Positions 1 through 64,000 of a stretch of 64,000 nt of DNA are shown here, one piece after another (positions within the stretch are counted from its first letter, which is position 1; each line of letters starts with the position of its first letter). The stretch spans positions 1 to 64,000 of the forward strand of contig NZ_BJLP01000008.1 of NCBI RefSeq assembly GCF_006538705.1, read 5' to 3'. Both the position numbers and the translations under genes were made by a program. The notes under the pieces are model-generated. The model ran no database searches, had not been told where the DNA came from, and saw only the letters and a program-made list of their open reading frames with translations. The DNA comes from Cellulomonas uda (GTDB lineage: Bacteria; Actinomycetota; Actinomycetes; Actinomycetales; Cellulomonadaceae).

Positions 1-69
1 CCGGTCGGTGCGGGTCGGTCGGTGCGGGCCGGTCGGCCGGTGGGGCCGGCGCAACCCGCCCCGCCCTCG

Positions 70-199
70 CGAGACCGTCGTTACTCCGGGTAGGCCCGTT
101 CATAGCCGGAGCAACCACGGGCTCGGCAGACCCCACCCCCGCGAGACCGTCGTTGCTCCGGGTCAGGTCGCTCATACCCGGAGCAACCGCGGGGTCGGC
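70..199. repeat. Paired hairpin repeat, pair 1
   Basis: Two about 58-bp units at 70-127 and 142-199, offset by exactly 72 bp. Each has a 19-nt left arm ending in a CTCCGG-like hexamer, a loop of about 16 nt, and a right arm beginning CCGGAGCAAC and ending GGGTCGG or a variant. The arms are imperfect reverse complements. The same unit recurs at six further paired loci in this window (10290, 17332, 18597, 18774, 19052, 38041), always intergenic and always with the 72-bp offset. Confidence 0.85.
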
Positions 200-286
200 G
201 GGTGGGGGTCGGCGGGTGGGGGTTGGCCGGGGGGTGGGTGGGGTGCTGCGGTGGCGTCGGGGCTGTGGCGGGGCCGGATGTGATGA

Positions 287-317
287 GGGGCCGGCCCGTC
301 CCCCGACGGCCGGCCCC
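287..317. terminator. Perfect 10-bp-stem hairpin
   Basis: GGGGCCGGCC (287-296), an 11-nt loop and GGCCGGCCCC (308-317) form a perfect stem. No U-tract follows, which is usual for actinobacterial terminators. It probably ends a rightward gene that lies left of the window. An attenuator role for the gene at 426 cannot be excluded. Confidence 0.5.
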
Positions 318-425
318 ACGGGGCAACCCTGCGTAATCCAGACTGAAACAGTCAAGCAATCAGCCCGCGGCGTTCACGATGCGAGACGACGGCCGGTCTG
401 CCTGGGCGTACGTCAGACTCGACGG

Positions 426-2936
426 GTGATCGACGCGCTCTCCTCCGCCGGTCCCCCCGGCGCGCCGGCGTGGCACTGGCTGCCCGAGCAGGCCGACGCG
501 CCCTCGACGGCGGACCTGGAGCGGGCGCGCACCGAGGCCGAGGCGCTGCTCGCAGACCACGGCGTCACGTACGGCGCGGCCGACGAGCACGAGCCGTGGC
601 GTCTCGACCCGGCACCCGTCGTGCTCGACGAGGACGACTGGGCCGGCCTCGAGGCCGGCATCACGCAGCGCGCCGAGCTGCTCGACGCCGTGCTGCAGGA
701 CCTGTACGGCGCACGGCGCCTGCTGACGGACACGGTCCTGCCGCCCACGGCCGTCGTCGCGCACCCCGGGTTCCTGCGCGCGGTCGACGGCCTGCGCCTG
801 CCGGGCGGTCGCGAGCTCGTGCTCGCCTCGACGGACCTCGCACGCGACGACGACGGCACGTGGCTGTCGCTGGCCGACCGCACGCAGGCGCCCTCCGGCG
901 CGGGGTACACGATGGAGGGACGGCGCGTCGTCGCGCAGGTGCTCGCCGGCGTCTACCGCGCGACCCCGATCGCCCGGCTCGGACCGTTCTTCCGCGCGCT
1001 GCGTCAGACGCTCCACGACGTCGCGCCGCCGTCCGCGAGCGCGCCACGCATCGCGCTGCTCACGCCCGGACCGGGCTCGCAGACGGCGTTCGACCAGGCC
1101 TACCTCGCCTCGATGCTCGGCCTGCCGCTGGTCGAGGCGTCCGACCTGGTGGTTCGCGACGGGCGGCTGTGGGTGCGCGCGCTGGGCGGCACGGAGCCCG
1201 TGGACGTGCTGCTGCGCCGCGTCGACGCCGCGTGGTGCGACCCGCTCGACCTGCGCTCCGGCTCGCGGCTCGGCGTCCCCGGCCTGGTCCGCGCGGTGCG
1301 CGGCGGTGCGTTGTCGGTGGTGAACCCGCTGGGCTCGGGCGTGCTGGAGAACCCCGCGGTGCTGGCGGCGCTGCCGCGGCTCGCGCGCACGGTGCTCGAC
1401 CAGGACCTGCTGCTGCCGTCCGCGCCCACGTGGTGGTGCGGCGAGGCGTCGTCGTTGTCGCACGTGCTCGCGCACCTCGACGAGCTCGTCGTGCTGCCGC
1501 TGTCCCGCGAGCAGGACGCGGTGCTCGGCTGGACGCTCGACGCCGCGGCGCGTGAGCAGCTCGCGGCGCGGATCGCCGCGGAGCCGTGGCAGTGGGCGGG
1601 GCAGGCGCGCGTGGGCGGCGGCGCGGTCGTCGAGCCCGTGGCGTCCGACGAGGTCGCGCGGCCGGACGGTCCGGGCGTCGGGGTGCTGCGCACGTTCGCG
1701 GTCGCGCACCGCGGCTCGTACACGGTCATGGCGGGCGGGCTCGCGCGGGTGGCCCACGGACCGGTGGTGTCCTCACGCACGGGCGCGGTCGCGAAGGACG
1801 TGTGGGTGCTCTCCGGCTCGGTGGGCGATGCGGCACCGGACGCGGCCGAGGGCGTCACCGAGGTCGACGCCGCGCGGCGCACGCGACTGGGCGTGTCCTC
1901 CCGCACCGCCGAGAACCTGTTCTGGCTGGGCCGCTACGCCGAGCGCGCCGAGGACCAGGCGCGCGACCTGCGGGTCGTCGTCGACCGGTGGGACGACTTC
2001 CACGGCCGGCCGCGCTCGGCGGGCGGCCGCGCGCTCGCCGTGCTCGTCGCCGCGCTGCGCGACCCGGACGCGCCCGCCGACGGCCCCGCACCGACCCTGC
2101 GGGAGCTCACGCTCGAGCGCGGCCTCGACGGCTCGATCGCCGCGTCGGTGCGCGGCCTGGGCCAGGCGGCTGCCGCGGTGCGCGACCAGCTCTCCACGGA
2201 CACGTTCGGCCCGCTCGCGCGCATCGAGCGCGCGCTGCGCGCGGAACGCGCGCGCCAGCGGGTGCCCGAGGGTGGGCTCGACCTGGGTGTCGACGACGCG
2301 CGCGCCGCCACCGCGGGCCTGCGCCCGGTGCTCGACCGGACGCTCGAGGGGCTGCTCGCGGTCGCGGGCACGGTCGCCGAGGGCCTCGTGCGCGACGTCG
2401 GCTGGCACCTGCTCGACGCGGGCCGTCGGCTCGAGCGCGCGCAGCACGTGGTCGCATCGCTGCGCCGCACGCTCGTCGGGCCCCTCACCCGCACCGTGGA
2501 GGCGCACCTGGTCGACTCGGTGGTGCTCGCGCACGACTCCTCGATCACGTTCCGCCGCCGCTACGGGGACCACACGGGCGTCCCCGCGGTGCTCGACCTG
2601 CTGCTGCTCGACGAGAGCAACCCGCGCTCGTTGGCGTTCCAGCTCGACCGCCTCGAGCGCGACCTCGCGGGCATCCCGATGCGCGCGCGGCCGACCGACG
2701 AGCGCGACCGGCTCCTCGCGCAGGTGCGGGACCTGGTCGCCGAGCTCGACCCGGCGGCCGCTGCCACGACCGACGACGACGGGCGCCGCACGCGTCTCGC
2801 CGAGCTCCTCGACTCGATGCACTGGCGCCTGCTCGCGCTCGCCGACGAGATCGAGGCGGTGCACTTCGCGCGGCCCGTCGCGGCGCGCGCCCTCGACGAC
2901 CCGTGGGACGCGGGCGACGAGGAGGAGGTGCCGTGA
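426..2936 (+). CDS. Circularly permuted ATP-grasp / alpha-E fusion protein
   Basis: 836 residues from a GTG start, the only sensible start in this frame after the intergenic hairpin; the ribosome site is weak. The first roughly 500 residues match the circularly permuted type 2 ATP-grasp family (formerly DUF404/407), with blocks such as VVAHPGFLRAV and GSGVLENPAV. The last roughly 310 residues match the alpha-E (DUF403) helical domain, starting near SSRTAENLFWLGRYAERAED. Many genomes encode these as two genes; here they are fused. The stop overlaps the start of a transglutaminase gene (GTGA), the standard partner. ATP-grasp enzymes ligate carboxylates to amines, and this trio has been predicted from gene neighbourhoods to make or attach a peptide-like tag. 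The substrate is unknown. The family call is firm; the function is inference. Confidence 0.85.
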   Translation: MIDALSSAGPPGAPAWHWLPEQADAPSTADLERARTEAEALLADHGVTYGAADEHEPWRLDPAPVVLDEDDWAGLEAGITQRAELLDAVLQDLYGARRLLTDTVLPPTAVVAHPGFLRAVDGLRLPGGRELVLASTDLARDDDGTWLSLADRTQAPSGAGYTMEGRRVVAQVLAGVYRATPIARLGPFFRALRQTLHDVAPPSASAPRIALLTPGPGSQTAFDQAYLASMLGLPLVEASDLVVRDGRLWVRALGGTEPVDVLLRRVDAAWCDPLDLRSGSRLGVPGLVRAVRGGALSVVNPLGSGVLENPAVLAALPRLARTVLDQDLLLPSAPTWWCGEASSLSHVLAHLDELVVLPLSREQDAVLGWTLDAAAREQLAARIAAEPWQWAGQARVGGGAVVEPVASDEVARPDGPGVGVLRTFAVAHRGSYTVMAGGLARVAHGPVVSSRTGAVAKDVWVLSGSVGDAAPDAAEGVTEVDAARRTRLGVSSRTAENLFWLGRYAERAEDQARDLRVVVDRWDDFHGRPRSAGGRALAVLVAALRDPDAPADGPAPTLRELTLERGLDGSIAASVRGLGQAAAAVRDQLSTDTFGPLARIERALRAERARQRVPEGGLDLGVDDARAATAGLRPVLDRTLEGLLAVAGTVAEGLVRDVGWHLLDAGRRLERAQHVVASLRRTLVGPLTRTVEAHLVDSVVLAHDSSITFRRRYGDHTGVPAVLDLLLLDESNPRSLAFQLDRLERDLAGIPMRARPTDERDRLLAQVRDLVAELDPAAAATTDDDGRRTRLAELLDSMHWRLLALADEIEAVHFARPVAARALDDPWDAGDEEEVP

Positions 2937-3853
2937 GCCGCACGTACGACCTCGTGCACCGCACGACCTACACCTACCCGCAGGAGGTCACGGACTCCTA
3001 CGGCCGGACCGTCATGACGCCCCGGGACCTGCCCGGTCAGACCGTCCTGACCAGCCACGTCGAGGTGGACCCCGCCCCCGCGGACACGGCGGTCCAGCAC
3101 GACTACTTCGGCAACCGCACCACGTTCTACGCGGTCACGCAGCCGCACACGACGCTCGTCGTGACCGCCCGTTCGACCATCGAGATCACGCGCGGCCGCC
3201 CCGACGCCGGCGCGCTCCCGCAGGTCGCGTGGGACGACGCGGCCGAGGCCGTGGCGACCGGCTCGGCCGCCGCCGCGTTCTCCTCCGACGTGCTCGTGCA
3301 GGTCCGTGAGATGGTGCTCCCGTCGACGCACGTCACGTTCGTCGACGAGGTGCGGGCGTGGGCCGAGCCGTCGTTCGTGCCCGGTCGGCCGCTCGCGCAC
3401 GTCCTCGTCGACCTGTGCCACCGGATCCGCCACGAGCTCACGTACCGCACCGGGTCGACGACCGTGCACACGACGCAGCGGCAGCTCCTCGCGCAGGGTG
3501 CGGGCGTGTGCCAGGACTTCGCGCACCTGATGATCGCGGCGCTGCGGCTGCACGGGGTGCCCGCGCGGTACGTCAGCGGGTACATCGAGACGCTCCCGCC
3601 GCCGGGGCGCGAGAAGCTGCGCGGCGCGGACGCGTCGCACGCGTGGGTCTCGGTGTGGGTCCCGGGGGCCGGGTGGGTCGACGCGGACCCGACGAACGAC
3701 CAGCTCGTCGACGACCGCTACGTGGTGCTGGGCTGGGGCCGCGACTATCACGACGTCCCGCCGCTGCGGGGCGTGATCTTCACCGAGGGTCGCGGCTCGA
3801 AGCTGTCCGTGCAGGTCGACCTGGTGCCGGCGGGGTCGCCCGCGTTCGAGTGA
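2933..3853 (+). CDS. Transglutaminase-like cysteine protease family protein
   Basis: 306 residues from GTG, overlapping the preceding stop by 4 bases, with a GAGGAGG ribosome site just before it. It opens with the bacterial transglutaminase N-terminal beta domain (SRTYDLVHRTTYTYP...) and continues into the transglutaminase core. The catalytic triad is visible: Cys in GAGVCQDFAHLMIAALR, His in DASHAWVSVWVPG, and Asp in DADPTNDQL. No signal peptide is seen, so it probably acts in the cytoplasm. Coupling to the ATP-grasp/alpha-E gene suggests that one enzyme ligates and the other cleaves or transfers an isopeptide bond. That role is inferred from context. Confidence 0.88.
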   Translation: MSRTYDLVHRTTYTYPQEVTDSYGRTVMTPRDLPGQTVLTSHVEVDPAPADTAVQHDYFGNRTTFYAVTQPHTTLVVTARSTIEITRGRPDAGALPQVAWDDAAEAVATGSAAAAFSSDVLVQVREMVLPSTHVTFVDEVRAWAEPSFVPGRPLAHVLVDLCHRIRHELTYRTGSTTVHTTQRQLLAQGAGVCQDFAHLMIAALRLHGVPARYVSGYIETLPPPGREKLRGADASHAWVSVWVPGAGWVDADPTNDQLVDDRYVVLGWGRDYHDVPPLRGVIFTEGRGSKLSVQVDLVPAGSPAFE

Positions 3854-4732
3854 TCAGCGCGGGGGGACCGCGCGGCGGGTGACCTCGTCGGACCGCACGA
3901 CGAAGCCCCCCTCGTCGACGACCGTCCCGCCCGCGGCACGCCACAGCGCCGCCGTGACGCGCGCGATCGTCGGTGCGACGCGCCGGCGTGCGATCGCGGA
4001 CAGCGACGAGTCGGGGTCCTCGCCGTCCGCGGGCTGCCAGCGCACGTGGTACGCCCACGGCCCGTACTCGCGCCAGTCGAGGGTCGCGAGCACCGCGGGC
4101 ACGTCGTCGGACCGCGCCGAGCGCAGCGTCACCGTGCCGTCGTAGTCGAAGACGGCCGTGACCGCGCACTCCTGCGGTCCGCCGCCCACCTGCGTCGGGA
4201 CCTCCGTGGGCGAGACGCGCGCCCCGACCATCGCCGGACGCACGAGCGGCAGGACGTCGCGCGGCGCGAGCGGGACCGGCGACCACAGGGTCAGCCCGGG
4301 GGCGCCCTGCGGGTCGGGGACGACGACGTCGGTGCGCGACGCGGGCACGAGCAGACCGCCGGCGTGCCGCGCGGCGGCCGTGCACCACGCGCTCAGCTGG
4401 GGCGAGGCGGGCCCCTCGACGCCGTAGAGGTCGAGCGCCTCGCCGGCGCGCAGACCGGTCGCACGCACCTCGTCGGACGTGAGGGGACGCGGCCCGACGA
4501 GCACCGCGCCGCCCACGGCGAGCCGGCCGGGCACCGCGCTCGGGGCGTCCTGCACGACGATCCCGCGGAACCGCGCACCCGTCATCGGCCGGGCGACGGG
4601 GGCGGCGGTCGCGGGCTCGCGCTCCCATGCGGCGTCCGCGAACCACGCGCGCGCGAGCGCGAGGAGGTCGGTGCCCTGGGGCAGGGCGAGAACGTGCTGG
4701 TCGGAGAGCTCGACGGGCAGCGTGACGTTCAT
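3854..4732 (-). CDS. Conserved hypothetical protein
   Basis: 292 residues from the ATG at 4732; an upstream in-frame ATG adds an Arg/Lys-rich stretch that overlaps the promoter dyad and is less likely. I do not recognise a family. The N-terminal half has an LPQGTDLLALARAWF segment. The C-terminal half has a beta-rich stretch with FDYDGTVTLRSARSDDVPAVLATLDWREYGPWAYHVRW, given here only as position (about residues 190-230). There is no signal peptide or membrane segment. The stop abuts that of the convergent transglutaminase gene (TGATCA), so little room for a terminator is left. A perfect 9-bp-arm dyad lies 44-68 bases upstream of the start. Confidence 0.7.
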   Translation of the reverse strand: MNVTLPVELSDQHVLALPQGTDLLALARAWFADAAWEREPATAAPVARPMTGARFRGIVVQDAPSAVPGRLAVGGAVLVGPRPLTSDEVRATGLRAGEALDLYGVEGPASPQLSAWCTAAARHAGGLLVPASRTDVVVPDPQGAPGLTLWSPVPLAPRDVLPLVRPAMVGARVSPTEVPTQVGGGPQECAVTAVFDYDGTVTLRSARSDDVPAVLATLDWREYGPWAYHVRWQPADGEDPDSSLSAIARRRVAPTIARVTAALWRAAGGTVVDEGGFVVRSDEVTRRAVPPR

Positions 4733-4775
4733 GGGAGCGGACGCTAGGGCACGGATGCTGCGCTTGTGTTTCGTC

Positions 4776-4800
4776 CGTGTCACTTGGTGCGAGTGACACG
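4776..4800. promoter_or_regulatory. Inverted repeat upstream of the hypothetical gene
   Basis: CGTGTCACT (4776-4784), 7-nt spacer, AGTGACACG (4792-4800): a perfect 9-bp-arm dyad in the promoter region of the leftward gene that starts at 4732. Size and symmetry fit an operator for a dimeric helix-turn-helix regulator. The regulator is unknown. Confidence 0.5.
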
Positions 4801-4810
4801 TTTCGCCCGG

Positions 4811-4919
4811 TCGTCCACCGGCCGTCCACCCTCCGGAGCGTCTCGTCCACCGGTCGGCGCGCGCTCGTCCACAGCCCGTACGCGCGGATACCCACGGGTG
4901 TGGGTAAGCCTGTGGATAA
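4811..4919. promoter_or_regulatory. Cluster of DnaA-box-like nonamers
   Basis: TGTGGATAA at 4911-4919 is the exact reverse complement of the classical DnaA box TTATCCACA. TGTGGGTAA at 4899-4907 differs from it by one base and starts 12 bp away. Upstream, CGTCCACA and several CGTCCACC sequences resemble the actinobacterial TTGTCCACA core. No dnaA, dnaN or gyrB is nearby, so this is not the chromosomal origin. It may be a secondary DnaA-binding site, or it may be chance. Confidence 0.35.
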
Positions 4920-4942
4920 CGCGCGCCCGGCGACGACGCGCG

Positions 4943-5473
4943 TCAGGCGCGGACGTCGTGCAGGTGGTGCACCACGTCGTGCAGGAAGTACTGCCCGAGC
5001 GTCCCGACCGTGAAGAACGAGCCGTTCGACCGGCGGCCCGTCCGCTCCCAGGCGTCGTGCGGCACCTCGTCGAACGCCGCCGCCGTCGCCTCGCCCGCCT
5101 CGACCAGCTCGTCGGCCACGACCGACGGGTCCTGCAGGTCGTACCGGTCCGCGAGGGCCGTGGCGTCCTGGTCCCAGTTCTCGAACAGCGGGTCGTCGTG
5201 CTCGAGCATGAGCGCGAGGCGCTCACCGAAGATGCGGAACACGTCCCGCACGTGCGCGCCGTACTCGAGCACCGACCACACCGCAGGCGCCGGGCGCTCC
5301 CGCGCGTCCGTGCGGCTGAGCGCGGAGACGTAGCGCGGCAGCAGGTCCCGCACGGTCGGCCCGATGTGCCGCGGGTCGACGTCCGCGGCGGTGAACCCGC
5401 ACTCGCCGCACCGCTCGTACAGCACCCAGGTCCAGTCCTTCTCGTCGGGCACGATCGTGTCGGGTTCGCTCAT
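4943..5473 (-). CDS. DinB-family (metal-dependent hydrolase fold) protein
   Basis: 176 residues from ATG at 5473; an earlier in-frame start adds only MLACGG and is not needed. It is a four-helix-bundle DinB/mycothiol-transferase-like protein. His residues placed as in that family are seen in VLEYGAHVRDVFRIFGERL (middle) and in the C-terminal FLHDVVHHLHDV motif. The sequence CGECGFTAADVDP near residue 20 is common in DinB proteins of actinobacteria. Some members use mycothiol, but the substrate cannot be read from sequence. It lies downstream of nfo on the same strand with a 107-bp gap that holds a hairpin. Confidence 0.75.
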   Translation of the reverse strand: MSEPDTIVPDEKDWTWVLYERCGECGFTAADVDPRHIGPTVRDLLPRYVSALSRTDARERPAPAVWSVLEYGAHVRDVFRIFGERLALMLEHDDPLFENWDQDATALADRYDLQDPSVVADELVEAGEATAAAFDEVPHDAWERTGRRSNGSFFTVGTLGQYFLHDVVHHLHDVRA

Positions 5474-5493
5474 GCCCCCGCACGCTAGCAATG

Positions 5494-5518
5494 CGACCTC
5501 TCGACGACGAGAGGGTCG
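5494..5518. terminator. Hairpin between nfo and the DinB-like gene
   Basis: CGACCTCTCG (5494-5503), loop ACGA, then CGAGAGGGTCG (5508-5518) form a stem with one bulge, 62 bases after the nfo stop on the minus strand. It is a plausible factor-independent terminator, or a leader structure of the DinB-like gene. Confidence 0.4.
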
Positions 5519-5579
5519 ACCGCCGTTCTCGCACCCTTCTCTGCCACGGTGCCGGTCCGCCCCCGGTCGGTCGCGCGGG

Positions 5580-6338
5580 TCAGCCGGCGAGGGCGGCCTT
5601 GAGGAACGCGATGTCCTCGGCCTGGCCCTCGGCCGGGGTCTCGACGACGGCGTCGCAGCCCGCCTCGCGCACCACGTGCGCGATGAGCTCCGGCGGGATG
5701 GTGCCGTGCGCGAAGCTCGCGTGCCGGTCCCGGTTGGACCCCGCCTCGTCGCGCGAGCTGTTCGCGTGCACCAGGTCGATCCGGCCGGTGATCGCGGTGA
5801 CCTGCTCGACCACGGTCTCCAGGTCCAGGCCAGAGGCCCACGCGTGGCACGTGTCGAGGCAGAAGCCCACGTCGTACTGCCCGATCGCGTCCCACAGCCG
5901 CGCGATGGCGTCGAGCGTGCGCGCGCACGCGTTCTCGCCGCCCGCGGTGTTCTCGACGAGCACGCGCACCGGGAACGTGGCGCGCTCGAACGTCTTGCGC
6001 CAGTTCTCGACGCCCACGGCGAGGTCGTCCCCCGCGCCGACGTGCCCGCCGTGCACGATCAGCCCGCGCGCGCCCAGCGTCGCGGCCGCAGCGCTGTGCT
6101 GCGCGATCATGGTGCGGCTCGGGATGCGGATGCGGTTGTTGGTCGACGCGACGTTGACCAGGTACGGCGCGTGCACGTACACCCCGAGACCGCTCGCGAC
6201 GATCGCGTCGGCGTCCTCGCGCGGGACGGGCTTCTTCCAGCCCTGCGGGTCCGCGAGGAACACCTGCACCGCCTGCGCGCCGGTCTCGGTGGCGGCCGCC
6301 ACCGGGTCGTCACCGCGCGTGTGCGCACCGATCAGCAC
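5580..6338 (-). CDS. nfo: Deoxyribonuclease IV (AP endonuclease)
   Basis: 252 residues from one of two adjacent GTG codons (6341 or 6338), preceded by GAGGG at a good distance. It is a TIM-barrel endonuclease IV that cleaves the phosphodiester bond 5' to abasic sites in base excision repair. The zinc ligands of the family are visible in order: His in VHAPYL, His in IVHGGH, Glu in VLVENTAG, Asp and His in CLDTCHAW, His in LVHANSS, Asp and His in SNRDRHASF, and Glu in VVETPAEG. It diverges from the TetR gene at 6511 with a palindromic operator between them, so the two may share control. Confidence 0.9.
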   Translation of the reverse strand: MLIGAHTRGDDPVAAATETGAQAVQVFLADPQGWKKPVPREDADAIVASGLGVYVHAPYLVNVASTNNRIRIPSRTMIAQHSAAAATLGARGLIVHGGHVGAGDDLAVGVENWRKTFERATFPVRVLVENTAGGENACARTLDAIARLWDAIGQYDVGFCLDTCHAWASGLDLETVVEQVTAITGRIDLVHANSSRDEAGSNRDRHASFAHGTIPPELIAHVVREAGCDAVVETPAEGQAEDIAFLKAALAG

Positions 6339-6485
6339 CACGTCGTCACCCTCGTCCTCGTCTCGTCGTGCCGGCCCGTGCCGCGCCACGTCGCTCGACC
6401 CCCGACGCTAGACGCGACCCCCGACACGCATCCACCCCAGGACGCCGTGGCTACGCGCTCGCGCACAGGGCGCGTGAAGCGGATC

Positions 6486-6510
6486 TGACATGTTGTGTCA
6501 TGCTGTCAGC
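6486..6510. promoter_or_regulatory. Palindromic operator before the TetR gene
   Basis: TGACA-TGTTG-TGTCA (6486-6500), with a further TGTCA half-site at 6504-6508, ends just 2 bases before the ATG at 6511. Its place and symmetry fit autoregulation by the adjacent TetR protein. It would also sit in the promoter region of the divergent nfo gene. With no room for a ribosome site, the TetR transcript may be leaderless. Confidence 0.6.
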
Positions 6511-7200
6511 ATGCCCAAGATCATCGGCGGGTCCCTGCACGAGCACCGCGAGCAGACCCGGCAGAAGCTGTTCGCAGCGCTGTCGACCCTGATGGCCGAG
6601 CGTGGCTTCGACGCCATCACCCTCGCCGAGATCGCCCAGGCCGCCGGCGTCGGCCGCACCGCCGTCTACAACCACTTCCCCGACAAGGAGGCACTGCTCG
6701 TCGGGTTCATCACGAACGAGACCGAGGAGTACGCCGCGACGCTGCAGCGCGCGCTCGACGACCTGGACGACCCGGTCGAGCGGCTGCGCACCTACGTCAG
6801 CCAGCAGATCCAGCTCAAGCGCATCTACCACCTGGCGCCCGGACCCGAGCTGCGCAGCGTCCTGTCCCGCCAGACGCAGGCGCGCGTGCGCGAGCACGTC
6901 GTCGTCGTCGAGCGGATCCTGCGCGAGATCCTCTCCGACGGCATCGCGTCCGGCGTCTTCCCGGACCAGGACCTCGACACCACGGTCCCGCTGGTCAACG
7001 CGTGCCTGTCCGGCCGGGGCGTGCCCGACGACGGGCCCGAGCGCGAGCGCGCGATCGTGCAGACCGAGTCGTTCGTGCTGCGGGCGGTCGGCGTGCAGGT
7101 CCTGCCGGGCACCCCCGTGGCCGACGAGGCCGCGACCGCCTCCGACGACGACGTCACCACCTCGTCCGACGAGCGCGTGCCCGCCGCGCTCACGGCCTGA
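6511..7200 (+). CDS. TetR/AcrR-family transcriptional regulator
   Basis: 229 residues. The start MPKIIGGSL is chosen over one 7 codons upstream because the latter would run through the operator. The N-terminal helix-turn-helix is clear (residues about 14-60: RQKLFAALSTLMAERG, then LAEIAQAAGVGRTAVYNHF). The remainder is an all-alpha ligand/dimer domain with an acidic, low-complexity C-terminus. A palindrome overlaps its own promoter, which suggests autorepression. Its ligand and other targets are unknown. The methyltransferase gene follows after 5 bases and is probably co-transcribed. Confidence 0.88.
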   Translation: MPKIIGGSLHEHREQTRQKLFAALSTLMAERGFDAITLAEIAQAAGVGRTAVYNHFPDKEALLVGFITNETEEYAATLQRALDDLDDPVERLRTYVSQQIQLKRIYHLAPGPELRSVLSRQTQARVREHVVVVERILREILSDGIASGVFPDQDLDTTVPLVNACLSGRGVPDDGPERERAIVQTESFVLRAVGVQVLPGTPVADEAATASDDDVTTSSDERVPAALTA

Positions 7201-7205
7201 CCCGC

Positions 7206-8366
7206 GTGCCGCAGCAGGGCCGCCGCCCGCACGCCTCCGCAGGCCGCGCGGGCTCGTCGGGCCGCCGCCGTCCCGCGCCCGCGCGCGTCGCGAGCCCTCC
7301 GTCGCCGCGCCGCACGCGCGTCGAGCTGACGTTCCTCGGCGGGCTGGGCGACGTCTTGGCCGACGAGGTGCGCGAGGTCCTCGCCGTCGACCCGCGCCCC
7401 GTGCCGGGGCGGGACGACGCCCTCGTCGTCGACCTCCCCGGGGACCGGCTCGCCCAGGTGCGCCGCCTGCGCACCGCCGTCGCGGCGTTCGTCGTCCTGC
7501 ACCACGACGTGCCGCGCCCCAAGTCCCTGCTGTCGGGCGAGCACCTGCAGAGGATCGTCGACGCGGCGTACGCGTCGCTGCGCGTCGCGGGGTCGTCGAC
7601 GTTCCGGTTCGAGGCCGCGGGCGCGGACTCGGCGGTGTTCGCGCGGCTCGGTGACGAGCTCGCGCGCGCGACGGGCCTCAAGCACGACGCGACCGACGGC
7701 GAGCTCGTCGTCAAGGTCCGGCGCGGTGCGCGGCGCGACGAGCGGACCGACCCGGGCTGGGACGTGCTCGTGCGCGTCGGCCCGCGCCCGCTGTCCGCCC
7801 GGTCCTGGCGCGTGGCGGACTTCCCGGGCGCCGCGAACGCGACCATCGCCGCCGCGATGGTGCGGCTCGCGGGCGTGCGGGACGAGGACCGCGTGCTCAA
7901 CCTCATGTGCGGCTCGGGGACGCTCCTCGTCGAGCGCCTGCTCGCGGGGGGAGCCGCGGGGGCCGTCGGCATCGACCTCGACGAGCACGCGCTGGCCGCC
8001 TCGCGTGAGAACCTCGAGGCCGCGGGGCTGACCCGCCAGGTCACGCTCGTGCGGGCCGACGCGCTCGACCCGTCGGTGTGGCCCACCGGCCCCGCGACCG
8101 AGCCCGCCGACCTGGTGCTCGCCGACCCGCCGTGGGGCACGCTGCACGGCTCGCACGCCGACGCACGGGCGGTGCACGCGGGCCTGCTGCGCGCCGCGCA
8201 CGCCGCCTCCGCACCCGGCGCGCGGCTCGTCGTGCTCACGCACGAGGTCAAGGTCATGGAGGCCGCCGTGCGCGAGGCGGCGGCCCTGTGGCGCGCGCAC
8301 CCCCCGGTGCGCGTCTACGCCAAGGGCCACCACCCCCGCATCTGGCTCCTCGACCGCGCGGGCTGA
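7206..8366 (+). CDS. THUMP-domain RNA methyltransferase (RlmL/Trm14-like)
   Basis: 386 residues from a GTG 5 bases after the TetR stop. After a basic low-complexity N-terminus (about 40 residues) comes a THUMP-like region, then a class I SAM methyltransferase. The motifs are LNLMCGSGTLLVERLL (SAM motif I), GIDLDEHALAASREN (motif II) and LVLADPPWGT (motif IV, an N-methyltransferase DPPW/NPPY-like signature). The likely substrate is guanine in rRNA or tRNA. The true start could be a later GTG near SPPSPRRTRVELTFLGG. The gene ends 4 bases before the convergent acyltransferase. Confidence 0.82.
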   Translation: MPQQGRRPHASAGRAGSSGRRRPAPARVASPPSPRRTRVELTFLGGLGDVLADEVREVLAVDPRPVPGRDDALVVDLPGDRLAQVRRLRTAVAAFVVLHHDVPRPKSLLSGEHLQRIVDAAYASLRVAGSSTFRFEAAGADSAVFARLGDELARATGLKHDATDGELVVKVRRGARRDERTDPGWDVLVRVGPRPLSARSWRVADFPGAANATIAAAMVRLAGVRDEDRVLNLMCGSGTLLVERLLAGGAAGAVGIDLDEHALAASRENLEAAGLTRQVTLVRADALDPSVWPTGPATEPADLVLADPPWGTLHGSHADARAVHAGLLRAAHAASAPGARLVVLTHEVKVMEAAVREAAALWRAHPPVRVYAKGHHPRIWLLDRAG

Positions 8367-8370
8367 CGCC

Positions 8371-9417
8371 TCAGGACTGGCGGTCGGCGATCCACTCGTC
8401 GATGCGGCGCCAGTGGTCGAACAGCCAGGCCTCCTGGTCGGTGGTCGTGCGCGGGATTTCGTCCGGCTGCACCGACCAGCCCTTCATGACGATCTCCTTG
8501 TCCATCGGCAGCTCGCGCCAGATGTCCGCGACGGTGACGAGCCGGTCGAGGCCGGTGTGCGCGACGAACACGACGCCCGCCTGCGGGGCCGCGTCGAGCG
8601 CCGACAGCAGGCCGCCGGCGTGCGGGGCCATGACGTGCGCCATCTGCTCGGCCTGCGCGGCGAGCTCGGTGCGGCCCGCGCGGCGCAGCGCCTCGATGCG
8701 GCCGAGCCTTCGACGGGGGGTCACGTTGCCGCCCTCGGGGAAGATCAGCAGCGCGTCGTCGTGGTCCAGCCCGCGCGCGAGGTCCCCGACGAGGTCGGAC
8801 ATGCCCGGTCCGGCCGCGGGGCGCGCGCTGCGGGGCGTGACGAACTGCGTGGGCAGGCGGTTGAGCAGCACGTCGATCGCGGGGTCCCACTGCAAGGTGT
8901 CCTTCAGGACGATGCGGGGCTCGCGGTCGAACCGGGTGAGCAGGGCGTGCACGAGGATGAACGAGTCCCCCGGCCCGGCGTGGCGGCTCGCGACGACGAC
9001 CGGCCGCCCCTCGAGCAGGTGCCCGAGGTCCGCGTCCTCGACGACGATGCGCAGCCGCAACGTCCAGCGCACCTGCCAGAACAGCACGTCGAGCATCCGC
9101 GCGGCGAACACGTAGTGCGCGCGCTGGAACGCGGGCGCCCGCAGCTGCCACCCGAACCCGCTGCCCACCCAGAGGGCGAACGCGACGACAAGCGCCACCG
9201 CGTCCCAGTACAGGTAGAACACCGCCATCCACACGGCCCGCACGATGCGCAGCCGGCCGGGCAGGAGCCACGTCATCACCGCTCCGACGAACGCCGCGAG
9301 CAGGACGCCCACGGGCAGGACGACGAGCGCGAGCAGCACGACGAGCGGGGCGAGCACCACGCGGCGCACCCAGCGGGGCGGGAGCCGCCAGATCGGCGCA
9401 CCGCCCTGGTCGCTCAT
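8371..9417 (-). CDS. Lysophospholipid acyltransferase-family membrane protein
   Basis: 348 residues from the ATG at 9417, whose ATGA overlaps the patatin stop. Two or three hydrophobic segments lie at about residues 18-95. The catalytic block ASRHAGPGDSF (HxxxxD variant, about residue 145) and the LLIFPEGG motif (about residue 235) match PlsC/GPAT enzymes. These transfer acyl chains to lysophosphatidate or related acceptors at the membrane. Coupling to a patatin phospholipase suggests phospholipid remodelling: one enzyme removes acyl chains and the other replaces them. The acceptor is not known. Confidence 0.82.
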   Translation of the reverse strand: MSDQGGAPIWRLPPRWVRRVVLAPLVVLLALVVLPVGVLLAAFVGAVMTWLLPGRLRIVRAVWMAVFYLYWDAVALVVAFALWVGSGFGWQLRAPAFQRAHYVFAARMLDVLFWQVRWTLRLRIVVEDADLGHLLEGRPVVVASRHAGPGDSFILVHALLTRFDREPRIVLKDTLQWDPAIDVLLNRLPTQFVTPRSARPAAGPGMSDLVGDLARGLDHDDALLIFPEGGNVTPRRRLGRIEALRRAGRTELAAQAEQMAHVMAPHAGGLLSALDAAPQAGVVFVAHTGLDRLVTVADIWRELPMDKEIVMKGWSVQPDEIPRTTTDQEAWLFDHWRRIDEWIADRQS

Positions 9418-10232
9418 CGCCCGTCCAGGTAGGCGCCGCTCGCCGCGTAGGCCGCGTCCATCCGCGCACGGACCGTGTCCATCCGCTTGTACGACGAGAG
9501 CTTGTCGTCGCCCTTCGTCGGACCGCCGCTCGGCAGCACGTGCACCGTGACGCCCTCCGGGGCCTCGTCGACCTCGCGGGAGAACCGGTGCCGCCGCGCG
9601 ATCTCGAAGCTGACGCGCGCGACGTCCGACGGTCGGTCCGGGTTGGTCAGGGGCTCCTCGATCCGCCCGACCTGCAGCACGTACACCGCGGTCGCACCCC
9701 GCCGCCACGCCTCCGACAGGGGGATCGAGTTCACGAGCCCGCCGTCGACGTAATGCTCGCCGTCGATCTCGGTGGCCGGCAGGATCCCCGGCACCGACGC
9801 GGACGCCATCACGGCGGGCAGCACCGGGCCCGAGTCGAACCACTTCTCGGCCGCCCGCTCGATGCACGCCGCCGCGACCGCGAGCGGCACCGTGAGGTCC
9901 TCGAACCGCGTGTCCGCGCCGATCATGCCCGCGACCAGCTCACGCAGCGGGCTCGGGTCGTTCAGGTGCGTGCGGGAGCGCGCGAGGCGCGCGAGCTGCT
10001 TGGGCCACGAGTCCCCGTAGACCGCCGCGGCCGCGGGTGACGCCCACGCCTCCGCGAGCCGCTCGACCACCGCCGGCGTCGGGTCCGCCGCCACCGCGGA
10101 GCCGTTGATCGCGCCGATCGACGTCCCGACGACGACCTGGGGCACGATCCCGCGCTCGAACAGCGCCCGCAGCATCCCGACCTGCACCGCGCCGCGCACG
10201 CCACCGCCGCCGAGCACGAACCCCACGCTCAT
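9414..10232 (-). CDS. Patatin-like phospholipase (RssA type)
   Basis: 272 residues from ATG at 10232. Patatin landmarks are complete: oxyanion glycine loop GFVLGGGGVRGAVQVGML (residues about 4-21), nucleophile elbow GTSIG, and the Asp of the dyad in YVDGGLVNSIP. There is no signal peptide, so it acts on the cytoplasmic face or in the cytosol. It is a Ser-Asp lipid acyl hydrolase. Its 3' end overlaps the acyltransferase gene by 4 bases. The promoter region faces the divergent thioredoxin-NHL gene, and a pair of hairpin repeats (10290-10419) fills the space. Confidence 0.87.
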   Translation of the reverse strand: MSVGFVLGGGGVRGAVQVGMLRALFERGIVPQVVVGTSIGAINGSAVAADPTPAVVERLAEAWASPAAAAVYGDSWPKQLARLARSRTHLNDPSPLRELVAGMIGADTRFEDLTVPLAVAAACIERAAEKWFDSGPVLPAVMASASVPGILPATEIDGEHYVDGGLVNSIPLSEAWRRGATAVYVLQVGRIEEPLTNPDRPSDVARVSFEIARRHRFSREVDEAPEGVTVHVLPSGGPTKGDDKLSSYKRMDTVRARMDAAYAASGAYLDGR

Positions 10233-10289
10233 GCAGCCGATCGTGGCAGACCACCCCCGCCCCCGCGATCCCTCCCCACGGGTGGTCCG

Positions 10290-10419
10290 CGACCCCGCGC
10301 TTCCTCCGGGTATGCGACTGCTGAGCCGGAGCAACCGCGGGGTCGGGGCGGGGACGGACGACGAGACCGTGGTCGCTCCGGGATCGACATGTCAGAGCCG
10401 GAGGAACGACGGGGTCGGC
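10290..10419. repeat. Paired hairpin repeat, pair 2
   Basis: Units at 10290-10347 and 10362-10419, 72 bp apart. The first has left arm GACCCCGCGCTTCCTCCGG facing CCGGAGCAACCGCGGGGTC; the second has the GAGACC-type left arm. This pair lies between divergent genes (patatin and thioredoxin-NHL), so a transcription-terminator role cannot explain it. Confidence 0.85.
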
Positions 10420-10463
10420 GGGGTCGGCGGGGGGGCAGCCGTGGGAGCGGTGAGAATGGGGGG

Positions 10464-12389
10464 GTGACTGAGGTGAAGGCGGGGCGGCTGCCCCGGGTGC
10501 GTGCGTCGGAGCTCGTCGGCCGCGGGTGGCTCAACACCGGTGGGCGGGACGTGACGCTCGCGGACCTGCGCGGCAAGGTGGTCGTCCTCGACTTCTGGAC
10601 GTTCTGCTGCATCAACTGCCTGCACGTTCTCGACGAGATGCGCGAGCTCGAGGCCGAGTTCTCCGACGTGCTCGTCGTGATCGGCGTGCACTCGCCGAAG
10701 TTCGTGCACGAGGCGGACCCGGTCGCGCTCGCGGCGGCGGTCGAGCGGTACGAGGTGCACCACCCCGTCCTGGACGACCCGCAGCTGCACACCTGGCAGG
10801 CGTACGCCGCGCGGGCCTGGCCGACGCTCGTCGTGATCGACCCGGAGGGGTACGTCGTCGCGCAGATGGCGGGCGAGGGGCACCGGCACAACCTCGAGGT
10901 GCTGGTCCGCGAGCTCGTCGCGGAGCACAACGCGAAGGGCACGCTGCACCGCGGGTCCGGACCGTACGTCCCGCCCCAGGCCACGCCGGGGACGCTGCGG
11001 TTCCCCGCGAAGGCGGTCGCGCTGCCGAACGGGCACCTGCTCGTGGCCGACGCGGGCCACCACTCGCTGGCCGAGCTCGAGGCCGACGGCGAGACGCTCG
11101 TGCGGCGCATCGGCGCGGGCGAGCGCGGGCTCGTCGACGGCGGCCCCGACGAGGCGCGGTTCAGCGAGCCGAACGGCCTGTGCCTCGTGCCCGACGAGCT
11201 GCGGCCGTGGCTCGGGTACGACGTGCTGGTCGCGGACACCGTCAACCATGCGCTGCGCGGCGTGCGGCTCGACGACGGCACGGTGACGACCGTCGCGGGG
11301 ACCGGTGAGCAGCTGATGGTCGGTGCGTCGGACAACGTGTCGGCGGAGCTCGGCGGCGGCACCGGGGCGGGCTTCGCCGGGCCCGCGCGAGCCGTGCGGC
11401 TCTCGTCGCCGTGGGACGTCGCGTGGTCGCAGGAGTGGGGCGCGTTCGTCGTCGCGATGGCCGGCAACCACACGCTGTGGGCGTTCGACGACAAGGAGGG
11501 CTCGATCGCGCACGTCGGCGGCACCATGAACGAGGGCCTGCTCGACGGCCCGCTGCCGGAGGCGTGGTTCGCGCAGCCGTCGGGCCTCGCCGTAGGCCCG
11601 GACCGGCGGATCTGGCTCGCGGACTCCGAGACCTCCGCGCTGCGCGTCGTCACGCCCACGCACGCGACGATCGGCGACGGCACCGTGCGCACGGTCGTCG
11701 GCGAAGGCCTGTTCGACTTCGGCCACCGCGACGGGCGGGCCGACGAGGCACGGCTCCAGCACCCGCTCGGCGTCGCCGTGCTGCCCGACGGGTCGGTGGC
11801 CGTGGCCGACACGTACAACGGCGCGGTCCGCCGCTACGTCCCGTCGCGCACCGACGACGAGCCGGGCGAGGTCACGACGATCGCCACGGGCCTGGCCGAG
11901 CCGAGCGGCCTCGTCGTGCTGGGCGAGGGTGCCGACGCGGTGCTGCTCGTCGTCGAGTCCGCGGCCCACCGGGTCACGCGGGTCCCGCTGACCGGCGTGG
12001 TCGACGCGACCGTCGACGGCGGCTCGCACCGCACGCAGCGGCCCGTCACGGACCTCGCGCCGCGGGTGCGCCTCGACGTGGTCTTCACGCCCGCGACGGG
12101 GCAGAAGTACGACGACCGGTTCGGCCCCTCGACGCGCCTGCAGGTCTCGTCGACCCCACCGACGCTGCTGCTCGAAGGTGCGGGCGACGACGTGCCGTTC
12201 GAGCGCACCCTGGTGCTCGACCCGGCGGTCGGTGAGGGGGTCCTGCACGTCACGGCCCACGCCGCGTCGTGCGACGACGACCCCGCGGTGGAGTACCCGG
12301 CGTGCCACCTCAACGCGCAGGACTGGGGCGTCCCGGTCCGTGTCACGGCCGACGGCGACGCGGCCCTGACGCTCCCGCTGCACGGCTGA
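10464..12389 (+). CDS. Thioredoxin-fold / NHL beta-propeller protein (NHLRC2-like)
   Basis: 641 residues from GTG at 10464. Residues about 15-160 are a TlpA/thioredoxin domain with WTFCCINCLHVL, the CCINC active site typical of the NHLRC2 group. Residues about 175-520 are NHL propeller repeats (GHLLVADAGHHSLAEL, GYDVLVADTVNHALRGV, DRRIWLADSETSALRVV, GSVAVADTYNGAVRRY). The last roughly 110 residues form a beta-rich C-terminal domain. There is no signal peptide, so it is cytosolic. The architecture is conserved from bacteria to animals; the thiol substrate is unknown. The gene stands alone and converges with the GGDEF gene. Confidence 0.88.
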   Translation: MTEVKAGRLPRVRASELVGRGWLNTGGRDVTLADLRGKVVVLDFWTFCCINCLHVLDEMRELEAEFSDVLVVIGVHSPKFVHEADPVALAAAVERYEVHHPVLDDPQLHTWQAYAARAWPTLVVIDPEGYVVAQMAGEGHRHNLEVLVRELVAEHNAKGTLHRGSGPYVPPQATPGTLRFPAKAVALPNGHLLVADAGHHSLAELEADGETLVRRIGAGERGLVDGGPDEARFSEPNGLCLVPDELRPWLGYDVLVADTVNHALRGVRLDDGTVTTVAGTGEQLMVGASDNVSAELGGGTGAGFAGPARAVRLSSPWDVAWSQEWGAFVVAMAGNHTLWAFDDKEGSIAHVGGTMNEGLLDGPLPEAWFAQPSGLAVGPDRRIWLADSETSALRVVTPTHATIGDGTVRTVVGEGLFDFGHRDGRADEARLQHPLGVAVLPDGSVAVADTYNGAVRRYVPSRTDDEPGEVTTIATGLAEPSGLVVLGEGADAVLLVVESAAHRVTRVPLTGVVDATVDGGSHRTQRPVTDLAPRVRLDVVFTPATGQKYDDRFGPSTRLQVSSTPPTLLLEGAGDDVPFERTLVLDPAVGEGVLHVTAHAASCDDDPAVEYPACHLNAQDWGVPVRVTADGDAALTLPLHG

Positions 12390-12413
12390 CGCACGGGACC
12401 GGCCCGTCCGTCA
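12387..12413. terminator. Hairpin holding both convergent stop codons
   Basis: TGACG-c-ACGGG, loop ACCGG, CCCGT-c-CGTCA. The TGA of the rightward thioredoxin-NHL gene opens the stem and the TCA (reverse stop) of the leftward GGDEF gene closes it. It is a compact bidirectional terminator candidate. Confidence 0.5.
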
Positions 12414-13820
12414 GGAGGCGCCCTCGATGGCGACCGCCGTCAGGGCGTGCAGCGCGGTCGTGACCACCGGACCCTGCGCGGCGTTGGGGGACGAGCCGAT
12501 CTCGACGAGCCACGACCCGTGCACCACCTGCGTGACGAGCTGCTCGCTCTCCCCGTCGGCGGGGCTCCCACCCCGCGCGATCGCGGACGCGGCCCCGTCC
12601 CGCTGCATGAGCACGGCCCACGCCGACCCGCCGAGCGTCTCGGTGGTCGCCGCGGCCATCGCGCACAGGCGCGGCACCACACCGGACTGCGCCGCGGTGA
12701 TCGCGGCGGCACCCGCGACGACGACCCGCTCGGCCGTGACCGACGGGTCCGCGATCGGCACCGCCGACGCACGTGCCCGGGCCCGCGCGCGCTTCACGCG
12801 GTACTGCGCGATGTCCGCCCGCCGGAACAGGTTGCGCGCCGAGATCTCCCCCGTGATCGCGGTCGACGCGAGGCCGTAGGAGATCGCGGCGCCGTGCGGC
12901 AGCGGGAAGTCCGACGTGGTGCTGGACATGACCTCCGCGACCTCGGCCCGGTGGTGGCCCACCGTGACCAGGCAGAACTCGTCGCCGCCGAGGCGGGCGG
13001 CCGTCGAGCCCGGCAGACGGTCCGCGGCGCGGCGCAGCACGTCCGCGACCGAGCGCAGCAGGTCGTCACCCGTGTCGTGTCCCAGCTCGTCGTTCACGCG
13101 CTTGAGGCCGTCCACGTCGCACATGACGATGCAGACCTCCTCGCCCGACTCGAGCGCGGCCTCCGCGGCCGTGTCGGCGACGCGGCGGTTCGACAGCCCG
13201 GTCAGCGGGTCGTCGGCGACGAGGTGGCGGATCTGCTCCTCGAGGTCGACACGCGCGATCGCACCCGCCGCCAGCGCCGCGACGACCTCGGCACGGGCGA
13301 GGTCGTCGATCGTGAACAGCCCGTTCTCCGGCCCGCGCATCGCGAACAGCTCGCCCCACACGGCACCGTTCACGACGATCGGCGCGGCCAGCGAGCTCGC
13401 GGCGCCGACCTGCTGCAGCATCTCGATCTCGACCGGGTCACCCGCGTCCGGGTCGCCCGGCTGCGTGGGTGCCCCGGTGACGTCCTGCGCGTGCGCGATC
13501 CACGACTCCCGCTCCCGGATGAGCCGGCGCAGCGCGGGACGGTCCTCCGCGCGGTACGAGCCGCGCAGCCGCCAGACCTGGCGCGGGTCCGTGGCCGGCT
13601 CGGTGTGCAGGACGTGCAGCGTCTCCTGCTCGATGCGGCACGTGGCCGCCAGCCGGGCCTGGAGCACCTCGGCCGCGACGGCCGCCGCGGTCTGCACGAC
13701 CTCGTCGAGCGAGCGCGCGTGCTCGAGCCTGCGGGCGGCCATGGCGAAGCCGCGGACACCGCTGAGAGCCGCCGCGGCTCGTCGGTCCGCGCGCGCTCCG
13801 GCCGTCACCCGTGGCGTCAC
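12411..13820 (-). CDS. GGDEF-domain protein with GAF-like sensor (diguanylate cyclase)
   Basis: 469 residues from a GTG at 13820; the start is uncertain because no good ribosome site is seen. Residues about 25-200 look like a GAF-type sensor (SLAAPIVVNGAVWGELFAMRG). A GGDEF domain follows at about 210-370: DPLTGLSNRRV, then CDVDGLKRVNDELGHDTGD, then ARLGGDEFCLV. The intact GGDEF motif predicts cyclic-di-GMP synthesis. An inhibitory RxxD I-site five residues upstream of GGDEF is not present. The last 100 residues form a second, degenerate GAF-like region. No membrane segment is seen, so it is a cytosolic sensor of unknown input. Confidence 0.87.
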   Translation of the reverse strand: MTPRVTAGARADRRAAAALSGVRGFAMAARRLEHARSLDEVVQTAAAVAAEVLQARLAATCRIEQETLHVLHTEPATDPRQVWRLRGSYRAEDRPALRRLIRERESWIAHAQDVTGAPTQPGDPDAGDPVEIEMLQQVGAASSLAAPIVVNGAVWGELFAMRGPENGLFTIDDLARAEVVAALAAGAIARVDLEEQIRHLVADDPLTGLSNRRVADTAAEAALESGEEVCIVMCDVDGLKRVNDELGHDTGDDLLRSVADVLRRAADRLPGSTAARLGGDEFCLVTVGHHRAEVAEVMSSTTSDFPLPHGAAISYGLASTAITGEISARNLFRRADIAQYRVKRARARARASAVPIADPSVTAERVVVAGAAAITAAQSGVVPRLCAMAAATTETLGGSAWAVLMQRDGAASAIARGGSPADGESEQLVTQVVHGSWLVEIGSSPNAAQGPVVTTALHALTAVAIEGAS

Positions 13821-13930
13821 GGGGACATCATCGCGTGCCGGGACGCCTCGCGGACACCTCGCGGCACCCGAATCACTCGTTCCGCACAAATCGCCCGCGT
13901 CGGACCGCCCGACGAGGCCGCGGCAGAGGG

Positions 13931-14611
13931 TCAGGCGGCGACGAACCTCTCGCCGAGACCCGCGAAGACCGCCTGGTTCAGCCGGAAGGCCACCCGCGCC
14001 TCCGCGACGGTCGCGGCGCGCCGCTCGTCGTCGAGGGGCAGCGCGTCGAGGCGCTCGCGGTACACGTCCTTGAACGGCTTGAGCCGGTGGATCGCGGGGA
14101 AGTCGTAGAACGAGACGCCCTGGTCCGGCACGCCGTAGTGGCGTTGCACCATGCGCTTGACCACCTGGCCGCCCGAGAGGTCGCCGAGGTAGCGCGTGTA
14201 GGCGTGCGCCGCGTACAGCGTGAGGTCCGACGAGCACGCGGTGAGCCGCTGAGCGTAGGCCTGGGTCGCGGGCAGCAGCTCGACCCGCGCCGCCCAGTCC
14301 GGGCCGATCAGGTGCGCGAGGTCCGACTCGATCGCGGGCAGTCGCGTCAGCTCGTCGAACACGAGGCCGTGGTCGCCGCCCGCCGCGCGCAGCGTGGCGC
14401 CCGCGTTCTCGAGCGCCGCGTAGATCGCGAACTGCTGGACCGCGAGCGCGGTGTACGCGTCCTGCCCGAGCCGGCCGCCCATGAGCGCCTCGATGAACGC
14501 CATGCCCTCGGCCTTGCCGTGCACCTCGCGGGTGCCCTCACGGAGCGCGTGGGACAGCGGCTGGTAGAGCGGGAGGTCGGTGCTGCCGGCGGGTACGGAG
14601 GTCGTCGTCAC
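13931..14611 (-). CDS. Biliverdin-producing heme oxygenase
   Basis: 226 residues from a GTG at 14611 with GAGAGAG upstream. It is of the HmuO/HO-1 type. The proximal heme His is in REGTREVHGKAE (about residue 26), and the distal helix signature is YLGDLSGGQVVKRM. It opens heme to biliverdin, CO and Fe2+, and in actinobacteria it typically serves iron release from imported or surplus heme. The promoter contains an IdeR/DtxR-like box (14676-14694), so low-iron induction is likely. No heme importer genes are adjacent. Confidence 0.92.
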   Translation of the reverse strand: MTTTSVPAGSTDLPLYQPLSHALREGTREVHGKAEGMAFIEALMGGRLGQDAYTALAVQQFAIYAALENAGATLRAAGGDHGLVFDELTRLPAIESDLAHLIGPDWAARVELLPATQAYAQRLTACSSDLTLYAAHAYTRYLGDLSGGQVVKRMVQRHYGVPDQGVSFYDFPAIHRLKPFKDVYRERLDALPLDDERRAATVAEARVAFRLNQAVFAGLGERFVAA

Positions 14612-14648
14612 GGGCGTCTCTCTCGGTCGTGGTCGCACGGTGATGACG

Positions 14649-14657
14649 TGCTGTCAG
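14649..14657. promoter_or_regulatory. TGCTGTCAG nonamer in the heme oxygenase promoter
   Basis: TGCTGTCAG sits about 40 bases upstream of the heme oxygenase start. The identical nonamer overlaps the TetR operator region at 6501-6509. A shared regulator is possible, but a 9-bp match may be chance. Confidence 0.25.
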
Positions 14658-14675
14658 GAACAGTACGGCACGAAG

Positions 14676-14694
14676 TAAGGATTGCCTATGCTCA
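14676..14694. promoter_or_regulatory. IdeR/DtxR-type iron box candidate
   Basis: TAAGGATTGCCTATGCTCA. Read on the minus strand it matches 13 of 19 positions of the iron-box consensus TTAGGTTAGGCTAACCTAA, including the AGGC core. It is 65-83 bases upstream of the heme oxygenase start and in an unusually AT-rich patch. Iron-dependent repression of heme oxygenase by DtxR is known in corynebacteria. Confidence 0.55.
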
Positions 14695-14797
14695 CTCGAC
14701 GACCGTCCAGATGCCGGGACGTGAGCCGCGCCCCGGGACGACGAAGGCGCCGCGCAGCCCGTCGGCCACGCGGCGCCCGTCGTCGGACCAGCACTGG

Positions 14798-15019
14798 TCA
14801 CACCGTCGGCGGCGGCACCTCCCGGTGCTCCACCACGGCCGTGTGCGACGTCCTGGTGCGCTGCGAGTTCAGCACCAGCGCGAGGATGAGCATGAGCGCG
14901 CCCGCACCCATGCAGATGTACCCGATCACCGTCAGGTTGACGCCGTCGATCGCGTCCCTCACCCCGAAGGCCAGGATCGCGCCGATCACGAGCAGCCCGA
15001 TGCCGCCACCGATACCCAT
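14798..15019 (-). CDS. Small two-helix membrane protein (DUF6458-like)
   Basis: 73 residues from ATG at 15019. Two hydrophobic helices lie at about residues 3-22 (GGGIGLLVIGAILAFGV) and 30-50 (LTVIGYICMGAGALMLILAL), followed by a polar tail. Length, the opening MGIGGGI and the topology match the small actinobacterial DUF6458 membrane proteins. The function is unknown. It stands between the S9 peptidase and the heme oxygenase, on the same strand, with no overlap to either. Confidence 0.72.
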   Translation of the reverse strand: MGIGGGIGLLVIGAILAFGVRDAIDGVNLTVIGYICMGAGALMLILALVLNSQRTRTSHTAVVEHREVPPPTV

Positions 15020-15121
15020 GCGTGACTCCCTTCGTCGACGGCCGTCAGGCCGCGCCCAGATCTCGGAGTCTCGCCCGCGCCGGCACGAACCGCTCGCCGA
15101 ACGTCCCTTTCGTCCCGGTTC

Positions 15122-17212
15122 TCAGCCCAGGACGTCCGGGTACGCCACCGCGTCGTCACCCGTCCGAGCGAGCACGTGCTCGGCCAGGAAGGCCTCGACC
15201 GTCGCGTACCAGACCACCGCGTGCTGCGGCTGCAGCACCCAGTGGTTCTCGTCCGGGAAGTACAGGAACCGGTGCGGCGAGCGCCCCTCGTCGTCGGCCG
15301 GCAGACCCGACTTCGCGAGCAGCTCGTACCACAGCCGCAGCCCCTCGCCGATGGGCACCCGGTAGTCCCGGTCCCCGTGGATGACGAGCATCGGCGTGCG
15401 GATGCGCTCGACGAACCGGTGCGGCGACGCCTCCGACGCCATCTGCTCCGTCATCTCCCGCTGCCAGTAGAACGCCGCGTCCGTCGTCGGGCCGAACTGG
15501 TCCAGCGCCCACAGGCTCGCGTGCGTCACGATCGCCCGGAACCGGTCCGTGTGCCCCGCGACCCAGTTCGCCATGTACCCGCCGAACGAGCCGCCCATCG
15601 CCGCCGTGCGCGTCTCGTCGACCGCCTCGTGCTGCTCCGCGACGTCCGTGACCGCCATGAGGTCGGTGAACGGCGCCTCGCCCCACGCACCCCATCCCGC
15701 CTGCACGAAGTCCTGCCCGTACCCCGTCGACAGCGCCGGGTCCGGCAGCAGCACCGCGTACCCCCGGGCGACCAGCAGCCACGGGTTCCAGCGCCACGAC
15801 CACGCGTTCCACGAGCCGAGCGGCCCGCCGTGGATCCACAGCAGCAGCGGCGCCGGGCTCGCGGCGTCCGCACCCTCGGGCAGCGCGAGCCACGCCCGCA
15901 CCCGACGCCCGTCCGCGACCGTGGCCGTGACCTCCTCGAGACGCCCCGGCAGCTCGGGCGTCGGCGCCGGCGACCGCAGCGCCACGGCCTGCGTCGGGAC
16001 GCTCGTCAGGTCGATCCGCACCGGGTGCGCGGGCGCGAGGTACGACGAGCGCAGCGCGTACGCCGTGCGCCCGTCGGGAGCCACCCGCACGTCCGTGAAC
16101 GCCGCGTCGTCGCTGGTCACGCGCGTGACCGTGTCCGGCGCACCGGCGTCGCCCAGGTCCACCCGGAACACCGGCGCGCGGCCCTCGTCGTCCGCGACGA
16201 CCAGCAGCCCCGACGAGTCCGGGAGCCACACCGGGCTCCCCGGCCACCGGTCCCAGTCCGCCGCGACCACCCGCGACTCGCCACCCGCGAGCGGCACCAG
16301 CCGCAGCCCGACGCGCGGCGCCAGGTGCGGCGTCGAGATCGTCTCGTACCCGAACACGACCCACCGGCCGTCGGGCGACACCACCGGCGAGAACGCGTCG
16401 AACGCGTCGTCCTCGACGAGCGTGCGGCGCTCACCGGACGCCACGTCGACCACGACGAGCACGCTGCGTTGGTCACCGCGCGCCCGCGGCCGGTTCCAGC
16501 CCGTGACGAGCGTCGTGCCGTCCGGGGAGATCGCCGCGTGCTGCTCGACCAGCGCCGCACCCGCCTGCGGGGTGCGGTCGGCGAGCGTCAGGCGGGGCTC
16601 GTCCTGACCCGCCAGCGGCGCGTCGTCGGCGCCCGTGACCAGCGCGGAGACGTCCGCGGTGAACAGGTGCGGGAAGCCGGGGCCCAGGTCGTGGTCCCAG
16701 AACCGCACGGGGTACCCGTCGTGCAGGATCGCGCCGACCTTCTTCTCCTTGCGGTCCTTGCGCAGCCTCTCGTCCTGCTCCTCGTCGGCGGCGCGCGTCA
16801 GCACGTCACCCGTGAGCAGCACGACGTCAGCCGCATCCGCCGTCGTCGGGCCGCCGAGCCCGCCCTTGCGCGCCGCGACCACCCGCGCCTCCGCACCGTC
16901 CCGCGGCAGCAGCCACAGCGCCGGCGGGTTCTCGTCGTCCCCGTCCTTCGCCGCCGGGTCCGGGCGGGCGCTCGTGAACAGCAGGTCACCGGCGGCCGTG
17001 AACGCCGCCCCGCCCTCCGACTTCGCCGACCGGGTCAGCCTGCGCGCGGGCCTCTCGCCCGCCGGGTCGACCTCCCACAGCGCGGTCACGTACGCGGTCT
17101 TCTTCGCGTCGAGCGTCGAGACGCCGACGACGAGCCGCTCCCCGTCGGGTGACAGCGCGAGCCCACCGACCCGCGGGATCCCGACGTACTCCTCCAGCTC
17201 AGCGATCCTCAT
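15122..17212 (-). CDS. S9-family peptidase (acylaminoacyl/dipeptidyl peptidase type)
   Basis: 696 residues from ATG at 17212. The N-terminal roughly 430 residues are a beta-propeller rich in LALSPDG / VVSPDGRW repeats. The C-terminal roughly 260 residues are an alpha/beta hydrolase. The catalytic Ser is in GGSFGGYMANW, the Asp is in VIHGDRDYRVP, and the His is in DENHWVL. The oxyanion HGGP motif (LLWIHGGPLGSW) precedes them. There is no signal peptide, so it is a cytosolic exo/oligopeptidase. It is a single gene; its promoter side faces a 377-bp intergenic stretch with a repeat pair. Confidence 0.9.
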   Translation of the reverse strand: MRIAELEEYVGIPRVGGLALSPDGERLVVGVSTLDAKKTAYVTALWEVDPAGERPARRLTRSAKSEGGAAFTAAGDLLFTSARPDPAAKDGDDENPPALWLLPRDGAEARVVAARKGGLGGPTTADAADVVLLTGDVLTRAADEEQDERLRKDRKEKKVGAILHDGYPVRFWDHDLGPGFPHLFTADVSALVTGADDAPLAGQDEPRLTLADRTPQAGAALVEQHAAISPDGTTLVTGWNRPRARGDQRSVLVVVDVASGERRTLVEDDAFDAFSPVVSPDGRWVVFGYETISTPHLAPRVGLRLVPLAGGESRVVAADWDRWPGSPVWLPDSSGLLVVADDEGRAPVFRVDLGDAGAPDTVTRVTSDDAAFTDVRVAPDGRTAYALRSSYLAPAHPVRIDLTSVPTQAVALRSPAPTPELPGRLEEVTATVADGRRVRAWLALPEGADAASPAPLLLWIHGGPLGSWNAWSWRWNPWLLVARGYAVLLPDPALSTGYGQDFVQAGWGAWGEAPFTDLMAVTDVAEQHEAVDETRTAAMGGSFGGYMANWVAGHTDRFRAIVTHASLWALDQFGPTTDAAFYWQREMTEQMASEASPHRFVERIRTPMLVIHGDRDYRVPIGEGLRLWYELLAKSGLPADDEGRSPHRFLYFPDENHWVLQPQHAVVWYATVEAFLAEHVLARTGDDAVAYPDVLG

Positions 17213-17589
17213 CCCCCCGTCCTACCACCCCACCCCCACACCACCCCCCACCCCATCCCGCCCCCGACGCCTCGGCCGACCCCACCGCGCCGGATCCGGG
17301 AACTACCCCGGTCTCGACGGCCCGCTCCCCGCGACCCCGCGCTTACTCCGCCCCAGCCCCGCCACACCCGGAACAACCCCGGGCTCGGCCGGACCGTCCT
17401 CCGCGACCCCGCGGTTGCGCAGGGTCTGGGCGGCGCGAGCCGGAGGGATGGCGGGATCGGCCGCACGATCGGCCGGTGTCGCGGCCGTGACGCCTTCGTC
17501 GCCACCCGACCCCAGCCCCCTCAACGGTGCAGGTCCGTCCACAGGTCGCGCGCAGCGCCGACCGTCCCGGCCGCGCGACGCGGTGTCCT
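17213..17589. other. Intergenic stretch between S9 peptidase and AbiEi-like gene
   Basis: 377 bp between divergent genes. It contains hairpin-repeat pair 3 (17332-17461), a decayed fragment resembling half a unit near 17285-17320, and C-rich low-complexity sequence (CCCACCCCC runs) before it. No gene is supported. Promoters for both flanking genes must lie here, but no clear -10/-35 can be named. Confidence 0.65.
17332..17461. repeat. Paired hairpin repeat, pair 3
   Basis: Units at 17332-17389 and 17404-17461, offset 72 bp. Both have a GACCCCGCG-type left arm. The second is the most degenerate unit in the window, with TTGCGCAG in place of TTGCTCCGG, yet it keeps the exact spacing. The pair lies between divergent genes. 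Confidence 0.75.
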
Positions 17590-18522
17590 GTGACCGTGCG
17601 GACCATCACACTCCCCGACGACGCCCGGGCGCTCGCGCTCCGGCAGGAGGGGCTGCTCAGCAGCCGCCAGTGCGACGACCTCGGGCTGCGCCGGGACACC
17701 CGGAGCCGCCTCGTCGCGGACGGGCGGTGGGCCCGGGTGACACGCGGCGTCTACGACGTGAGCCCGGCGAGCCCGACCACACCCGACGGACGCCGACGAC
17801 GAGCCGCATGGCTGGCGATGCTCGCCTACGGTCCGGACGCGGTGGCGGTCGGCGCGAGTGCGCTCGCGCTGCACGGCGTGCGGGGTCTGCCCGCGACGAT
17901 CCGCCCGGAGGCGGCGCTGCCGGAGGGGTCCGCCCGACGCGCACGCGACGGCGCCCGTGCCCGGTGCTTCGACCCGGTCGCCACGGTCCCCGTCGGCGAC
18001 CGACGGATCGCCGGCCTGGCCGACGCCCTCGTCAGGACGCTCCCGGAGCTCCCGCGCCGGAACGGGCTCGCGGTGGTGGACGACGTCCTGCACCGCCGCC
18101 TGCTCGAGCCCGACGAGGTCGCGTCGCTGCTCGGCCGGATGGGGCGCCGCCGCGGTGTGCAGCGGGTGCGGACCTGGTGGCCGTACGTCGACGGACGGGC
18201 CGAGTCGCCGTTCGAGAGCTTTGCACGTCTCGAGTGCATCGACGAGGGTCTTGCGCCCGACGAGCTGCAGCTCGAGATCCGCCCACCCGACGACGCGGGA
18301 GTGGTGCGCGGCGACCTGGCGTGGCGGCTGCGTGGGGGGCGGTGGCTCGTCGTCGAGCTCGACGGGGAGGAGTTCCACACGTCACCGGACGCCGTGCTCG
18401 CCGACCGCACGCGCCAGAACCGCATCGCGTCGGTCGGGTGGGTGGACCTGCTGCGCTTCGCGTGGCCGGACCTCGGCACGCTGCGCATCCCGAACCACGT
18501 CCGCCGCGCCCTCACCCGCTGA
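17590..18522 (+). CDS. AbiEi-like winged-helix protein with DUF559/nuclease-like C-terminus
   Basis: 310 residues from the GTG at 17590 (VTVRTITLPDD); a longer start is possible. The N-terminus resembles type IV antitoxin AbiEi winged-helix regions (LLSSRQCDDLGLRRDTRSRLVADGRWARVTRGVYDV), with an AWLAMLAYGPDAVAVGASALALHGV core. The C-terminus (about residues 200-310) resembles a DUF559/PD-(D/E)XK fold: SPFESFARLECIDEG, GDLAWRLRGGRWLVVELDGEEFH with the E-x-D/E core. Such proteins are frequent orphan genes in actinobacteria. No AbiEii toxin partner is adjacent. Function is unproven. Confidence 0.75.
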   Translation: MTVRTITLPDDARALALRQEGLLSSRQCDDLGLRRDTRSRLVADGRWARVTRGVYDVSPASPTTPDGRRRRAAWLAMLAYGPDAVAVGASALALHGVRGLPATIRPEAALPEGSARRARDGARARCFDPVATVPVGDRRIAGLADALVRTLPELPRRNGLAVVDDVLHRRLLEPDEVASLLGRMGRRRGVQRVRTWWPYVDGRAESPFESFARLECIDEGLAPDELQLEIRPPDDAGVVRGDLAWRLRGGRWLVVELDGEEFHTSPDAVLADRTRQNRIASVGWVDLLRFAWPDLGTLRIPNHVRRALTR

Positions 18523-18596
18523 CCATCCGGACGAGCAGACCTCGCTGACCCGGACCGCCCCGACCACCCCGAGGCCTGCGCCCCACGTCCGACCGA

Positions 18597-18726
18597 CGAG
18601 ACCGTCGTAGCTCCGGGTATGGCGCAGCAGAGCCGGCGCAAGCACGGGGTCGGCAGACCGGTCGACGACGAGACCGTCGTTGCTCCGGCTACCGCGAGCC
18701 AGAGCCGGAGCAACCGCAGGGTCGAC
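18597..18726. repeat. Paired hairpin repeat, pair 4
   Basis: Units at 18597-18654 and 18669-18726, offset 72 bp. The inter-unit spacer AGACCGGTCGACGA is nearly the same as in pairs 5 and 6, which points to duplication of the whole pair. Confidence 0.88.
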
Positions 18727-18773
18727 AGGAGCGGGGTCGACGGGAGCATGGGGGTCGGCAGACGCGCGGGCGA

Positions 18774-18903
18774 CGAGACCGTCGTTGCGCCAGGTATGGC
18801 GCAGCACAGCCGGGGCAAGCACGGGGTCGGCAGTCCGGTCGACGCCGAGACCGTCGTTGCTCCGGCTACCGCGGGCCAGAGCCGGAGCAACCGCGGGGTC
18901 GGC
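18774..18903. repeat. Paired hairpin repeat, pair 5
   Basis: Units at 18774-18831 and 18846-18903, offset 72 bp. The first loop is GTATGGCGCAGCACAG and the second CTACCGCGGGCCAGAG. The same two loop types occur in the same order in pair 4. Confidence 0.88.
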
Positions 18904-18931
18904 GGGAGCGCGAAGTCGATGGGAGCGCGAG

Positions 18932-19032
18932 GTCGACGGGAGAACGGGGTCGACGGGAGGACGGGGTCGACGGGAGAACGGGGTCGACGGGAGAACGGGG
19001 TCGACGGGAGGACGGGGTCGACGGGAGGACGG
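18932..19032. repeat. 17-bp tandem array
   Basis: Five full copies of GTCGACGGGAGRACGGG (18932, 18949, 18966, 18983, 19000) plus a partial sixth. Units differ only by A/G at one position. The array fills the gap between repeat pairs 5 and 6 and has no coding sense. Confidence 0.9.
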
Positions 19033-19051
19033 TCGGCAGACGCGCGGGCGA

Positions 19052-19181
19052 CGAGACCGTCGTTGCGCCAGGTATGGGGCAGCAGAGCCGGAGCAACGAC
19101 GGGGTCGGCAGTCCGGTCGACGACGAGACCGTCGTTGCTCCGGGTATGGCGCGGCAGAGCCGGAGCAACCGCGGGGTCGGG
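19052..19181. repeat. Paired hairpin repeat, pair 6
   Basis: Units at 19052-19109 and 19124-19181, offset 72 bp. The last unit is the cleanest: 19-nt arms (19125-19143 and 19160-19178) separated by a 16-nt loop, with mismatches confined to the base and the middle of the stem. Confidence 0.9.
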
Positions 19182-19234
19182 GGTGGGGTGGGTCGGGGCG
19201 GGGGTCAGGGGGTGGTGGGTCAGGGGGTGGTGGG

Positions 19235-21304
19235 TCAGGGGGTGGTGGGGTTGCGGGCCTCGAGGGACTGGAGCATCGCGTTGTACGCGTCGAGCTCGGG
19301 GTCCTCGTCGCGCGTGCGGCGGTCGCGCCGGCGTGCGCGGCGGTCGTCGTCCCGGGACCAGGCCAGAGCCACGCCGATGGCGAGCGCGAGCGTGGGGAGC
19401 TCACCGATGCCCCAGGTGATCGCACCGCCGGTCTGCTGGTCGGCGATCGCGGACGCGCCCCAGGGGCGGCCGAGCAGGCCGAACCAGTCCGCGACGAGCA
19501 GCGACTCGCTCGAGACGAGCGAGACGCCGAAGAAGGCGTGGAACGCCATGGTGGCGAACAGCGTGAGCAGCCGCTGCGGGTAGCCCAGGCGCCGGGGGCC
19601 GGGGTCGATCCCGACGAGCGAGTTGACGAACAGGTACCCGGCGAGAGAGAAGTGCACGACCATGAACAGGTGCCCGACGCTGCTGCGCAGCGACCACTCG
19701 AACAGCCCGGTGTAGTAGAAGAGCAGCATCGACACGACGAAGTTCACCGCGGCGACGACGGGGTGCGCGAAGAACGAGCCGAGGCGGCTGTGCACCAGCA
19801 CGAGCAGCCACTCGCGGGGTCCGCGGGACACGTCGCCGGCGAGGGCCGCGGAGCGTACGGGTAGGGCGCGCAGCGCGAGCGTGACGGGTGCGGAGAGCGC
19901 GATGAACACGGGCACGACCATCGCGAGCACCATGTGCTGGATCATGTGGGCGCTGAACAGCACGTGCCCGTAGGTCGCGGGTCCGCTGTTCGTCGTCCAG
20001 CCGAACAGCAGCAGGCCGACGGTCCACGAGGCGGTGCGCGCCCACGGCCACGCGTCGCCGCGTCGCCGCAGCCGCCGGACCCAGCGCAGGTACACGACGA
20101 TCCCTGCGACGGTCGCGAACGCGAGCAGCAGGTCCCAGCGCCACTCGGTGAACCACCGCGCGAACGTGGGCTCGGGCGGGAGCGGGTGCCCGGTGACCTG
20201 GTAGGCGGGCGTGGGCGCGGCGGGGGGCTCCTCGGGCACGGGCGGCGGGCTCGACGCGAGCGCGACCGCGACACCGGACACGGCGCCCATGACGACGAGC
20301 TCGACGAGCACGAGCCGCCAGAACAGGCCCGTCGCACCGAGCCGGGAGGCAGATGCGCCGGCCGACGAGGCCGCGGTGCGGTCGGCGAGCGCGCTCACGG
20401 TCCGACGACGGTGCAGCAGCCCCAGCCCGGCGAGCGCGGCGAGCAGGGCGACCTTCACCACGAGCAGCACGCCGTACCGGCTGTCGAGCCCGGCGAGCGA
20501 CCCGATGCGCAGCCACGCGCTCACGAGCCCGGACACGGCCACGGCGGCCACGCACCACCCGGCGATCACGGAGTACCGGGCGACGGCCGGGGCGAGGTCG
20601 CGCCCGACGACACGCACGAGCACGGCCAGCGCGGCGAGCGCCCCGATCCACACGGCGGCGCCGACGAGGTGCACGAACAGCGCGGAGGTCGCGAGGTCGT
20701 GCCCCGCGGCGCCGGCGGCGTGCCCGAGCTGCGCGAGCTGCCAGAGCGCGACGACGCCGAGCAGCAGGGTCCAGGCGGCGCCCGTGGGGGTGCGCACGAC
20801 CATGGCGAGCGCGGTGGTGACGGCGGCCAGCACGACGACGGTGCCGAGCGTGCGGCCCAGCTCGATCTGCGTGGCGAACAGCCACAGCTCGTCGCCGAAC
20901 TGCGGGTCGGTGAGCGAGGTCCCGGCGACGTTCGCGTAGGACAGGACGAGCTGCGCGGTCGCGGCGAGCGTCCACCCGCCCGCCGCCCACGCGGCGACGA
21001 GCAGGCTGTGCGGGTAGGCGGCGGGCGTCGCGCGGGCGGGGCGGCGGGCGCCGGCGGCGCGCTCCTCGCGCCGGGGCAGGACGCAGACCGCGAGGGCGAG
21101 CGCGCCGATCGTCGTCGCCGCGAGGACCTCGCCGAGCGTCTCCGCGACGGGCAGCCCCCACCGGACGACGGGTCCGGGGTCGAGCACGAGCGCGGGCAGC
21201 GCGGCACCCGAGAACGCGATCCCGACGACGGCCGCGGCGACGGCCACGACGACGAGCACGGTGGTCCGCCACGGCCCGGGCCCGGCGGCACGCCCGACGG
21301 ACAT
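19235..21304 (-). CDS. CopD-CtaG fusion: copper resistance D / cytochrome c oxidase assembly membrane protein
   Basis: 689 residues from ATG at 21304; the in-frame upstream extension is an Arg-rich translation of a tandem repeat and is rejected. The N-terminal half has about 8-9 membrane helices of the CopD type, with GHAAGAAGHDLATSALFVHLVGAAVWIGALAAL. The C-terminal half (about residue 380 on) is CtaG/Caa3_CtaG, with HVLFSAHMIQHMVLAM and the conserved GLFEWSL...HLFMVVHF region. A linker rich in Pro lies between them. Family knowledge links both halves to copper delivery to terminal oxidases. It diverges from a Rieske gene, consistent with respiratory assembly. Confidence 0.87.
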   Translation of the reverse strand: MSVGRAAGPGPWRTTVLVVVAVAAAVVGIAFSGAALPALVLDPGPVVRWGLPVAETLGEVLAATTIGALALAVCVLPRREERAAGARRPARATPAAYPHSLLVAAWAAGGWTLAATAQLVLSYANVAGTSLTDPQFGDELWLFATQIELGRTLGTVVVLAAVTTALAMVVRTPTGAAWTLLLGVVALWQLAQLGHAAGAAGHDLATSALFVHLVGAAVWIGALAALAVLVRVVGRDLAPAVARYSVIAGWCVAAVAVSGLVSAWLRIGSLAGLDSRYGVLLVVKVALLAALAGLGLLHRRRTVSALADRTAASSAGASASRLGATGLFWRLVLVELVVMGAVSGVAVALASSPPPVPEEPPAAPTPAYQVTGHPLPPEPTFARWFTEWRWDLLLAFATVAGIVVYLRWVRRLRRRGDAWPWARTASWTVGLLLFGWTTNSGPATYGHVLFSAHMIQHMVLAMVVPVFIALSAPVTLALRALPVRSAALAGDVSRGPREWLLVLVHSRLGSFFAHPVVAAVNFVVSMLLFYYTGLFEWSLRSSVGHLFMVVHFSLAGYLFVNSLVGIDPGPRRLGYPQRLLTLFATMAFHAFFGVSLVSSESLLVADWFGLLGRPWGASAIADQQTGGAITWGIGELPTLALAIGVALAWSRDDDRRARRRDRRTRDEDPELDAYNAMLQSLEARNPTTP

Positions 21305-21693
21305 CACGCGCCCCTGCGACCGACGACCGCACCACCGACGACGGCGCGACCGACGACCGCACCACCGACGACGGCGCGACCGACGACCGTCCGACCGACG
21401 ACGGCGCGACCGGCCACCGCCCGACCGCTCACGCTCCGACGTCTCACGCACTGCACGCCCTCAGGATCCCCCACCCGCGCCGGGGGACCGCCCGCGGAGC
21501 ACTCCGGTGTGGCGGGGAACACATCCATGGGCAGCGATTGTTGCTCACCGGCAGGTGACGCACAGCCATCCGCCCTAGCGTCTCCACCAGCGGCTGCCGA
21601 CCGGCGGTCGTCGTCACTGCGCACCCGGTCACGAGCCCGCGCAGAGCACGGCAGGAAGTCCCGAGCCACGCACGCGAGCGTCCGGAGGCGCAG
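21305..21693. other. Intergenic region between CtaG-like and Rieske genes
   Basis: 389 bp between divergent genes. The left third is a 30-bp tandem array (21317-21427). The rest (21430-21693) is ordinary sequence with no gene. Promoters for both flanking genes should be here. No operator was recognised. Confidence 0.65.
21317..21427. repeat. 30-bp tandem array before the CopD-CtaG gene
   Basis: Three full copies starting at 21317, 21347 and 21377, plus a decayed fourth. Within a unit the half-motif CGACCGACGA / CCGACGACGG is itself repeated. It begins 13 bases upstream of the ATG, so it would form the 5' leader of the transcript. Confidence 0.88.
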
Positions 21694-22239
21694 ATGACCC
21701 GCACGACGACCCGACCCGCACCCGCAGAACAGGGTGCCGAGCAGGACGCACCGCATCAGGACGCGCCGCACGACGAGCACGCGAACGGCTGTACCGGCTG
21801 CCTCGACCGACGCCAGGTCCTGCGCGGCGCGGGCGGCGTGACCCTGGCCGCGGCGGGTGTCGTGGTGCTCGCCGCGTGCGGCGGCACGGCGGACGCCGGC
21901 GGCGCGACGACCCCGGGAGCCGGCGGAGGCACGGGGTCGGGCGCGGACGGTGCGCTCGCGCAGGTCGCGGACGTGCCCGTCGGGGGCGCGCTCCTCGTCG
22001 AGGCCGGCGGGCAGAAGCTGCTGCTCGTGCAGGAGACGGCGGGCACGGTCACGGCGCTGAGCGCGATCTGCACGCACCAGGGGTGCACGGTGCAGCCTGC
22101 GGAGGGTGAGCTGGACTGCCCGTGCCACGGCTCGACGTTCCAGCTGGACGGCACGCCTGTCTCGGGTCCGGCGAAGGATCCGCTGCCGGCGGTCGCGGTG
22201 CACGTCAAGGACGGTGCGGTCTTCTCCGGGACGGCGTGA
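21694..22239 (+). CDS. Rieske [2Fe-2S] lipoprotein
   Basis: 181 residues. The ligand motifs are CTHQGC and CPCHGS (about residues 128-150), the canonical Cys-X-His / Cys-X2-His set. The N-terminus has a twin-arginine-type DRRQVLRGAGG followed by a hydrophobic stretch and the lipobox VLAAC, so the folded, cofactor-loaded protein is probably exported by Tat and lipidated. An early HANGCTGCLDRR segment adds two extra Cys before the signal. It is smaller than QcrA and lacks membrane helices, so it is a periplasmic-side electron carrier, not the bc1 subunit. A small membrane protein follows after 1 base. Confidence 0.9.
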   Translation: MTRTTTRPAPAEQGAEQDAPHQDAPHDEHANGCTGCLDRRQVLRGAGGVTLAAAGVVVLAACGGTADAGGATTPGAGGGTGSGADGALAQVADVPVGGALLVEAGGQKLLLVQETAGTVTALSAICTHQGCTVQPAEGELDCPCHGSTFQLDGTPVSGPAKDPLPAVAVHVKDGAVFSGTA

Positions 22240-22240
22240 G

Positions 22241-22654
22241 GTGGCCGGCGGACCGGTGGCCGCGACGCGCCCGGTGGCCTGGCCCTGGCGGCTGCTGACC
22301 GCGCTCGCGGTGGCCGCCTCGGGCGCGGTGCACCTGTACCTGGTGGGCTCGCAGGGGTACGGCGGCGGGACGGGCAACTGGCTCGAGACGGCGTTCTGGC
22401 TGCAGGGCGTCGGCGGGCTCGTGCTCGCGGTGCTGGTGCTGGTGTGGCGCTCGCCGCTGCCGCTGCTGGGCGCGGTGGCGTACGGGCTGTCGACGCTCGT
22501 CGGGTTCCTGCTCGCGGTGTACCTGCCGGACGGCCTGGTCGGGGTGCAGTCGGTGTGGGGGGGCTGGGCCGAGACGGTGTCGGCGGTCACGGAGGTGCTC
22601 GCGGTGGTCGCAGGTGCCGCCGCGCTGCTGGCCGAGCGGCGTCGGCCCGTCTGA
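22241..22654 (+). CDS. Small four-helix membrane protein
   Basis: 137 residues from a GTG one base after the Rieske stop. Four hydrophobic helices are seen (about residues 14-33, 44-66, 70-91, 104-130). The motif SGAVHLYLVGSQGY recalls small membrane proteins near Rieske/cupredoxin genes in actinobacteria. No family function is known to me. Translational coupling suggests it works with the Rieske lipoprotein, perhaps as a membrane anchor or electron-transfer partner. Confidence 0.75.
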   Translation: MAGGPVAATRPVAWPWRLLTALAVAASGAVHLYLVGSQGYGGGTGNWLETAFWLQGVGGLVLAVLVLVWRSPLPLLGAVAYGLSTLVGFLLAVYLPDGLVGVQSVWGGWAETVSAVTEVLAVVAGAAALLAERRRPV

Positions 22655-22751
22655 CCCGTCCGCCGCGGGTGCGAGCCCGTCAGTCCGGGCCGTCTCAGGT
22701 GCCGGGCCCGGTTTGACCGTTCGGTCCCCTCTCGTCGAGGGTCTCGACGTC

Positions 22752-23651
22752 ATGACCTCCACCTCGACCCGCGCGGCCGCCGCGCCCCGGCTCCTCGCGT
22801 CGCTCGTCGGGCTCGTCACGCTCGGCTCGGGCTCCCTCCTGGCCGCGTGCTCGTCGTCCCCGGACGGGGCGGACGCGACCCGCCCGGCGCCGACCGTCAC
22901 CACGACGGGCCCCGCCGGCGCGGGCACCCCGCCGGGCCCGGAGGCGACGGATGCGAACCCCGCGGACCCGGCGCCGGCCGCACCCGCGTCGTGCACCGCG
23001 ATCGAGCTGGTCGAGGGCACCGCCGTGACGAGCGACGCGCTCGCGACGTGCCTGGCCGACCACATGCGCTGGGCCGGCAGCGGGCACGAGGAGATCCGCC
23101 TGGCGGGCACCACCACGCTCGTCGACTGGGTGCTGACGCCGGAGGGCCTGCACGGGGTGCTGGACCGCGACCCGGGCGGCCGTGTCGCGTTCACGCCGGA
23201 CCGCGGGTGGCAGCAGGACGGGACGGGCTGGGTCGAGGGCGACCCGGGCGGCGACTCCGAGGCCGCGCTGGTCGCGCAGGGCGTCGACATCCTGCGAACG
23301 TCCCTCGAGCCGGAGTTCCTCGCCGCGATGATCCGGCTCGCACCGGGCTTCACCGTCGCGGGCCGCGAGGAGGTCGAGCTCGCCGACGGGACGACGACGA
23401 CGCTGTGGGCGATCCGCGCGGACGCACCGTTCGCGTCGCTCGCGCAGAGCACCACCGACGAGCTCGTCGTGTGGACCGCGACGCCCGGCCCGACCGCGCG
23501 GATCGACATCACGTCCACCACCCCGGGGGCGGGTCAGGGCACGTCGACGACGTTCTTCACGCGGTGGGGCCAGCGCCCGGACCTCACCGAGCTCGCCGAG
23601 CTCGCCGGCCTGGACCTGGGCGCAGGCTCGTCGCCCGAGCGCCGGGACTGA
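22752..23651 (+). CDS. Lipoprotein of unknown function
   Basis: 299 residues from ATG at 22752. The signal peptide carries lipobox LLAAC (Cys about residue 33), followed by a Pro/Thr/Ala-rich linker of about 45 residues. The globular part has a single later Cys pair (ASCTAIELVEG and LATCLADHMRW), which could form a disulfide. The overall plan, lipid anchor plus a beta-rich domain, resembles LppX/LprG-type lipid-binding lipoproteins, but similarity is too weak to claim. The gene ends 6 bases before the convergent E2 gene. Confidence 0.72.
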   Translation: MTSTSTRAAAAPRLLASLVGLVTLGSGSLLAACSSSPDGADATRPAPTVTTTGPAGAGTPPGPEATDANPADPAPAAPASCTAIELVEGTAVTSDALATCLADHMRWAGSGHEEIRLAGTTTLVDWVLTPEGLHGVLDRDPGGRVAFTPDRGWQQDGTGWVEGDPGGDSEAALVAQGVDILRTSLEPEFLAAMIRLAPGFTVAGREEVELADGTTTTLWAIRADAPFASLAQSTTDELVVWTATPGPTARIDITSTTPGAGQGTSTTFFTRWGQRPDLTELAELAGLDLGAGSSPERRD

Positions 23652-23657
23652 CGGGGC

Positions 23658-25229
23658 TCAGCCCCAGACGAGGCCCTGCGCCGGGTCGGCGAGCACGGAC
23701 GCGACGTCCGCGAGCACCCGCGAGCCGAGCTCACCGTCGACGAGGCGGTGGTCGAAGCTCAGCGCGAGCTGCGTGACGGAGCGGACCTTGATCTTGCCCT
23801 TGTGCACCCACGGCTGCTCGCGGATCGCGCCGAACGCGAGGATCGCCGCCTCACCCGGGTTGAGGATCGGCGTCCCCGTGTCGATGCCGAACACCCCGAC
23901 GTTGGTGATGGTGATCGTGCCGTCGGTCATGTCCGCGGGCGACGTGCGGCCGGCGCGGGCGGTGGACGTCAGCTCGCCGAGCGCGGCCGCGAGCTCGTGC
24001 AGGCCGAGGCGGTGCGCGTCCTTGACGTTCGGCACGACGAGACCGCGCGGCGTGGCCGCCGCGATGCCGAGGTTCACGTAGTGCTTGTAGACGATCTCGC
24101 GCGAGTCCTCGTCCCAGCTCGCGTTGATCTCCGGGTGGCGGCGGACCGCGAGCAGCAGGGCCTTCGCGGCGATCAGCAGCGGCGTGACACGCACGTCCGC
24201 GAACTCCTTGTCGCCGCGCAGCTTCTCGACGAGCTTCATGGTGCGCGTCACGTCGACCGTGTGGAACACCGTGACGTGCGGCGCCGTGAACGCCGAGGTG
24301 ACCATGGCCTCCGCGGTGCGCTTGCGGACGGACTTCACCGGGACGCGCGTCTGGCGCCCGTCGGACGACACGGTGCCGGACGCGAGCCACGGCTGGTCGT
24401 CGCCCGGGTAGGTCGCGAGCGTGCGGGCCTCGGCCTGTGCGGCGTGCGCGAGCACGTCCTCACGCGTGACGATCCCGCCCGGGCCGGTGGGGGTCAGCGA
24501 GTCGAGGTCGACGCCGAGCTCGCGCGCGAGCTTGCGCACGGGGGGCTTGGCGAGCGCGTGCGTGGGGCGTGACGGCGCGGCCACGGGTGTCGCGGCGGGC
24601 GCGACGGCCGGTGTCACGGCAGATGCGGCGCCGGCGTCACCCCGCGCGCGGCGCGCCCCGGTGCCCTCGGCGAGCCCGTACCCGACGAGCACCGACTCGC
24701 GCGCCTCGGGGGCAGCGGGTCCAGAGGCAGCGGGTCCAGAGGCAGCGGGCTCGGACGCGGCTGCGCGCGCCTCGCGTGCCGCCTCGATCTCGTCCGCACC
24801 GCCCGGCTCGACGCCGCTGCGCCGCAGCCCGCCGCCGACGTGCCGGACCGCGCCGGTCGTCGGCGCGGGCTCGTCGGCCCGCGCGGACGCACGCTCGTCG
24901 GACGCACGCTCGTCGGACGCGTGCTCGTCGGACGCGCGCTCGTCGGACGCACCTCCCGGCCCGTCGGCCGGTGCCGTGCCGTCGGGGTCGGTGTCGATCT
25001 CGATGATCGGCGTGCCCACGTCCACGGTCGTGCCGGTCTCCACCAGCAGCCGCGTCACCACACCGGCCCACGGGCTCGGCAGGTCCACGAGCGACTTCGC
25101 GGTCTCGATCTCGACGATCGTCTGGTTGACCTCGACGGTGTCACCGACGGCGACGAGCCACGTGACGATCTCCGCCTCGGTGAGGCCCTCGCCCGCGTCG
25201 GGCAGGGGGAACTGCTGGTACGTCGGCAC
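23658..25229 (-). CDS. 2-oxoacid dehydrogenase E2 (dihydrolipoamide acyltransferase)
   Basis: 523 residues from GTG at 25229 with AGGAG nine bases upstream. The single lipoyl domain is at residues 1-80, with the lipoylated Lys in EIETAKSLVDLPSPWAG. A long Ala/Ser/Asp/Glu-rich linker follows, with a pentapeptide repeat of the ASDER/ASDEH type. Then come a peripheral-subunit-binding domain (KPPVRKLARELGVDLDSLTPTGPGG) and a catalytic domain ending in SFDHRLVDG, with the active-site His. It takes the acyl group from E1 and transfers it to CoA. Whether the complex uses pyruvate or branched-chain 2-oxoacids cannot be settled by eye. It is the last gene of the E1alpha-E1beta-E2 operon. Confidence 0.92.
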   Translation of the reverse strand: MPTYQQFPLPDAGEGLTEAEIVTWLVAVGDTVEVNQTIVEIETAKSLVDLPSPWAGVVTRLLVETGTTVDVGTPIIEIDTDPDGTAPADGPGGASDERASDEHASDERASDERASARADEPAPTTGAVRHVGGGLRRSGVEPGGADEIEAAREARAAASEPAASGPAASGPAAPEARESVLVGYGLAEGTGARRARGDAGAASAVTPAVAPAATPVAAPSRPTHALAKPPVRKLARELGVDLDSLTPTGPGGIVTREDVLAHAAQAEARTLATYPGDDQPWLASGTVSSDGRQTRVPVKSVRKRTAEAMVTSAFTAPHVTVFHTVDVTRTMKLVEKLRGDKEFADVRVTPLLIAAKALLLAVRRHPEINASWDEDSREIVYKHYVNLGIAAATPRGLVVPNVKDAHRLGLHELAAALGELTSTARAGRTSPADMTDGTITITNVGVFGIDTGTPILNPGEAAILAFGAIREQPWVHKGKIKVRSVTQLALSFDHRLVDGELGSRVLADVASVLADPAQGLVWG

Positions 25230-25246
25230 GTGAGGTCTCCTGGGGG

Positions 25247-26395
25247 TCAGAACGCGAGCGCGCGGTCCACGGCGTCGAGCACGCGGTCCAGGCCGGGCAG
25301 GTAGTCGTGCTCGATCTTCGCGACGGGGTACGGCGTGTGGAACCCGCCGACGCGCAGCACGGGTGCCTCGAGGTGGAAGAAGCAGTCCTCGGTGATGCGG
25401 GCCGCGACCTCGGCGCCGCTGCCGTAGGTGACGGGTGCCTCGTGCACGACGACGCAGCGGCCGGTGCGGCGCACCGACTCGGCGACGGTCGCGGTGTCGA
25501 GCGGCGACAGCGTGCGCAGGTCGACCACCTCGATGCTGGTGCCCTCGGCGGCGGCGGCCTCGGCGACCTTGACGGCGGTCGCCACGGTCGGGCCGTACGC
25601 GACGAGCGTCAGGTCGGTCCCGGTCCGCACGACGCGCGCGCGGTCCATGCCGGTCGCGGCGGCGCCGTGCGGCGCGGGGGCGGCGGCGTCGAGGTCGACG
25701 TCGCCCTTCTCCCAGTAGCGGCCCTTGGGCTCGAAGAACAGCACGGGGTCGGGCGACGCGACGGCCTGCTGGATCAGCGCGTAGGCCTCGGCGGGGCTGG
25801 ACGGCGTCACCACGCGCAGGCCGGCGGTGTGCGCGAACAGCACCTCGGGCGACTCGCTGTGGTGCTCGACCGCGCCGATCCCGCCGCCGTAGGGCACGCG
25901 GATGACGACGGGCAGCTGCAGCGCGCCCTTGGACCGGTAGTGCATCTTGGCGAGCTGGGTCGTGATCTGGTCGTACGCGGGGAAGATGAACCCGTCGAAC
26001 TGGATCTCGACGACCGGCCGGTAGCCGCGCATGGCGAGCCCGATCGCGGTCCCGACAATGCCCGACTCGGCGAGCGGGGTGTCGACCACGCGGTCCTCGC
26101 CGAACTCGGCCTGCAGCCCGTCGGTCACGCGGAACACGCCGCCGAGCCGCCCGATGTCCTCGCCCATGAGCAGGACCTTCGGGTCGTCGGCGAGCGCGCG
26201 CCGCAGGCCGAGCGTGAGGGCCTTGGCGAACGTCAGGCGCTGGGTCCCGGTGGGGACGGGTGCGGCCGACGAGACGGCGCGCGCGGGTGCCGCGGGGGCC
26301 GACGAGGCCGCGGGGGCCGCCGGTGCCGACGCCCCGGCGGCCGCGGCGCGGGGCTGCGCGCTGCCGGTCATCGCGTCGAAGATCGTCGTCGTCAT
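25247..26395 (-). CDS. 2-oxoacid dehydrogenase E1 beta subunit
   Basis: 382 residues from ATG at 26395, with ATGA overlap to the E1alpha gene. An unusual Ala/Pro-rich N-terminal extension of about 45 residues precedes the conserved core (TFAKALTLGLRRALADDPKVLLMGEDIGRLGGVFRVT). The thiamine-diphosphate-side Glu is in the LMGEDIG block, and PYGGGIGAVEHHSESPE matches E1beta transketolase-like subunits. It forms an alpha2beta2 E1 with the upstream gene product and feeds the E2 encoded next. The Ala/Pro extension also appears in E1alpha. Confidence 0.93.
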   Translation of the reverse strand: MTTTIFDAMTGSAQPRAAAAGASAPAAPAASSAPAAPARAVSSAAPVPTGTQRLTFAKALTLGLRRALADDPKVLLMGEDIGRLGGVFRVTDGLQAEFGEDRVVDTPLAESGIVGTAIGLAMRGYRPVVEIQFDGFIFPAYDQITTQLAKMHYRSKGALQLPVVIRVPYGGGIGAVEHHSESPEVLFAHTAGLRVVTPSSPAEAYALIQQAVASPDPVLFFEPKGRYWEKGDVDLDAAAPAPHGAAATGMDRARVVRTGTDLTLVAYGPTVATAVKVAEAAAAEGTSIEVVDLRTLSPLDTATVAESVRRTGRCVVVHEAPVTYGSGAEVAARITEDCFFHLEAPVLRVGGFHTPYPVAKIEHDYLPGLDRVLDAVDRALAF

Positions 26396-27693
26396 CGGTG
26401 GCTCCCCTCGCGGGCGTCCAGGAACGAGGACTCGTACGTCTCGAACCACGTGCGGTCGGCCTCGACGCCCGCGTGCGGCGTCGCGTAGACGTGCTCGAAC
26501 ATCGACGCGGCCGACGGGTGGCCCATGGCACGCACCGCGGTGCGCAGGTGCTCGCCGAACGCGTCGGCCTCCGCCTGCAGGCCGTCGACGAACGTGGCCG
26601 GCAGTGCGCCGCGCGCCTCGAGGTGCGTGCGCAGGCGGTCGATCGGGTCGCGTCGGCGCCAGTGCTCCTCCTGCTCGGAGCTGCGGTAGCGGGACGGGTC
26701 GTCGGACGTGGTGTGCGCGCCCATCCGGTAGGTGAACGCCTCGACGAACGTCGGGCCGTCGCCGCGGCGTGCGCGCTCGAGCGCGGCGGCGGTCACGGCG
26801 TAGCTCGCGAGCACGTCGTTCCCGTCGACCCGCACCGCGGGGATCCCGAAGCCGGGGGCGCGGGCCGCGATCGGTGCGGCGGCCTGGCGCGTGGTCGGCT
26901 CGGAGATCGCCCACTGGTTGTTCTGGCAGAACAGGACGACGGGCGCCTGGTTGACCGCGGCGAACACGAGCGCCTCGCTCACGTCGCCCTGCGAGGTCGC
27001 GCCGTCGCCGAAGTACGCGACGACCGCGGTGTCCCGCTCGTCGTCGCCGGTCCCGACGAGACCGTCGCGCTGCACGCCCATCGCGTAGCCGGTCGCGTGC
27101 AGCGCGTGCGAGCCGATGACCAGCGTGTACAGGTGGAAGCCGTGCGCGACCGGGTCCCAGCCGCCGTGGTCGACGCCGCGGAACAGGCGCAGCACCTGCG
27201 TGAGCTCGACGCCCCGCACGTGCGCGACGCCGTGCTCGCGGTAGCTCGGGAAGACGTGGTCCTGCGGCTTGAGCGCGCGGCCGGAGCCGACCTGCGCGGC
27301 CTCCTGGCCGAGCGCCTGCGCGAACAGCGCGAGCTCGCCCTGGCGCTGCAGCGCGGTGGCCTCGGTGTCGAAGCGGCGGGTCAGCACCATGTCGCGGTAC
27401 ATCGCGCGCAGGTCGTCGTCGGTGAGGTGCGCGACGTACGCGTCGTACTCGGGGTGGCTGACGCGCTCGCCGGACGGCGTGAGGAGCTGGACGAGCCCCT
27501 CGTCCGCGAGCGGTCCGCCCTCGACGGCGGGCAGGACGCCGGGGGCCGACGCCCGTGCGGGCGAGGAAAGGGCCGCGGCCCGGCCGTCCGTGGTGGGGAC
27601 GGGGGCCGCGGCCGACCCGCCGGGGATGGCGGCGGGGGACGAGGGGGCCGCAGGGGCGGCTGCCGAGGCGTACGGGAGGCCGGACGAGCTCAC
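26392..27693 (-). CDS. pdhA: 2-oxoacid dehydrogenase E1 alpha subunit (PdhA/BkdA type)
   Basis: 433 residues from ATG at 27693. After a roughly 60-residue Ala/Pro-rich extension comes the E1alpha core: MYRDMVLTRRFD, HVFPSYREHGVAH, and the thiamine-diphosphate motif GDGATSQGDVSEALVFAAV...NN (about residues 225-255). YRMGAHTTSDDPSRYR is the conserved phosphorylation-loop region. The substrate could be pyruvate or branched-chain 2-oxoacids; the symbol is the usual database choice and is not proof. It is the first gene of the operon, behind the 35-bp palindrome. Confidence 0.88.
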   Translation of the reverse strand: MSSSGLPYASAAAPAAPSSPAAIPGGSAAAPVPTTDGRAAALSSPARASAPGVLPAVEGGPLADEGLVQLLTPSGERVSHPEYDAYVAHLTDDDLRAMYRDMVLTRRFDTEATALQRQGELALFAQALGQEAAQVGSGRALKPQDHVFPSYREHGVAHVRGVELTQVLRLFRGVDHGGWDPVAHGFHLYTLVIGSHALHATGYAMGVQRDGLVGTGDDERDTAVVAYFGDGATSQGDVSEALVFAAVNQAPVVLFCQNNQWAISEPTTRQAAAPIAARAPGFGIPAVRVDGNDVLASYAVTAAALERARRGDGPTFVEAFTYRMGAHTTSDDPSRYRSSEQEEHWRRRDPIDRLRTHLEARGALPATFVDGLQAEADAFGEHLRTAVRAMGHPSAASMFEHVYATPHAGVEADRTWFETYESSFLDAREGSHR

Positions 27694-27760
27694 GCGGTTC
27701 TCCTTCGCGTGCGGCGGCGGTCAGCCGCTCCGGGACGTCGTGGGGAGGGGCGGATCGCCC

Positions 27761-27795
27761 AACCTACGTCACCGTAGCCTACGCATCCGTAGGTT
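27761..27795. promoter_or_regulatory. 35-bp double palindrome (operator of the E1-E2 operon)
   Basis: Two overlapping dyads. The outer arms AACCTACG (27761-27768) and CGTAGGTT (27788-27795) are perfectly complementary, and inner CGTAG (27773-27777) and CTACG (27779-27783) meet around the centre base. Each half is thus a CCTACG-N4-CGTAG type site. It is 68-102 bases upstream of the E1alpha start and is strikingly AT-richer than its surroundings. It looks like a tandem site for a TetR-family (or similar) dimer. No such regulator gene is adjacent. Confidence 0.7.
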
Positions 27796-27864
27796 CCAGG
27801 CAACCCCTGCGACAACGATCCGTCGCCCGACTTGTCGCGACCCCACAGCGGCCGCCGCACCACC

Positions 27865-27885
27865 CGGTGCACACCAGGTGCACCG
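27865..27885. terminator. Hairpin after the HisC-like gene
   Basis: CGGTGCAC (27865-27872), loop ACCAG, GTGCACCG (27878-27885). A perfect 8-bp stem 29 bases past the aminotransferase stop on the minus strand, before the E1alpha promoter. Likely terminator; an operator role is possible. Confidence 0.5.
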
Positions 27886-27913
27886 CCCGTCGCACCACCC
27901 GGCGCCAGCCCGC

Positions 27914-28981
27914 TCAGCGCGCGAGCCACTCCGCGGTCGCCCCGAGCAGCAGGTCCGTGGCCTCGCGCTCACCGACGCTCACGCGCACCCCGTCGCCCGC
28001 GAACGGCCGCACGACGACGCCCGCGCGCGAGCACCGCTCGGCGAGCGCGCTCGCCTGGTCGCCGACCGGCAGCCACACGAAGTTCGCCTGCGAGTCCGGC
28101 ACCGTCCAGCCCTGCGCGCGCAGCCCGTCGAGCATGCGCGCCCGCTCCTTGACGATCGACTCGACGCGCGCCAGCAGCTCGTCGCGCGCCCGCAGCGACG
28201 CGAGCGCCGCGAGCTGAGCGACGTGCGAGACGCCGAACGGCGTGGACGCCGCACGGATCCCCGCGGCGGGCCGGGGCCGCGCGACCGCGTACCCCACGCG
28301 CAGGCCCGCGAGCCCGTACGCCTTGGAGAACGTGCGCAGCAGCACCACGTTGCGCCGCGCCTCGAACACCGCGAGGCCGTCGGCGCCCTGCGGGTCGCGC
28401 ACGAACTCGACGTACGCCTCGTCGAGCACGACGAGCACGTGCTCGGGCACCGCGTCCAGGAACGTCTCGAGCTCGTCGGCGCGCACCGCCGGGCCCGTCG
28501 GGTTGTTGGGCGTGCACACCAGCACGACGCGCGTGCGGTCCGTGACCGCGGCCGCGAGCGCGGGCAGGTCGAGCCGCCCGTCGTCGGCCACCGGGACCGG
28601 GACGGCCACCGCGCCCGCGAGCGTCACCGCGATGGGGTACGCCTCGAACGAACGCCACGGCAGGACGACCTCGTCGCCCGCCTCGCAGAACGCGGTGAGC
28701 ACGTGCCCGAGCACCGCGACCGACCCGCAGCCCATGACGACCGACTCCGCCGGGACACCCAGCTGCTGCGCGACGGCCTCGGTGAGCTCGGTCGCGTACA
28801 TGTCCGGGTAGCGGTTGACGTCGACCGCCGCGTCCGCGATCGCCGCCATGACGGACGGCAGCGGTGGGAACGGGTTCTCGTTCGACGAGAGCTTGAACGC
28901 CGCGGCACCGACCGGGGACCGCGCCCCGGGGACGTAGGCGGGCAGCTCGGCGAGGGCACGGCGCAGCACGGGGCGACTCAC
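27914..28981 (-). CDS. hisC: Histidinol-phosphate / aromatic aminotransferase
   Basis: 355 residues from ATG at 28981. It is a class I/II PLP enzyme of the HisC group: FKLSSNENPFPPLPSV near the N-terminus, VCTPNNPTGP, VVLDEAYVEFV, and the Schiff-base Lys in TFSKAYGLAGLRVGY (about residue 222). No other his genes are nearby, so this isolated copy may be the aromatic-amino-acid aminotransferase (Pat/HisC2) seen in many actinobacteria and not the histidine-pathway enzyme. It sits upstream of the E1-E2 operon but is separated by a hairpin and a strong palindrome, so it is probably a separate unit. Confidence 0.85.
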   Translation of the reverse strand: MSRPVLRRALAELPAYVPGARSPVGAAAFKLSSNENPFPPLPSVMAAIADAAVDVNRYPDMYATELTEAVAQQLGVPAESVVMGCGSVAVLGHVLTAFCEAGDEVVLPWRSFEAYPIAVTLAGAVAVPVPVADDGRLDLPALAAAVTDRTRVVLVCTPNNPTGPAVRADELETFLDAVPEHVLVVLDEAYVEFVRDPQGADGLAVFEARRNVVLLRTFSKAYGLAGLRVGYAVARPRPAAGIRAASTPFGVSHVAQLAALASLRARDELLARVESIVKERARMLDGLRAQGWTVPDSQANFVWLPVGDQASALAERCSRAGVVVRPFAGDGVRVSVGEREATDLLLGATAEWLAR

Positions 28982-29048
28982 GGCGCCCAGGATGCCACCG
29001 ACCGGTGCCTCGCCCGTCGGACGTCCGCGGTCGGCCCGCGTCGGCGCG

Positions 29049-30185
29049 TCAGCCGGTGCGGCCGGGCCGGCCCTTGCCGACCGCCTCGACCAGGGCGTCG
29101 AACGCGGGCTTCGGCTCGTAGTCCGCGTCCCACAGCAGCGCGTCGCCGAACCCCTCGAACCACATCGGGATCCACGAGTACCGGTCGGTCACGCCCCACA
29201 CCGTCAGGCCCAGGCAGCCCTCGACCGCGAGGCACGCGGTCGCGACGCTCGCGTAGTCCTCGGCCTGCTGCGCGAGGGCCTCGTCGCTCGCGGGGGTCTC
29301 GACGCGGATGTCGAGCTCGGTGATCCGCACGGTCAGCCCCAGGTCGACGAACCGCTGGATGTTCTCCTGCAGGTCGTCGGGCAGCTTCCCGGCCGTGAGG
29401 TGCCCCTGGATGCCGAGGCAGTCGATCGGCACGTCGCGGGCGAGCAGGTCCTCGACGAGCGCGTACACGCCGTCGGACTTCGCGTTGACGCCCTCGATGT
29501 CGTAGTCGTTGTAGCAGAGCTGCGCGTCGGGGTCGGCCTCGTGCGCGACCTCGAACGCGTCGGCGATGTAGTCGTCGCCGAGCGTCTGCTGGAACGGCGA
29601 GTCGGAGCGGCGCGAGCCGTCCTCGTCGACCGCCTCGTTGACGACGTCCCACGCGAACACCTGCCCGCGGAAGTGCTCGGCCTGGGTGCGGACGTGGTGC
29701 TCCATCGCCTCCTGCATGGCGTCCTCGTCGAGCGCCTTGACCCATGCGGGGAGCTGCGAGTGCCACACGAGCGTGTGGCCGTACAGCTTCTTGCCCGTGC
29801 TGCGCGCGTACTCGGCGAGGCGGTCCCCCTCGGCGAAGTCCCACTCGTCGTCGGCGGCCTCCGTGGCCTCCCACTTCATGACGTTCTCGGCGACGACGAG
29901 CGAGGCGTGCTTGTCGACGATCTCGCGGTACTCGGGCTCGTCGAGCCGCTCGGGCGCGACCGCGAAGCCGATGTCGAGCGCGCTCCCGCCGGCGATCTCC
30001 GCGAGCACGGGCTCGAGCGGGGCCTGCGCGGGCGCGGTGGTCGCGTCGGGGCCGGGCTCGCTCGTGCCGCTGCACGCCGCGAGCAGGACGGCGAGCAGCA
30101 GCGGCAGCAGGACGGCGGCGCGGGAGCGGGCGCGGCGCACGGCGGCGCGCGAGCGGCCCGGGCGCGCGGGGACGGCAGGCGACAT
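29049..30185 (-). CDS. GH10 endo-1,4-beta-xylanase lipoprotein
   Basis: 378 residues from ATG at 30185. The N-terminus is Arg-rich, then hydrophobic (LLPLLLAVLLAAC) with a lipobox, so the enzyme is anchored to the outer face of the membrane. The GH10 barrel shows the acid/base Glu in WDVVNEAVDE and the nucleophile Glu in VRITELDIRVE, plus KWEATEAADDEWDFAEGD and LVWHSQLPAW blocks. No carbohydrate-binding module is present, unlike the large secreted xylanases of cellulomonads. Membrane anchoring suggests trimming of xylo-oligosaccharides near an importer. A perfect inverted repeat lies 18-37 bases before the start. Confidence 0.93.
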   Translation of the reverse strand: MSPAVPARPGRSRAAVRRARSRAAVLLPLLLAVLLAACSGTSEPGPDATTAPAQAPLEPVLAEIAGGSALDIGFAVAPERLDEPEYREIVDKHASLVVAENVMKWEATEAADDEWDFAEGDRLAEYARSTGKKLYGHTLVWHSQLPAWVKALDEDAMQEAMEHHVRTQAEHFRGQVFAWDVVNEAVDEDGSRRSDSPFQQTLGDDYIADAFEVAHEADPDAQLCYNDYDIEGVNAKSDGVYALVEDLLARDVPIDCLGIQGHLTAGKLPDDLQENIQRFVDLGLTVRITELDIRVETPASDEALAQQAEDYASVATACLAVEGCLGLTVWGVTDRYSWIPMWFEGFGDALLWDADYEPKPAFDALVEAVGKGRPGRTG

Positions 30186-30202
30186 CGACTCTCCGATCGA
30201 AC

Positions 30203-30222
30203 TTTCGGCGTCGTCGCCGAAA
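30203..30222. promoter_or_regulatory. Inverted repeat at the xylanase promoter
   Basis: TTTCGGCG (30203-30210), spacer TCGT, CGCCGAAA (30215-30222). Perfect 8-bp arms, 18-37 bases upstream of the xylanase start and within the divergent region shared with the gene at 30298. It fits a LacI-family sugar repressor site in form. No repressor gene is nearby. Confidence 0.55.
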
Positions 30223-30297
30223 CTGCGCCGGATGCTAGCGCGCGAACCCGTGCGCCGTCACGGCCCCGACCCGCGACGCACCTGGCACGATCGACCC

Positions 30298-30681
30298 ATG
30301 GCCTTCCTGCTGCGCGTCCTCATCAACGGCGTCGCGATCTGGCTCGCGACCGTGATCCTGTCCGGGCTCGAGATCGTCGGCGCGGACTCCACGGGTCAGA
30401 AGATCGGCATCATCGCGCTCATCGCGCTCATCTTCGGGGTCGTCAACGCGGTCGTGAAGCCGATCGTGCAGGTGCTGTCGATCCCGCTCTACATCCTCAC
30501 GCTCGGGCTGTTCACGCTCGTCGTCAACGCGCTCATGCTGCTGCTCACCGAGTGGGTCACCGAGTTCACCGACTGGGGCCTGCGCATCGACGGGTTCTGG
30601 TGGGCCGTCGGCGGCGCGCTGGTGGTCTCGGTCGTCTCGTTCGCCCTGTCGCTCGCCATCCCGGAGAGCCGCCGACGCTGA
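30298..30681 (+). CDS. Phage-holin-4 superfamily (PF04020-like) membrane protein
   Basis: 127 residues from ATG at 30298. It has four predicted membrane helices (about residues 3-22, 35-52, 58-80, 98-122), with the conserved FGVVNAVVKPIVQVLSIPLYILTLGLFTLVVNALMLLL core of the family (about residues 44-82). Despite the family name it is a common chromosomal gene in actinobacteria and no phage genes are near. Function is unknown. It is divergent from the xylanase and convergent with the small membrane protein at 30703. Confidence 0.85.
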   Translation: MAFLLRVLINGVAIWLATVILSGLEIVGADSTGQKIGIIALIALIFGVVNAVVKPIVQVLSIPLYILTLGLFTLVVNALMLLLTEWVTEFTDWGLRIDGFWWAVGGALVVSVVSFALSLAIPESRRR

Positions 30682-30691
30682 CCCGCCGGCG

Positions 30692-30706
30692 CTGACCCGC
30701 GGTCAG
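30692..30706. terminator. Short palindrome between convergent genes
   Basis: CTGACC-CGC-GGTCAG spans the end of the rightward holin-like gene and the reverse stop (30703-30705) of the leftward gene. A 6-bp stem with a 3-nt loop is marginal, but the position fits a bidirectional terminator. Confidence 0.35.
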
Positions 30707-31281
30707 TCGCGCACGCGCGTGCGCGGCAGGACCACCGCCGCCACCAGCGCCGCCGCGAGCAGCGCGACCAGCCGCCACGCGTCGCTCGTCACGTCCCGGC
30801 CCGCGACGACGAGCGCGACCACCACGAGCACCTGCGCGGGCAGCTGGACCCGCGCGACCCCCGCGAGCCCGTCCAGCACCACGTCGAGCTCGACGCGCAT
30901 CCGCCACGTCACGCGCGTCGTCGTCGCGCACGCCCACACCGCGAGGTGCACCAGCAGCACGAGCAGCATCGTCTGCACCACCGACGCGGGCGGTCCGACC
31001 AGCACGAACGCGCCCGCCGCGAGCACCGCGAGCCCCACCCGCGCGCCGCCCGGCACGGCCGCGACCAGCGCACCGCCCAGCGCGCTCAGCCCCACCGCGA
31101 GCAACGACACCGGCCCGACCACGGACCACGCGACCAGCAGCATCGCCGCGACGACCACCGCGCACCCGGCCTGCAGCACCGAGCCGGGCACCGGCCGGAC
31201 GAGCACCGGCTCCGCCTCGGGCGGCTCCTGACCCTGGAAGAGCGCCCCGAACGCGCCCGGACGCCTCGTCGTGGACCTCAT
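30703..31281 (-). CDS. Membrane protein, last gene of the DUF58/MoxR operon
   Basis: 192 residues from ATG at 31281, overlapping the DUF58 stop by 4 bases. Four to five hydrophobic segments lie at residues about 35-105 (SVLQAGCAVVVAAMLLVAWSVVG, GLAVLAAGAFVLVG) and 160-188. It starts with a short basic cytoplasmic tail. I recognise no domain. It is the fifth gene of the operon 35048-30703, whose other products are two DUF4129 proteins, a MoxR ATPase and a DUF58 protein. Confidence 0.78.
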   Translation of the reverse strand: MRSTTRRPGAFGALFQGQEPPEAEPVLVRPVPGSVLQAGCAVVVAAMLLVAWSVVGPVSLLAVGLSALGGALVAAVPGGARVGLAVLAAGAFVLVGPPASVVQTMLLVLLVHLAVWACATTTRVTWRMRVELDVVLDGLAGVARVQLPAQVLVVVALVVAGRDVTSDAWRLVALLAAALVAAVVLPRTRVRD

Positions 31282-32624
31282 CGCGCCCCCGCCCCCGCCC
31301 GTCGCTGCGCGCGCCGCGCGAGGCCCGCGAGCGCGACCTGCGGCTCGTCGCGCCACGTCACGATCTCCACGTCCGCGTCCTCGAGCGCCGCGAGCCGGTC
31401 CGTGCGCGCGAGCCGCACGAACCGCAGCGCGAGCAGCTCACGGCGGTCCAGCAGGTGCTCGCGCACGGTCGGCAGCACGTCCACCGCCACCACCCGGTGC
31501 CCCGCGGCCCGCCACTGCGCGGCCGCGTGGGCCGCCTGGTCGTCGAGGAACGTCGAGAACACCAGCACGAGCGCCCCCGAGGGGAGCTGCGGTGCGCGCG
31601 TGCGGCGCACCGGGTCGCCCTCGGGCCGCGTGAGCGCGAGCGCGTTGCGGATCCGGTCCAGCTGACGGCGGCCTCCGCCCGGCGGCAACGGCCGGCGCAG
31701 CGCACCCAGGTCGTCGAGGCCCACCCGGTCGCCCTGGTCGAGGTACGCCTGCGCGAGCGAGGAGGCGGCCGTGCGCGCCAGGTCGAGCGACGTCGGGTCG
31801 GCGCCGCGCGGGCGCATCCACCCGCCCCACGTGCGCGGGTCGGGGCCGACCTCGTCGCGCGAGTCGACCACGAGCATGACCACGGCCTCCGCGAGCGCGT
31901 GCTCGCGCCGCACGTACAGCTCGCGCAGCTGGGGCGAGCGGCGCGCCGTGACCCGCCAGTCGATGCGCCGCAGCCGGTCACCGGGCGTGTAGGGGTGCAC
32001 ATCGCGCAGCCCACCGCCCTCGCCGGGGCGCCGCGACTCGTGCCCGCCGGACAGGCCGCGCAGGCGCGGCGGCAGGGGCAGCGCCGCGAGCGGACGCACG
32101 CCCGGCAGCACGAGCGCCTCACCCCCCGCCGGGTCCGCCGCCTCCGAGACGCTCGCGGCACCCACGCCGAGCCCCAGCGCGTCGACCTCGGCGACCGTCT
32201 GCGGGCCCGTGCGCACGGTGCGCACCACGAACGGCACGTCACGCACGCCGCCGCGCACCGCGACGAGCGCACGCGCGTGCGTGCGGTTCCCGCGCCGCAC
32301 CCCGAGCGCGACCGCGGCCGTGCCGTCCGGCGCCGCGACCCGCACCGACGTGCTCAGCTCGCCGGGCGTCGTCGTCGCGTCCGTGACCACCTCGACCCGC
32401 AGGTCCCCGACCGGCCGCGCCGTCCAGCACCACACCGCCCACACGACGACCGGCGCACCGATCACCGCGAGGTCCGCCCGCCCGGCCCACGCGCCCAGGA
32501 GCACGAGCACGAGCCCCACGAGCGCACCCCACGTCACCGCGCGCACCCGCATCCACGCGGGTGCGTCGGGCTGCTCGGCCACGGCGGGCGCGCCGGCCGA
32601 CGACGAGGGCACCGGACCGGTCAT
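31278..32624 (-). CDS. DUF58-domain membrane protein
   Basis: 448 residues from ATG at 32624 (overlaps the MoxR stop). Two membrane helices lie near residues 28-68 (ALVGLVLVLLGAWAG, VIGAPVVVWAVW). The DUF58 signature YTPGDRLRRIDWRVTARR is at about residues 235-255. The C-terminal half is a degenerate von Willebrand A-like domain (AVVMLVVDSRDEVG; LVLVFSTFLDDQAAHAA). DUF58 proteins are standard partners of MoxR AAA ATPases, which are thought to act as chaperones loading metal or assembling complexes. Here they are in the order DUF4129-DUF4129-MoxR-DUF58-membrane. Confidence 0.88.
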   Translation of the reverse strand: MTGPVPSSSAGAPAVAEQPDAPAWMRVRAVTWGALVGLVLVLLGAWAGRADLAVIGAPVVVWAVWCWTARPVGDLRVEVVTDATTTPGELSTSVRVAAPDGTAAVALGVRRGNRTHARALVAVRGGVRDVPFVVRTVRTGPQTVAEVDALGLGVGAASVSEAADPAGGEALVLPGVRPLAALPLPPRLRGLSGGHESRRPGEGGGLRDVHPYTPGDRLRRIDWRVTARRSPQLRELYVRREHALAEAVVMLVVDSRDEVGPDPRTWGGWMRPRGADPTSLDLARTAASSLAQAYLDQGDRVGLDDLGALRRPLPPGGGRRQLDRIRNALALTRPEGDPVRRTRAPQLPSGALVLVFSTFLDDQAAHAAAQWRAAGHRVVAVDVLPTVREHLLDRRELLALRFVRLARTDRLAALEDADVEIVTWRDEPQVALAGLARRAQRRAGAGAR

Positions 32625-33607
32625 CGCGCGGGGTCCACCCGCCTCGCCGTCGTCGGGCCCGCGACCGCGCGCAGGACCTCCTCGACCACACGCTGCGGCG
32701 CGAGGCCCGACGCCCACGCCTGCGGTGTCAGCGACAGCCGGTGCGCGAGCGTCGCGACCGCGACCGCCTTGACGTCCTCCGGCGCCACGAAGTCCCGGCC
32801 CGCGAGCACCGCGACGGCCCGCGCGACCAGCACCAGCGCCTGCGACCCGCGCGGCGACGCCCCGACCTCGACCGCCTCGTGCCGGCGCGTGGCCGCGGCG
32901 AGGTCCACGCAGTAGCGCAGCACGTCCTCGTCGACCGCGACCGCCTCGACGCCGCGCTGCATCGCGCGCAGCGTCGCCGGGTCCACCACCTGGCGCACGG
33001 GCGCGGCCTCCTGCCGCCGCTCGAGCCGCCGCGCGAGCACGTCGACCTCCGCGTCCCGGACCGGGTACCCGACCGCGAGCCGCACCATGAACCGGTCGAG
33101 CTGCGCCTCCGGGAGCGGGTACGTGCCCTCGTACTCCACCGGGTTCGACGTCGCGACCACGTGGAACGGGTCCGGCAGCGGCCGCGTCACCCCGTCCACC
33201 GTGACCTGGCGCTCCGCCATCGCCTCGAGCAGCGCCGACTGCGTCTTCGGCGCGGTGCGGTTGATCTCGTCCGCCAGCAGCAGACCCGCGAACACCGGAC
33301 CGGGCCGGAACTCGAACGACGTCGTCGCCGGGTCGAACACCGACGAGCCCGTGATGTCGGAGGGCAGCAGGTCGGGCGTGCACTGCACACGCCGGAAGTC
33401 CAGGCCCAGCGCGGTCGCGAGCGAGCGCGCCGCGAGCGTCTTGCCCAGGCCGGGCACGTCCTCGAACAGCACGTGGCCGCTCGCCAGGATCGCCGCGAGC
33501 GCCACGGTCAGGGGCTCGCGCATCCCGACGACGGCCGTGGCGACCTCGTCGAGCACGGCCCGGCCGCGCTGCGCGACCTCGGGGACGGACAGCTGCGGGT
33601 CGGTCAT
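32621..33607 (-). CDS. MoxR-family AAA+ ATPase
   Basis: 328 residues from ATG at 33607. Walker A is EDVPGLGKTLAARSLA (about residue 50), Walker B is GLLLADEINRTAPKTQSALLEAM, sensor 1 is FHVVATSNPVEYEGTYPLPEAQLDRF, followed by the C-terminal helical lid. This is the MRP/MoxR subfamily. It likely remodels its DUF58/VWA partner using ATP. The 4-base overlaps with both neighbours show a tight operon. Confidence 0.93.
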   Translation of the reverse strand: MTDPQLSVPEVAQRGRAVLDEVATAVVGMREPLTVALAAILASGHVLFEDVPGLGKTLAARSLATALGLDFRRVQCTPDLLPSDITGSSVFDPATTSFEFRPGPVFAGLLLADEINRTAPKTQSALLEAMAERQVTVDGVTRPLPDPFHVVATSNPVEYEGTYPLPEAQLDRFMVRLAVGYPVRDAEVDVLARRLERRQEAAPVRQVVDPATLRAMQRGVEAVAVDEDVLRYCVDLAAATRRHEAVEVGASPRGSQALVLVARAVAVLAGRDFVAPEDVKAVAVATLAHRLSLTPQAWASGLAPQRVVEEVLRAVAGPTTARRVDPAR

Positions 33608-34245
33608 CGGTTCCTCCCGGAATCGGGGTTCTCGTGGGTCTGCGGGGCAGGCCCGGCGGTGGCGTCGGGCTGCTCGGGCAGCAGCAGGCCGGGGGTGCGG
33701 GAGTCGGCCGGGCGCGGGCCGAGCGCCTCGAGCGCGGTGAGCGCGTCCTGCAGCTCGCGCACGGTGGGCAGCGGCGACGAGCGGCGGCGCAGCGTCCCGA
33801 GCACGCGGTCGCCGAGCAGCGCGCGCAGCGCGGGCGTGTCGTCGGCCGACGTCAGGTCCAGGCCGTGCCGGGCGAGCCGGACCGCGGCCACGTCCCGCAG
33901 CCGGCGCATGGCCCGCTCGCCCGCACGCCCGTCGCGGCCCGCCATCGACCACGCGAGGTCCTGCAGGTCACCGCGCGCACCCGCCTGCCGGCGGCGCAGC
34001 TCCGTGCCCCACTCCGGCTCGATGCCCACGGACAGCCGGCGGGCGACGACGACGAGCGCCGCGACGCCCACGGCCATGACCACCGACGACCACGTGTCCA
34101 TCCCCACCGCGTAGGCCACCGCCCCGCCCAGCACCAGGCCGAGCAGCACGCCCCACCAGCGGCGCAGCGCGGCCCGGGCGGTGACGGGCGGCGGCGCGGC
34201 GGTCTCGGGCGGGTCGGCCGGCCACGGGGTCCGGGCGGTGCTCAC
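33604..34245 (-). CDS. Membrane protein with two helices and a soluble C-terminus (DUF4129-operon)
   Basis: 213 residues from ATG at 34245. Two adjacent hydrophobic segments (about residues 32-48 and 54-70: WGVLLGLVLGGAVAYAVG, VVMAVGVAALVVVARRL) precede a soluble charged helical region (RRQAGARGDLQDLAWSMAGRDGRAGERAMRRLRDVAA) and a Pro-rich tail. It is overlapped on both sides by ATGA junctions. No catalytic motif is seen. Its likely role is a subunit of the MoxR/DUF58 machinery. Confidence 0.75.
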   Translation of the reverse strand: MSTARTPWPADPPETAAPPPVTARAALRRWWGVLLGLVLGGAVAYAVGMDTWSSVVMAVGVAALVVVARRLSVGIEPEWGTELRRRQAGARGDLQDLAWSMAGRDGRAGERAMRRLRDVAAVRLARHGLDLTSADDTPALRALLGDRVLGTLRRRSSPLPTVRELQDALTALEALGPRPADSRTPGLLLPEQPDATAGPAPQTHENPDSGRNR

Positions 34246-35048
34246 GCGCCCGCCTCGCCGTGCGCGTGCTCGTCGTGCGCGTGCTCGTCGTCATCGTGCT
34301 CGTCGTGCGCGTGCTCGTCGTCCGCGTGCTCGTCGTCCGCGTGCTCGTCGCGGCGGTGCCCGACGCCCGCACCGATCGCCTCGAGCGCGCCGCGTGCCCG
34401 CGTCACGTCGTCGGGCGTGATCTCGTGCTCCGAGAACCGCGCGGCCAGGTACAGCCCCAGCAGCGCACGGCTCGCGTCCGCGTCCGCCTGCGTCGCGTCG
34501 AGCAGCTCGAGCGTGAACTCCGTCGCGGTCTGCGCCGCCTCGCGCACCACGCCCGAGCCCTCGGCGGCGTCCTCGAGCGCGACCCATGCCGCGATCACCG
34601 CGTCACCGGGCGGCACGCGCCGGTCCAGCGCGTCACCCGCCGCCTCGACGCCCTCCGCGAGCGCGGGCCGCACCAGGTCCGCGATGTCGCCGAGCAGCAC
34701 GTCACCCGGGTCGCTGCGGTCGACGTCCGGCGGGCGGTTCGCGTTCATCCACCGACGCGCCGCCCGCGCGAGGTAGGCACCCAGCACCGCGAGCGCGACC
34801 AGCAGCAGCACGAAGAACCCGATCTTCAGCCACGTGGCCGTGTCGCCGGCCTGCTGCGCGCCGTCCAGCACCGCGTCGGGCGTCGACTCCGGCTCGGGGG
34901 TGCGGGTGGGCAGGTCGAGGCCGAGGTCGAGGCGGTAGTCGGGGCGCGTCGCGGGCCGCCACGGTCCGGCGAGCGCCGCGGCCAGCACCGCCACGGACAC
35001 GAGGCCGCCGGCGACGACCGCCACCCGCGTCGCGTCCTGACGTGCCAC
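34242..35048 (-). CDS. DUF4129-domain membrane protein with His/Asp/Glu-rich tail
   Basis: 268 residues from GTG at 35048. An N-terminal hydrophobic helix (VAVVAGGLVSVAVLAAALAG) and a second one at about residues 75-97 (WLKIGFFVLLLVALAVLGAYLA) flank an extracytoplasmic segment. The C-terminal half is the helical DUF4129-like region (PGDAVIAAWVALEDAAEGSG...EFTLELL). The last about 33 residues are a run of DEHADDEH/DEHAHDEH repeats, rich in His, Asp and Glu, that could bind divalent metal. The encoding DNA is a 12-18-bp microsatellite. First gene of the operon. Confidence 0.8.
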   Translation of the reverse strand: MARQDATRVAVVAGGLVSVAVLAAALAGPWRPATRPDYRLDLGLDLPTRTPEPESTPDAVLDGAQQAGDTATWLKIGFFVLLLVALAVLGAYLARAARRWMNANRPPDVDRSDPGDVLLGDIADLVRPALAEGVEAAGDALDRRVPPGDAVIAAWVALEDAAEGSGVVREAAQTATEFTLELLDATQADADASRALLGLYLAARFSEHEITPDDVTRARGALEAIGAGVGHRRDEHADDEHADDEHAHDEHDDDEHAHDEHAHGEAGA

Positions 35049-35288
35049 CGGGCTCCGATCGTCGTGCAGGTCTGTCGTCTCGCACACGTGCCGTGCGCCC
35101 GCACCACCGTACTGACCGGCCCGCCCGGTGGGGAGGACCGGCCCGCGCGCTGGGCGGTTCACCCCGGTGTGGGTCGCCCGCGTGCCGCAGGCCCGCGACC
35201 GGACCTGCGACCGGCTCTGCGACCGGACCTGCGGACCGCACCGCGGACGCGACGACGAGCGTGCGCACCGGCTGGGATGATGGGCGCC
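35049..35288. other. Divergent promoter region, DUF4129 operon / purB
   Basis: 240 bp with no gene. It includes a 12-bp tandem repeat (35194-35229) and a palindromic GACCGGCCCGCCCGG-type stretch. Both the leftward five-gene operon and purB must start here. The GTACTGA near 35110 is the only less GC-rich element. Confidence 0.5.
35194..35229. repeat. 12-bp tandem repeat upstream of purB
   Basis: Three copies of (C/T)GCGACCGG(A/C)(C/T)C at 35194, 35206 and 35218, then a decayed fourth. It lies 60-95 bases before the purB start. Confidence 0.8.
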
Positions 35289-36737
35289 ATGACCTCCGCC
35301 ACCCCGGCTCCCGCGCGCGTGAGCCTCGCCGACGTCACCCCCGCGATCGCGCTCGGCCCGCTCGACGGCCGCTACCGCCCCGCGGTCGCGCCGCTGGTCG
35401 ACCACCTGTCGGAGGCCGCGCTCAACCGGGCTCGCGTGCACGTCGAGGTCGAGTGGCTCATCCACCTGACGACGCACCGCGTGGTGCCCGGCGCGCCCGT
35501 GCTGAACGACGCGGAGCAGGCGTACCTGCGCGGCGTGGTGACGACGTTCGGGCCCGACGAGGTCGCCGAGCTCGCCGAGATCGAGCGCGTCACGGTGCAC
35601 GACGTGAAGGCGGTCGAGTACTTCCTCAAGCGGCGGCTCGAGGCCGCGCCCGGCGTGCTCGGCGAGACGGTGCTGCCGACGGTCGGCGAGCTGGTGCACT
35701 TCGCGTGCACCAGCGAGGACGTCAACAACCTGTCGTACGCGCTCATGGTGCGCGGTGCGGTGCAGGAGGTCTGGCTCCCGGCCGCGACCGCGCTGGCCGA
35801 CGAGGTCGCGGCGCTCGCGCGCGAGCACGCGGAGCAGCCCCTGCTGGCCCTCACCCACGGTCAGCCCGCGACGCCCACCACGCTCGGCAAGGAGCTCGCG
35901 GTGCTCGCGCACCGCCTGCGCCGCCAGCTGCGCCGCATCGGCGCCGACGAGTTCCTCGGCAAGATCAACGGCGCGACGGGCACGTACGGGGCGCACGTGG
36001 TCGCCGTGCCGGGCGCCGACTGGCAGGAGGTCTCGCGCACGTTCGTCGAGCACCTGGGCCTGACGTGGAACCCGCTGACCACGCAGATCGAGTCGCACGA
36101 CTGGCAGGCCGAGCTGTACGCCGACGTCGCGCGCTTCAACCGCGTGCTGCACAACCTGGCGACCGACGTGTGGACGTACATCTCTCGCGGGGTGTTCATC
36201 CAGATCCCCGTGGCGGGTGCGACCGGCTCGTCGACCATGCCGCACAAGGTCAACCCGATCCGGTTCGAGAACGCCGAGGCCAACCTCGAGATCTCGTCGG
36301 CCCTGCTCGACACGCTCGCCTCGACCCTGGTCACGTCGCGCCTGCAGCGGGACCTGACGGACTCGACCACGCAGCGCAACATCGGCCCCGCCTTCGGGCA
36401 CAGCCTGCTGGCGATCGACAACGTCCGACGTGGCCTGCGCGCCCTGTCGGTGGACGCGGCGCTGCTCGAGCGTGAGCTCGACCAGAACTGGGAGGTGCTC
36501 GGCGAGCCCGTGCAGTCCGCGATGCGCGCGGCGTCGGTCGCGGGCGTCACCGGCATGGAGAACCCGTACGAGCGGCTCAAGGAGCTCACGCGCGGGCGCC
36601 GGCTCACGGCCGACGACATGCGCGAGTTCATCGGCGGCCTGGGGCTGCCCGCGGACGTGGCCGAGCGGCTCGCGCGGCTCACGCCGGGCACGTACACGGG
36701 GCTCGCCGCGGCGCTCGTCGCGCACCTCGACGACTGA
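35289..36737 (+). CDS. purB: Adenylosuccinate lyase
   Basis: 482 residues from ATG at 35289. It is of the fumarase/aspartase superfamily. The signature loop is GSSTMPHKVNPIRFENAE with the catalytic Ser (about residue 318). HGQPATPTTLGKE carries the catalytic His region, and FACTSEDVNNLSYAL is the substrate-binding block. It cleaves SAICAR and adenylosuccinate in purine synthesis. The presence of the EVEWLIHLTTHR N-terminus places it with the E. coli-like long form. It is single, with a GC-rich hairpin just after the stop. Confidence 0.95.
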   Translation: MTSATPAPARVSLADVTPAIALGPLDGRYRPAVAPLVDHLSEAALNRARVHVEVEWLIHLTTHRVVPGAPVLNDAEQAYLRGVVTTFGPDEVAELAEIERVTVHDVKAVEYFLKRRLEAAPGVLGETVLPTVGELVHFACTSEDVNNLSYALMVRGAVQEVWLPAATALADEVAALAREHAEQPLLALTHGQPATPTTLGKELAVLAHRLRRQLRRIGADEFLGKINGATGTYGAHVVAVPGADWQEVSRTFVEHLGLTWNPLTTQIESHDWQAELYADVARFNRVLHNLATDVWTYISRGVFIQIPVAGATGSSTMPHKVNPIRFENAEANLEISSALLDTLASTLVTSRLQRDLTDSTTQRNIGPAFGHSLLAIDNVRRGLRALSVDAALLERELDQNWEVLGEPVQSAMRAASVAGVTGMENPYERLKELTRGRRLTADDMREFIGGLGLPADVAERLARLTPGTYTGLAAALVAHLDD

Positions 36738-36744
36738 CCCGTCG

Positions 36745-36767
36745 CCCGGCCGGCACACGCGGCCGGG
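36745..36767 (+). terminator. Hairpin after purB
   Basis: CCCGGCCG (36745-36752), loop GCACACG, CGGCCGGG (36760-36767). A perfect 8-bp stem that starts 8 bases past the purB stop. Confidence 0.6.
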
Positions 36768-36991
36768 GCACGGCGGTCCGATGTGTGGCGGATTGTGGTG
36801 ATCGTCACACTTTCGGGGAACGAAACGGTTGCGCGCATGGTCGGCTACCACTTCCGGGTGGCACGACCTGGACATGTGATCGGATTCCTTGCAGAATCGG
36901 GCCCGATCCGTCCGAATTACCCGTTCTGCGGCCCGGTCCGACCGGGCTCTGACGGGCACCGTCATCCCCCCAGTCGGTAGGCGAGGCCGCC

Positions 36992-37861
36992 ATGACCCTC
37001 ATGCAGAAGGCGATCACACCCGCGCTCTCTCGGGCTCACCTCGAGGACGGCTACGACCGCATGGCCGGGTACGTCGTGCGTGCCGAGGACGTCGCGTTCG
37101 CGACGACGCCCGCGCAGCTCTTCGAGGTCCACGGCCTCGGCTACCCCGGCTCGCCGTTCCGCCCGGACGCGCACTACATCGACCTGCTCCGCTTCGAGTC
37201 CGGCCCCCAGCTGCAGTACCGCGACGTCCCCGGGTACATCGTGCCGCTGTGGTGGCTGCGCCACTCGCGCGTCACCCCCGGCGCCGAGCTCGTCCGCGTG
37301 TTCGCCGACGGCTCCGCGACGCTGCTCGCCCGCTACGGCGACGTCGGGACCGGCTGGTCCGCCACGCACCTGGGCCACCGGCCCGCGCTCGCGTCGCTGT
37401 CCCGCTGCGTCGGCCCCGTCGCCAAGTGGCACAGCGCCTACCTCGAGGCCGACGTGGTCGACGGCGGGCAGACCGTGGTCCTCGCGCTCGCCAACCCGCC
37501 GCTCGCCGAGACCGGCTTCCACCAGGCGCCGTCCGGCCGCTGGTTCCGCCGCGTCCCGCGCGAGGACGTCTCCGAGCTGTTCGAGCTCGACCTCACCGCG
37601 CGCTGGAACGGGCTCGCCGTGCGCGTCGTCGACCAGTGGCAGGACGCGCAGCGGTACGTCGTCGCGCGCATCTCGCACCTCGGCGACGACCTCGACCACG
37701 CCGAGCACCTGCGGCTCGACCGCGTCGAGGCCGGCGTCTACGAGGCCGTGGTCTACGCCGCCGAGCTGACCGACATCCAGACCAACCAGGTCGTGCCCCA
37801 CACCTGGTCGCCCGGGCCGTCCCGCGCGCTGCGCCGCCCGGTCACCACGCAGTCCTACTGA
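36992..37861 (+). CDS. Conserved hypothetical protein
   Basis: 289 residues from ATG at 36992. I recognise no family. The protein is soluble, Trp/Tyr/His-rich and beta-leaning, with blocks such as PGYIVPLWWLRHSRVTPGAEL and GTGWSATHLGHRPALASL. The C-terminal third is VEAGVYEAVVYAAELTDIQ. No Cys cluster or catalytic signature stands out. The upstream region is much less GC-rich than the genome (near 36790-36920), so a strong or regulated promoter is likely. A 13-bp-stem terminator follows, so it is a single-gene unit with its own control. Confidence 0.75.
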   Translation: MTLMQKAITPALSRAHLEDGYDRMAGYVVRAEDVAFATTPAQLFEVHGLGYPGSPFRPDAHYIDLLRFESGPQLQYRDVPGYIVPLWWLRHSRVTPGAELVRVFADGSATLLARYGDVGTGWSATHLGHRPALASLSRCVGPVAKWHSAYLEADVVDGGQTVVLALANPPLAETGFHQAPSGRWFRRVPREDVSELFELDLTARWNGLAVRVVDQWQDAQRYVVARISHLGDDLDHAEHLRLDRVEAGVYEAVVYAAELTDIQTNQVVPHTWSPGPSRALRRPVTTQSY

Positions 37862-37991
37862 CCCGGCCCGGCACCGAGCAGTTCCAGGAGACCGGTCGAG
37901 CCGGAGCGGTCGAGCCAGACCGGTCCCGCCAGAGCAGTCCCACCGGGCTGACCGGCTCGCGGCACCCTTCCCCGCCCGAGCCACCGCCACA

Positions 37992-38021
37992 GAACGGCCG
38001 TCCCCCGCGGGACGGCCGTTC
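37992..38021 (+). terminator. Perfect 13-bp-stem terminator hairpin
   Basis: GAACGGCCGTCCC (37992-38004), loop CCGC, GGGACGGCCGTTC (38009-38021). It is the strongest simple hairpin in the window, 130 bases past the stop at 37861. It probably ends transcription of the hypothetical gene. Confidence 0.75.
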
Positions 38022-38040
38022 GCACGTCTGCTCCTCCCGC

Positions 38041-38170
38041 TGACACCGCCCTTCCTCCGGCTCTGCGCCACCACACCCAGCGCAACCGCAGGGTCGACGT
38101 CCCACCACCCGCCGAGACCGCGGTTGCTCCGGGTACGAGCCGCCGAAGCCGGAGGAGACGCGGGGTCGGC
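38041..38170. repeat. Paired hairpin repeat, pair 7
   Basis: Units at 38041-38098 and 38113-38170, offset 72 bp. The loop of the first unit (CTCTGCGCCACCACAC) reads as the reverse complement of the common GTATGGCGCAGCAGAG loop, so the two units of this pair lie in opposite orientation. Confidence 0.82.
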
Positions 38171-38175
38171 GGAAA

Positions 38176-38226
38176 GGGGACGGGGGTCAGACGGGGACGG
38201 GGGTCAGGCGGGGACGGGGGTCAGGC
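38176..38226. repeat. 17-bp tandem array at the end of hemA
   Basis: Three copies of GGGGACGGGGGTCAGRC/GC-type 17-mers (38176, 38193, 38210) plus a partial fourth that encodes the last hemA codons. The hemA stop (TCA at 38221-38223 on this strand) lies inside the third copy. Confidence 0.85.
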
Positions 38227-39477
38227 GGGGACGGGGACCTGCGGGGGGCTGATCGCCGCGAGCTCGGCGAGGGCGGCCGCGTAGGCGGCCGTGTCCCCGG
38301 CGCGCGCGGCCTCGCGGGCACGAACCGTCGGGCCGTGCAGCGCGGCGCGGGTGCGTCGGCGCAGAGCCCGGGCCGTGCGCTCGTCGCGCTGGTCGTCGGC
38401 CAGCGCGGACAGGGCCGCCTCCAGCCCGCCGAGGACGCGCGACCGCTCCGCGAGCACGGCGGGGTTCCACTCGCGCACGCGGCGCTCGGCCTCGTACGCG
38501 GCCGCGGCCTTCCCGACGAGCTCGCGTGCCTCGAGCACGGCACCGTGCTCGGCGGGCGCGTGCTCGGCGACGGTGGTCAGCGACACGAGGCGGACACCGG
38601 GCAGCTCCCGCACGCCCGGGTCGACGTCGTGGCGCAGCGCGAGGTCCACGACCGTGAGCGGGTGCGACGTCGCGGAGCGGGCCTCGGCGAGCGCGTCGAC
38701 CGTGAGGACGGCGCCGGCCGCACCGGAGCACGCGACCACCAGGTCGACGCAGGCGAGCTCGGCGGCCAGGTCGGCACCCGCGGGCACGGCCGTGACACCG
38801 CGTGCGGACGCGAACGTCGTCGCGCGGCCGCTCGGGGAGTAGACGCGCACGTCGCGGCAGCCGCGGGCCTTGAGCGCGGCGAGCGACGCGCCCGCGTACG
38901 AGCCGGTGCCGATGAGCACGCACCGCACCTGCGGCCACGCGACCAGGTCGCGCTCGGCGATGTCCAGCGCGACGCCGACGACGGACCGGCCGGCCGCGCC
39001 GAGCCCGGTGCGGCCCTCGACCTTGCGCGAGACGCGGGACGCCGCCTGGAACAGGCTCTCGAGCGCGCTCGTCGTCGTGCCGTCCTTGCGGGCTGTCGTG
39101 AGCGCGCGGCGCACCTGCCCGGCGATCTCGCGCTCCCCGACGACCATCGACTCGAGCCCGCTCGCGACCGCGAACAGGTGCGCGGCCGAGTCGGTGCCCG
39201 TGTGCACGGCGAGGTGCTCGGCGACGCGCGTCGGGTCGTAGCCCGAGCGGGCGGCCACGGTCGCGGCGACCGCGGCACGGGCCTCGGGTGCGTGCTCGGC
39301 GTCGGCGACGTCGAGGTACAGCTCGAAGCGGTTGCACGTCGCGAGCACGACGGCACCGGCGATCGAGGGCGACGCGCCGACGAGCTCGCGGCCCACGGCG
39401 TGCACGTCCGAGGAGAGACGCTCGAGCACCCCGAGGTCGAGATCGCGGTGCGACGCGACGAGGGAGAGCAGCACCAC
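38221..39477 (-). CDS. hemA: Glutamyl-tRNA reductase
   Basis: 418 residues from ATG at 39477. The active-site Cys48 is in [11 protein letters not shown]. The conserved [30 protein letters not shown] and NADPH-binding [10 protein letters not shown] blocks follow, then the dimerisation helix. It reduces glutamyl-tRNA to glutamate-1-semialdehyde, the first step of C5 heme synthesis. It is divergent from hemE with only 57 bp between starts, so both are probably co-regulated. It ends inside a 17-bp tandem array. Confidence 0.95.
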
Positions 39478-39534
39478 GCGCCCGATTCAACCACCCGTCC
39501 GACGGTGCCCGGAAATGTCAGGCACAATCGACCT
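39478..39534. promoter_or_regulatory. hemA/hemE divergent promoter
   Basis: 57 bp shared by two divergent heme genes. CACAAT (39523-39528) is a -10-like element whose predicted start falls on the hemE GTG at 39535, so the hemE mRNA is probably leaderless. An ATGTCAGG block (39515-39522) overlaps it. Confidence 0.5.
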
Positions 39535-40593
39535 GTGCTTTCTGCTGGTCATCCGCTCGTCGACGGGCGTACGTCACATTCCTCCCTCGTCCGCGCGTAT
39601 TCGAAAGAGCGTCCCGAGCGCCTTCCGGTGTGGTTCATGCGCCAGGCCGGTCGCTCGCTGCCCGAGTACCGCGCGCTGCGGGTGGGCACCGCGATGCTCG
39701 ACGCGTGCCTCGACCCGGCACTCGCGTCCGAGATCACGCTGCAGCCCGTGCGGCGGCACGGCGTGGACGCGGCGATCTTCTTCTCGGACATCGTGGTGCC
39801 GCTGCGGCTCGCGGGCGTCGACGTCGAGATCAAGCCGGGAGTCGGGCCGGTCATGGGTGCGCCGGTGCGCACCGCGGACGACGTCGCACGGCTCGCGGAG
39901 CTGACGCTGTCCGACGAGGCGCTCGCGCCCGTCACCGAGGGCGTGGCGCGCACGGTCGCCGAGCTCGGGAGCACGCCGCTCATCGGCTTCGCGGGGGCGC
40001 CGTTCACGCTCGCCGCGTACCTGGTCGAGGGCGGGCCGTCGCGCGACCACCTGGCGGCCCGCGGGCTCATGCACTCCGACCCGTCGACGTGGCGCGCGCT
40101 CATGACGTGGGCCGCGGACGTCACGGGCGCGTTCCTGCGGGCCCAGGTGCTCGCGGGGGCGTCCGCCGCGCAGCTGTTCGACTCGTGGGCGGGCGCGCTG
40201 TCGCTCGCTGACTACACGGGGCACGTCGCACCCTCGTCGGAGCGCGCGCTGGACGCGGTGCGGGACCTGGGCGTGCGCACCGTGCACTTCGGCACCGGGA
40301 CGGGCGAGCTGCTCGCGGCGATGCGCGACGTGGGTGCGGACGTCGTCGGCGTGGACTACCGGATCCCGCTCGACGAGGCCTCGCGCCGGCTGGGCGGCAC
40401 CACGCCGTTGCAGGGCAACATCGACCCCGCGCTGCTCGCGGCGCCGTGGCCGGTGCTCGAGGCGCACGTCCGTGACGTCGTCCAGCGCGGCCGGTCGGCC
40501 CCCGCGCACGTGGTGAACCTCGGGCACGGCGTGCCGCCGAGCACGGACCCGGCGGTGCTCACGCGCGTCGTCGAGCTGGTCCACTCGCTGTGA
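39535..40593 (+). CDS. hemE: Uroporphyrinogen decarboxylase
   Basis: 352 residues from GTG at 39535. Substrate-cleft signature [16 protein letters not shown] is near residue 28. The catalytic Asp is in [11 protein letters not shown]-like [16 protein letters not shown], and [16 protein letters not shown] and QLFDSWAG follow. It decarboxylates uroporphyrinogen III to coproporphyrinogen III. It overlaps hemY by GTGA. No ribosome site is visible, consistent with a leaderless transcript. Confidence 0.94.
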
Positions 40594-42065
40594 CCGCCGC
40601 CGCCGAGGGTCCGGGGACCGAGCGCGCCGACGAGCGCTGGGACGCCGTGGTCGTCGGCGGTGGGGTCGCGGGTCTGGTGGCGGCGCGTGAGCTGGTGCGC
40701 GGCGGGCTGAGGCCGCTCGTCGTCGAGGGCCGCGACGCGGTCGGCGGCGCGGTGCGCGGGCACGTCGTCGCCGGTCTCGAGCTCGACGCGGGCGCGGAGT
40801 CGTTCGCGACCCGCGGGGGCACGGTCGCCGCGTACCTGGCCGAGCTGGGGATCGCGGACCGCGTGGTCGCGCCGAGCGGGCTCGGCTCGTGGGTGCACCT
40901 GCCGTCGGGCGACGGCCCGCTGCCGCAGACGGGCCTGCTCGGCATCCCGTCGCAGCCGTGGGCGCCGGACGTGCGGCGCACGCTCGGGGTGCTCGGCGCG
41001 GCGCGCGCGGCGCTCGACCTGGTCCTGCCGGCGCGCGTGGGTGCGGGGGCGACGACGCTCGGCGCGCTCGTGCGGGCGCGCATGGGGGCACGTGTGGTGG
41101 ACCGGCTGGTACGGCCCGTCGTGGGCGGCGTGCACGCGGCGGAGCCCGACGAGCTCGCGGTGGACGCGGTCGCGCCCGGGCTGCCCGGCGCGCTGGAGAC
41201 GTCACGGTCGCTCGCGCGCGCGGTGCGCTCGCTGCGTGCCGCGGCGCCCGCGGGCTCGGCGGTGCAGGGGCTCGACGGCGGTGTGCACGTGCTCGTCGAC
41301 ACACTCGCCGCGCAGGTCACGCAGGGTGGCGGCACGATCCGCACGCGGACGCGGGCGACGGGCGCACGCCCGGCCGACGACGAGCCCGGCACGGTGGTGG
41401 TGACGCTCGGCGACGGCAGCAGCGTGCGGACCGGACGGCTCGTCGTCGCGGGCCCGCAGGTCGAGCTGCTCACGCACGTGCTGGACCTCGGCGACGTCGC
41501 GCTGGACGAGGGTGCGGACGTGCGGCTCGTGACGCTCGTGCTCGACGCCCCGGCGCTCGACGCCGCGCCGCGCGGCACGGGCGTGCTCGTCGCGCGCGAG
41601 GCGGACGACGTGCGCGCGAAGGCGCTGACGCACGCGACGGCGAAGTGGCCGTGGCTGGCCGGGCGCGCGCCCGCCGGACGGCACGTCGTGCGCCTGTCGT
41701 ACGGCCGGGCCGACGAGTCGGACCCGGCCGAGGGCGCGGGCCGCGCTGCCGGACGCGCCGGGCTCGGCGACACCGACGCGCTCGTCGCTCAGGCGCTCGT
41801 GGACGCGTCGGTCCTGCTGGGGGTGCCGGTGCGCGACGAGCAGGTGGTGGCGTCGGCGGTGGTGCGCTGGACGCAGGCGCTCCCGCGGCCGAGCGCGCGC
41901 CACCGCGAGGCGGTCGCGGCCGTGCGGGCTGCGCTGGACGCGCCGCGGACTGACGGCGCCCGGGTGGTGGCGTGCGGGGCGTGGCTCGCGGGCAACGGGC
42001 TCGCGTCGGTGATCCCGGACGCGGTCGCGGCGGGCCGCCGAGCACTGGGGTCGCTGCCGCACTGA
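40590..42065 (+). CDS. hemY: FAD-dependent protoporphyrinogen/coproporphyrinogen oxidase
   Basis: 491 residues from GTG at 40590. The dinucleotide-binding motif [20 protein letters not shown] is at residues about 20-40 and a C-terminal FAD block ([24 protein letters not shown]) closes the protein. It is the HemY/CgoX type. In actinobacteria using the coproporphyrin-dependent route, this enzyme oxidises coproporphyrinogen III to coproporphyrin III. The ferrochelatase and HemQ genes needed next are not in the window. Confidence 0.9.
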
Positions 42066-42299
42066 CGTCCCCGGACGCTGCCGTGCGGGGCGATGTCACG
42101 GTCGTCGCCTGTGGCATTGTTCTGACACTTTGTCGGGTCCACGTCACACATTTCTCCGTGGCTCCCGGTGAGGGCGTCCTGACAATTCCTGGTGAGCGCG
42201 CGAAAATGCACGACGCGCCATTTTCTGACACTCCGTCATCACGCCCGGACGAGCGCTCGGATTTCGACATCCGCGCGCACGACGGGGGACACTGCTGGC
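42066..42299. promoter_or_regulatory. hemY-hemC intergenic region with a repeated TTCTGACACT motif
   Basis: 234 bp with unusually low GC for this genome. TTCTGACACTTTGTC (42120-42134) and TTCTGACACTCCGTC (42223-42237) match at 13 of 15 positions, 103 bp apart. Further TGTCA/TGACA half-sites lie near 42094 and 42180. The hemC ATG at 42300 has no clear ribosome site, so its mRNA may be leaderless. The doubled motif is a good candidate operator for the hemC-D-B-L operon. Confidence 0.5.
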
Positions 42300-43400
42300 A
42301 TGTCGGTGGTCCGGATCGGTACACGAGCGTCGACGCTCGCGCGCACGCAGACGGGCCACGTGGCCGACGCGCTCACCCGCCTCGGCGGCTTCGAGGTCGA
42401 GACCGTGCACGTGCGCACCGAGGGCGACCGGCTCACCGGCAGCCTCGCGACCCTCGGCGGCACGGGCGTGTTCGTCACCGCGCTGCGGGACGCGCTGCTC
42501 GACGGCCGCTGCGACGTCGCGGTGCACTCCCTCAAGGACCTGCCCACCGCGCCCGCACCGGGCCTGACCATCGCCGCGGTCCCGCTGCGCGAGGACCCGC
42601 GGGACGTGCTGTGCGCGCGCGACGGCCTGCGGCTGCACGAGCTGCCCGCGGGCGCACGCGTCGGCACCGGGTCGCCGCGCCGCGCGGCACAGCTGCTCGC
42701 CGCACGGCCCGACCTCGAGGTCGTCGACATCCGCGGCAACGTCGACACGCGCCTGGGCCGGGTCGCGGGCTCGTCGTCGGGGCCCGGCGACCTCGACGCG
42801 GTGGTGCTCGCGCGGGCCGGCCTCGCCCGGCTCGGCCGGCTCGAGGCCGTCACCGAGGCGCTCGACCCGCACGTCATGCTCCCCGCGCCCGGGCAGGGCG
42901 CGCTCGCCGTCGAGGTGCGCAGCGCCGACCTCGACGACCCGCCCACGCCCGTGCTCGCCGCACTCGCGACCGCGCTCGCCGCGCTCGACCACCGGCCCAC
43001 GCGCCTCGCGGTCGCCGCCGAGCGCGCGCTGCTCGCGCGCCTCGAGGCGGGGTGCGCCGCACCGGTCGGCGCCCTCGCGCTCGTCGACGGGCCGCGCCTC
43101 GAGCTCGAGGCCGTGGTGGCCCGCACCGACGGCACCCGGCTCCTGCGGCACGGTCTGACGAGCACGGCCGTCGTCGTCCGGGAGGGTGCCGAGCCCGACG
43201 ACGAGCCGCACGAGGGCCCGCAGGACGCCCCGAACGACGGCGCACACGGCGGCACGCACAGCGGCCCGCACGACGAGCCGGCCGGGGCCGCCGAGGGCGG
43301 CCACCGTGAGCAGGACGCCGCCGCCGCCGGTGCGGAGCTCGCCGACCTGCTGCTCGAGAGGGGTGCCGCGGACCTCGCCCCCGTCGGCCCGCGCTCGTGA
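42300..43400 (+). CDS. hemC: Hydroxymethylbilane synthase
   Basis: 366 residues from ATG at 42300. The dipyrromethane cofactor Cys is in [12 protein letters not shown] (about residue 250), and the conserved [30 protein letters not shown] and [11 protein letters not shown] blocks are intact. It polymerises four porphobilinogen units. Near the C-terminus is a roughly 45-residue Asp/Glu/His/Pro/Gly-rich insertion that is not part of the fold. GTGA overlap with hemD. Confidence 0.94.
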
Positions 43401-44419
43401 CCGCGCCCGACGACGGGCGCGCGACGCCCGCCGCACCGCTCGCCACGCCGCTCGCCGGGTGGCGCGTGCTCGTGCCGCGCCCGACCGCCGGGCAGTCCGG
43501 TGCCGCGGTGGCGCTCGCCGCCGCCGGGGCCGAGCCGGTGCTCGTCCCCCTGATCGCGATCGAGCCGCCCGCCGACACCGGACGCGTCGACGACGCGCTG
43601 CTCGCGCTCGGCGCGGGCTGGTACCGCTGGCTCGTCGTGACGAGCGGTGCCGCCGTGCCCGTGCTCGACACCCGCGCCACCGCCACCGGACGGCCGCTGG
43701 CGACGCTCGTCGCGGACGGCGCGGTGCAGGTCGCCGCGGTCGGCCCGGGCACCGCCCGGGCGCTGCGCGACGCGGGCGTCGGCACGGACCTCACGCCGCG
43801 CGGGCCGTCGACCGGTGCGAACCTCGCTGCCCAGTGGCCACCGGCCCCCGGGCAGCGCGGGTGGACGGACCCGCACGACGGGTACCTGCAGCACGGGCCC
43901 CGGCACCACGCCCCGACCGCCGGCCACCCGTCCACCGCCGACCACCCCACCGACCACCCCACCGACCACCCCGCCGACGGCACCCGGCCCGCACGCGTCC
44001 TGTTCGCCCGCGGCGACCTCGCCGCGTCGACCGTCGCCGACGGCCTGCGGGCGCGCGGGTGGCAGGTCGACGAGGTCGTCGCGTACCGCACCGTCCCGGC
44101 CCCGCCCCCGCCGGAGGACGTGCGCGACGCGTGGCGGACGGGCGCGCTGCACGCCGCGCTGCTCACCTCCGCGAGCACGGTGCGCGCGCTCGTCGAGCAC
44201 CTCGGCCCGCCGCCGCCCGGCACGCTGCTCGTCGCGATCGGACCGACCACCGCCGCCGAGGTCCGCCGCCTCGGCCTGCCGCTCGCCGCGACCGCCGACG
44301 AGCAGACCATGGCCGGCCTCGTCGCCGCGCTCGTGGCCGCCGCTCACCCGTCGGACGGCCTCGTCGCCGCCCCGCCCGTCCGGGAGGATGGACGAACCGG
44401 ACACCAGGAGACACCGTGA
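43397..44419 (+). CDS. hemD: Uroporphyrinogen-III synthase
   Basis: 340 residues from GTG, longer than the usual 250-270. The two alternating alpha/beta domains are seen ([17 protein letters not shown]...; [35 protein letters not shown]). Between them is a His/Pro/Asp-rich linker with THPTDH/DHPTDHP repeats (about residues 165-195). It inverts ring D while closing hydroxymethylbilane to uroporphyrinogen III. The family is poorly conserved, but operon position makes the call safe. Confidence 0.9.
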
Positions 44420-45516
44420 CCACCGACCCCACCGAGCAGCCCACCCAGCAGCCCACCCACCAGCCCACCGAGCAGCCCACCCAGCAGCCGACCGGCCGAT
44501 CCACCGGGCAGCCCTCCGGCGCCGCCGTCGCCGGGCCCGGCCGCGTCCGGCCCCGCCGGCTGCGCGCGACGCCCGCCGTCCGCCGGCTCGTGCGCGAGGT
44601 CGACGTGCTGCCGCGCCACCTGGTGCTGCCGGTGTTCGTCCGCGAGGGGCTCGACGAACCCCGCCCGATCACGTCGATGCCGGGCGTCCAGCAGCACACG
44701 CTCGACTCGCTCAAGGACGCGCTCGCCCGGGCGGCCGACGCCCGTCTGGGTGGCGTCATGCTGTTCGCGGTGCCCGAGGTGCGCGACGCGGTCGGCAGCC
44801 GGGCGACCGACCCGGACGGCATCCTCAACCGCGCGATCGCGGTCGCGGCGGCGGAGGTGGGCGACGCGCTCGTCGTGCAGGCGGACCTGTGCCTCGACGA
44901 GTTCACCGACCACGGCCACTGCGGCGTGCTGACCCCGGACGGGCGCGTCGACAACGACGCGACGCTCGTGCGGTACGCGGACATGGCGCTCGCGCAGGCC
45001 GCCGCGGGGGCGCACCTCGTCGGGCTGTCCGGGATGATGGACGGCCAGGTCGCGGTCGTGCGCGACGCGCTCGACGCCGCCGGGTACGACGAGGTCGCCG
45101 TGCTCGCCTACGCGGCGAAGTACGCGAGCGCGTTCTACGGCCCCTTCCGTGACGCGGTCGAGTCGCAGCTCGTCGGCGACCGCCGGACCTACCAGATGGA
45201 CCCCGCGAACCGCCGCGAGGCGGCCCGCGAGGTGGCCATCGACGTGGCCGAGGGCGCCGACGTCGTCATGGTGAAGCCGGCGATGTCCTACCTCGACGTG
45301 CTGGCCGACGTCGCGGCGAGCAGCCCCGTACCGGTCGCGGCCTATGCCGTGTCCGGCGAGTACGCCATGATCGAGGCTGCCGCGGCGGCCGGGTGGATCG
45401 AGCGCGAACGGGCGATAGCCGAGTCCGTGCTCAGCATCCGCCGCGCGGGTGCCGATTCTGTCCTCACGTACCACGCGACGGAGCTGGCCGGATGGCTGGC
45501 GGAGGAGTACCGATGA
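44416..45516 (+). CDS. hemB: Porphobilinogen synthase (delta-aminolevulinate dehydratase)
   Basis: 366 residues from GTG at 44416 with CAGGAG upstream. Residues about 1-35 are an unusual Gln/Pro/Thr repeat ([16 protein letters not shown]). The catalytic Lys pair is in LAYAAKYAS and [11 protein letters not shown] (Lys287), and the metal-binding loop is [14 protein letters not shown] with two Cys. It condenses two ALA molecules to porphobilinogen. hemL follows with an ATGA overlap. Confidence 0.95.
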
Positions 45517-46835
45517 GCCCGACGAACGCCGAGGTGTTCGCGCATGCGCAGGCCGTGATCCCGGGAGGGGTCAGCTCGCCTGTGCGTGCGTACGGGTCGG
45601 TCGGCGGCACGCCGCCGTTCGTCGCGTCGGCCCGCGGCGCGTACGTCACCGACGTCGAGGGCCGCCAGTACGTGGACCTCGTCGGGTCGTGGGGGCCGGC
45701 GCTGCTCGGCCACGCGCACCCCGAGGTCGTCGCCGCCGTGCAGGAGGCCGCCGCACGCGGCCTGAGCTTCGGGGCGCCGACGACGACCGAGGTCGAGCTC
45801 GTCGACGCCATCCGCTACCGCGTGCCGGCCGCCGAGCTGGTCCGCCTCGTCTCGACCGGCACCGAGGCGACCATGACCGCGCTGCGGCTCGCGCGCGGCT
45901 ACACCGGGCGCGACCTCGTCGTGAAGTTCGCGGGCTGCTACCACGGGCACGTCGACGCGCTGCTCGCGCAGGCCGGCTCCGGCGTCGCGACGCTCGCGCT
46001 GCCCGGGTCCGCGGGCGTCTCGTCGGCCGTCGCGGCCGAGACGATCGTGCTGCCCTACAACGACGTCGACGCGGTGCGTGACGCGTTCGCCCAGCACGGG
46101 CCCCGCATCGCGGCCGTCATCACCGAGGCCGCGCCCGCCAACATGGGCGTCGTGCCGCCCGCGCCCGGCTTCAACGCCGAGCTGCGCGCGCTCACGCACG
46201 AGCACGGCGCCCTGCTGGTCCAGGACGAGGTGCTCACCGGCTTCCGCGTCGGCTACTCCGGCTGGTGGGGGCTCGAGGGCCTGCGCGAGGGGTGGTCGCC
46301 CGACCTGTTCACGTTCGGCAAGGTCGTCGGCGGCGGGCTGCCCGTCGCCGCGGTCGGCGGCCGGCGCGACGTCATGCGTCAGCTCGCGCCGCTCGGGCCC
46401 GTCTACCAGGCCGGCACGCTGTCCGGGAACCCCGTCGCGACCGCCGCGGGACTCGCGACGCTGCGGCTCGCCGACGCCGACGTCTACCGTCACCTCGACG
46501 AGACCGCCGCGCGCCTGCGCGAGTCCGTGACCAAGGCCCTCGCGAACGCCGGCGTGCCGCACGCGCTGCAGTGGGCGGGCTCGCTGTTCTCCGTCGCGTT
46601 CGGCGACGACGTCGCCGAGCACGGCGTGCGCGACTACGCCGACGTGCAGGGCTCCGAGCACTGGCGGTACGCCCCGTTCTTCCACGCGCTGCTCGACGCG
46701 GGCGTCAGCGCGCCGCCGTCCGCGTTCGAGGCGTGGTTCGTCTCGGCCGCGCACGACGACGAGGCGCTCGCGCGCATCGAGAACGCGCTGCCGGCCGCCG
46801 CGCAGGCCGCCGCCGAGGCGACGCCGCCCGCCTGA
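45513..46835 (+). CDS. hemL: Glutamate-1-semialdehyde 2,1-aminomutase
   Basis: 440 residues from ATG at 45513. It is a class III PLP enzyme. [21 protein letters not shown] is the N-terminal signature, [20 protein letters not shown] and the aldimine Lys in [18 protein letters not shown] (about residue 272) are clear. It makes 5-aminolevulinate. It completes the hemC-D-B-L operon; all four genes overlap by 4 bases. Confidence 0.95.
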
Positions 46836-46930
46836 CCACCCCGTCCGCCGCTGGGCGCTCGGCCCGGCGGGCGACCACCCGGCGGGCGCTTCACCCGGCC
46901 GGCGGTCCGCTCGGCCGGCGGTCCGCTCGG

Positions 46931-48094
46931 TCAGCCCAGGAGGCGGCCGCGAGGGGCGAGGGCGCCGTGCTCGTCGAGACGAGGTGGAGCATCGGGCGTG
47001 CCCTTGCCCTCCGGGGGTGTCTGGTCCTCCGGGGGTGCCTGGTCGTCAGGGGTGAGCAGGTCGCGGGCGAAGGGGATCGTGCGCTCGAACCAGCGGCCGT
47101 CGGCCAGGTCGTAGGCGAGCCGACCGGCCGCGGCGGCGCGCTGGTCGGCGACGACGAACGGTGCCTGCGTGAGCGTCTCGTCCGCGAACGCGCGGCCGGG
47201 GTGCGCGCTGAGCGCAAGGCCCAGCCGGGCGTGCGGCAGCTCGAGCTCCCACCAGGTCGTGCCGGTGGGTCGGTGCTCGTGCACGCGCAGGCCGGTCGCA
47301 TGCCGCACGAGCGGCTCGAGCACGCGCAGGCGCCACGCGCCGTCGAGGCGGAACGCGTCGCCGGCCGGTGCGGTCAGGGTGCGCAGACCGTCGCGCGCGG
47401 GCAGCAGCCAGGCCGTCCCGCCGGCGGGCACGCCGCGCACGAACGCGCGGGCATGCCGTGCGGACAGCCGCGCGCGGGGCTGCATGGTCGACGCGAGCAC
47501 GGGCAGCGCGGTGAGCGAGCGGACCCACCGATCGGCCAGGACCACGCGGCGTTCCTGCACGCGTCCGACGAACGAGCGCTCCTCGAGCCCTGCGGCGCTC
47601 GCGCTCACGCGCAGCGGCTCGCGCGGGAGCAGGCCGGCGAGCAGCTCACGGACGCGGGGACCGAGGTCGACCGTCGTCGTGCCCGGCGCACGCGGCGTGA
47701 CGTCGAGCCCGGCGGGCAGCAGGTCGAGGCGCGCGGCGACGCCCCCGCACGCGGCGAGGCTCTCGAACCGCACGAGCCCGTCGCCGGTGGTCAGGAACGG
47801 GTCGGCGTGCTCGACGAGGTCGGCGAGGTCGCCGTGGGCGGTGCGGTCGTCGCGCGGGTTCCGCCCGGCGCCGGTGTGCACGCCCGGGCCCGGCGGTGCG
47901 GCGGGCTCGTCGAAGCGGGACGCGGCGACACGGGCGACGAGCAGGAGGGCGGCGGCGACGACGTCGGCGCGCTGCGCGGAGCCGTCGACGAAGGTGCGGC
48001 GCTCGCCGGTCGCGAGCCCGAGGTGCGCGCCGGTGCGGTCGACACGGAGGCCGGAACGCCCCGCGTACCGGAAGGCGACCTCCACCGCTTCCAC
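46931..48094 (-). CDS. SWIM-zinc-finger-family-like protein without a visible SWIM motif
   Basis: 387 residues from GTG at 48094 (a second GTG lies three codons in). The order ALLLVARVAASRF, GLVRFESLAACGGVAARLDLLPAGLD and TTTVDLGPRVRELL resembles the N-terminal region of actinobacterial SWIM zinc-finger family proteins. However, the CxCxnCxH zinc motif is not present; the only Cys is in ACGG. The C-terminus ends in a Pro/Asp-rich tail with a PPEDQTPPEG repeat. Function is unknown. A hairpin separates it from the upstream exporter gene. Confidence 0.55.
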   Translation of the reverse strand: MEAVEVAFRYAGRSGLRVDRTGAHLGLATGERRTFVDGSAQRADVVAAALLLVARVAASRFDEPAAPPGPGVHTGAGRNPRDDRTAHGDLADLVEHADPFLTTGDGLVRFESLAACGGVAARLDLLPAGLDVTPRAPGTTTVDLGPRVRELLAGLLPREPLRVSASAAGLEERSFVGRVQERRVVLADRWVRSLTALPVLASTMQPRARLSARHARAFVRGVPAGGTAWLLPARDGLRTLTAPAGDAFRLDGAWRLRVLEPLVRHATGLRVHEHRPTGTTWWELELPHARLGLALSAHPGRAFADETLTQAPFVVADQRAAAAGRLAYDLADGRWFERTIPFARDLLTPDDQAPPEDQTPPEGKGTPDAPPRLDEHGALAPRGRLLG

Positions 48095-48178
48095 ACGGGT
48101 GTTCTCGGCACCCCGAAGGTCACAGTTGAGTCACGGCCCGGGTAGTTCCCCCGGTGAGCGCGCCGGTCAGGGCGAGAC

Positions 48179-48217
48179 GGGTGGAGAAACGCTCGCCAGG
48201 TGAGCGGAACTCCACCC
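48179..48217. terminator. Two-tier hairpin between the TauE gene and the SWIM-like gene
   Basis: Outer GGGTGGAG (48179-48186) pairs with CTCCACCC (48210-48217). Inner CGCTC (48190-48194) pairs with GAGCG (48202-48206), with symmetric 3-nt internal loops. It lies 69 bases past the TauE stop on the minus strand: a terminator for it, or an operator for the next gene. Confidence 0.55.
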
Positions 48218-48285
48218 ATACCGCGCTGCGGCGCACGGCCGCGGGCCGCGACGAGCGCGGGCGCGGGGGCGGGGGACGGGGAGGG

Positions 48286-49212
48286 TCAGGCCTCGACGAG
48301 CTCGGGGGCCGGGGTGGGCTCGGTCGCGGCGGCGCGCTCGGCCGCGCGCTCGGCGCGGTAGGCGCGCACGGACCACGCGACCGCGGCGGCCCAGACCACG
48401 CCGATCGCACCGAGCACCCACGCCTGCGCGGGGGTACCGCCGAGGCCGACGAGGTCGGAGCGCAGGATCGTGCGGGTGTTGGTCAGGACGATCATGCCGC
48501 CGACGGCCGACCCGAGCAGCCGCGGCGGGATGATCCGCACGAGCCAGGCGGCGATGGGCGCGGCGATCAGCCCGCCGACGAGCAGCGCGAGCACCCAGCG
48601 CACGTCGATGCCCTGCGAGCCGAGCGAGAACAGGAAGCCGAGCGAGGCGGCGAGCGCCACGAGGAACTCGGACGTGTCGATCGAGCCGATGACCTTGCGC
48701 GGCTCCATGCGCCCGGACGCGAGCAGCGCGGGCGTGCCGACCGGTCCCCAGCCGCCGCCGCCGGTGGCGTCGACGAAGCCCGCGAACAGGCCGAGCGGTG
48801 CGAGGAACCGCTTGCGCACGGGCTGGCCGAGCCGGTCCTTGCGCAGCCCCTTGAACGTGAAGCGCACCAGGATGTAGGTGCCGAGCGCGAGCAGGATGCC
48901 CGACATCACGGGGGCGGCCTGGTCGGTCGCGACCCGGGACAGGACGGTCGCGCCGAGGAACGCGCCGATCGCGCCGGGGATGCCGACGCGCCGCACGACC
49001 TTCCAGTCGACGTTGCCGAACTTCCAGTGCGAGACGCCCGACGCGAGCGTGGTGCCGATCTCGGCGAGGTGCACGGTGGCGGACGCCGCGGCGGGGTTGG
49101 TGCCGATCGCGAGCAGGAGCGTGCTGGAGGTGACGCCGTACGCCATGCCGAGCGAGCCGTCGACGAGCTGCGCCGCGAGGCCGACGACGGCCAGGAGCAG
49201 GAGCTGCGGCAT
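48286..49212 (-). CDS. TauE/SafE-family sulfite/anion exporter
   Basis: 308 residues from ATG at 49212. Eight hydrophobic helices in two repeats. The first has LVDGSLGMAYGVTSSTLLLAIG and the second GFVDATGGGGWGPVGTPALLASG, both with the glycine-rich TauE motif. The C-terminus is a basic/Ala tail. Family members move sulfite, sulfoacetate or other organosulfur anions out of the cell. It lies next to two Rrf2 regulators and a sulfate importer, and its promoter carries the same motif as theirs, so it is probably the sulfur-overflow valve of the regulon. Confidence 0.87.
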   Translation of the reverse strand: MPQLLLLAVVGLAAQLVDGSLGMAYGVTSSTLLLAIGTNPAAASATVHLAEIGTTLASGVSHWKFGNVDWKVVRRVGIPGAIGAFLGATVLSRVATDQAAPVMSGILLALGTYILVRFTFKGLRKDRLGQPVRKRFLAPLGLFAGFVDATGGGGWGPVGTPALLASGRMEPRKVIGSIDTSEFLVALAASLGFLFSLGSQGIDVRWVLALLVGGLIAAPIAAWLVRIIPPRLLGSAVGGMIVLTNTRTILRSDLVGLGGTPAQAWVLGAIGVVWAAAVAWSVRAYRAERAAERAAATEPTPAPELVEA

Positions 49213-49261
49213 GAGCGGGGTCCTTCGGGGCGATGGGCGACGAGGCGGGTGGAACCGACAT

Positions 49262-49292
49262 CTCGATAATCCCGACCCGGGAACTCGATATT
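49262..49292 (-). promoter_or_regulatory. Repeated CTCGATAWT sites upstream of the TauE gene
   Basis: CTCGATAAT (49262-49270) and CTCGATATT (49284-49292), 22 bp apart (two helical turns), 50-80 bases upstream of the start. Related CTCGGAAT/CTCCGATAT sites precede the sulfate-binding gene at 54268-54320. Likely Rrf2 operators. Confidence 0.5.
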
Positions 49293-49361
49293 CAAGACCC
49301 GTCCATCATGCAAGACGCGCGCCGTCGCACGCCCGCGGCACGCCCGCGCACGCGTCTCAGG

Positions 49362-49820
49362 TCAGGGGTTCTCCCACGCGTCGGCGCGGCCGAGCATCTC
49401 CCGCACCGGCGCCGGGAGGTCGCCCGCGACGAGCGCCGCGATCGTCACCTCGTCGAGCACGTCCCGCACCGCGACCCGCAGCGCGACCCACACGTCCAGC
49501 AGCGCCGCCGCCGACCCCTCGTACGTCAGCGACGGCGGACGCTCGTCGCGCACCGTGACGAGCGGCCCCTCGGCGGCGCGCATGACGTCCGCGAGCGTGA
49601 TCTGGTCGGCGGGCCGCGCGAGCCGGTACCCGCCCGAGCGCCCGCGGACGCTCACCACCACGCCGCCGCGGCGCAGGTCGCCCAGGATCCGCTCGAGGAA
49701 GCTCGTCGGCAGCCCCTGACCCGCCGCGAGGGTCTCGACCGCGACCGGGTGCCCCTGCGGGCTCGCCGCCAGCTCCGCGCACGCGCGCACCGCATAGTCC
49801 GCCTTCGCCGAGACCCGCAT
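49362..49820 (-). CDS. Rrf2-family transcriptional regulator
   Basis: 152 residues from ATG at 49820. N-terminal winged helix: MRVSAKADYAVRACAELA, LPTSFLERILGDLRRGGVVVSVRGRSGGYRLAR (about residues 38-72). The three Cys that hold the Fe-S cluster in IscR are absent (only one Cys, near residue 13), so it is a CymR-like sensor and not an Fe-S one. It is the distal gene of the sulfate ABC operon, 65 bases after the second Rrf2 gene. In other bacteria CymR senses cysteine synthase/O-acetylserine; that is an inference here. Confidence 0.85.
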   Translation of the reverse strand: MRVSAKADYAVRACAELAASPQGHPVAVETLAAGQGLPTSFLERILGDLRRGGVVVSVRGRSGGYRLARPADQITLADVMRAAEGPLVTVRDERPPSLTYEGSAAALLDVWVALRVAVRDVLDEVTIAALVAGDLPAPVREMLGRADAWENP

Positions 49821-49885
49821 GGGCCCATTGTGCCGTCCGCGGGTCCCGGGCCCGCACGCCGCCGCGCCCGGCCCCACCTGCGCGG

Positions 49886-50323
49886 TCAGCCCGCGGCGCC
49901 CTCGCGGACGTCGAGCACCGGGCCCGCGAGCAGGTCCGCGAGCGTCACGTGGTCGAGCACGCCATGCAGCGTCTCGTCGATCGCGCCCCACAGGGTGGGC
50001 AGGTGCTGCGCGACGCCGCGGTACTCGAGGCGGTCGGGCGGGGCTGCGCGCACGGTGACGAACGGCCCCTCCAACGCCGCGACGACGGGTCCGACGAGCA
50101 CCTCGTCGGCCGGCCGCGCGAGGTGGAACCCGCCCCGCGCACCGCGCTTGGAGACGACGTACCCGAGCTTGCGCAGCTCGGTGAGGATCTGCTCGGCGTA
50201 CTCACGCGGCAGGTCCTGCTCGGTCGACAGCGCCTCGGCCGTCACCAGGTCCGGCGCGCGCTCGGCGAGCAGCAGGAGCGCGCGGACGGCGTAGTCGACC
50301 TTCGCGGAGATGTGCACGGGCAT
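49886..50323 (-). CDS. Second Rrf2-family transcriptional regulator
   Basis: 145 residues from ATG at 50323, 4 bases after the cysA stop. It has the same plan (HISAKVDYAVRALLLLAERAPDLV, LPREYAEQILTELRKLGYVVSKRGARGGFHLAR). It has no Cys at all, so it cannot bind an Fe-S cluster. The pair shares the GPFVTVR/GPLVTVR block and about one third identity by eye, so they are probably an old tandem duplication and could form a heterodimer. Confidence 0.87.
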   Translation of the reverse strand: MPVHISAKVDYAVRALLLLAERAPDLVTAEALSTEQDLPREYAEQILTELRKLGYVVSKRGARGGFHLARPADEVLVGPVVAALEGPFVTVRAAPPDRLEYRGVAQHLPTLWGAIDETLHGVLDHVTLADLLAGPVLDVREGAAG

Positions 50324-50327
50324 CGCG

Positions 50328-51410
50328 TCAGGCCGGCACCCGGTCGGGACACCCGGCGGCGGGGCCGGCGACGGGGCCGGAGGCGTCCGCGGGCAGCCCG
50401 GCGGCGGGGAACGGGGTGTCGACGAGCGGGCGCAGCCACACGGTGCGGCCCTCGACGAGCCCGAGCTCGGTGACCTGCGCGCGCGTCAGCTGCACCCACG
50501 GCGTCGAGCCGTCGTCGGCCCGCGTCTCGGCGCGCACCTCGTACCCGACACGCAGCAGCCTGGTGACCTCGACCCGCACGGCCCCGGCGCGGTCGTCGGT
50601 GAGGACCTCGATGTCGTGCGGTCGCACGAGCGCGCCGCCGAGCCGGGTCACCGGGCCGAGGAACGACATGACGAACGGGTTCGCCGGGTGGTCGTAGAGC
50701 TCGCCGGGTGTGCCGACCTGCTCGATGCGACCGTCGTTGATGACGACGATCTCGTCGGCGACCTCGAGCGCCTCCTCCTGGTCGTGCGTGACGAACAGGG
50801 TGGTCACGTGCACCTCGTCGTGCAGGCGCCGCAGCCAGTCGCGCAGCTCCTTGCGGACCTGCGCGTCGAGCGCGCCGAACGGCTCGTCGAGCAGCAGCAC
50901 CTCGGGCTGCACGGCGAGCGCGCGGGCCAGTGCCATGCGCTGGCGCTGGCCGCCCGAGAGCTGGGACGGCAGCCGGTCGGCGAGGTGCTCGAGGTGCACG
51001 AGCTCGAGCAGCTCGGCGACGCGGTCGCGCACCTCGGCCTTGGGGCGCTTGCGGATCTCGAGCCCGAACGCGACGTTGCGCGCCGTCGTCAGGTGCGTGA
51101 ACGCCGCGTAGTGCTGGAACACGAAGCCGACGGACCGGCGCTGCGGCGGCAGGAACGTCGCGTCGCGCCCGCCGATCTCCACGCTCCCGGAGTCCGGGTG
51201 GTCGAGGCCGGCGATGATCCGCAGGAGCGTGGACTTGCCGCCGCCCGACGGGCCGAGCAGTGCGGTCAGCCCACCGGGCCGCACCTCGAGGTCGACGTCC
51301 TCGAGCGCGACGAAGTCGCCGAACCGGCGGTGCACGCCGCGCACGACGATGCCGGACGGGCCGCCCGCGAGCGCGTCGGGGCGGTGCGCGGGGGTGGTCG
51401 TGCGGCTCAT
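50328..51410 (-). CDS. cysA: Sulfate/thiosulfate ABC transporter ATPase
   Basis: 360 residues from ATG at 51410 (ATGA overlap with cysW). Walker [19 protein letters not shown], signature [15 protein letters not shown], Walker [15 protein letters not shown], and the H-loop [15 protein letters not shown] are all intact. The C-terminal regulatory domain (about residues 240-330) is of the TOBE/CysA type. The far end is a short Ala/Pro tail. It powers uptake through CysT/CysW. Confidence 0.93.
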
Positions 51411-52315
51411 GCCTTGTCCTCCTCGGGCCGCAGCGCGGCGATGACGACGATCAGCACGACGGCGACCGTCATGAGCACGAACGCGGCGGCGAACGCCTGC
51501 CGCTGCGCGTCGGCCCCGAACTCCTGGTACGAGTCGTTGACGTAGAGCGTGAGCGTCTGGGACTCGCCCGCGACGGACCCGGACACGACGCGCACCGCGC
51601 CGAACTCGCCGAGCGAGCGCGCGAGGCTCAGCGCGACGCCGTACGCGAGCGCCCACCGGATCGTCGGGAGCGTGATGCGCCAGAACCGCTGCCACGCGTT
51701 CGCGCCGAGGGACTGCGCGGCCTGCTCCTGCTCGATGCCGGCCTCCTCGAGGGTCGGCACGACCTCGCGGAGCACGAGGGGCAGCGAGACGAGCACGGTC
51801 GCGAGCACCATCCCCGGCACCGAGAAGATCACGCGGATCCCGGCGTCCTCGAGCGCTCCGCCGAACCAGCCGTACGTGCCGTAGACGAGGATCAGCGCGA
51901 CGCCGACGACGATCGGCGAGATCGACACCGGCAGGTCGATGACAGCCGACAGGAACCGCCGGCCCCAGAACCGGTAGCGCACGAGCAGGTAGCCCATCCC
52001 GACGCCGAACACGGTGTTGAGCGCGACGGCGACGCCCGCGACGACGGCGGTGAGCCGCAGCGCGGCGAGGAAGTCCTCGGACGTCAGCACGTCCAGCACG
52101 GGCGCGACGCCGTCGGCGAACGTGTGCTGCACGACGGACGCGACGGGCAGCGCGACGAGCGCGAGCACGTAGCCGACCGCGACGAGCCGCAGCAGCCAGG
52201 CGGTGCGCGTGGTGCGGCGCCGGGCGCGGCGCACGCGCGGGTCGACCGGGGGCCGGGCGGCGGGACGCGAGGCCGCTGCCGGGGCGGACGGGTCCGGCGT
52301 CAGGACGTCAGCCAC
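51407..52315 (-). CDS. cysW: Sulfate ABC transporter permease CysW
   Basis: 302 residues from GTG at 52315. Six membrane helices follow a basic Ala/Pro N-terminus (residues 1-38). The EAA loop is [24 protein letters not shown] (about residues 195-218), the contact with Cys[34 protein letters not shown] is the family block. The start overlaps the cysT end by 8 bases. Confidence 0.92.
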
Positions 52316-53156
52316 GGCGGGCCGTCCGGCGCTGGAGGACGTCGAGCACCACGAGCACGACGACGGCGACGACGAGCAGGAGCGTGGCGACCGCGGCCGC
52401 CGAGACCGTCTCCTGCGACTCGATCATCTTGAGGATGTAGGACGACGACACCTGGGTCTTGCCGATCAGGTTGGCGGAGATGAGGATGACCGACCCGAAC
52501 TCGCCGAGCGCACGCGCGAAGCTCAGGGCGGCGCCCGAGACCACGGCCGGCGTGACGGTCGGCAGGATCACGCGCCGGAAGATCGTGAACCCGCTCGCCC
52601 CGAGCGACGCGGCGGCCTGCTCGACCTCACGGTCGGCGTCGATGAGGACGGGCTGCACGGACCGCACGACGAACGGCAGCGTGACGAACAGCAGCGCGAG
52701 CACGACGCCCGCCCGCGTACCGACGAGGTTGATCCCGAACGGCCCGCTCGGGCCGTACAGCGTGATCAGGACGAGGCCGGCGACGATCGTCGGCAGCGCG
52801 AACGGGATGTCGATGACGACCTCGAGGACCCGCTTGCCGGGGAACCGATCGCGCACGAGCACCCACGCGATCAGCGTGCCGACGACCGCGTTGACGAGCG
52901 TGACGAACGCGGCGGCGCCCACCGTGAACCGGATCGCGGCGAGCGCCTCGGGGTCCGTGACGGCGTCCCAGAACCCGCCGAGGCCGTCGTCGAACGCGGT
53001 CGAGACGATCGCGGCGACGGGCAGCAGCACCAGCAGGCTGAGCCACAGGACGCCGACGCCGAGCCCGAGCGCCGCGCCGCCCGTGAGCTCGCCGGGGCGA
53101 CGCCCCCGCCCGGAGGCGGGGCGCGTCGCCCGGTCGACCTGTGCGACGAGGGACAT
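52308..53156 (-). CDS. cysT: Sulfate ABC transporter permease CysT
   Basis: 282 residues from ATG at 53156. Six helices, with the EAA loop AAASLGASGFTIFRRVILPTVTPAVV (about residues 185-210). The family block VIDIPFALPTIVAGLVLITLYG is clear. It pairs with CysW as the membrane heterodimer. The start overlaps the binding-protein stop by 1 base. Confidence 0.92.
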   Translation of the reverse strand: MSLVAQVDRATRPASGRGRRPGELTGGAALGLGVGVLWLSLLVLLPVAAIVSTAFDDGLGGFWDAVTDPEALAAIRFTVGAAAFVTLVNAVVGTLIAWVLVRDRFPGKRVLEVVIDIPFALPTIVAGLVLITLYGPSGPFGINLVGTRAGVVLALLFVTLPFVVRSVQPVLIDADREVEQAAASLGASGFTIFRRVILPTVTPAVVSGAALSFARALGEFGSVILISANLIGKTQVSSSYILKMIESQETVSAAAVATLLLVVAVVVLVVLDVLQRRTARRG

Positions 53157-54226
53157 CAGCCGCGCAGCTCCGCGACGAGGCCGGTCTCCTTGTCGAACAG
53201 CGTGTCGTTCACGACGCTCCAGCCGCCCAGGTCCTCGACGGTCCAGATCGTGGCGTCCGGGAACGGGTTCGCCGGGTCGTTCGCGCCCTCGACGTCCACG
53301 GTGGGCTCCACGCCCGACGGCGAGCGGAAGCCGTGCTCGATGAGGACGGCCTGACCCTCGTCGGACCTGACGAACTCGAGGAAGTCCTTGGCGGCCTGCG
53401 AGGCGCTCGTCGTGACGGCGGCGGGGTTCTCGATGAGGAACGTGGTCTCGGGGACGACGTAGTCGAGCTCGACGCCCGCGGCGCGCGCCGCGATCGCCTC
53501 GTTCTCGTAGGAGATCAGCACGTCTCCCGTGCCCTTGACGAACGCGTCGGTCGCGGTGCGGCCCGAGTCGTTCCAGCTCACGACGTTGCCGATGAACTTG
53601 CCGAGGAACTCCTCGGCTGCCGCCTCGTCCTCGTCCGCGCCCAGGCCGTGCGTGTACGCGCCGAGCAGGTTCCACTTGGCGGAGCCCGACGTGCCCGGGT
53701 CGGCCGTGACGATGCCGACACCCGGCTGCACGATGTCGTCCCAGCCGGTGATGTTCTTCGGGTTGCCCTTGCGGACCGCGAGGACGACGACCGAGTCGGA
53801 CACGATGCCCTTGTTCTCGTCGGCGTCCCAGTCCTGAGCCACCAGGCCCGCGTCGACGATGGCGTCGACGTCCGGCGTGAGCGACAGCGCGACGAGGTCG
53901 GCGTCCTGGCCGGCGATCACGGCGCGCGACTGCGCGCCGGACGCGCCGAACGATCCCTTGACCTTCACGCCCTTGCCCTCGTCGGTCTGCGCGAACTGCT
54001 CGGCGAGGTCGTCGTAGGCGGACTGGATGACGGCGAAGCCGACGAGGTCGATCGTGGCGCTCGCCGCACCACCCGTGCCGTCACCCGTGCCGTCGCCGGT
54101 GCCGTCGCCGGCCGCGGCGTCGCCGGACGAGCTGCACCCCGCCAGGGCCAGGAGCGACGCGGCGACGAGCGCCGCGGCCAGGCGGGACGACGGGCGGGCG
54201 AGGTGCCTGCGGTGGGGGGACGTCAT
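53156..54226 (-). CDS. Sulfate-binding lipoprotein of the ABC transporter
   Basis: 356 residues from ATG at 54226. Signal peptide with lipobox LALAGC (Cys about residue 31), followed by a GDGTGDGTGDGTGG linker. The mature part is a type II periplasmic-binding protein of the sulfate/thiosulfate group: KVKGSFGASGAQSRAVIAGQDADLVALSL, VVLAVRKGNPKNITGWDDI, TADPGTSGSAKWNLLGAY, SYENEAI. First gene of the operon sbp-cysT-cysW-cysA-rrf2-rrf2. Confidence 0.92.
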   Translation of the reverse strand: MTSPHRRHLARPSSRLAAALVAASLLALAGCSSSGDAAAGDGTGDGTGDGTGGAASATIDLVGFAVIQSAYDDLAEQFAQTDEGKGVKVKGSFGASGAQSRAVIAGQDADLVALSLTPDVDAIVDAGLVAQDWDADENKGIVSDSVVVLAVRKGNPKNITGWDDIVQPGVGIVTADPGTSGSAKWNLLGAYTHGLGADEDEAAAEEFLGKFIGNVVSWNDSGRTATDAFVKGTGDVLISYENEAIAARAAGVELDYVVPETTFLIENPAAVTTSASQAAKDFLEFVRSDEGQAVLIEHGFRSPSGVEPTVDVEGANDPANPFPDATIWTVEDLGGWSVVNDTLFDKETGLVAELRG

Positions 54227-54267
54227 GGTGGGTGTGCTCCCTGGTCATGAGACTCGGGACCCGGCCT

Positions 54268-54320
54268 ATTCCGAGTTGCCCGATCAGAACGCTCGGAATT
54301 CTGGCCAGGTCTCCGATATC
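54268..54320 (-). promoter_or_regulatory. Inverted repeat and CTCG motifs at the sulfate operon promoter
   Basis: ATTCCGAG (54268-54275) and CTCGGAAT (54292-54299) form a perfect 8-bp dyad with a 16-nt spacer. CTCCGATATC (54311-54320) follows. The CTCGG/CTCGATAWT core recurs twice before the TauE gene. Candidate operators of the two Rrf2 proteins encoded at the end of this operon. Confidence 0.5.
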
Positions 54321-54375
54321 CCGTCCAGACCAGTCCACATTCCGGGCAGGTCGGGACCTTCGGATCGCGTCAGGA

Positions 54376-54392
54376 ATACCCCACGGGGGTAT
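54376..54392. promoter_or_regulatory. CsoR operator
   Basis: ATACCCC-ACG-GGGGTAT is a perfect palindrome that matches the CsoR box (TACCC-N-GGGTA class). It ends 28 bases before the csoR ATG, the usual place for copper-relieved autorepression of csoR-copZ-copA. Confidence 0.85.
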
Positions 54393-54420
54393 GGTGGTTG
54401 GCGTCGACGAGGAGGCACGC

Positions 54421-54702
54421 ATGCACGGCTACACCACTGACAAGGACGACTACCTCAAGCGCCTGCGCCGCATCGAGGGGCAGGTCCGGGGCATCGCCCG
54501 CATGGTCGACGAGGACGTCTACTGCATCGACGTGCTCACGCAGATCGCGGCCGTGACCAAGGCGCTGCAGGCCGTGAGCATCGGGCTCGTCGAGGACCAC
54601 CTCGGCCACTGCGTCGTCGACGCCGCCCGGCGCGACCCCGACGAGGGGCAGGCCAAGGTCAAGGAGGCGGCCGACGCGATCGCCCGCCTCGTGCGCAGCT
54701 GA
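54421..54702 (+). CDS. csoR: Copper-sensing transcriptional repressor CsoR
   Basis: 93 residues from ATG at 54421, chosen because GGAGG lies just before it; an in-frame ATG at 54391 would overlap the operator. The Cu(I) ligands are Cys35, His60 and Cys64 (YCIDVLTQ...EDHLGHC), with the CsoR spacing. It represses at the ATACCCC palindrome and releases on Cu(I). The chaperone and ATPase genes follow on the same strand. Confidence 0.95.
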   Translation: MHGYTTDKDDYLKRLRRIEGQVRGIARMVDEDVYCIDVLTQIAAVTKALQAVSIGLVEDHLGHCVVDAARRDPDEGQAKVKEAADAIARLVRS

Positions 54703-54764
54703 GACACCGGCTGCACCCCCGCACCACCCCCACCGCACGCTCCACCGCACCGAGGAGAGAACCC

Positions 54765-54995
54765 ATGACCACCACCACGTTCGGCGTCGACGGCATGACC
54801 TGCGCGCACTGCGTCCAGCACGTCACCACCGAGCTCCAGGCCATCCCCGGCGTGAGCGACGTCGCGGTCGACCTCGTCGTCGGCGGCTCGTCGCAGGTCA
54901 CCGTGACGTCCGAGGCTCCGCTGCCCGACGAGGCTGTGGCCGCGGCCGTCGACGAGGCCGGCTACGCGCTGACCCCGCGGCGCTCGCTGCTGTGA
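54765..54995 (+). CDS. copZ: Copper chaperone CopZ
   Basis: 76 residues. HMA domain with the MTCAHC metal motif (residues 11-16) and the ferredoxin-like beta-alpha-beta fold (VSDVAVDLVVGGSSQVTV). It carries Cu(I) to the P-type ATPase. It sits between csoR and copA; a 26-bp tandem array separates it from copA. Confidence 0.92.
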   Translation: MTTTTFGVDGMTCAHCVQHVTTELQAIPGVSDVAVDLVVGGSSQVTVTSEAPLPDEAVAAAVDEAGYALTPRRSLL

Positions 54996-55022
54996 GCCCC
55001 GCGCCGCGACGGCGCTGACCGC

Positions 55023-55096
55023 CGCACGACCCGACCTCACGAACAGACCGCACGACCCGACCGCACGAACAGACCGCAGGAACCGACCGCACGAAC
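55023..55096. repeat. 26-bp tandem array between copZ and copA
   Basis: Copies at 55023, 55049 and a partial third at 55075, unit CGCACGACCCGACCKCACGAACAGAC. It lies in the 114-bp copZ-copA gap, so it would be in the mRNA ahead of copA. Confidence 0.85.
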
Positions 55097-55109
55097 CCGG
55101 AGGCGGAGC

Positions 55110-57767
55110 ATGAGCACCGACCAGCAGCCCGGCACCCGCGGGGCACCGACCCTCGTGGTCGACCTCGCCGTGGAGGGCATGACGTGCGCGTCGTGCGTCG
55201 CACGCGTCGAGAAGCGTCTCCAGCGCCTGCCCGGGGTCACCGCGAGCGTGAACCTGCCGCTCGAGTCCGCGCACGTCGAGGGCGTCGACCCGTCCGTCAC
55301 ACCCGACGACCTCGTGGCCGCCGTGCGCGCCGCGGGCTACGACGCGCGCGTGACGTCGCCGGTCGGCTCGCCGGCGGTGACGGGTCACCCGGCGCACGGG
55401 CACACGCCCGACCAGCACGCGCCCGGCCAGCACGCGCCCGGCGAGCACTCGTCCGGCGAGCACTCGTCCGGCGAGCACATGTCCGGCGAGCACGCGTCCG
55501 GCGAGCACGACGGGCGCGGGTCGACGAGCGACGCGATGCTCGCCGAGCACGCGCTGTCGGCGCACGCGATGGCGCCGGGTCACGACATGTCCGCCGACGA
55601 GGACACGTCGGCACCCACCGACGCGCGCGGCGCGGACCTGCGGCGACGGCTCGTCGTCGCGGCGGTGCTGACCGTCCCGGTCGTCGTGCTGTCGATGGTC
55701 CCCGTGACGCAGTTCCGCGGCTGGCAGTGGGTGGTGGCGGCGCTCGCGCTGCCCGTGGCGACGTGGGCCGCCTGGCCGTTCCACCGCGCCGCGGCCCGCG
55801 CGGCCCGGCACGGCGCGTCGACCATGGACACGCTCGTGAGCATCGGGATCATCGCGGCCACGTCCTGGTCGCTGTGGGCGCTGCTGCTCGGCGGCACGGG
55901 CGAGCTGGGCATCACGATGACGCCGACGCTGTGGCCGCGTGCGGCCTCGGGCATGGACATGGGCGAGGTGCCCGAGCTGTACTTCGAGGTCGCGGCGGTC
56001 GTGACGACGTTCCTGCTCGCGGGTCGGTTCGCCGAGCACCGCTCGCGCCGCCGCGCGGGTGACGCGCTGCGCGCGCTGCTCGACCTGGGCGCGAAGGACG
56101 TCGCGCTCGTCGTGACCGGCCCGGACGGGCGCCGCACCGAGCAGCGCGTGCCGGTGGACCGGCTGCGCGTGGGCGACGAGTTCGCGGTGCGGCCGGGCGA
56201 GAAGGTCGCGACCGACGGCGTCGTCGTGTCCGGGACGTCCGCGCTGGACACGTCGCTGCTCACCGGCGAGCCCGTGCCGGTCGAGGTCGGGCCGGGCGAC
56301 GAGGTCACGGGCGCGACGGTGAACTCCTCGGGCGCGCTGGTCGTGCGGGCGACGCGCGTGGGTGCGGACACGCGGCTCGCGCAGATCGGCCGGCTCGTCG
56401 CGCAGGCGCAGACCGGCAAGGCGCCGGTGCAGCGCCTGGCGGACCGGATCTCGGCCGTGTTCGTGCCCGTCGTGCTGGTGCTCGCGCTCGGCACGCTCGT
56501 GGTGTGGCTGGCGACGGGTGCGGGCGCCCAGGCGGCGTTCACCGCCGCGGTCGCGGTGCTGATCATCGCGTGCCCGTGCGCGCTGGGCCTCGCGACGCCG
56601 ACCGCGCTGCTGGTGGGCACGGGCCGCGGGGCGCAGCTCGGCATCCTCATCAAGGGTCCCCAGGTGCTCGAGCGCACGCGTCGGGTCGACACCGTGGTGC
56701 TCGACAAGACCGGGACCGTGACGCAGGGTCGGATGGCCCTCACGGACGTCCTGCTCCCCGCGGGTCACGACGAGCGCGCGGCCGACGAGGCGCTGCGGCT
56801 CGCCGCGGCGGTCGAGCGGCAGGCCGAGCACCCGATCGGCCAGGCGGTCGTGGCGGCGTGGGACGCCCGCGGGACGTCGCCGGCACCCGCTGGCGCGGAC
56901 GCGCAGGGCATGGGCGCGCAGGCGCAGGGGCTGGGGGCGGAGCAAGGGCTGGACGCTCAGCCGCAGGGCGTCGGCGCGGACGGTGTACAGATCGGGTCGG
57001 ACGAGGTGTACGACTTCGCCGCGGTCGCCGGTCGGGGCGTCGTGGGCGTGGTCCGCACCGCCCACGCGGGCGTCGGGCTCGGGCGTCGCGTGCTCGTCGG
57101 ACGCCCGGCGTGGCTCGCCGAGCAGGGCGTCGACACCGCGGAGCTGACCGCGGGCTTCGACGCCGCCGAGGCCGACGGCGCCACCGCCGTCATGGTGGCG
57201 TGGGACGGCCGCGCCCGCGCGACGCTCGTCGTCCGCGACCCGCTCAAGGACACCTCACGCGACGCGGTCGACGAGCTGCGGGCACTCGGCCTGCGGCCCG
57301 TCCTGCTCACGGGCGACAACGCGGGCGCCGCCCACGCGGTCGCGCGGGAGGTCGGCATCGACGAGGTGGTGGCGCACGTGCTGCCCGAGGACAAGGTCGA
57401 GGTGGTGCGCCGCCTGCAGGCCGAGGGCCGCCAGGTCGCGATGGTGGGCGACGGGGTCAACGACGCGGCCGCCCTGGCGACCGCCGACCTGGGCCTCGCG
57501 ATGGGCACGGGGACGGACGTCGCGATCGAGGCTGCGGACGTCACGCTCGTGCGCGGCGACCTGCGGTCCGCGGCGCAGGCGATCCGGCTGTCGCGCCGCA
57601 CGCTGCGGATCATCAAGCAGAACCTGTTCTGGGCGTTCGCCTACAACGTCGCGGCGATCCCGCTCGCGGCGCTCGGCCTGCTCAACCCGATGATCGCCGG
57701 TGCCGCGATGGCGGCCTCGTCGGTGCTCGTCGTGACGAACTCCCTGCGCCTGCGCACGTTCTCCTGA
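55110..57767 (+). CDS. copA: Copper-translocating P1B-type ATPase
   Basis: 885 residues from ATG at 55110, after GGAGGCGGAGC. One N-terminal HMA domain (GMTCASC, Cys26/Cys29), then an unusual His/Met-rich run of [15 protein letters not shown] repeats and MDMGEV elements. The core has the actuator TGE (LLTGEPVPV), the membrane CPC ([12 protein letters not shown], about residue 488), the phosphorylated Asp532 in DKTGT, the HP motif in AEHPIGQAV and [10 protein letters not shown]. The nucleotide domain holds a Gln/Gly/Ala-rich insertion. It exports Cu(I). The His/Met repeats may collect copper. Confidence 0.95.
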
Positions 57768-57775
57768 CGCCCGCC

Positions 57776-57790
57776 CGGGCCGCCGGCCCG
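57776..57790. terminator. Hairpin after copA
   Basis: CGGGCC-GCC-GGCCCG: a 6-bp stem, 9 bases past the copA stop and before the convergent ABC permease stop at 57808. Bidirectional terminator candidate. Confidence 0.45.
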
Positions 57791-57807
57791 CCTGCCCGCA
57801 CCGCGGG

Positions 57808-58617
57808 TCAGCGGAACCGGCGGCCCTCGTCGGCCCGGTACGCCAGCACGGCGAGGGCCGCGAACAGCGCGGTCCAGCCGAGCAGCACGGGCAGCGCGAG
57901 CGGGTAGGCCTCGACGCCCGCGGTGACCTGCACGACGAGGTCCCGCACGGCCCGCGACGGCAGGGCCATCGACAACCTGTCGAGCCAGTCGGGGAACACC
58001 TGCGGCGGCATGAACAGCCCGCCGGCGAACGCGAGCGGGAACAGCACCGCCTGCACGACCGCGATCGCGGCCTTCGCGGACAGCCGATACCCGATCGCGA
58101 GGCCCAGCAGCAGGAACGGCACCGCGACGCCGACGACGAGCGCGACGCACTGCAGCGCCTGCTCCCACCGCAGCTCGGCCGCGGTGAGCAGCCACCCGAC
58201 GAGCACGACCGGCGCGAGCGCGCAGTACGACCACAGCAGACCGTTGAGCACGCGGCCCGTCAGCCGCGCCCCCGGACCGGCCGGCAGCGTCCGCAGGTAC
58301 GGGTCGAACGGCTGCGCGCGGTCCTCCGAGACTCCCGCGCCGAACGAGAACAGGCACGTCGACATCACCGCGAACGTGCCGAGCTGCGCGACCGCGACGA
58401 GCGCGCCGACCGGGTCCTGCGCGACCTCGCGCTGGGGGACCACGAAGAACAGCAGCGCGAGCGCGGGGAACAGCAGGTTGCCGATCACGGCGATCGGGAT
58501 GCGCACCGTCTCGACGAAGCCGAGCCGCGCGTGCAGCCAGACGAGCCGCCACAGCGCGGGCGGGCGCGCGGCGCGCACGGGCGCCGGGCCGGGGACGGGG
58601 GCGTGGGTGACGGTCAT
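57808..58617 (-). CDS. ABC-2 type permease
   Basis: 269 residues from ATG at 58617. Six hydrophobic segments with the ABC-2 signature region FPLAFAGGLFMPPQVFPDWLDRLSMALPSR near residue 205-235. It overlaps the ATPase gene by 4 bases. This is the export half of a drug/lipid-type ABC exporter. The substrate is unknown. Confidence 0.88.
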   Translation of the reverse strand: MTVTHAPVPGPAPVRAARPPALWRLVWLHARLGFVETVRIPIAVIGNLLFPALALLFFVVPQREVAQDPVGALVAVAQLGTFAVMSTCLFSFGAGVSEDRAQPFDPYLRTLPAGPGARLTGRVLNGLLWSYCALAPVVLVGWLLTAAELRWEQALQCVALVVGVAVPFLLLGLAIGYRLSAKAAIAVVQAVLFPLAFAGGLFMPPQVFPDWLDRLSMALPSRAVRDLVVQVTAGVEAYPLALPVLLGWTALFAALAVLAYRADEGRRFR

Positions 58618-59573
58618 GACCGGACCTCCTGGACGGGCTCGGCGGCGGCGCGTCCGGGCTCGAGCACCCCGTCGCTCGCGGTGAGCGCGAGGAACGCCTC
58701 CTCGAGGGACGCGCCGCGCACCTCGAGGTCACGGAACGGCGCGTCCTGCCCGACGAGCGTGCGCACGAGCTCGTCGGCATCGGCCGCGAGCAGCGTGACC
58801 CGCACGCCCTCGGGCCGCCCGGCGGCCTCGAGGACCTCGACCCCGGGCAGGCGCTCGAGGCGGGGCAGCGCGTCGGCCGGCACGGTCACCAGCACGCGGC
58901 GCCGCGCGACGAGCGCGACCACGTCCGCCAGCCCGCCGTCCGCGAGCACGCGCCCGTGCCCGACGACCACGACCCGGTGCGCGAGCGCCTCGACCTCCTC
59001 GAGGTAGTGGCTCGTCAGCAGCACTGTCGCGCCCTCGGCGTGGTAGTCGCGCAGCGCCTGCCACAGCACGTGCCGGCCCTCGACGTCGAGGCCCGTGGTG
59101 GGCTCGTCGAGCAGCACGAGCCGGGGGCGGCCCACGAGCGCGAGCGCGACCGCGAGCCGTCGCTTCTGCCCGCCCGACAGCCCGCCCGTCTGCCGCCGCG
59201 CGAGGTCCTGGAGCCCGAACCGCTCGAGCAGCTCACCCGTGGGCATGGGCGCGGCGTAGTGGCCCGCGACGAGCGCGACGACCTCCTGCACGCGCAGCGT
59301 CGACGGCAGCCCGGTCTCCTGCGGTGTGGTGCCGAGCGAGAGCCGCGAGCGCGCGTCGCGCGGGTCCCCACCGAACAGCCGGACCGTGCCCGCGTCGGGC
59401 TTGCGCAGCCCGGCCACGAGGCTGAGCAGCGTGGTCTTGCCCGCACCGTTGGGGCCGAGCAGCCCGACGAGCTCGCCCTGGCCGACGCTCAGCGACACGT
59501 CGTGGAGCGCCACGACCGCGCCGAACCGGCGCGTGACGTGGTCGGCGACGACGACGTGCTCGTCGCGCGTCAC
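58614..59573 (-). CDS. ABC exporter ATPase
   Basis: 319 residues from ATG at 59573. Walker A GLLGPNGAGKTTLLSLVAG, signature LSGGQKRRLAVALAL, Walker B LVLLDEPTTGLDVEG, H-loop LTSHYLEEVEAL. It has the DrrA/CcmA-like C-terminal extension. It overlaps the regulator gene by 4 bases, and it powers the ABC-2 permease encoded next. Confidence 0.92.
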   Translation of the reverse strand: MTRDEHVVVADHVTRRFGAVVALHDVSLSVGQGELVGLLGPNGAGKTTLLSLVAGLRKPDAGTVRLFGGDPRDARSRLSLGTTPQETGLPSTLRVQEVVALVAGHYAAPMPTGELLERFGLQDLARRQTGGLSGGQKRRLAVALALVGRPRLVLLDEPTTGLDVEGRHVLWQALRDYHAEGATVLLTSHYLEEVEALAHRVVVVGHGRVLADGGLADVVALVARRRVLVTVPADALPRLERLPGVEVLEAAGRPEGVRVTLLAADADELVRTLVGQDAPFRDLEVRGASLEEAFLALTASDGVLEPGRAAAEPVQEVRS

Positions 59574-59872
59574 CGTCCGCTCCCGAGGAGCTCGCGCAGC
59601 CGCTGCGCGTAGACGTCGAACGCGAGGCGCCCGGCCGGGGTGAGCGCGACGTACGTCGCGGGGGACCGGCCCTCGTAGGTCTTGGTGATGGTCACGTAGC
59701 CCGCCTCCTCGAGGCGTCGCAGGTGGGTGGACAGGTTCCCCGCGGTCATGTCGAGCATGCCGCGCAGGCGGGGGAAGGAGATGCGGTCGCCGCCGCCGAG
59801 GCCCACGAGGGTCGCGACGACCCGCAGCCGGGCCGGTGCGTGGATGACCGGGTCGAGCGCGTCGTCAGGCAC
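59570..59872 (-). CDS. Winged-helix transcriptional regulator of the ABC exporter
   Basis: 100 residues from ATG at 59872. A compact winged-helix of the PadR/ArsR-like transcriptional regulator type: LDPVIHAPARLRVVATLVGL, ISFPRLRGMLDMTAGNLSTHLRRLEEAGYVTITKTYEGRSPATYVALTPAGR. No metal ligands. It is cotranscribed with the exporter it presumably controls. CAAAC/GTTTG boxes at the promoter are likely targets. Confidence 0.87.
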   Translation of the reverse strand: MPDDALDPVIHAPARLRVVATLVGLGGGDRISFPRLRGMLDMTAGNLSTHLRRLEEAGYVTITKTYEGRSPATYVALTPAGRLAFDVYAQRLRELLGSGR

Positions 59873-60494
59873 GGGACCGCCCGTCCCGCACGCGCGTCAC
59901 GAGCGCCGCGACGAGCATCCCGCCGCCGCCCGCGAGCGCGAGCACCGCGTACGAGCCGGGGATCCCCGCGAAGGCGCTGGCCGCACCGGCCAGGAGGATC
60001 CAGGCGCCGAGCGCGTACATCGCGGTCGCGCGCCACATCAGACCGCCCGCGATGTAGAGCAGGCCGACGACGAGCGACGCGATCGCGTTGGCGGCGAGGC
60101 CGACGACCTCGCGCGAGGCACCGGCGTCGGCAAGGGCCGCGACGGTCACGCCCTGGCCGAGGAAGCCGAGGAACCAGCCCCAGCCGTACATCGCGCCCTG
60201 CTGCGCGCTGCGGCCCCGGATGCCGTGCGTGCGCGTGACGCTGTGCCACGCCGTGACGACCATCGCGGCGACGATCACCAGACCGGCGACGACCGCCGCC
60301 CACGCGGCCCACAGCTCGTCCTCGCCGACCGAGAGCCACAGCAGGCCGTAGCCGAGCACCCACGCGGTGCCCCACACGCCGAACAGCAACGGGGCGGAGG
60401 GTTGCGTGCGGGCCGCAGCCGCACGCTGGTCCGCGATGATCGCGAGCGCCTCCTCGGTGCCCAGCGGTGTCCCGGTGGTGTCGTCGTCGTCCAT
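59865..60494 (-). CDS. Membrane protein, first gene of the exporter operon
   Basis: 209 residues from ATG at 60494. After a polar N-terminus (about 40 residues with TEEALAIIADQRAAAARTQP) come five hydrophobic helices (LLFGVWGTAWVLGYGLLWL, AAVVAGLVIVAAMVVTAW, and three more). The end overlaps the regulator start by 8 bases. Domain unknown. It could be a sensor or accessory subunit for the exporter. Confidence 0.75.
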   Translation of the reverse strand: MDDDDTTGTPLGTEEALAIIADQRAAAARTQPSAPLLFGVWGTAWVLGYGLLWLSVGEDELWAAWAAVVAGLVIVAAMVVTAWHSVTRTHGIRGRSAQQGAMYGWGWFLGFLGQGVTVAALADAGASREVVGLAANAIASLVVGLLYIAGGLMWRATAMYALGAWILLAGAASAFAGIPGSYAVLALAGGGGMLVAALVTRVRDGRSRA

Positions 60495-60533
60495 CGCCCC
60501 TCCCCTGCGCCCGGTCCCGTCGTCGGGACCCGT

Positions 60534-60573
60534 GGTTTGTGTCGCAAACCAGTTTGCGCGCATCCAGGCAAAC
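60534..60573. promoter_or_regulatory. Array of four CAAAC/GTTTG half-sites
   Basis: GGTTTG-TGTCG-CAAACC (60534-60550) is a perfect dyad. GTTTGC (60552-60557) and GCAAAC (60568-60573) form a second one. Four half-sites sit in the divergent region between the exporter operon and the CPBP gene. A natural operator for the winged-helix protein at 59570. Confidence 0.6.
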
Positions 60574-60628
60574 CGCGCAAGACCCCCTCGCCGTCGTCCC
60601 GCACGGCCGCGGCGGCTACCGTGCCCCC

Positions 60629-61435
60629 ATGCCCGCCACCACCGCCCCGACGCCCGGGACGCCACCCGTCTCCGAGCGCGCGGTGCGGCGCCGGCTCACG
60701 GTCGAGATCTGGATCGTGCTCGGCCTCTCGCTCGGCCGGTCGGGGGTGTACGCGCTCGTCGCGATCCTCGACCGCATGACCGCGGGCCCCCCGCTCGCCG
60801 ACCAGAGCACCACCATCAACGCGCCGCTCAACCCACGCCCCTGGCTCGACGTGCTCTACCAGGTGCTGTCCATCGGCTTCGCGCTCGTGCCCGTCGCCCT
60901 CGCGCTCTACCTGCTCTCTGCCGGCGGCCGCTCCGCGACACGGCGCATCGGCCTCACGGCCGCCCGCCCCTGGCGCGACCTCGGCGTCGGGGTCGGCCTC
61001 GCGGCGCTCATCGGCATCCCCGGCCTCGGGCTTTACGCCGTCGGCCGCGCCGTCGGCATCACCGTGCAGGTCCAGCCGACGACGATCGACGACCACTGGT
61101 GGACCATCCCGCTGCTCGTCGCGCTCGCGCTCAAGAACGCGCTGCTCGAGGAGGTCGTCGCCGTCGGCTACCTCATGGAGCGCCTGCGCGAGCTGCGCTG
61201 GAGCGCGCCGCTCGTCGTCGCCGCGAGCGCGCTCCTGCGCGGCTCCTACCACCTGTACCAGGGGTGGGGGCCGTTCGTCGGCAACGTCGTGATGGGCCTG
61301 GTGTTCGCCGAGTACTACCGGCGCCGACGACGCGTCATGCCGCTCGTCGTCGCCCACACCGTCATGGACCTCGTCGTGTTCGTCGGGTACGCGCTCATCC
61401 CCGGCGCATGGCTCACGAGCCTGGGCCTCGACTAG
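60629..61435 (+). CDS. CPBP-family intramembrane protein (CAAX-protease-like)
   Basis: 268 residues from ATG at 60629. Eight hydrophobic helices. The CPBP motifs are partly kept: motif 1 LLEEVVAVGYLMERL has the Glu pair, but the Arg of EExxxR is replaced. Motif 2 is RGSYHLYQG with His, and motif 3 is VVAHTVMDLVVF with His and Asp. This variant occurs in actinobacteria and its protease activity is unproven. It shares a 9-bp half of an 18-bp palindrome with the convergent gene. Confidence 0.8.
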   Translation: MPATTAPTPGTPPVSERAVRRRLTVEIWIVLGLSLGRSGVYALVAILDRMTAGPPLADQSTTINAPLNPRPWLDVLYQVLSIGFALVPVALALYLLSAGGRSATRRIGLTAARPWRDLGVGVGLAALIGIPGLGLYAVGRAVGITVQVQPTTIDDHWWTIPLLVALALKNALLEEVVAVGYLMERLRELRWSAPLVVAASALLRGSYHLYQGWGPFVGNVVMGLVFAEYYRRRRRVMPLVVAHTVMDLVVFVGYALIPGAWLTSLGLD

Positions 61436-61444
61436 CTAGTCGAG
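61427..61444. other. Perfect 18-bp palindrome at the junction of two stops
   Basis: CTCGACTAGCTAGTCGAG. The two centre TAG/CTA triplets are the stop codons of the convergent CPBP and DUF308 genes, which therefore both end in Leu-Asp-stop. Contains the rare tetranucleotide CTAG twice. It could extrude as a hairpin-like dyad without a loop and may serve as a shared terminator element. Confidence 0.7.
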
Positions 61445-62020
61445 CACGACGCGGCGGGACCACGAGCGCACCGCGAACGCGCTCACCACCAGCAGCACGC
61501 CCGCGACCAGCGCGAACACCCCGAACAGGACCATGCCCACCGCGAGCGACTGCTGCGGGTTGAACGCGAGCAGCAGACCGATCGCCAGGTTCACCAGGCC
61601 GACCGCGAGCGCCGGGAACGCGGAGTCGTCGTCCTGCCGGCGCAGCACCACGGCCGCGACCACCCCCACGATCCCGACCACGAGGATCCACGCGGTCACC
61701 ACGTAGAACAGCACGAGCACCGTCGGATGCGGCCACGCCATCACCAGGACGCCCAGCCCCACCACGACCAGCCCCACCAGGACCTGCCACCCCGTCGCAC
61801 CCGGCGGGCGCTCCACGAGCGCCTGCAGGACGAGCAGCACGCCGTCGACCACGGCGAACACCCCGATGGTCCAGGCGACCGCGGTCAGCGTCTCGAGCGG
61901 GTGGAACACCATCAGCAGGCCCAGCGCGAGCAGGACCACACCCCGCAGCAGGGGCAACCACCAGACCCGGCGCAGCCCCGGGTCCGTCGAACGGCCGCTC
62001 TGGACGATCACGGTGCTCAC
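61436..62020 (-). CDS. HdeD-like DUF308 membrane protein
   Basis: 194 residues from ATG at 62020. Six hydrophobic helices in three repeats (WWLPLLRGVVLLALGLLMVFHPLETL; AWTIGVFAVVDGVLLVLQAL; WQVLVGLVVVGLGVLVMAW; and three more). Matches the DUF308/HdeD acid-resistance membrane family. Role unknown. Its stop lies in the 18-bp palindrome shared with the convergent gene. Confidence 0.85.
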   Translation of the reverse strand: MSTVIVQSGRSTDPGLRRVWWLPLLRGVVLLALGLLMVFHPLETLTAVAWTIGVFAVVDGVLLVLQALVERPPGATGWQVLVGLVVVGLGVLVMAWPHPTVLVLFYVVTAWILVVGIVGVVAAVVLRRQDDDSAFPALAVGLVNLAIGLLLAFNPQQSLAVGMVLFGVFALVAGVLLVVSAFAVRSWSRRVVLD

Positions 62021-62142
62021 GAGCGCTCCCCTCCCGTGGCGACGTGCGCCACGACCTGGCCCACCCCGCCGGCCCCCGGCCGTCGAGCCGCCGGTCGCCG
62101 CAGGTCACGGTCACCACCCGACCGCCCTCGCCACCGACCGCC

Positions 62143-62184
62143 TTGTCGCCACCGTAGACCCGTACCGGGACGAACGGGCGACAA
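62143..62184. promoter_or_regulatory. Long dyad upstream of the LPG-synthase-like gene
   Basis: TTGTCGCC (62143-62150) and GGCGACAA (62177-62184) are perfect 8-bp arms 26 bases apart, between the divergent DUF308 and LPG-synthase-like genes. Candidate operator; no regulator is known. Confidence 0.35.
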
Positions 62185-62233
62185 CCGCCCCGAACCGCGG
62201 GCGGCGGCGCACCACCGCCTTAGACTCGCGGTC

Positions 62234-64000
62234 ATGTCTTCGCGGGAGTCGGCCGGGTCCGCGTCGTCGCGACCCGCCGCGGCGGCGGACGGCCTCGTCA
62301 CGCCGCTGCCCGTCGCGACCGCGCACGGTGCCGGCCGGCCGGCCGCGACGCCCGACGACGAGCCCGGCATCCCCGGCCTGCCCGACCCCGACGACGACCG
62401 CGCGACCCGCGCCCGCGCCGAGGCCGAGGCGGCGACGATCGTCGTCGACGACCAGCCGACCGTCCGCGTGCACCACCCCAGCGACCTGATCTCCACGATC
62501 CTGTCCGCGCTCGGCGTCGCCGTCGTCATGGTGCTCGCGACCTACGCGCAGCACACCACCACGGGCGTCGCGGAGGACGTGCAGGGGTTCGCCACGCTGC
62601 TGCGCCGCATCCTGTTCGTGCCCGTGCAGGTGCTCGAGGGGTTCGTGACGCTCGTCGTGCCGCTCGCGGTCGGCATCGAGCTCGCGCTGCGCCGGCTCGG
62701 CCGCCAGCTCATCGAGGCGATCATCGCGGCGGCCCTCGCCGTCGCCGTCACCGCGGGCGTCGTGCTCGTCGTCCAGGGCGTCGGGTCCGACGAGCTCGTG
62801 CGCGGCCTGTCCGTGCGGATCGGCGGCACGTGGGAGCTCACCATCCCCGCGTACGTCGCGATGCTCGCGAGCCTGCTCACCGTCAGCGGCCCGCGCCAGC
62901 GCCGACGCTCCGTCGCCTGGTCGTGGCGGGCCGTGTGGATCGCCGTGGGCGTGCTCCTCATCACCGCGCAGGTCTCGCTCGCGGGGCTCGCCGTGGCGCT
63001 CCTGCTCGGGCGGCTGTGCGGGCTCGTCGTGCGGTACGTCTCCGGCGTGCGCAGCGAGCGCGCGTACGGCGCGAGCCTCGTCGCGGGCGTGCGGCGGGCC
63101 GGCTACGAGCCCGTGCGGCTGCGGCGCATCGCCGCCGACGACGACCCGGAGCGCGACGACGAGACCACCCACCAGCCCGCCGGCCAGGCCGCTGACCAGG
63201 CCGCTGACCAGGCAGCTGACCAAGCAGCCGGGTCCGCCGACGGGACCACCGACGGGGTGCACTCGGTCGCGCCGCCCCCCGCACCCGACGACGCGGCCGC
63301 CCGTGCGCTCGTCCGCTCCACGGGCTACCGCACCTACGAGCTGACGACCGACGACGGACCCCGCCTCGACCTCGTAGTCATCGACGGCGACCGCCAGGTC
63401 GCGGGCATGGTCTCGCGCGTGTGGCGGTCCGTGCGCCTGCGCGGCCTCGAGGGCCGGTCCGTGCAGTCGCTGCGGCAGACCGCCGAGCGCACCGCGCTGC
63501 TCAGCTACGCCGCCCGCGCCGCGGGCGTGCGCACCCCCGAGCTGCTGCGCGTCGCCGAGGCCCAGGACTCCATGCTCCTGGTCCAGGCGCACCCCGGCAC
63601 CGCCGTGCCCCTCACCGAGCTGCCCGACGAGGCGCTCACCGACGACGTGCTCCGCGAGATCTGGGCGCAGCTGCGCACCGCGCACGAGGCCGGGATCGCG
63701 CACCGCGCGCTCACGTCCGACACCGTGCTCGTCGAGGACCTGCTCGGCACCCCCATCGTGTGGGTCGTCGGCTGGGAGAACGGCTACGTCGCGTCGTCCG
63801 AGCTCGCGCGGCGCATGGACCTCACCCAGATGCTCGCGCTGCTCGCCCTGCGCGTCGGGGTCGAGCGCGCGCTGCAGTCCGCGGCCGAGTCGCTCGACGA
63901 CGACGACGTCGCCGCCGTCGGCCCGCTGCTGCAGGGCATCACGCTGCCCGAACGCACCCGCACCCAGGTGCGCCGCCACCGCAAGGTGCTGTCCGACCTG
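62234..64000 (+). CDS. LPG-synthase-transmembrane-like protein with degenerate kinase-like region (cut by the window edge)
   Basis: At least 589 residues from ATG at 62234; the frame is open to the last base, so the gene continues. Residues about 1-80 are a disordered acidic N-terminus. About 85-260 hold several hydrophobic helices (LISTILSALGVAVVMVLAT, IIAAALAVAVTAGVVLVVQG, IAVGVLLITAQVSLAGLAVALLLG), as in UPF0104 / lysylphosphatidylglycerol synthase TM proteins. After a repeat of ADQAADQA comes a soluble region like a decayed kinase (LDLVVIDGDRQVAGMVSRVWRS; HRALTSDTVLVED with the catalytic Asp lost; WVVGWENG). Related mycobacterial proteins move or make aminoacyl-lipids; the role here is not proven. 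Confidence 0.7.
   Translation, partial: MSSRESAGSASSRPAAAADGLVTPLPVATAHGAGRPAATPDDEPGIPGLPDPDDDRATRARAEAEAATIVVDDQPTVRVHHPSDLISTILSALGVAVVMVLATYAQHTTTGVAEDVQGFATLLRRILFVPVQVLEGFVTLVVPLAVGIELALRRLGRQLIEAIIAAALAVAVTAGVVLVVQGVGSDELVRGLSVRIGGTWELTIPAYVAMLASLLTVSGPRQRRRSVAWSWRAVWIAVGVLLITAQVSLAGLAVALLLGRLCGLVVRYVSGVRSERAYGASLVAGVRRAGYEPVRLRRIAADDDPERDDETTHQPAGQAADQAADQAADQAAGSADGTTDGVHSVAPPPAPDDAAARALVRSTGYRTYELTTDDGPRLDLVVIDGDRQVAGMVSRVWRSVRLRGLEGRSVQSLRQTAERTALLSYAARAAGVRTPELLRVAEAQDSMLLVQAHPGTAVPLTELPDEALTDDVLREIWAQLRTAHEAGIAHRALTSDTVLVEDLLGTPIVWVVGWENGYVASSELARRMDLTQMLALLALRVGVERALQSAAESLDDDDVAAVGPLLQGITLPERTRTQVRRHRKVLSDL

Follow-up and report, generated by a model that had tools for sequence, protein, structure and literature searches.

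The gene pair at positions 426–3853 of the window, a stretch of 64,000 nucleotides from Cellulomonas uda (contig NZ_BJLP01000008.1), encodes a fused ATP-grasp/Alpha-E protein that has lost the Mg2+- and ATP-binding residues of its standalone relatives, together with a transglutaminase-like partner whose Cys, His and Asp are intact. Loss of the E-x-N pair, the first ATP lysine and the glycine loop extends across the clade of fused proteins. We give roughly even chances to the reading that the pair is a pseudo-ligase and a cysteine-peptidase-like enzyme acting beside an active ligase, and not a self-sufficient ligation unit. Systems of ATP-grasp, Alpha-E and transglutaminase proteins are widespread. 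Should the fused member be unable to ligate, assaying it alone would not reveal the product, and its annotation as a ligase would mislead. The labels “TG”, for the small partner, and “pseudo-ATP-grasp” were coined in this analysis.

Layout of the gene pair

The fused gene (426–2936, plus strand; GTG start, TGA stop) encodes 836 amino acids and was analysed by Pfam, residue comparison and structure prediction. Its two domains occupy a single reading frame, as the first-pass annotation had stated, and both lie well above their Pfam cut-offs: CP_ATPgrasp_2 (PF14403; residues 64–443, positions 615–1754, plus strand), here called the pseudo-ATP-grasp domain, scored 422.9–425.7 bits against a cut-off of 32, and Alpha-E (PF04168; residues 491–814, positions 1896–2867, plus strand) scored 212.6–215.7 bits against 20.8. 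Since the reading frame already runs open at base 3 of the window, which starts at base 1 of its contig, where the upstream view ends, the GTG at 426 is a plausible but provisional start. The source genome comprises 3.56 Mb in 103 contigs, and among named matches to the fused protein the nearest comes from Cellulomonas sp. PhB150 (68% identity). Within the Alpha-E domain, an ER motif, GRYAER, spans residues 502–507, with E506 and R507 invariant in 29 fused proteins. No solved structure matched Alpha-E at E values up to 1, and a middling resemblance to the helical bundle of cytochrome bd (Z about 10) was not trusted as a match.

The TG gene (2933–3853, plus strand) encodes 306 amino acids with Bact_transglu_N and Transglut_core domains, each above its Pfam cut-off. 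At the junction, GAGGAGGTGCCGTGAGCC, the GTG start at 2933 overlaps the TGA stop at 2934–2936 as GTGA, and a GGAGG resembling a ribosome-binding site lies directly 5′ of the overlap (together 2919–2936, plus strand). Given the overlap and the upstream GGAGG, translational coupling of the two genes, proposed in the first-pass annotation, is well grounded. All 124 aligned small TG partners, that of the window included, have Cys, His and Asp. The predicted structure (pLDDT 89.1) has a papain-like fold, and the nearest solved fold is 3isr, a putative cysteine protease of Cytophaga hutchinsonii, with a TM-score of 0.74–0.76 by query length at 18–19% identity. Neither protein of the pair has an NCBIfam match or a PADLOC match, and we saw no sign of a defence system.

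The operon ends at 3853. The next gene (3854–4783, minus strand), which has no Pfam match, converges on the pair and is present in 61 of 61 genomes of the family, compared with 8 of 61 for the fused gene. It is therefore unrelated to the pair and was rejected as a partner, which upholds its earlier placement outside the operon.

Loss of ATP-grasp residues in the fused clade

Standalone proteins carry the motifs LEDNVRVPSG, ADDK and VVKPVDGSGGKG; in the fused protein of the window, LADRTQAPSG, LENP and VVLPLSREQD stand at the corresponding sites. A-D-R (codons 150–152, positions 873–881, plus strand) replaces E-x-N, the Mg2+ motif of ATP-grasp enzymes, and so places A150 and R152 at the E and N. 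E-N-P (codons 308–310, positions 1347–1355, plus strand) stands in for D-D-K, with P310 at the first ATP lysine, and LPLSREQD (codons 357–364, positions 1494–1517, plus strand) stands in for the KPVDGSGGKG region, with L357 at the second ATP lysine and the glycine loop deleted. E-x-N can be read in the E. coli enzymes DdlB (LLEANTSPG, E at 270), GshB (LTEINVTSP, E at 281) and GspS (VYEYNADS, E330 and N332), the last of which also has K533 within AVKPIAGRCG. GspS has D, E, N, K and K at residues 318, 330, 332, 498 and 533, as checked in its sequence; we take these to be its ligand positions. Residues were mapped to GspS and glutathione synthetase by motif, spacing and fold and not by a computed alignment, and the standalone family profile gave no alignment to E. 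coli GspS. In glutathione synthetases, functional roles have been described for a lysine pair, a glycine loop and acidic ligands of Mg2+ (PMC2845819).

The loss is general. It was uniform in a set of 37 fused and 31 standalone proteins obtained by whole-gene searches of the window’s family and class, and the same in 117 fused and 47 standalone rows that included 80 loci from named genomes, where two exceptions keep E or N but never both. These loci came from 50 Actinomycetota, 18 Pseudomonadota, 3 Planctomycetota, two each of Verrucomicrobiota, Poribacteria and Bacteroidota, and one each of Chloroflexota, Acidobacteriota and an unassigned lineage. The locus search used a pattern of the ADRTQAPSG type and was biased towards the changed motif; as a control, 54 fused rows from whole-gene searches showed an identical loss. 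Whole-gene searches prompted by this bias covered 143 genomes in the class of a Cellvibrio genome, 79 in the phylum of a Planctomyces genome and 80 in the phylum of a Reichenbachiella genome, and their fused proteins also lack the motif.

The final alignment holds 134 fused rows, 131 of them distinct and drawn from at least eight phyla, and 126 standalone rows. E and N occur together in no fused row but in every standalone one, and the same counts hold for the first ATP lysine and for the full set of three loop glycines. Two of the fused rows are short fragments, whose full frames show the same loss in a separate check. Rows dropped before this count were the standalone pieces L188, L193, L195 and L197, the row L223, the broken fused row L187 and the long-N-terminus proteins L185 and L186; as rows were selected by locus number, the complete fused sequences under L193, L195 and L197 were kept. 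The first-pass annotation had itself named loss of catalytic residues in close relatives as evidence against its reading, and these 134 rows contain just such a loss. A phrase search of the literature for an inactive ATP-grasp gave no match, and the founding paper (Iyer 2009) may already note the loss.

Could the fused protein still ligate peptides at the expense of ATP, through an ATP site that has been rearranged, as that annotation supposed? The ATP-grasp fold and many neighbours of the active site are retained, and a standalone relative from Y. bercovieri releases phosphate from ATP according to PMC6376114. Of the 134 fused rows, 125 have Asp at D137, whose position is equivalent to that of a Mg2+ ligand. 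A K or R still occupies the site of the second ATP lysine in 115 of them, so fused proteins outside the window’s genus may retain weak nucleotide binding. Against this, E-x-N, the first ATP lysine and the glycine triad are gone from every fused row that covers them, and the window has Leu for the second lysine as well. We regard a surviving ligase as decidedly unlikely. With E-x-N, the ATP lysines and the glycine loop lost, the operon by itself is not, on these residues, a credible ligation unit. The earlier description of the operon as a peptide-ligation or protein-tagging unit thus survives for the system type, which has been proposed in print to synthesise or tag peptides (PMC5666114, PMC6376114, PMC3597751), but not for a fused ATP-grasp domain without its catalytic residues.

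Nor does the fused gene look like debris. The predicted structure (pLDDT 85.7) superimposes on 3n6x, a “putative glutathionylspermidine synthase” of Methylobacillus flagellatus, with a Z-score of 39.0 and an rmsd of 3.5 over 428 aligned residues, and matches glutathione synthetases with Z about 25; the ATP-grasp fold is kept. A PDB profile search with 21 standalone proteins gave 3n6x as the sole credible match. Unlike the fused protein of the window, 3n6x retains LEDNLR, DDK and the SGGYG loop. Fused proteins form one branch (SH-aLRT 100; 49 fused and 40 other sequences, by a quick method without bootstrap), and 79 columns are invariant among 29 of them. Replacements specific to the fused group are E for D at 308 (130 of 134), Q for R at 154 (127 of 134) and G for S at 160 (128 of 134), and R140, D151, R264, R265, N300, R422, K457 and D458 are common to fused and standalone proteins. 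Since the fold, the invariant columns and the fixed replacements are all maintained, the loss does not reflect decay. A functionless, decaying duplicate would explain the missing catalytic residues and the single interrupted copy found (genome G262), but it is scarcely credible for a gene whose frames are uninterrupted, whose products across phyla share 40–68% identity with the window’s protein and whose group-specific residues and operon order are conserved. We likewise rejected a frameshifted copy, in view of the open frame and those group-specific residues.

The same conservation could also reflect a pocket remodelled around another reaction or ligand that does not need Mg-ATP, which would make the fused protein a novel kind of enzyme or sensor. 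E308, Q154 and G160, fixed across at least eight phyla, and the 79 invariant columns speak for such a change, but conserved surfaces would equally fit binding to a partner protein, and we rate this explanation as unlikely.

Co-occurrence with a standalone ligase

The genome that carries the pair also encodes a standalone ATP-grasp protein, an Alpha-E protein and a TG on another contig (C13). The domains of the fused copy score lower than their C13 counterparts, at 425.7 compared with 545.9 bits for PF14403 and 215.7 compared with 277.1 bits for PF04168. Near the C13 set, an EAL domain is encoded on the upstream side and MDMPI and LepA on the downstream side, and no Anbu was found among the ten frames scanned there.

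An intact standalone copy is present in 93 of 95 genomes that bear a fused gene (five sets, three duplicates removed), a count that reflects shared ancestry and not independent events. By set, the standalone gene accompanies the fused one in 53/54, 28/29, 10/10 (Cellvibrio class), 4/4 (Planctomyces phylum) and 1/1 (Reichenbachiella phylum) genomes. The exceptions are the genomes G364, which was reached by way of a metagenome-assembled locus and has no standalone gene, and G262, whose fused gene has an interrupted frame and whose standalone gene is truncated. The reverse relation fails: the fused gene occurs in only 8 of 30 Alpha-E-bearing genomes of the family and in 47 of 125 matching genomes of the class.

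In 70 of 80 loci the TG gene lies 3′ of the fused gene and shares its strand. It is inverted nearby in 6, and was not found in 4, two of which have fewer than 300 bases left. A large TG sits directly upstream of the fused gene in 53 of the 73 loci with at least 1.2 kb of upstream sequence, and in 10 of 80 loci the order is standalone ATP-grasp, Alpha-E, large TG, fused gene, TG. This five-gene order occurs in Gammaproteobacteria, Gemmata, Poribacteria and Verrucomicrobia, among others. No upstream gene is conserved in 12 Cellulomonas-type loci, where the unit is the fused gene and TG alone.

An operon independent of the standalone ligase, in which the fused protein would serve only as a chaperone or specificity subunit of the TG-like peptidase, would account for the two-gene Cellulomonas arrangement and for the prevalence of TG directly downstream. 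We nonetheless consider it quite unlikely: the fused gene is almost never found without the standalone ligase, both modules share one operon in several phyla, and TG can be inverted. No clear candidate for the small substrate gene that the first-pass annotation suggested seeking near the pair emerged at the 80 loci or at the 12 Cellulomonas-type loci. Among 3646 small ORFs around the 80 loci, 3 of the 12 largest clusters span two phyla, and cluster sequences inspected by eye resemble shadow frames.

Proposed function and relation to known systems

In the reading to which we give even chances, the fused protein would be a pseudo-ligase that keeps the ATP-grasp fold and a set of conserved residues positioned to hold a substrate. 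Lacking the elements for binding Mg2+ and the phosphates of ATP, it would no longer make acyl phosphates or peptide bonds from ATP. The platform and its Alpha-E half may pair with the active ATP-grasp/Alpha-E enzyme from C13, or bind that enzyme’s substrate or product, and may present the bound material to the co-translated papain-fold enzyme (2933–3853), which would hydrolyse or transfer an amide bond. The whole could then be a cytosolic system that makes and trims an amide or peptide, possibly tied to nitrogen shortage. More tentative is the extension of this scheme to the multi-phylum clade, in which a former ligase pocket would now bind a substrate or product, and perhaps act catalytically, without Mg-ATP and only in the company of an active sister enzyme. 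The ligase and pseudo-ligase would there be linked with a papain-fold enzyme that hydrolyses or transfers amides, and Cellulomonas would represent the minimal two-gene form.

The system type is already known, and the pair is a degenerate-ligase variant of it. The Anbu-type operon of ATP-grasp, Alpha-E, transglutaminase and Anbu (Iyer et al. 2009, as cited in PMC5666114 and PMC6376114), for which peptide synthesis or modification has been proposed, has three domain families in common with the pair. There, the ATP-grasp and Alpha-E proteins are described as separate, whereas the window joins them in one protein that has lost its ATP site and has no Anbu gene adjoining the pair, either upstream, where relatives share no conserved gene, or downstream, where the next gene is the convergent one. 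PMC6376114 describes an Anbu without peptidase activity and, for Y. bercovieri, an operon whose co-expressed proteins gave no stable complex, which speaks against the proposed partnership with the standalone enzyme.

A second relative is the Rv2566–Rv2567-type cluster, in which a large TG with an amidoligase domain (PF09899) adjoins a fused gene of the same family and the same small TG is present. We take Rv2567 to be the fused ATP-grasp/Alpha-E protein and assume the gene order Rv2566–Rv2569c in M. tuberculosis. On that order and on the gene order of mycobacterial loci, Rv2569c is probably the orthologue of the window’s TG. Rv2566 is described as a TG plus ligase (PMC2588565). A profile search found PF09899 absent from the window’s genome; the pair therefore lacks this amidoligase too, in contrast to the mycobacterial cluster, and a large TG/amidoligase encoded elsewhere in the genome was rejected. 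Rv2569c degrades casein and other proteins and was classed as a serine protease from inhibitor tests (PMC11081392), which by analogy weakly backs a peptidase activity of the partner.

A nitrogen link for the window’s pair is a guess, since the published data concern the standalone operon in proteobacteria and not the fused gene or actinobacteria. In B. cenocepacia, DUF404/407, DUF403 and two transglutaminase-like genes are reported as NtrC-dependent (PMC5491218). In P. putida, PP_2685 (Anbu, a proteasome beta subunit) and PP_2688 (ATP-grasp type 2) were higher on nitrate than on ammonium by log2 values of 4.44 and 3.99, respectively (PMC8050072).

Fused gene and transglutaminase partner in mycobacteria

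In several mycobacteria the small transglutaminase-like partner gene is inverted and lies ~1 to 4 kb away from the fused ATP-grasp/Alpha-E gene (loci L095, L097, L103, L104, L117 and L123), and the operon link between the two is therefore broken. Both genes are nevertheless retained at these loci.

Standalone and long ATP-grasp proteins

One single-contig genome (G262; loci L187 and L188) has an interrupted fused gene together with a truncated standalone ATP-grasp, as if the two modules were being lost jointly.

Two loci (L185, 6869-9535; L186, 5771-8311) encode a circularly permuted ATP-grasp protein of a third type, with ~430 additional residues at the N-terminus. The E-D-N motif is intact in both proteins, and genomes G041 and G271 have this long form in addition to the fused and standalone copies.

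A palindromic element near the fused gene

Two tandem copies of a palindromic element, CGTCGTTNCTCCGGGT ... ACCCGGAGCAAC, lie 5′ of the fused gene; the element and its core map to window positions 59-199, 10396 and 18603-19145. Six further copies of its core occur elsewhere in the 64-kb window, giving a total of 8 observed against 0.03 expected. The full exact palindrome occurs once in the genome. RNA folding of the region gave z-scores of -3.07 for window 128-200 and -0.64 for window 56-128.
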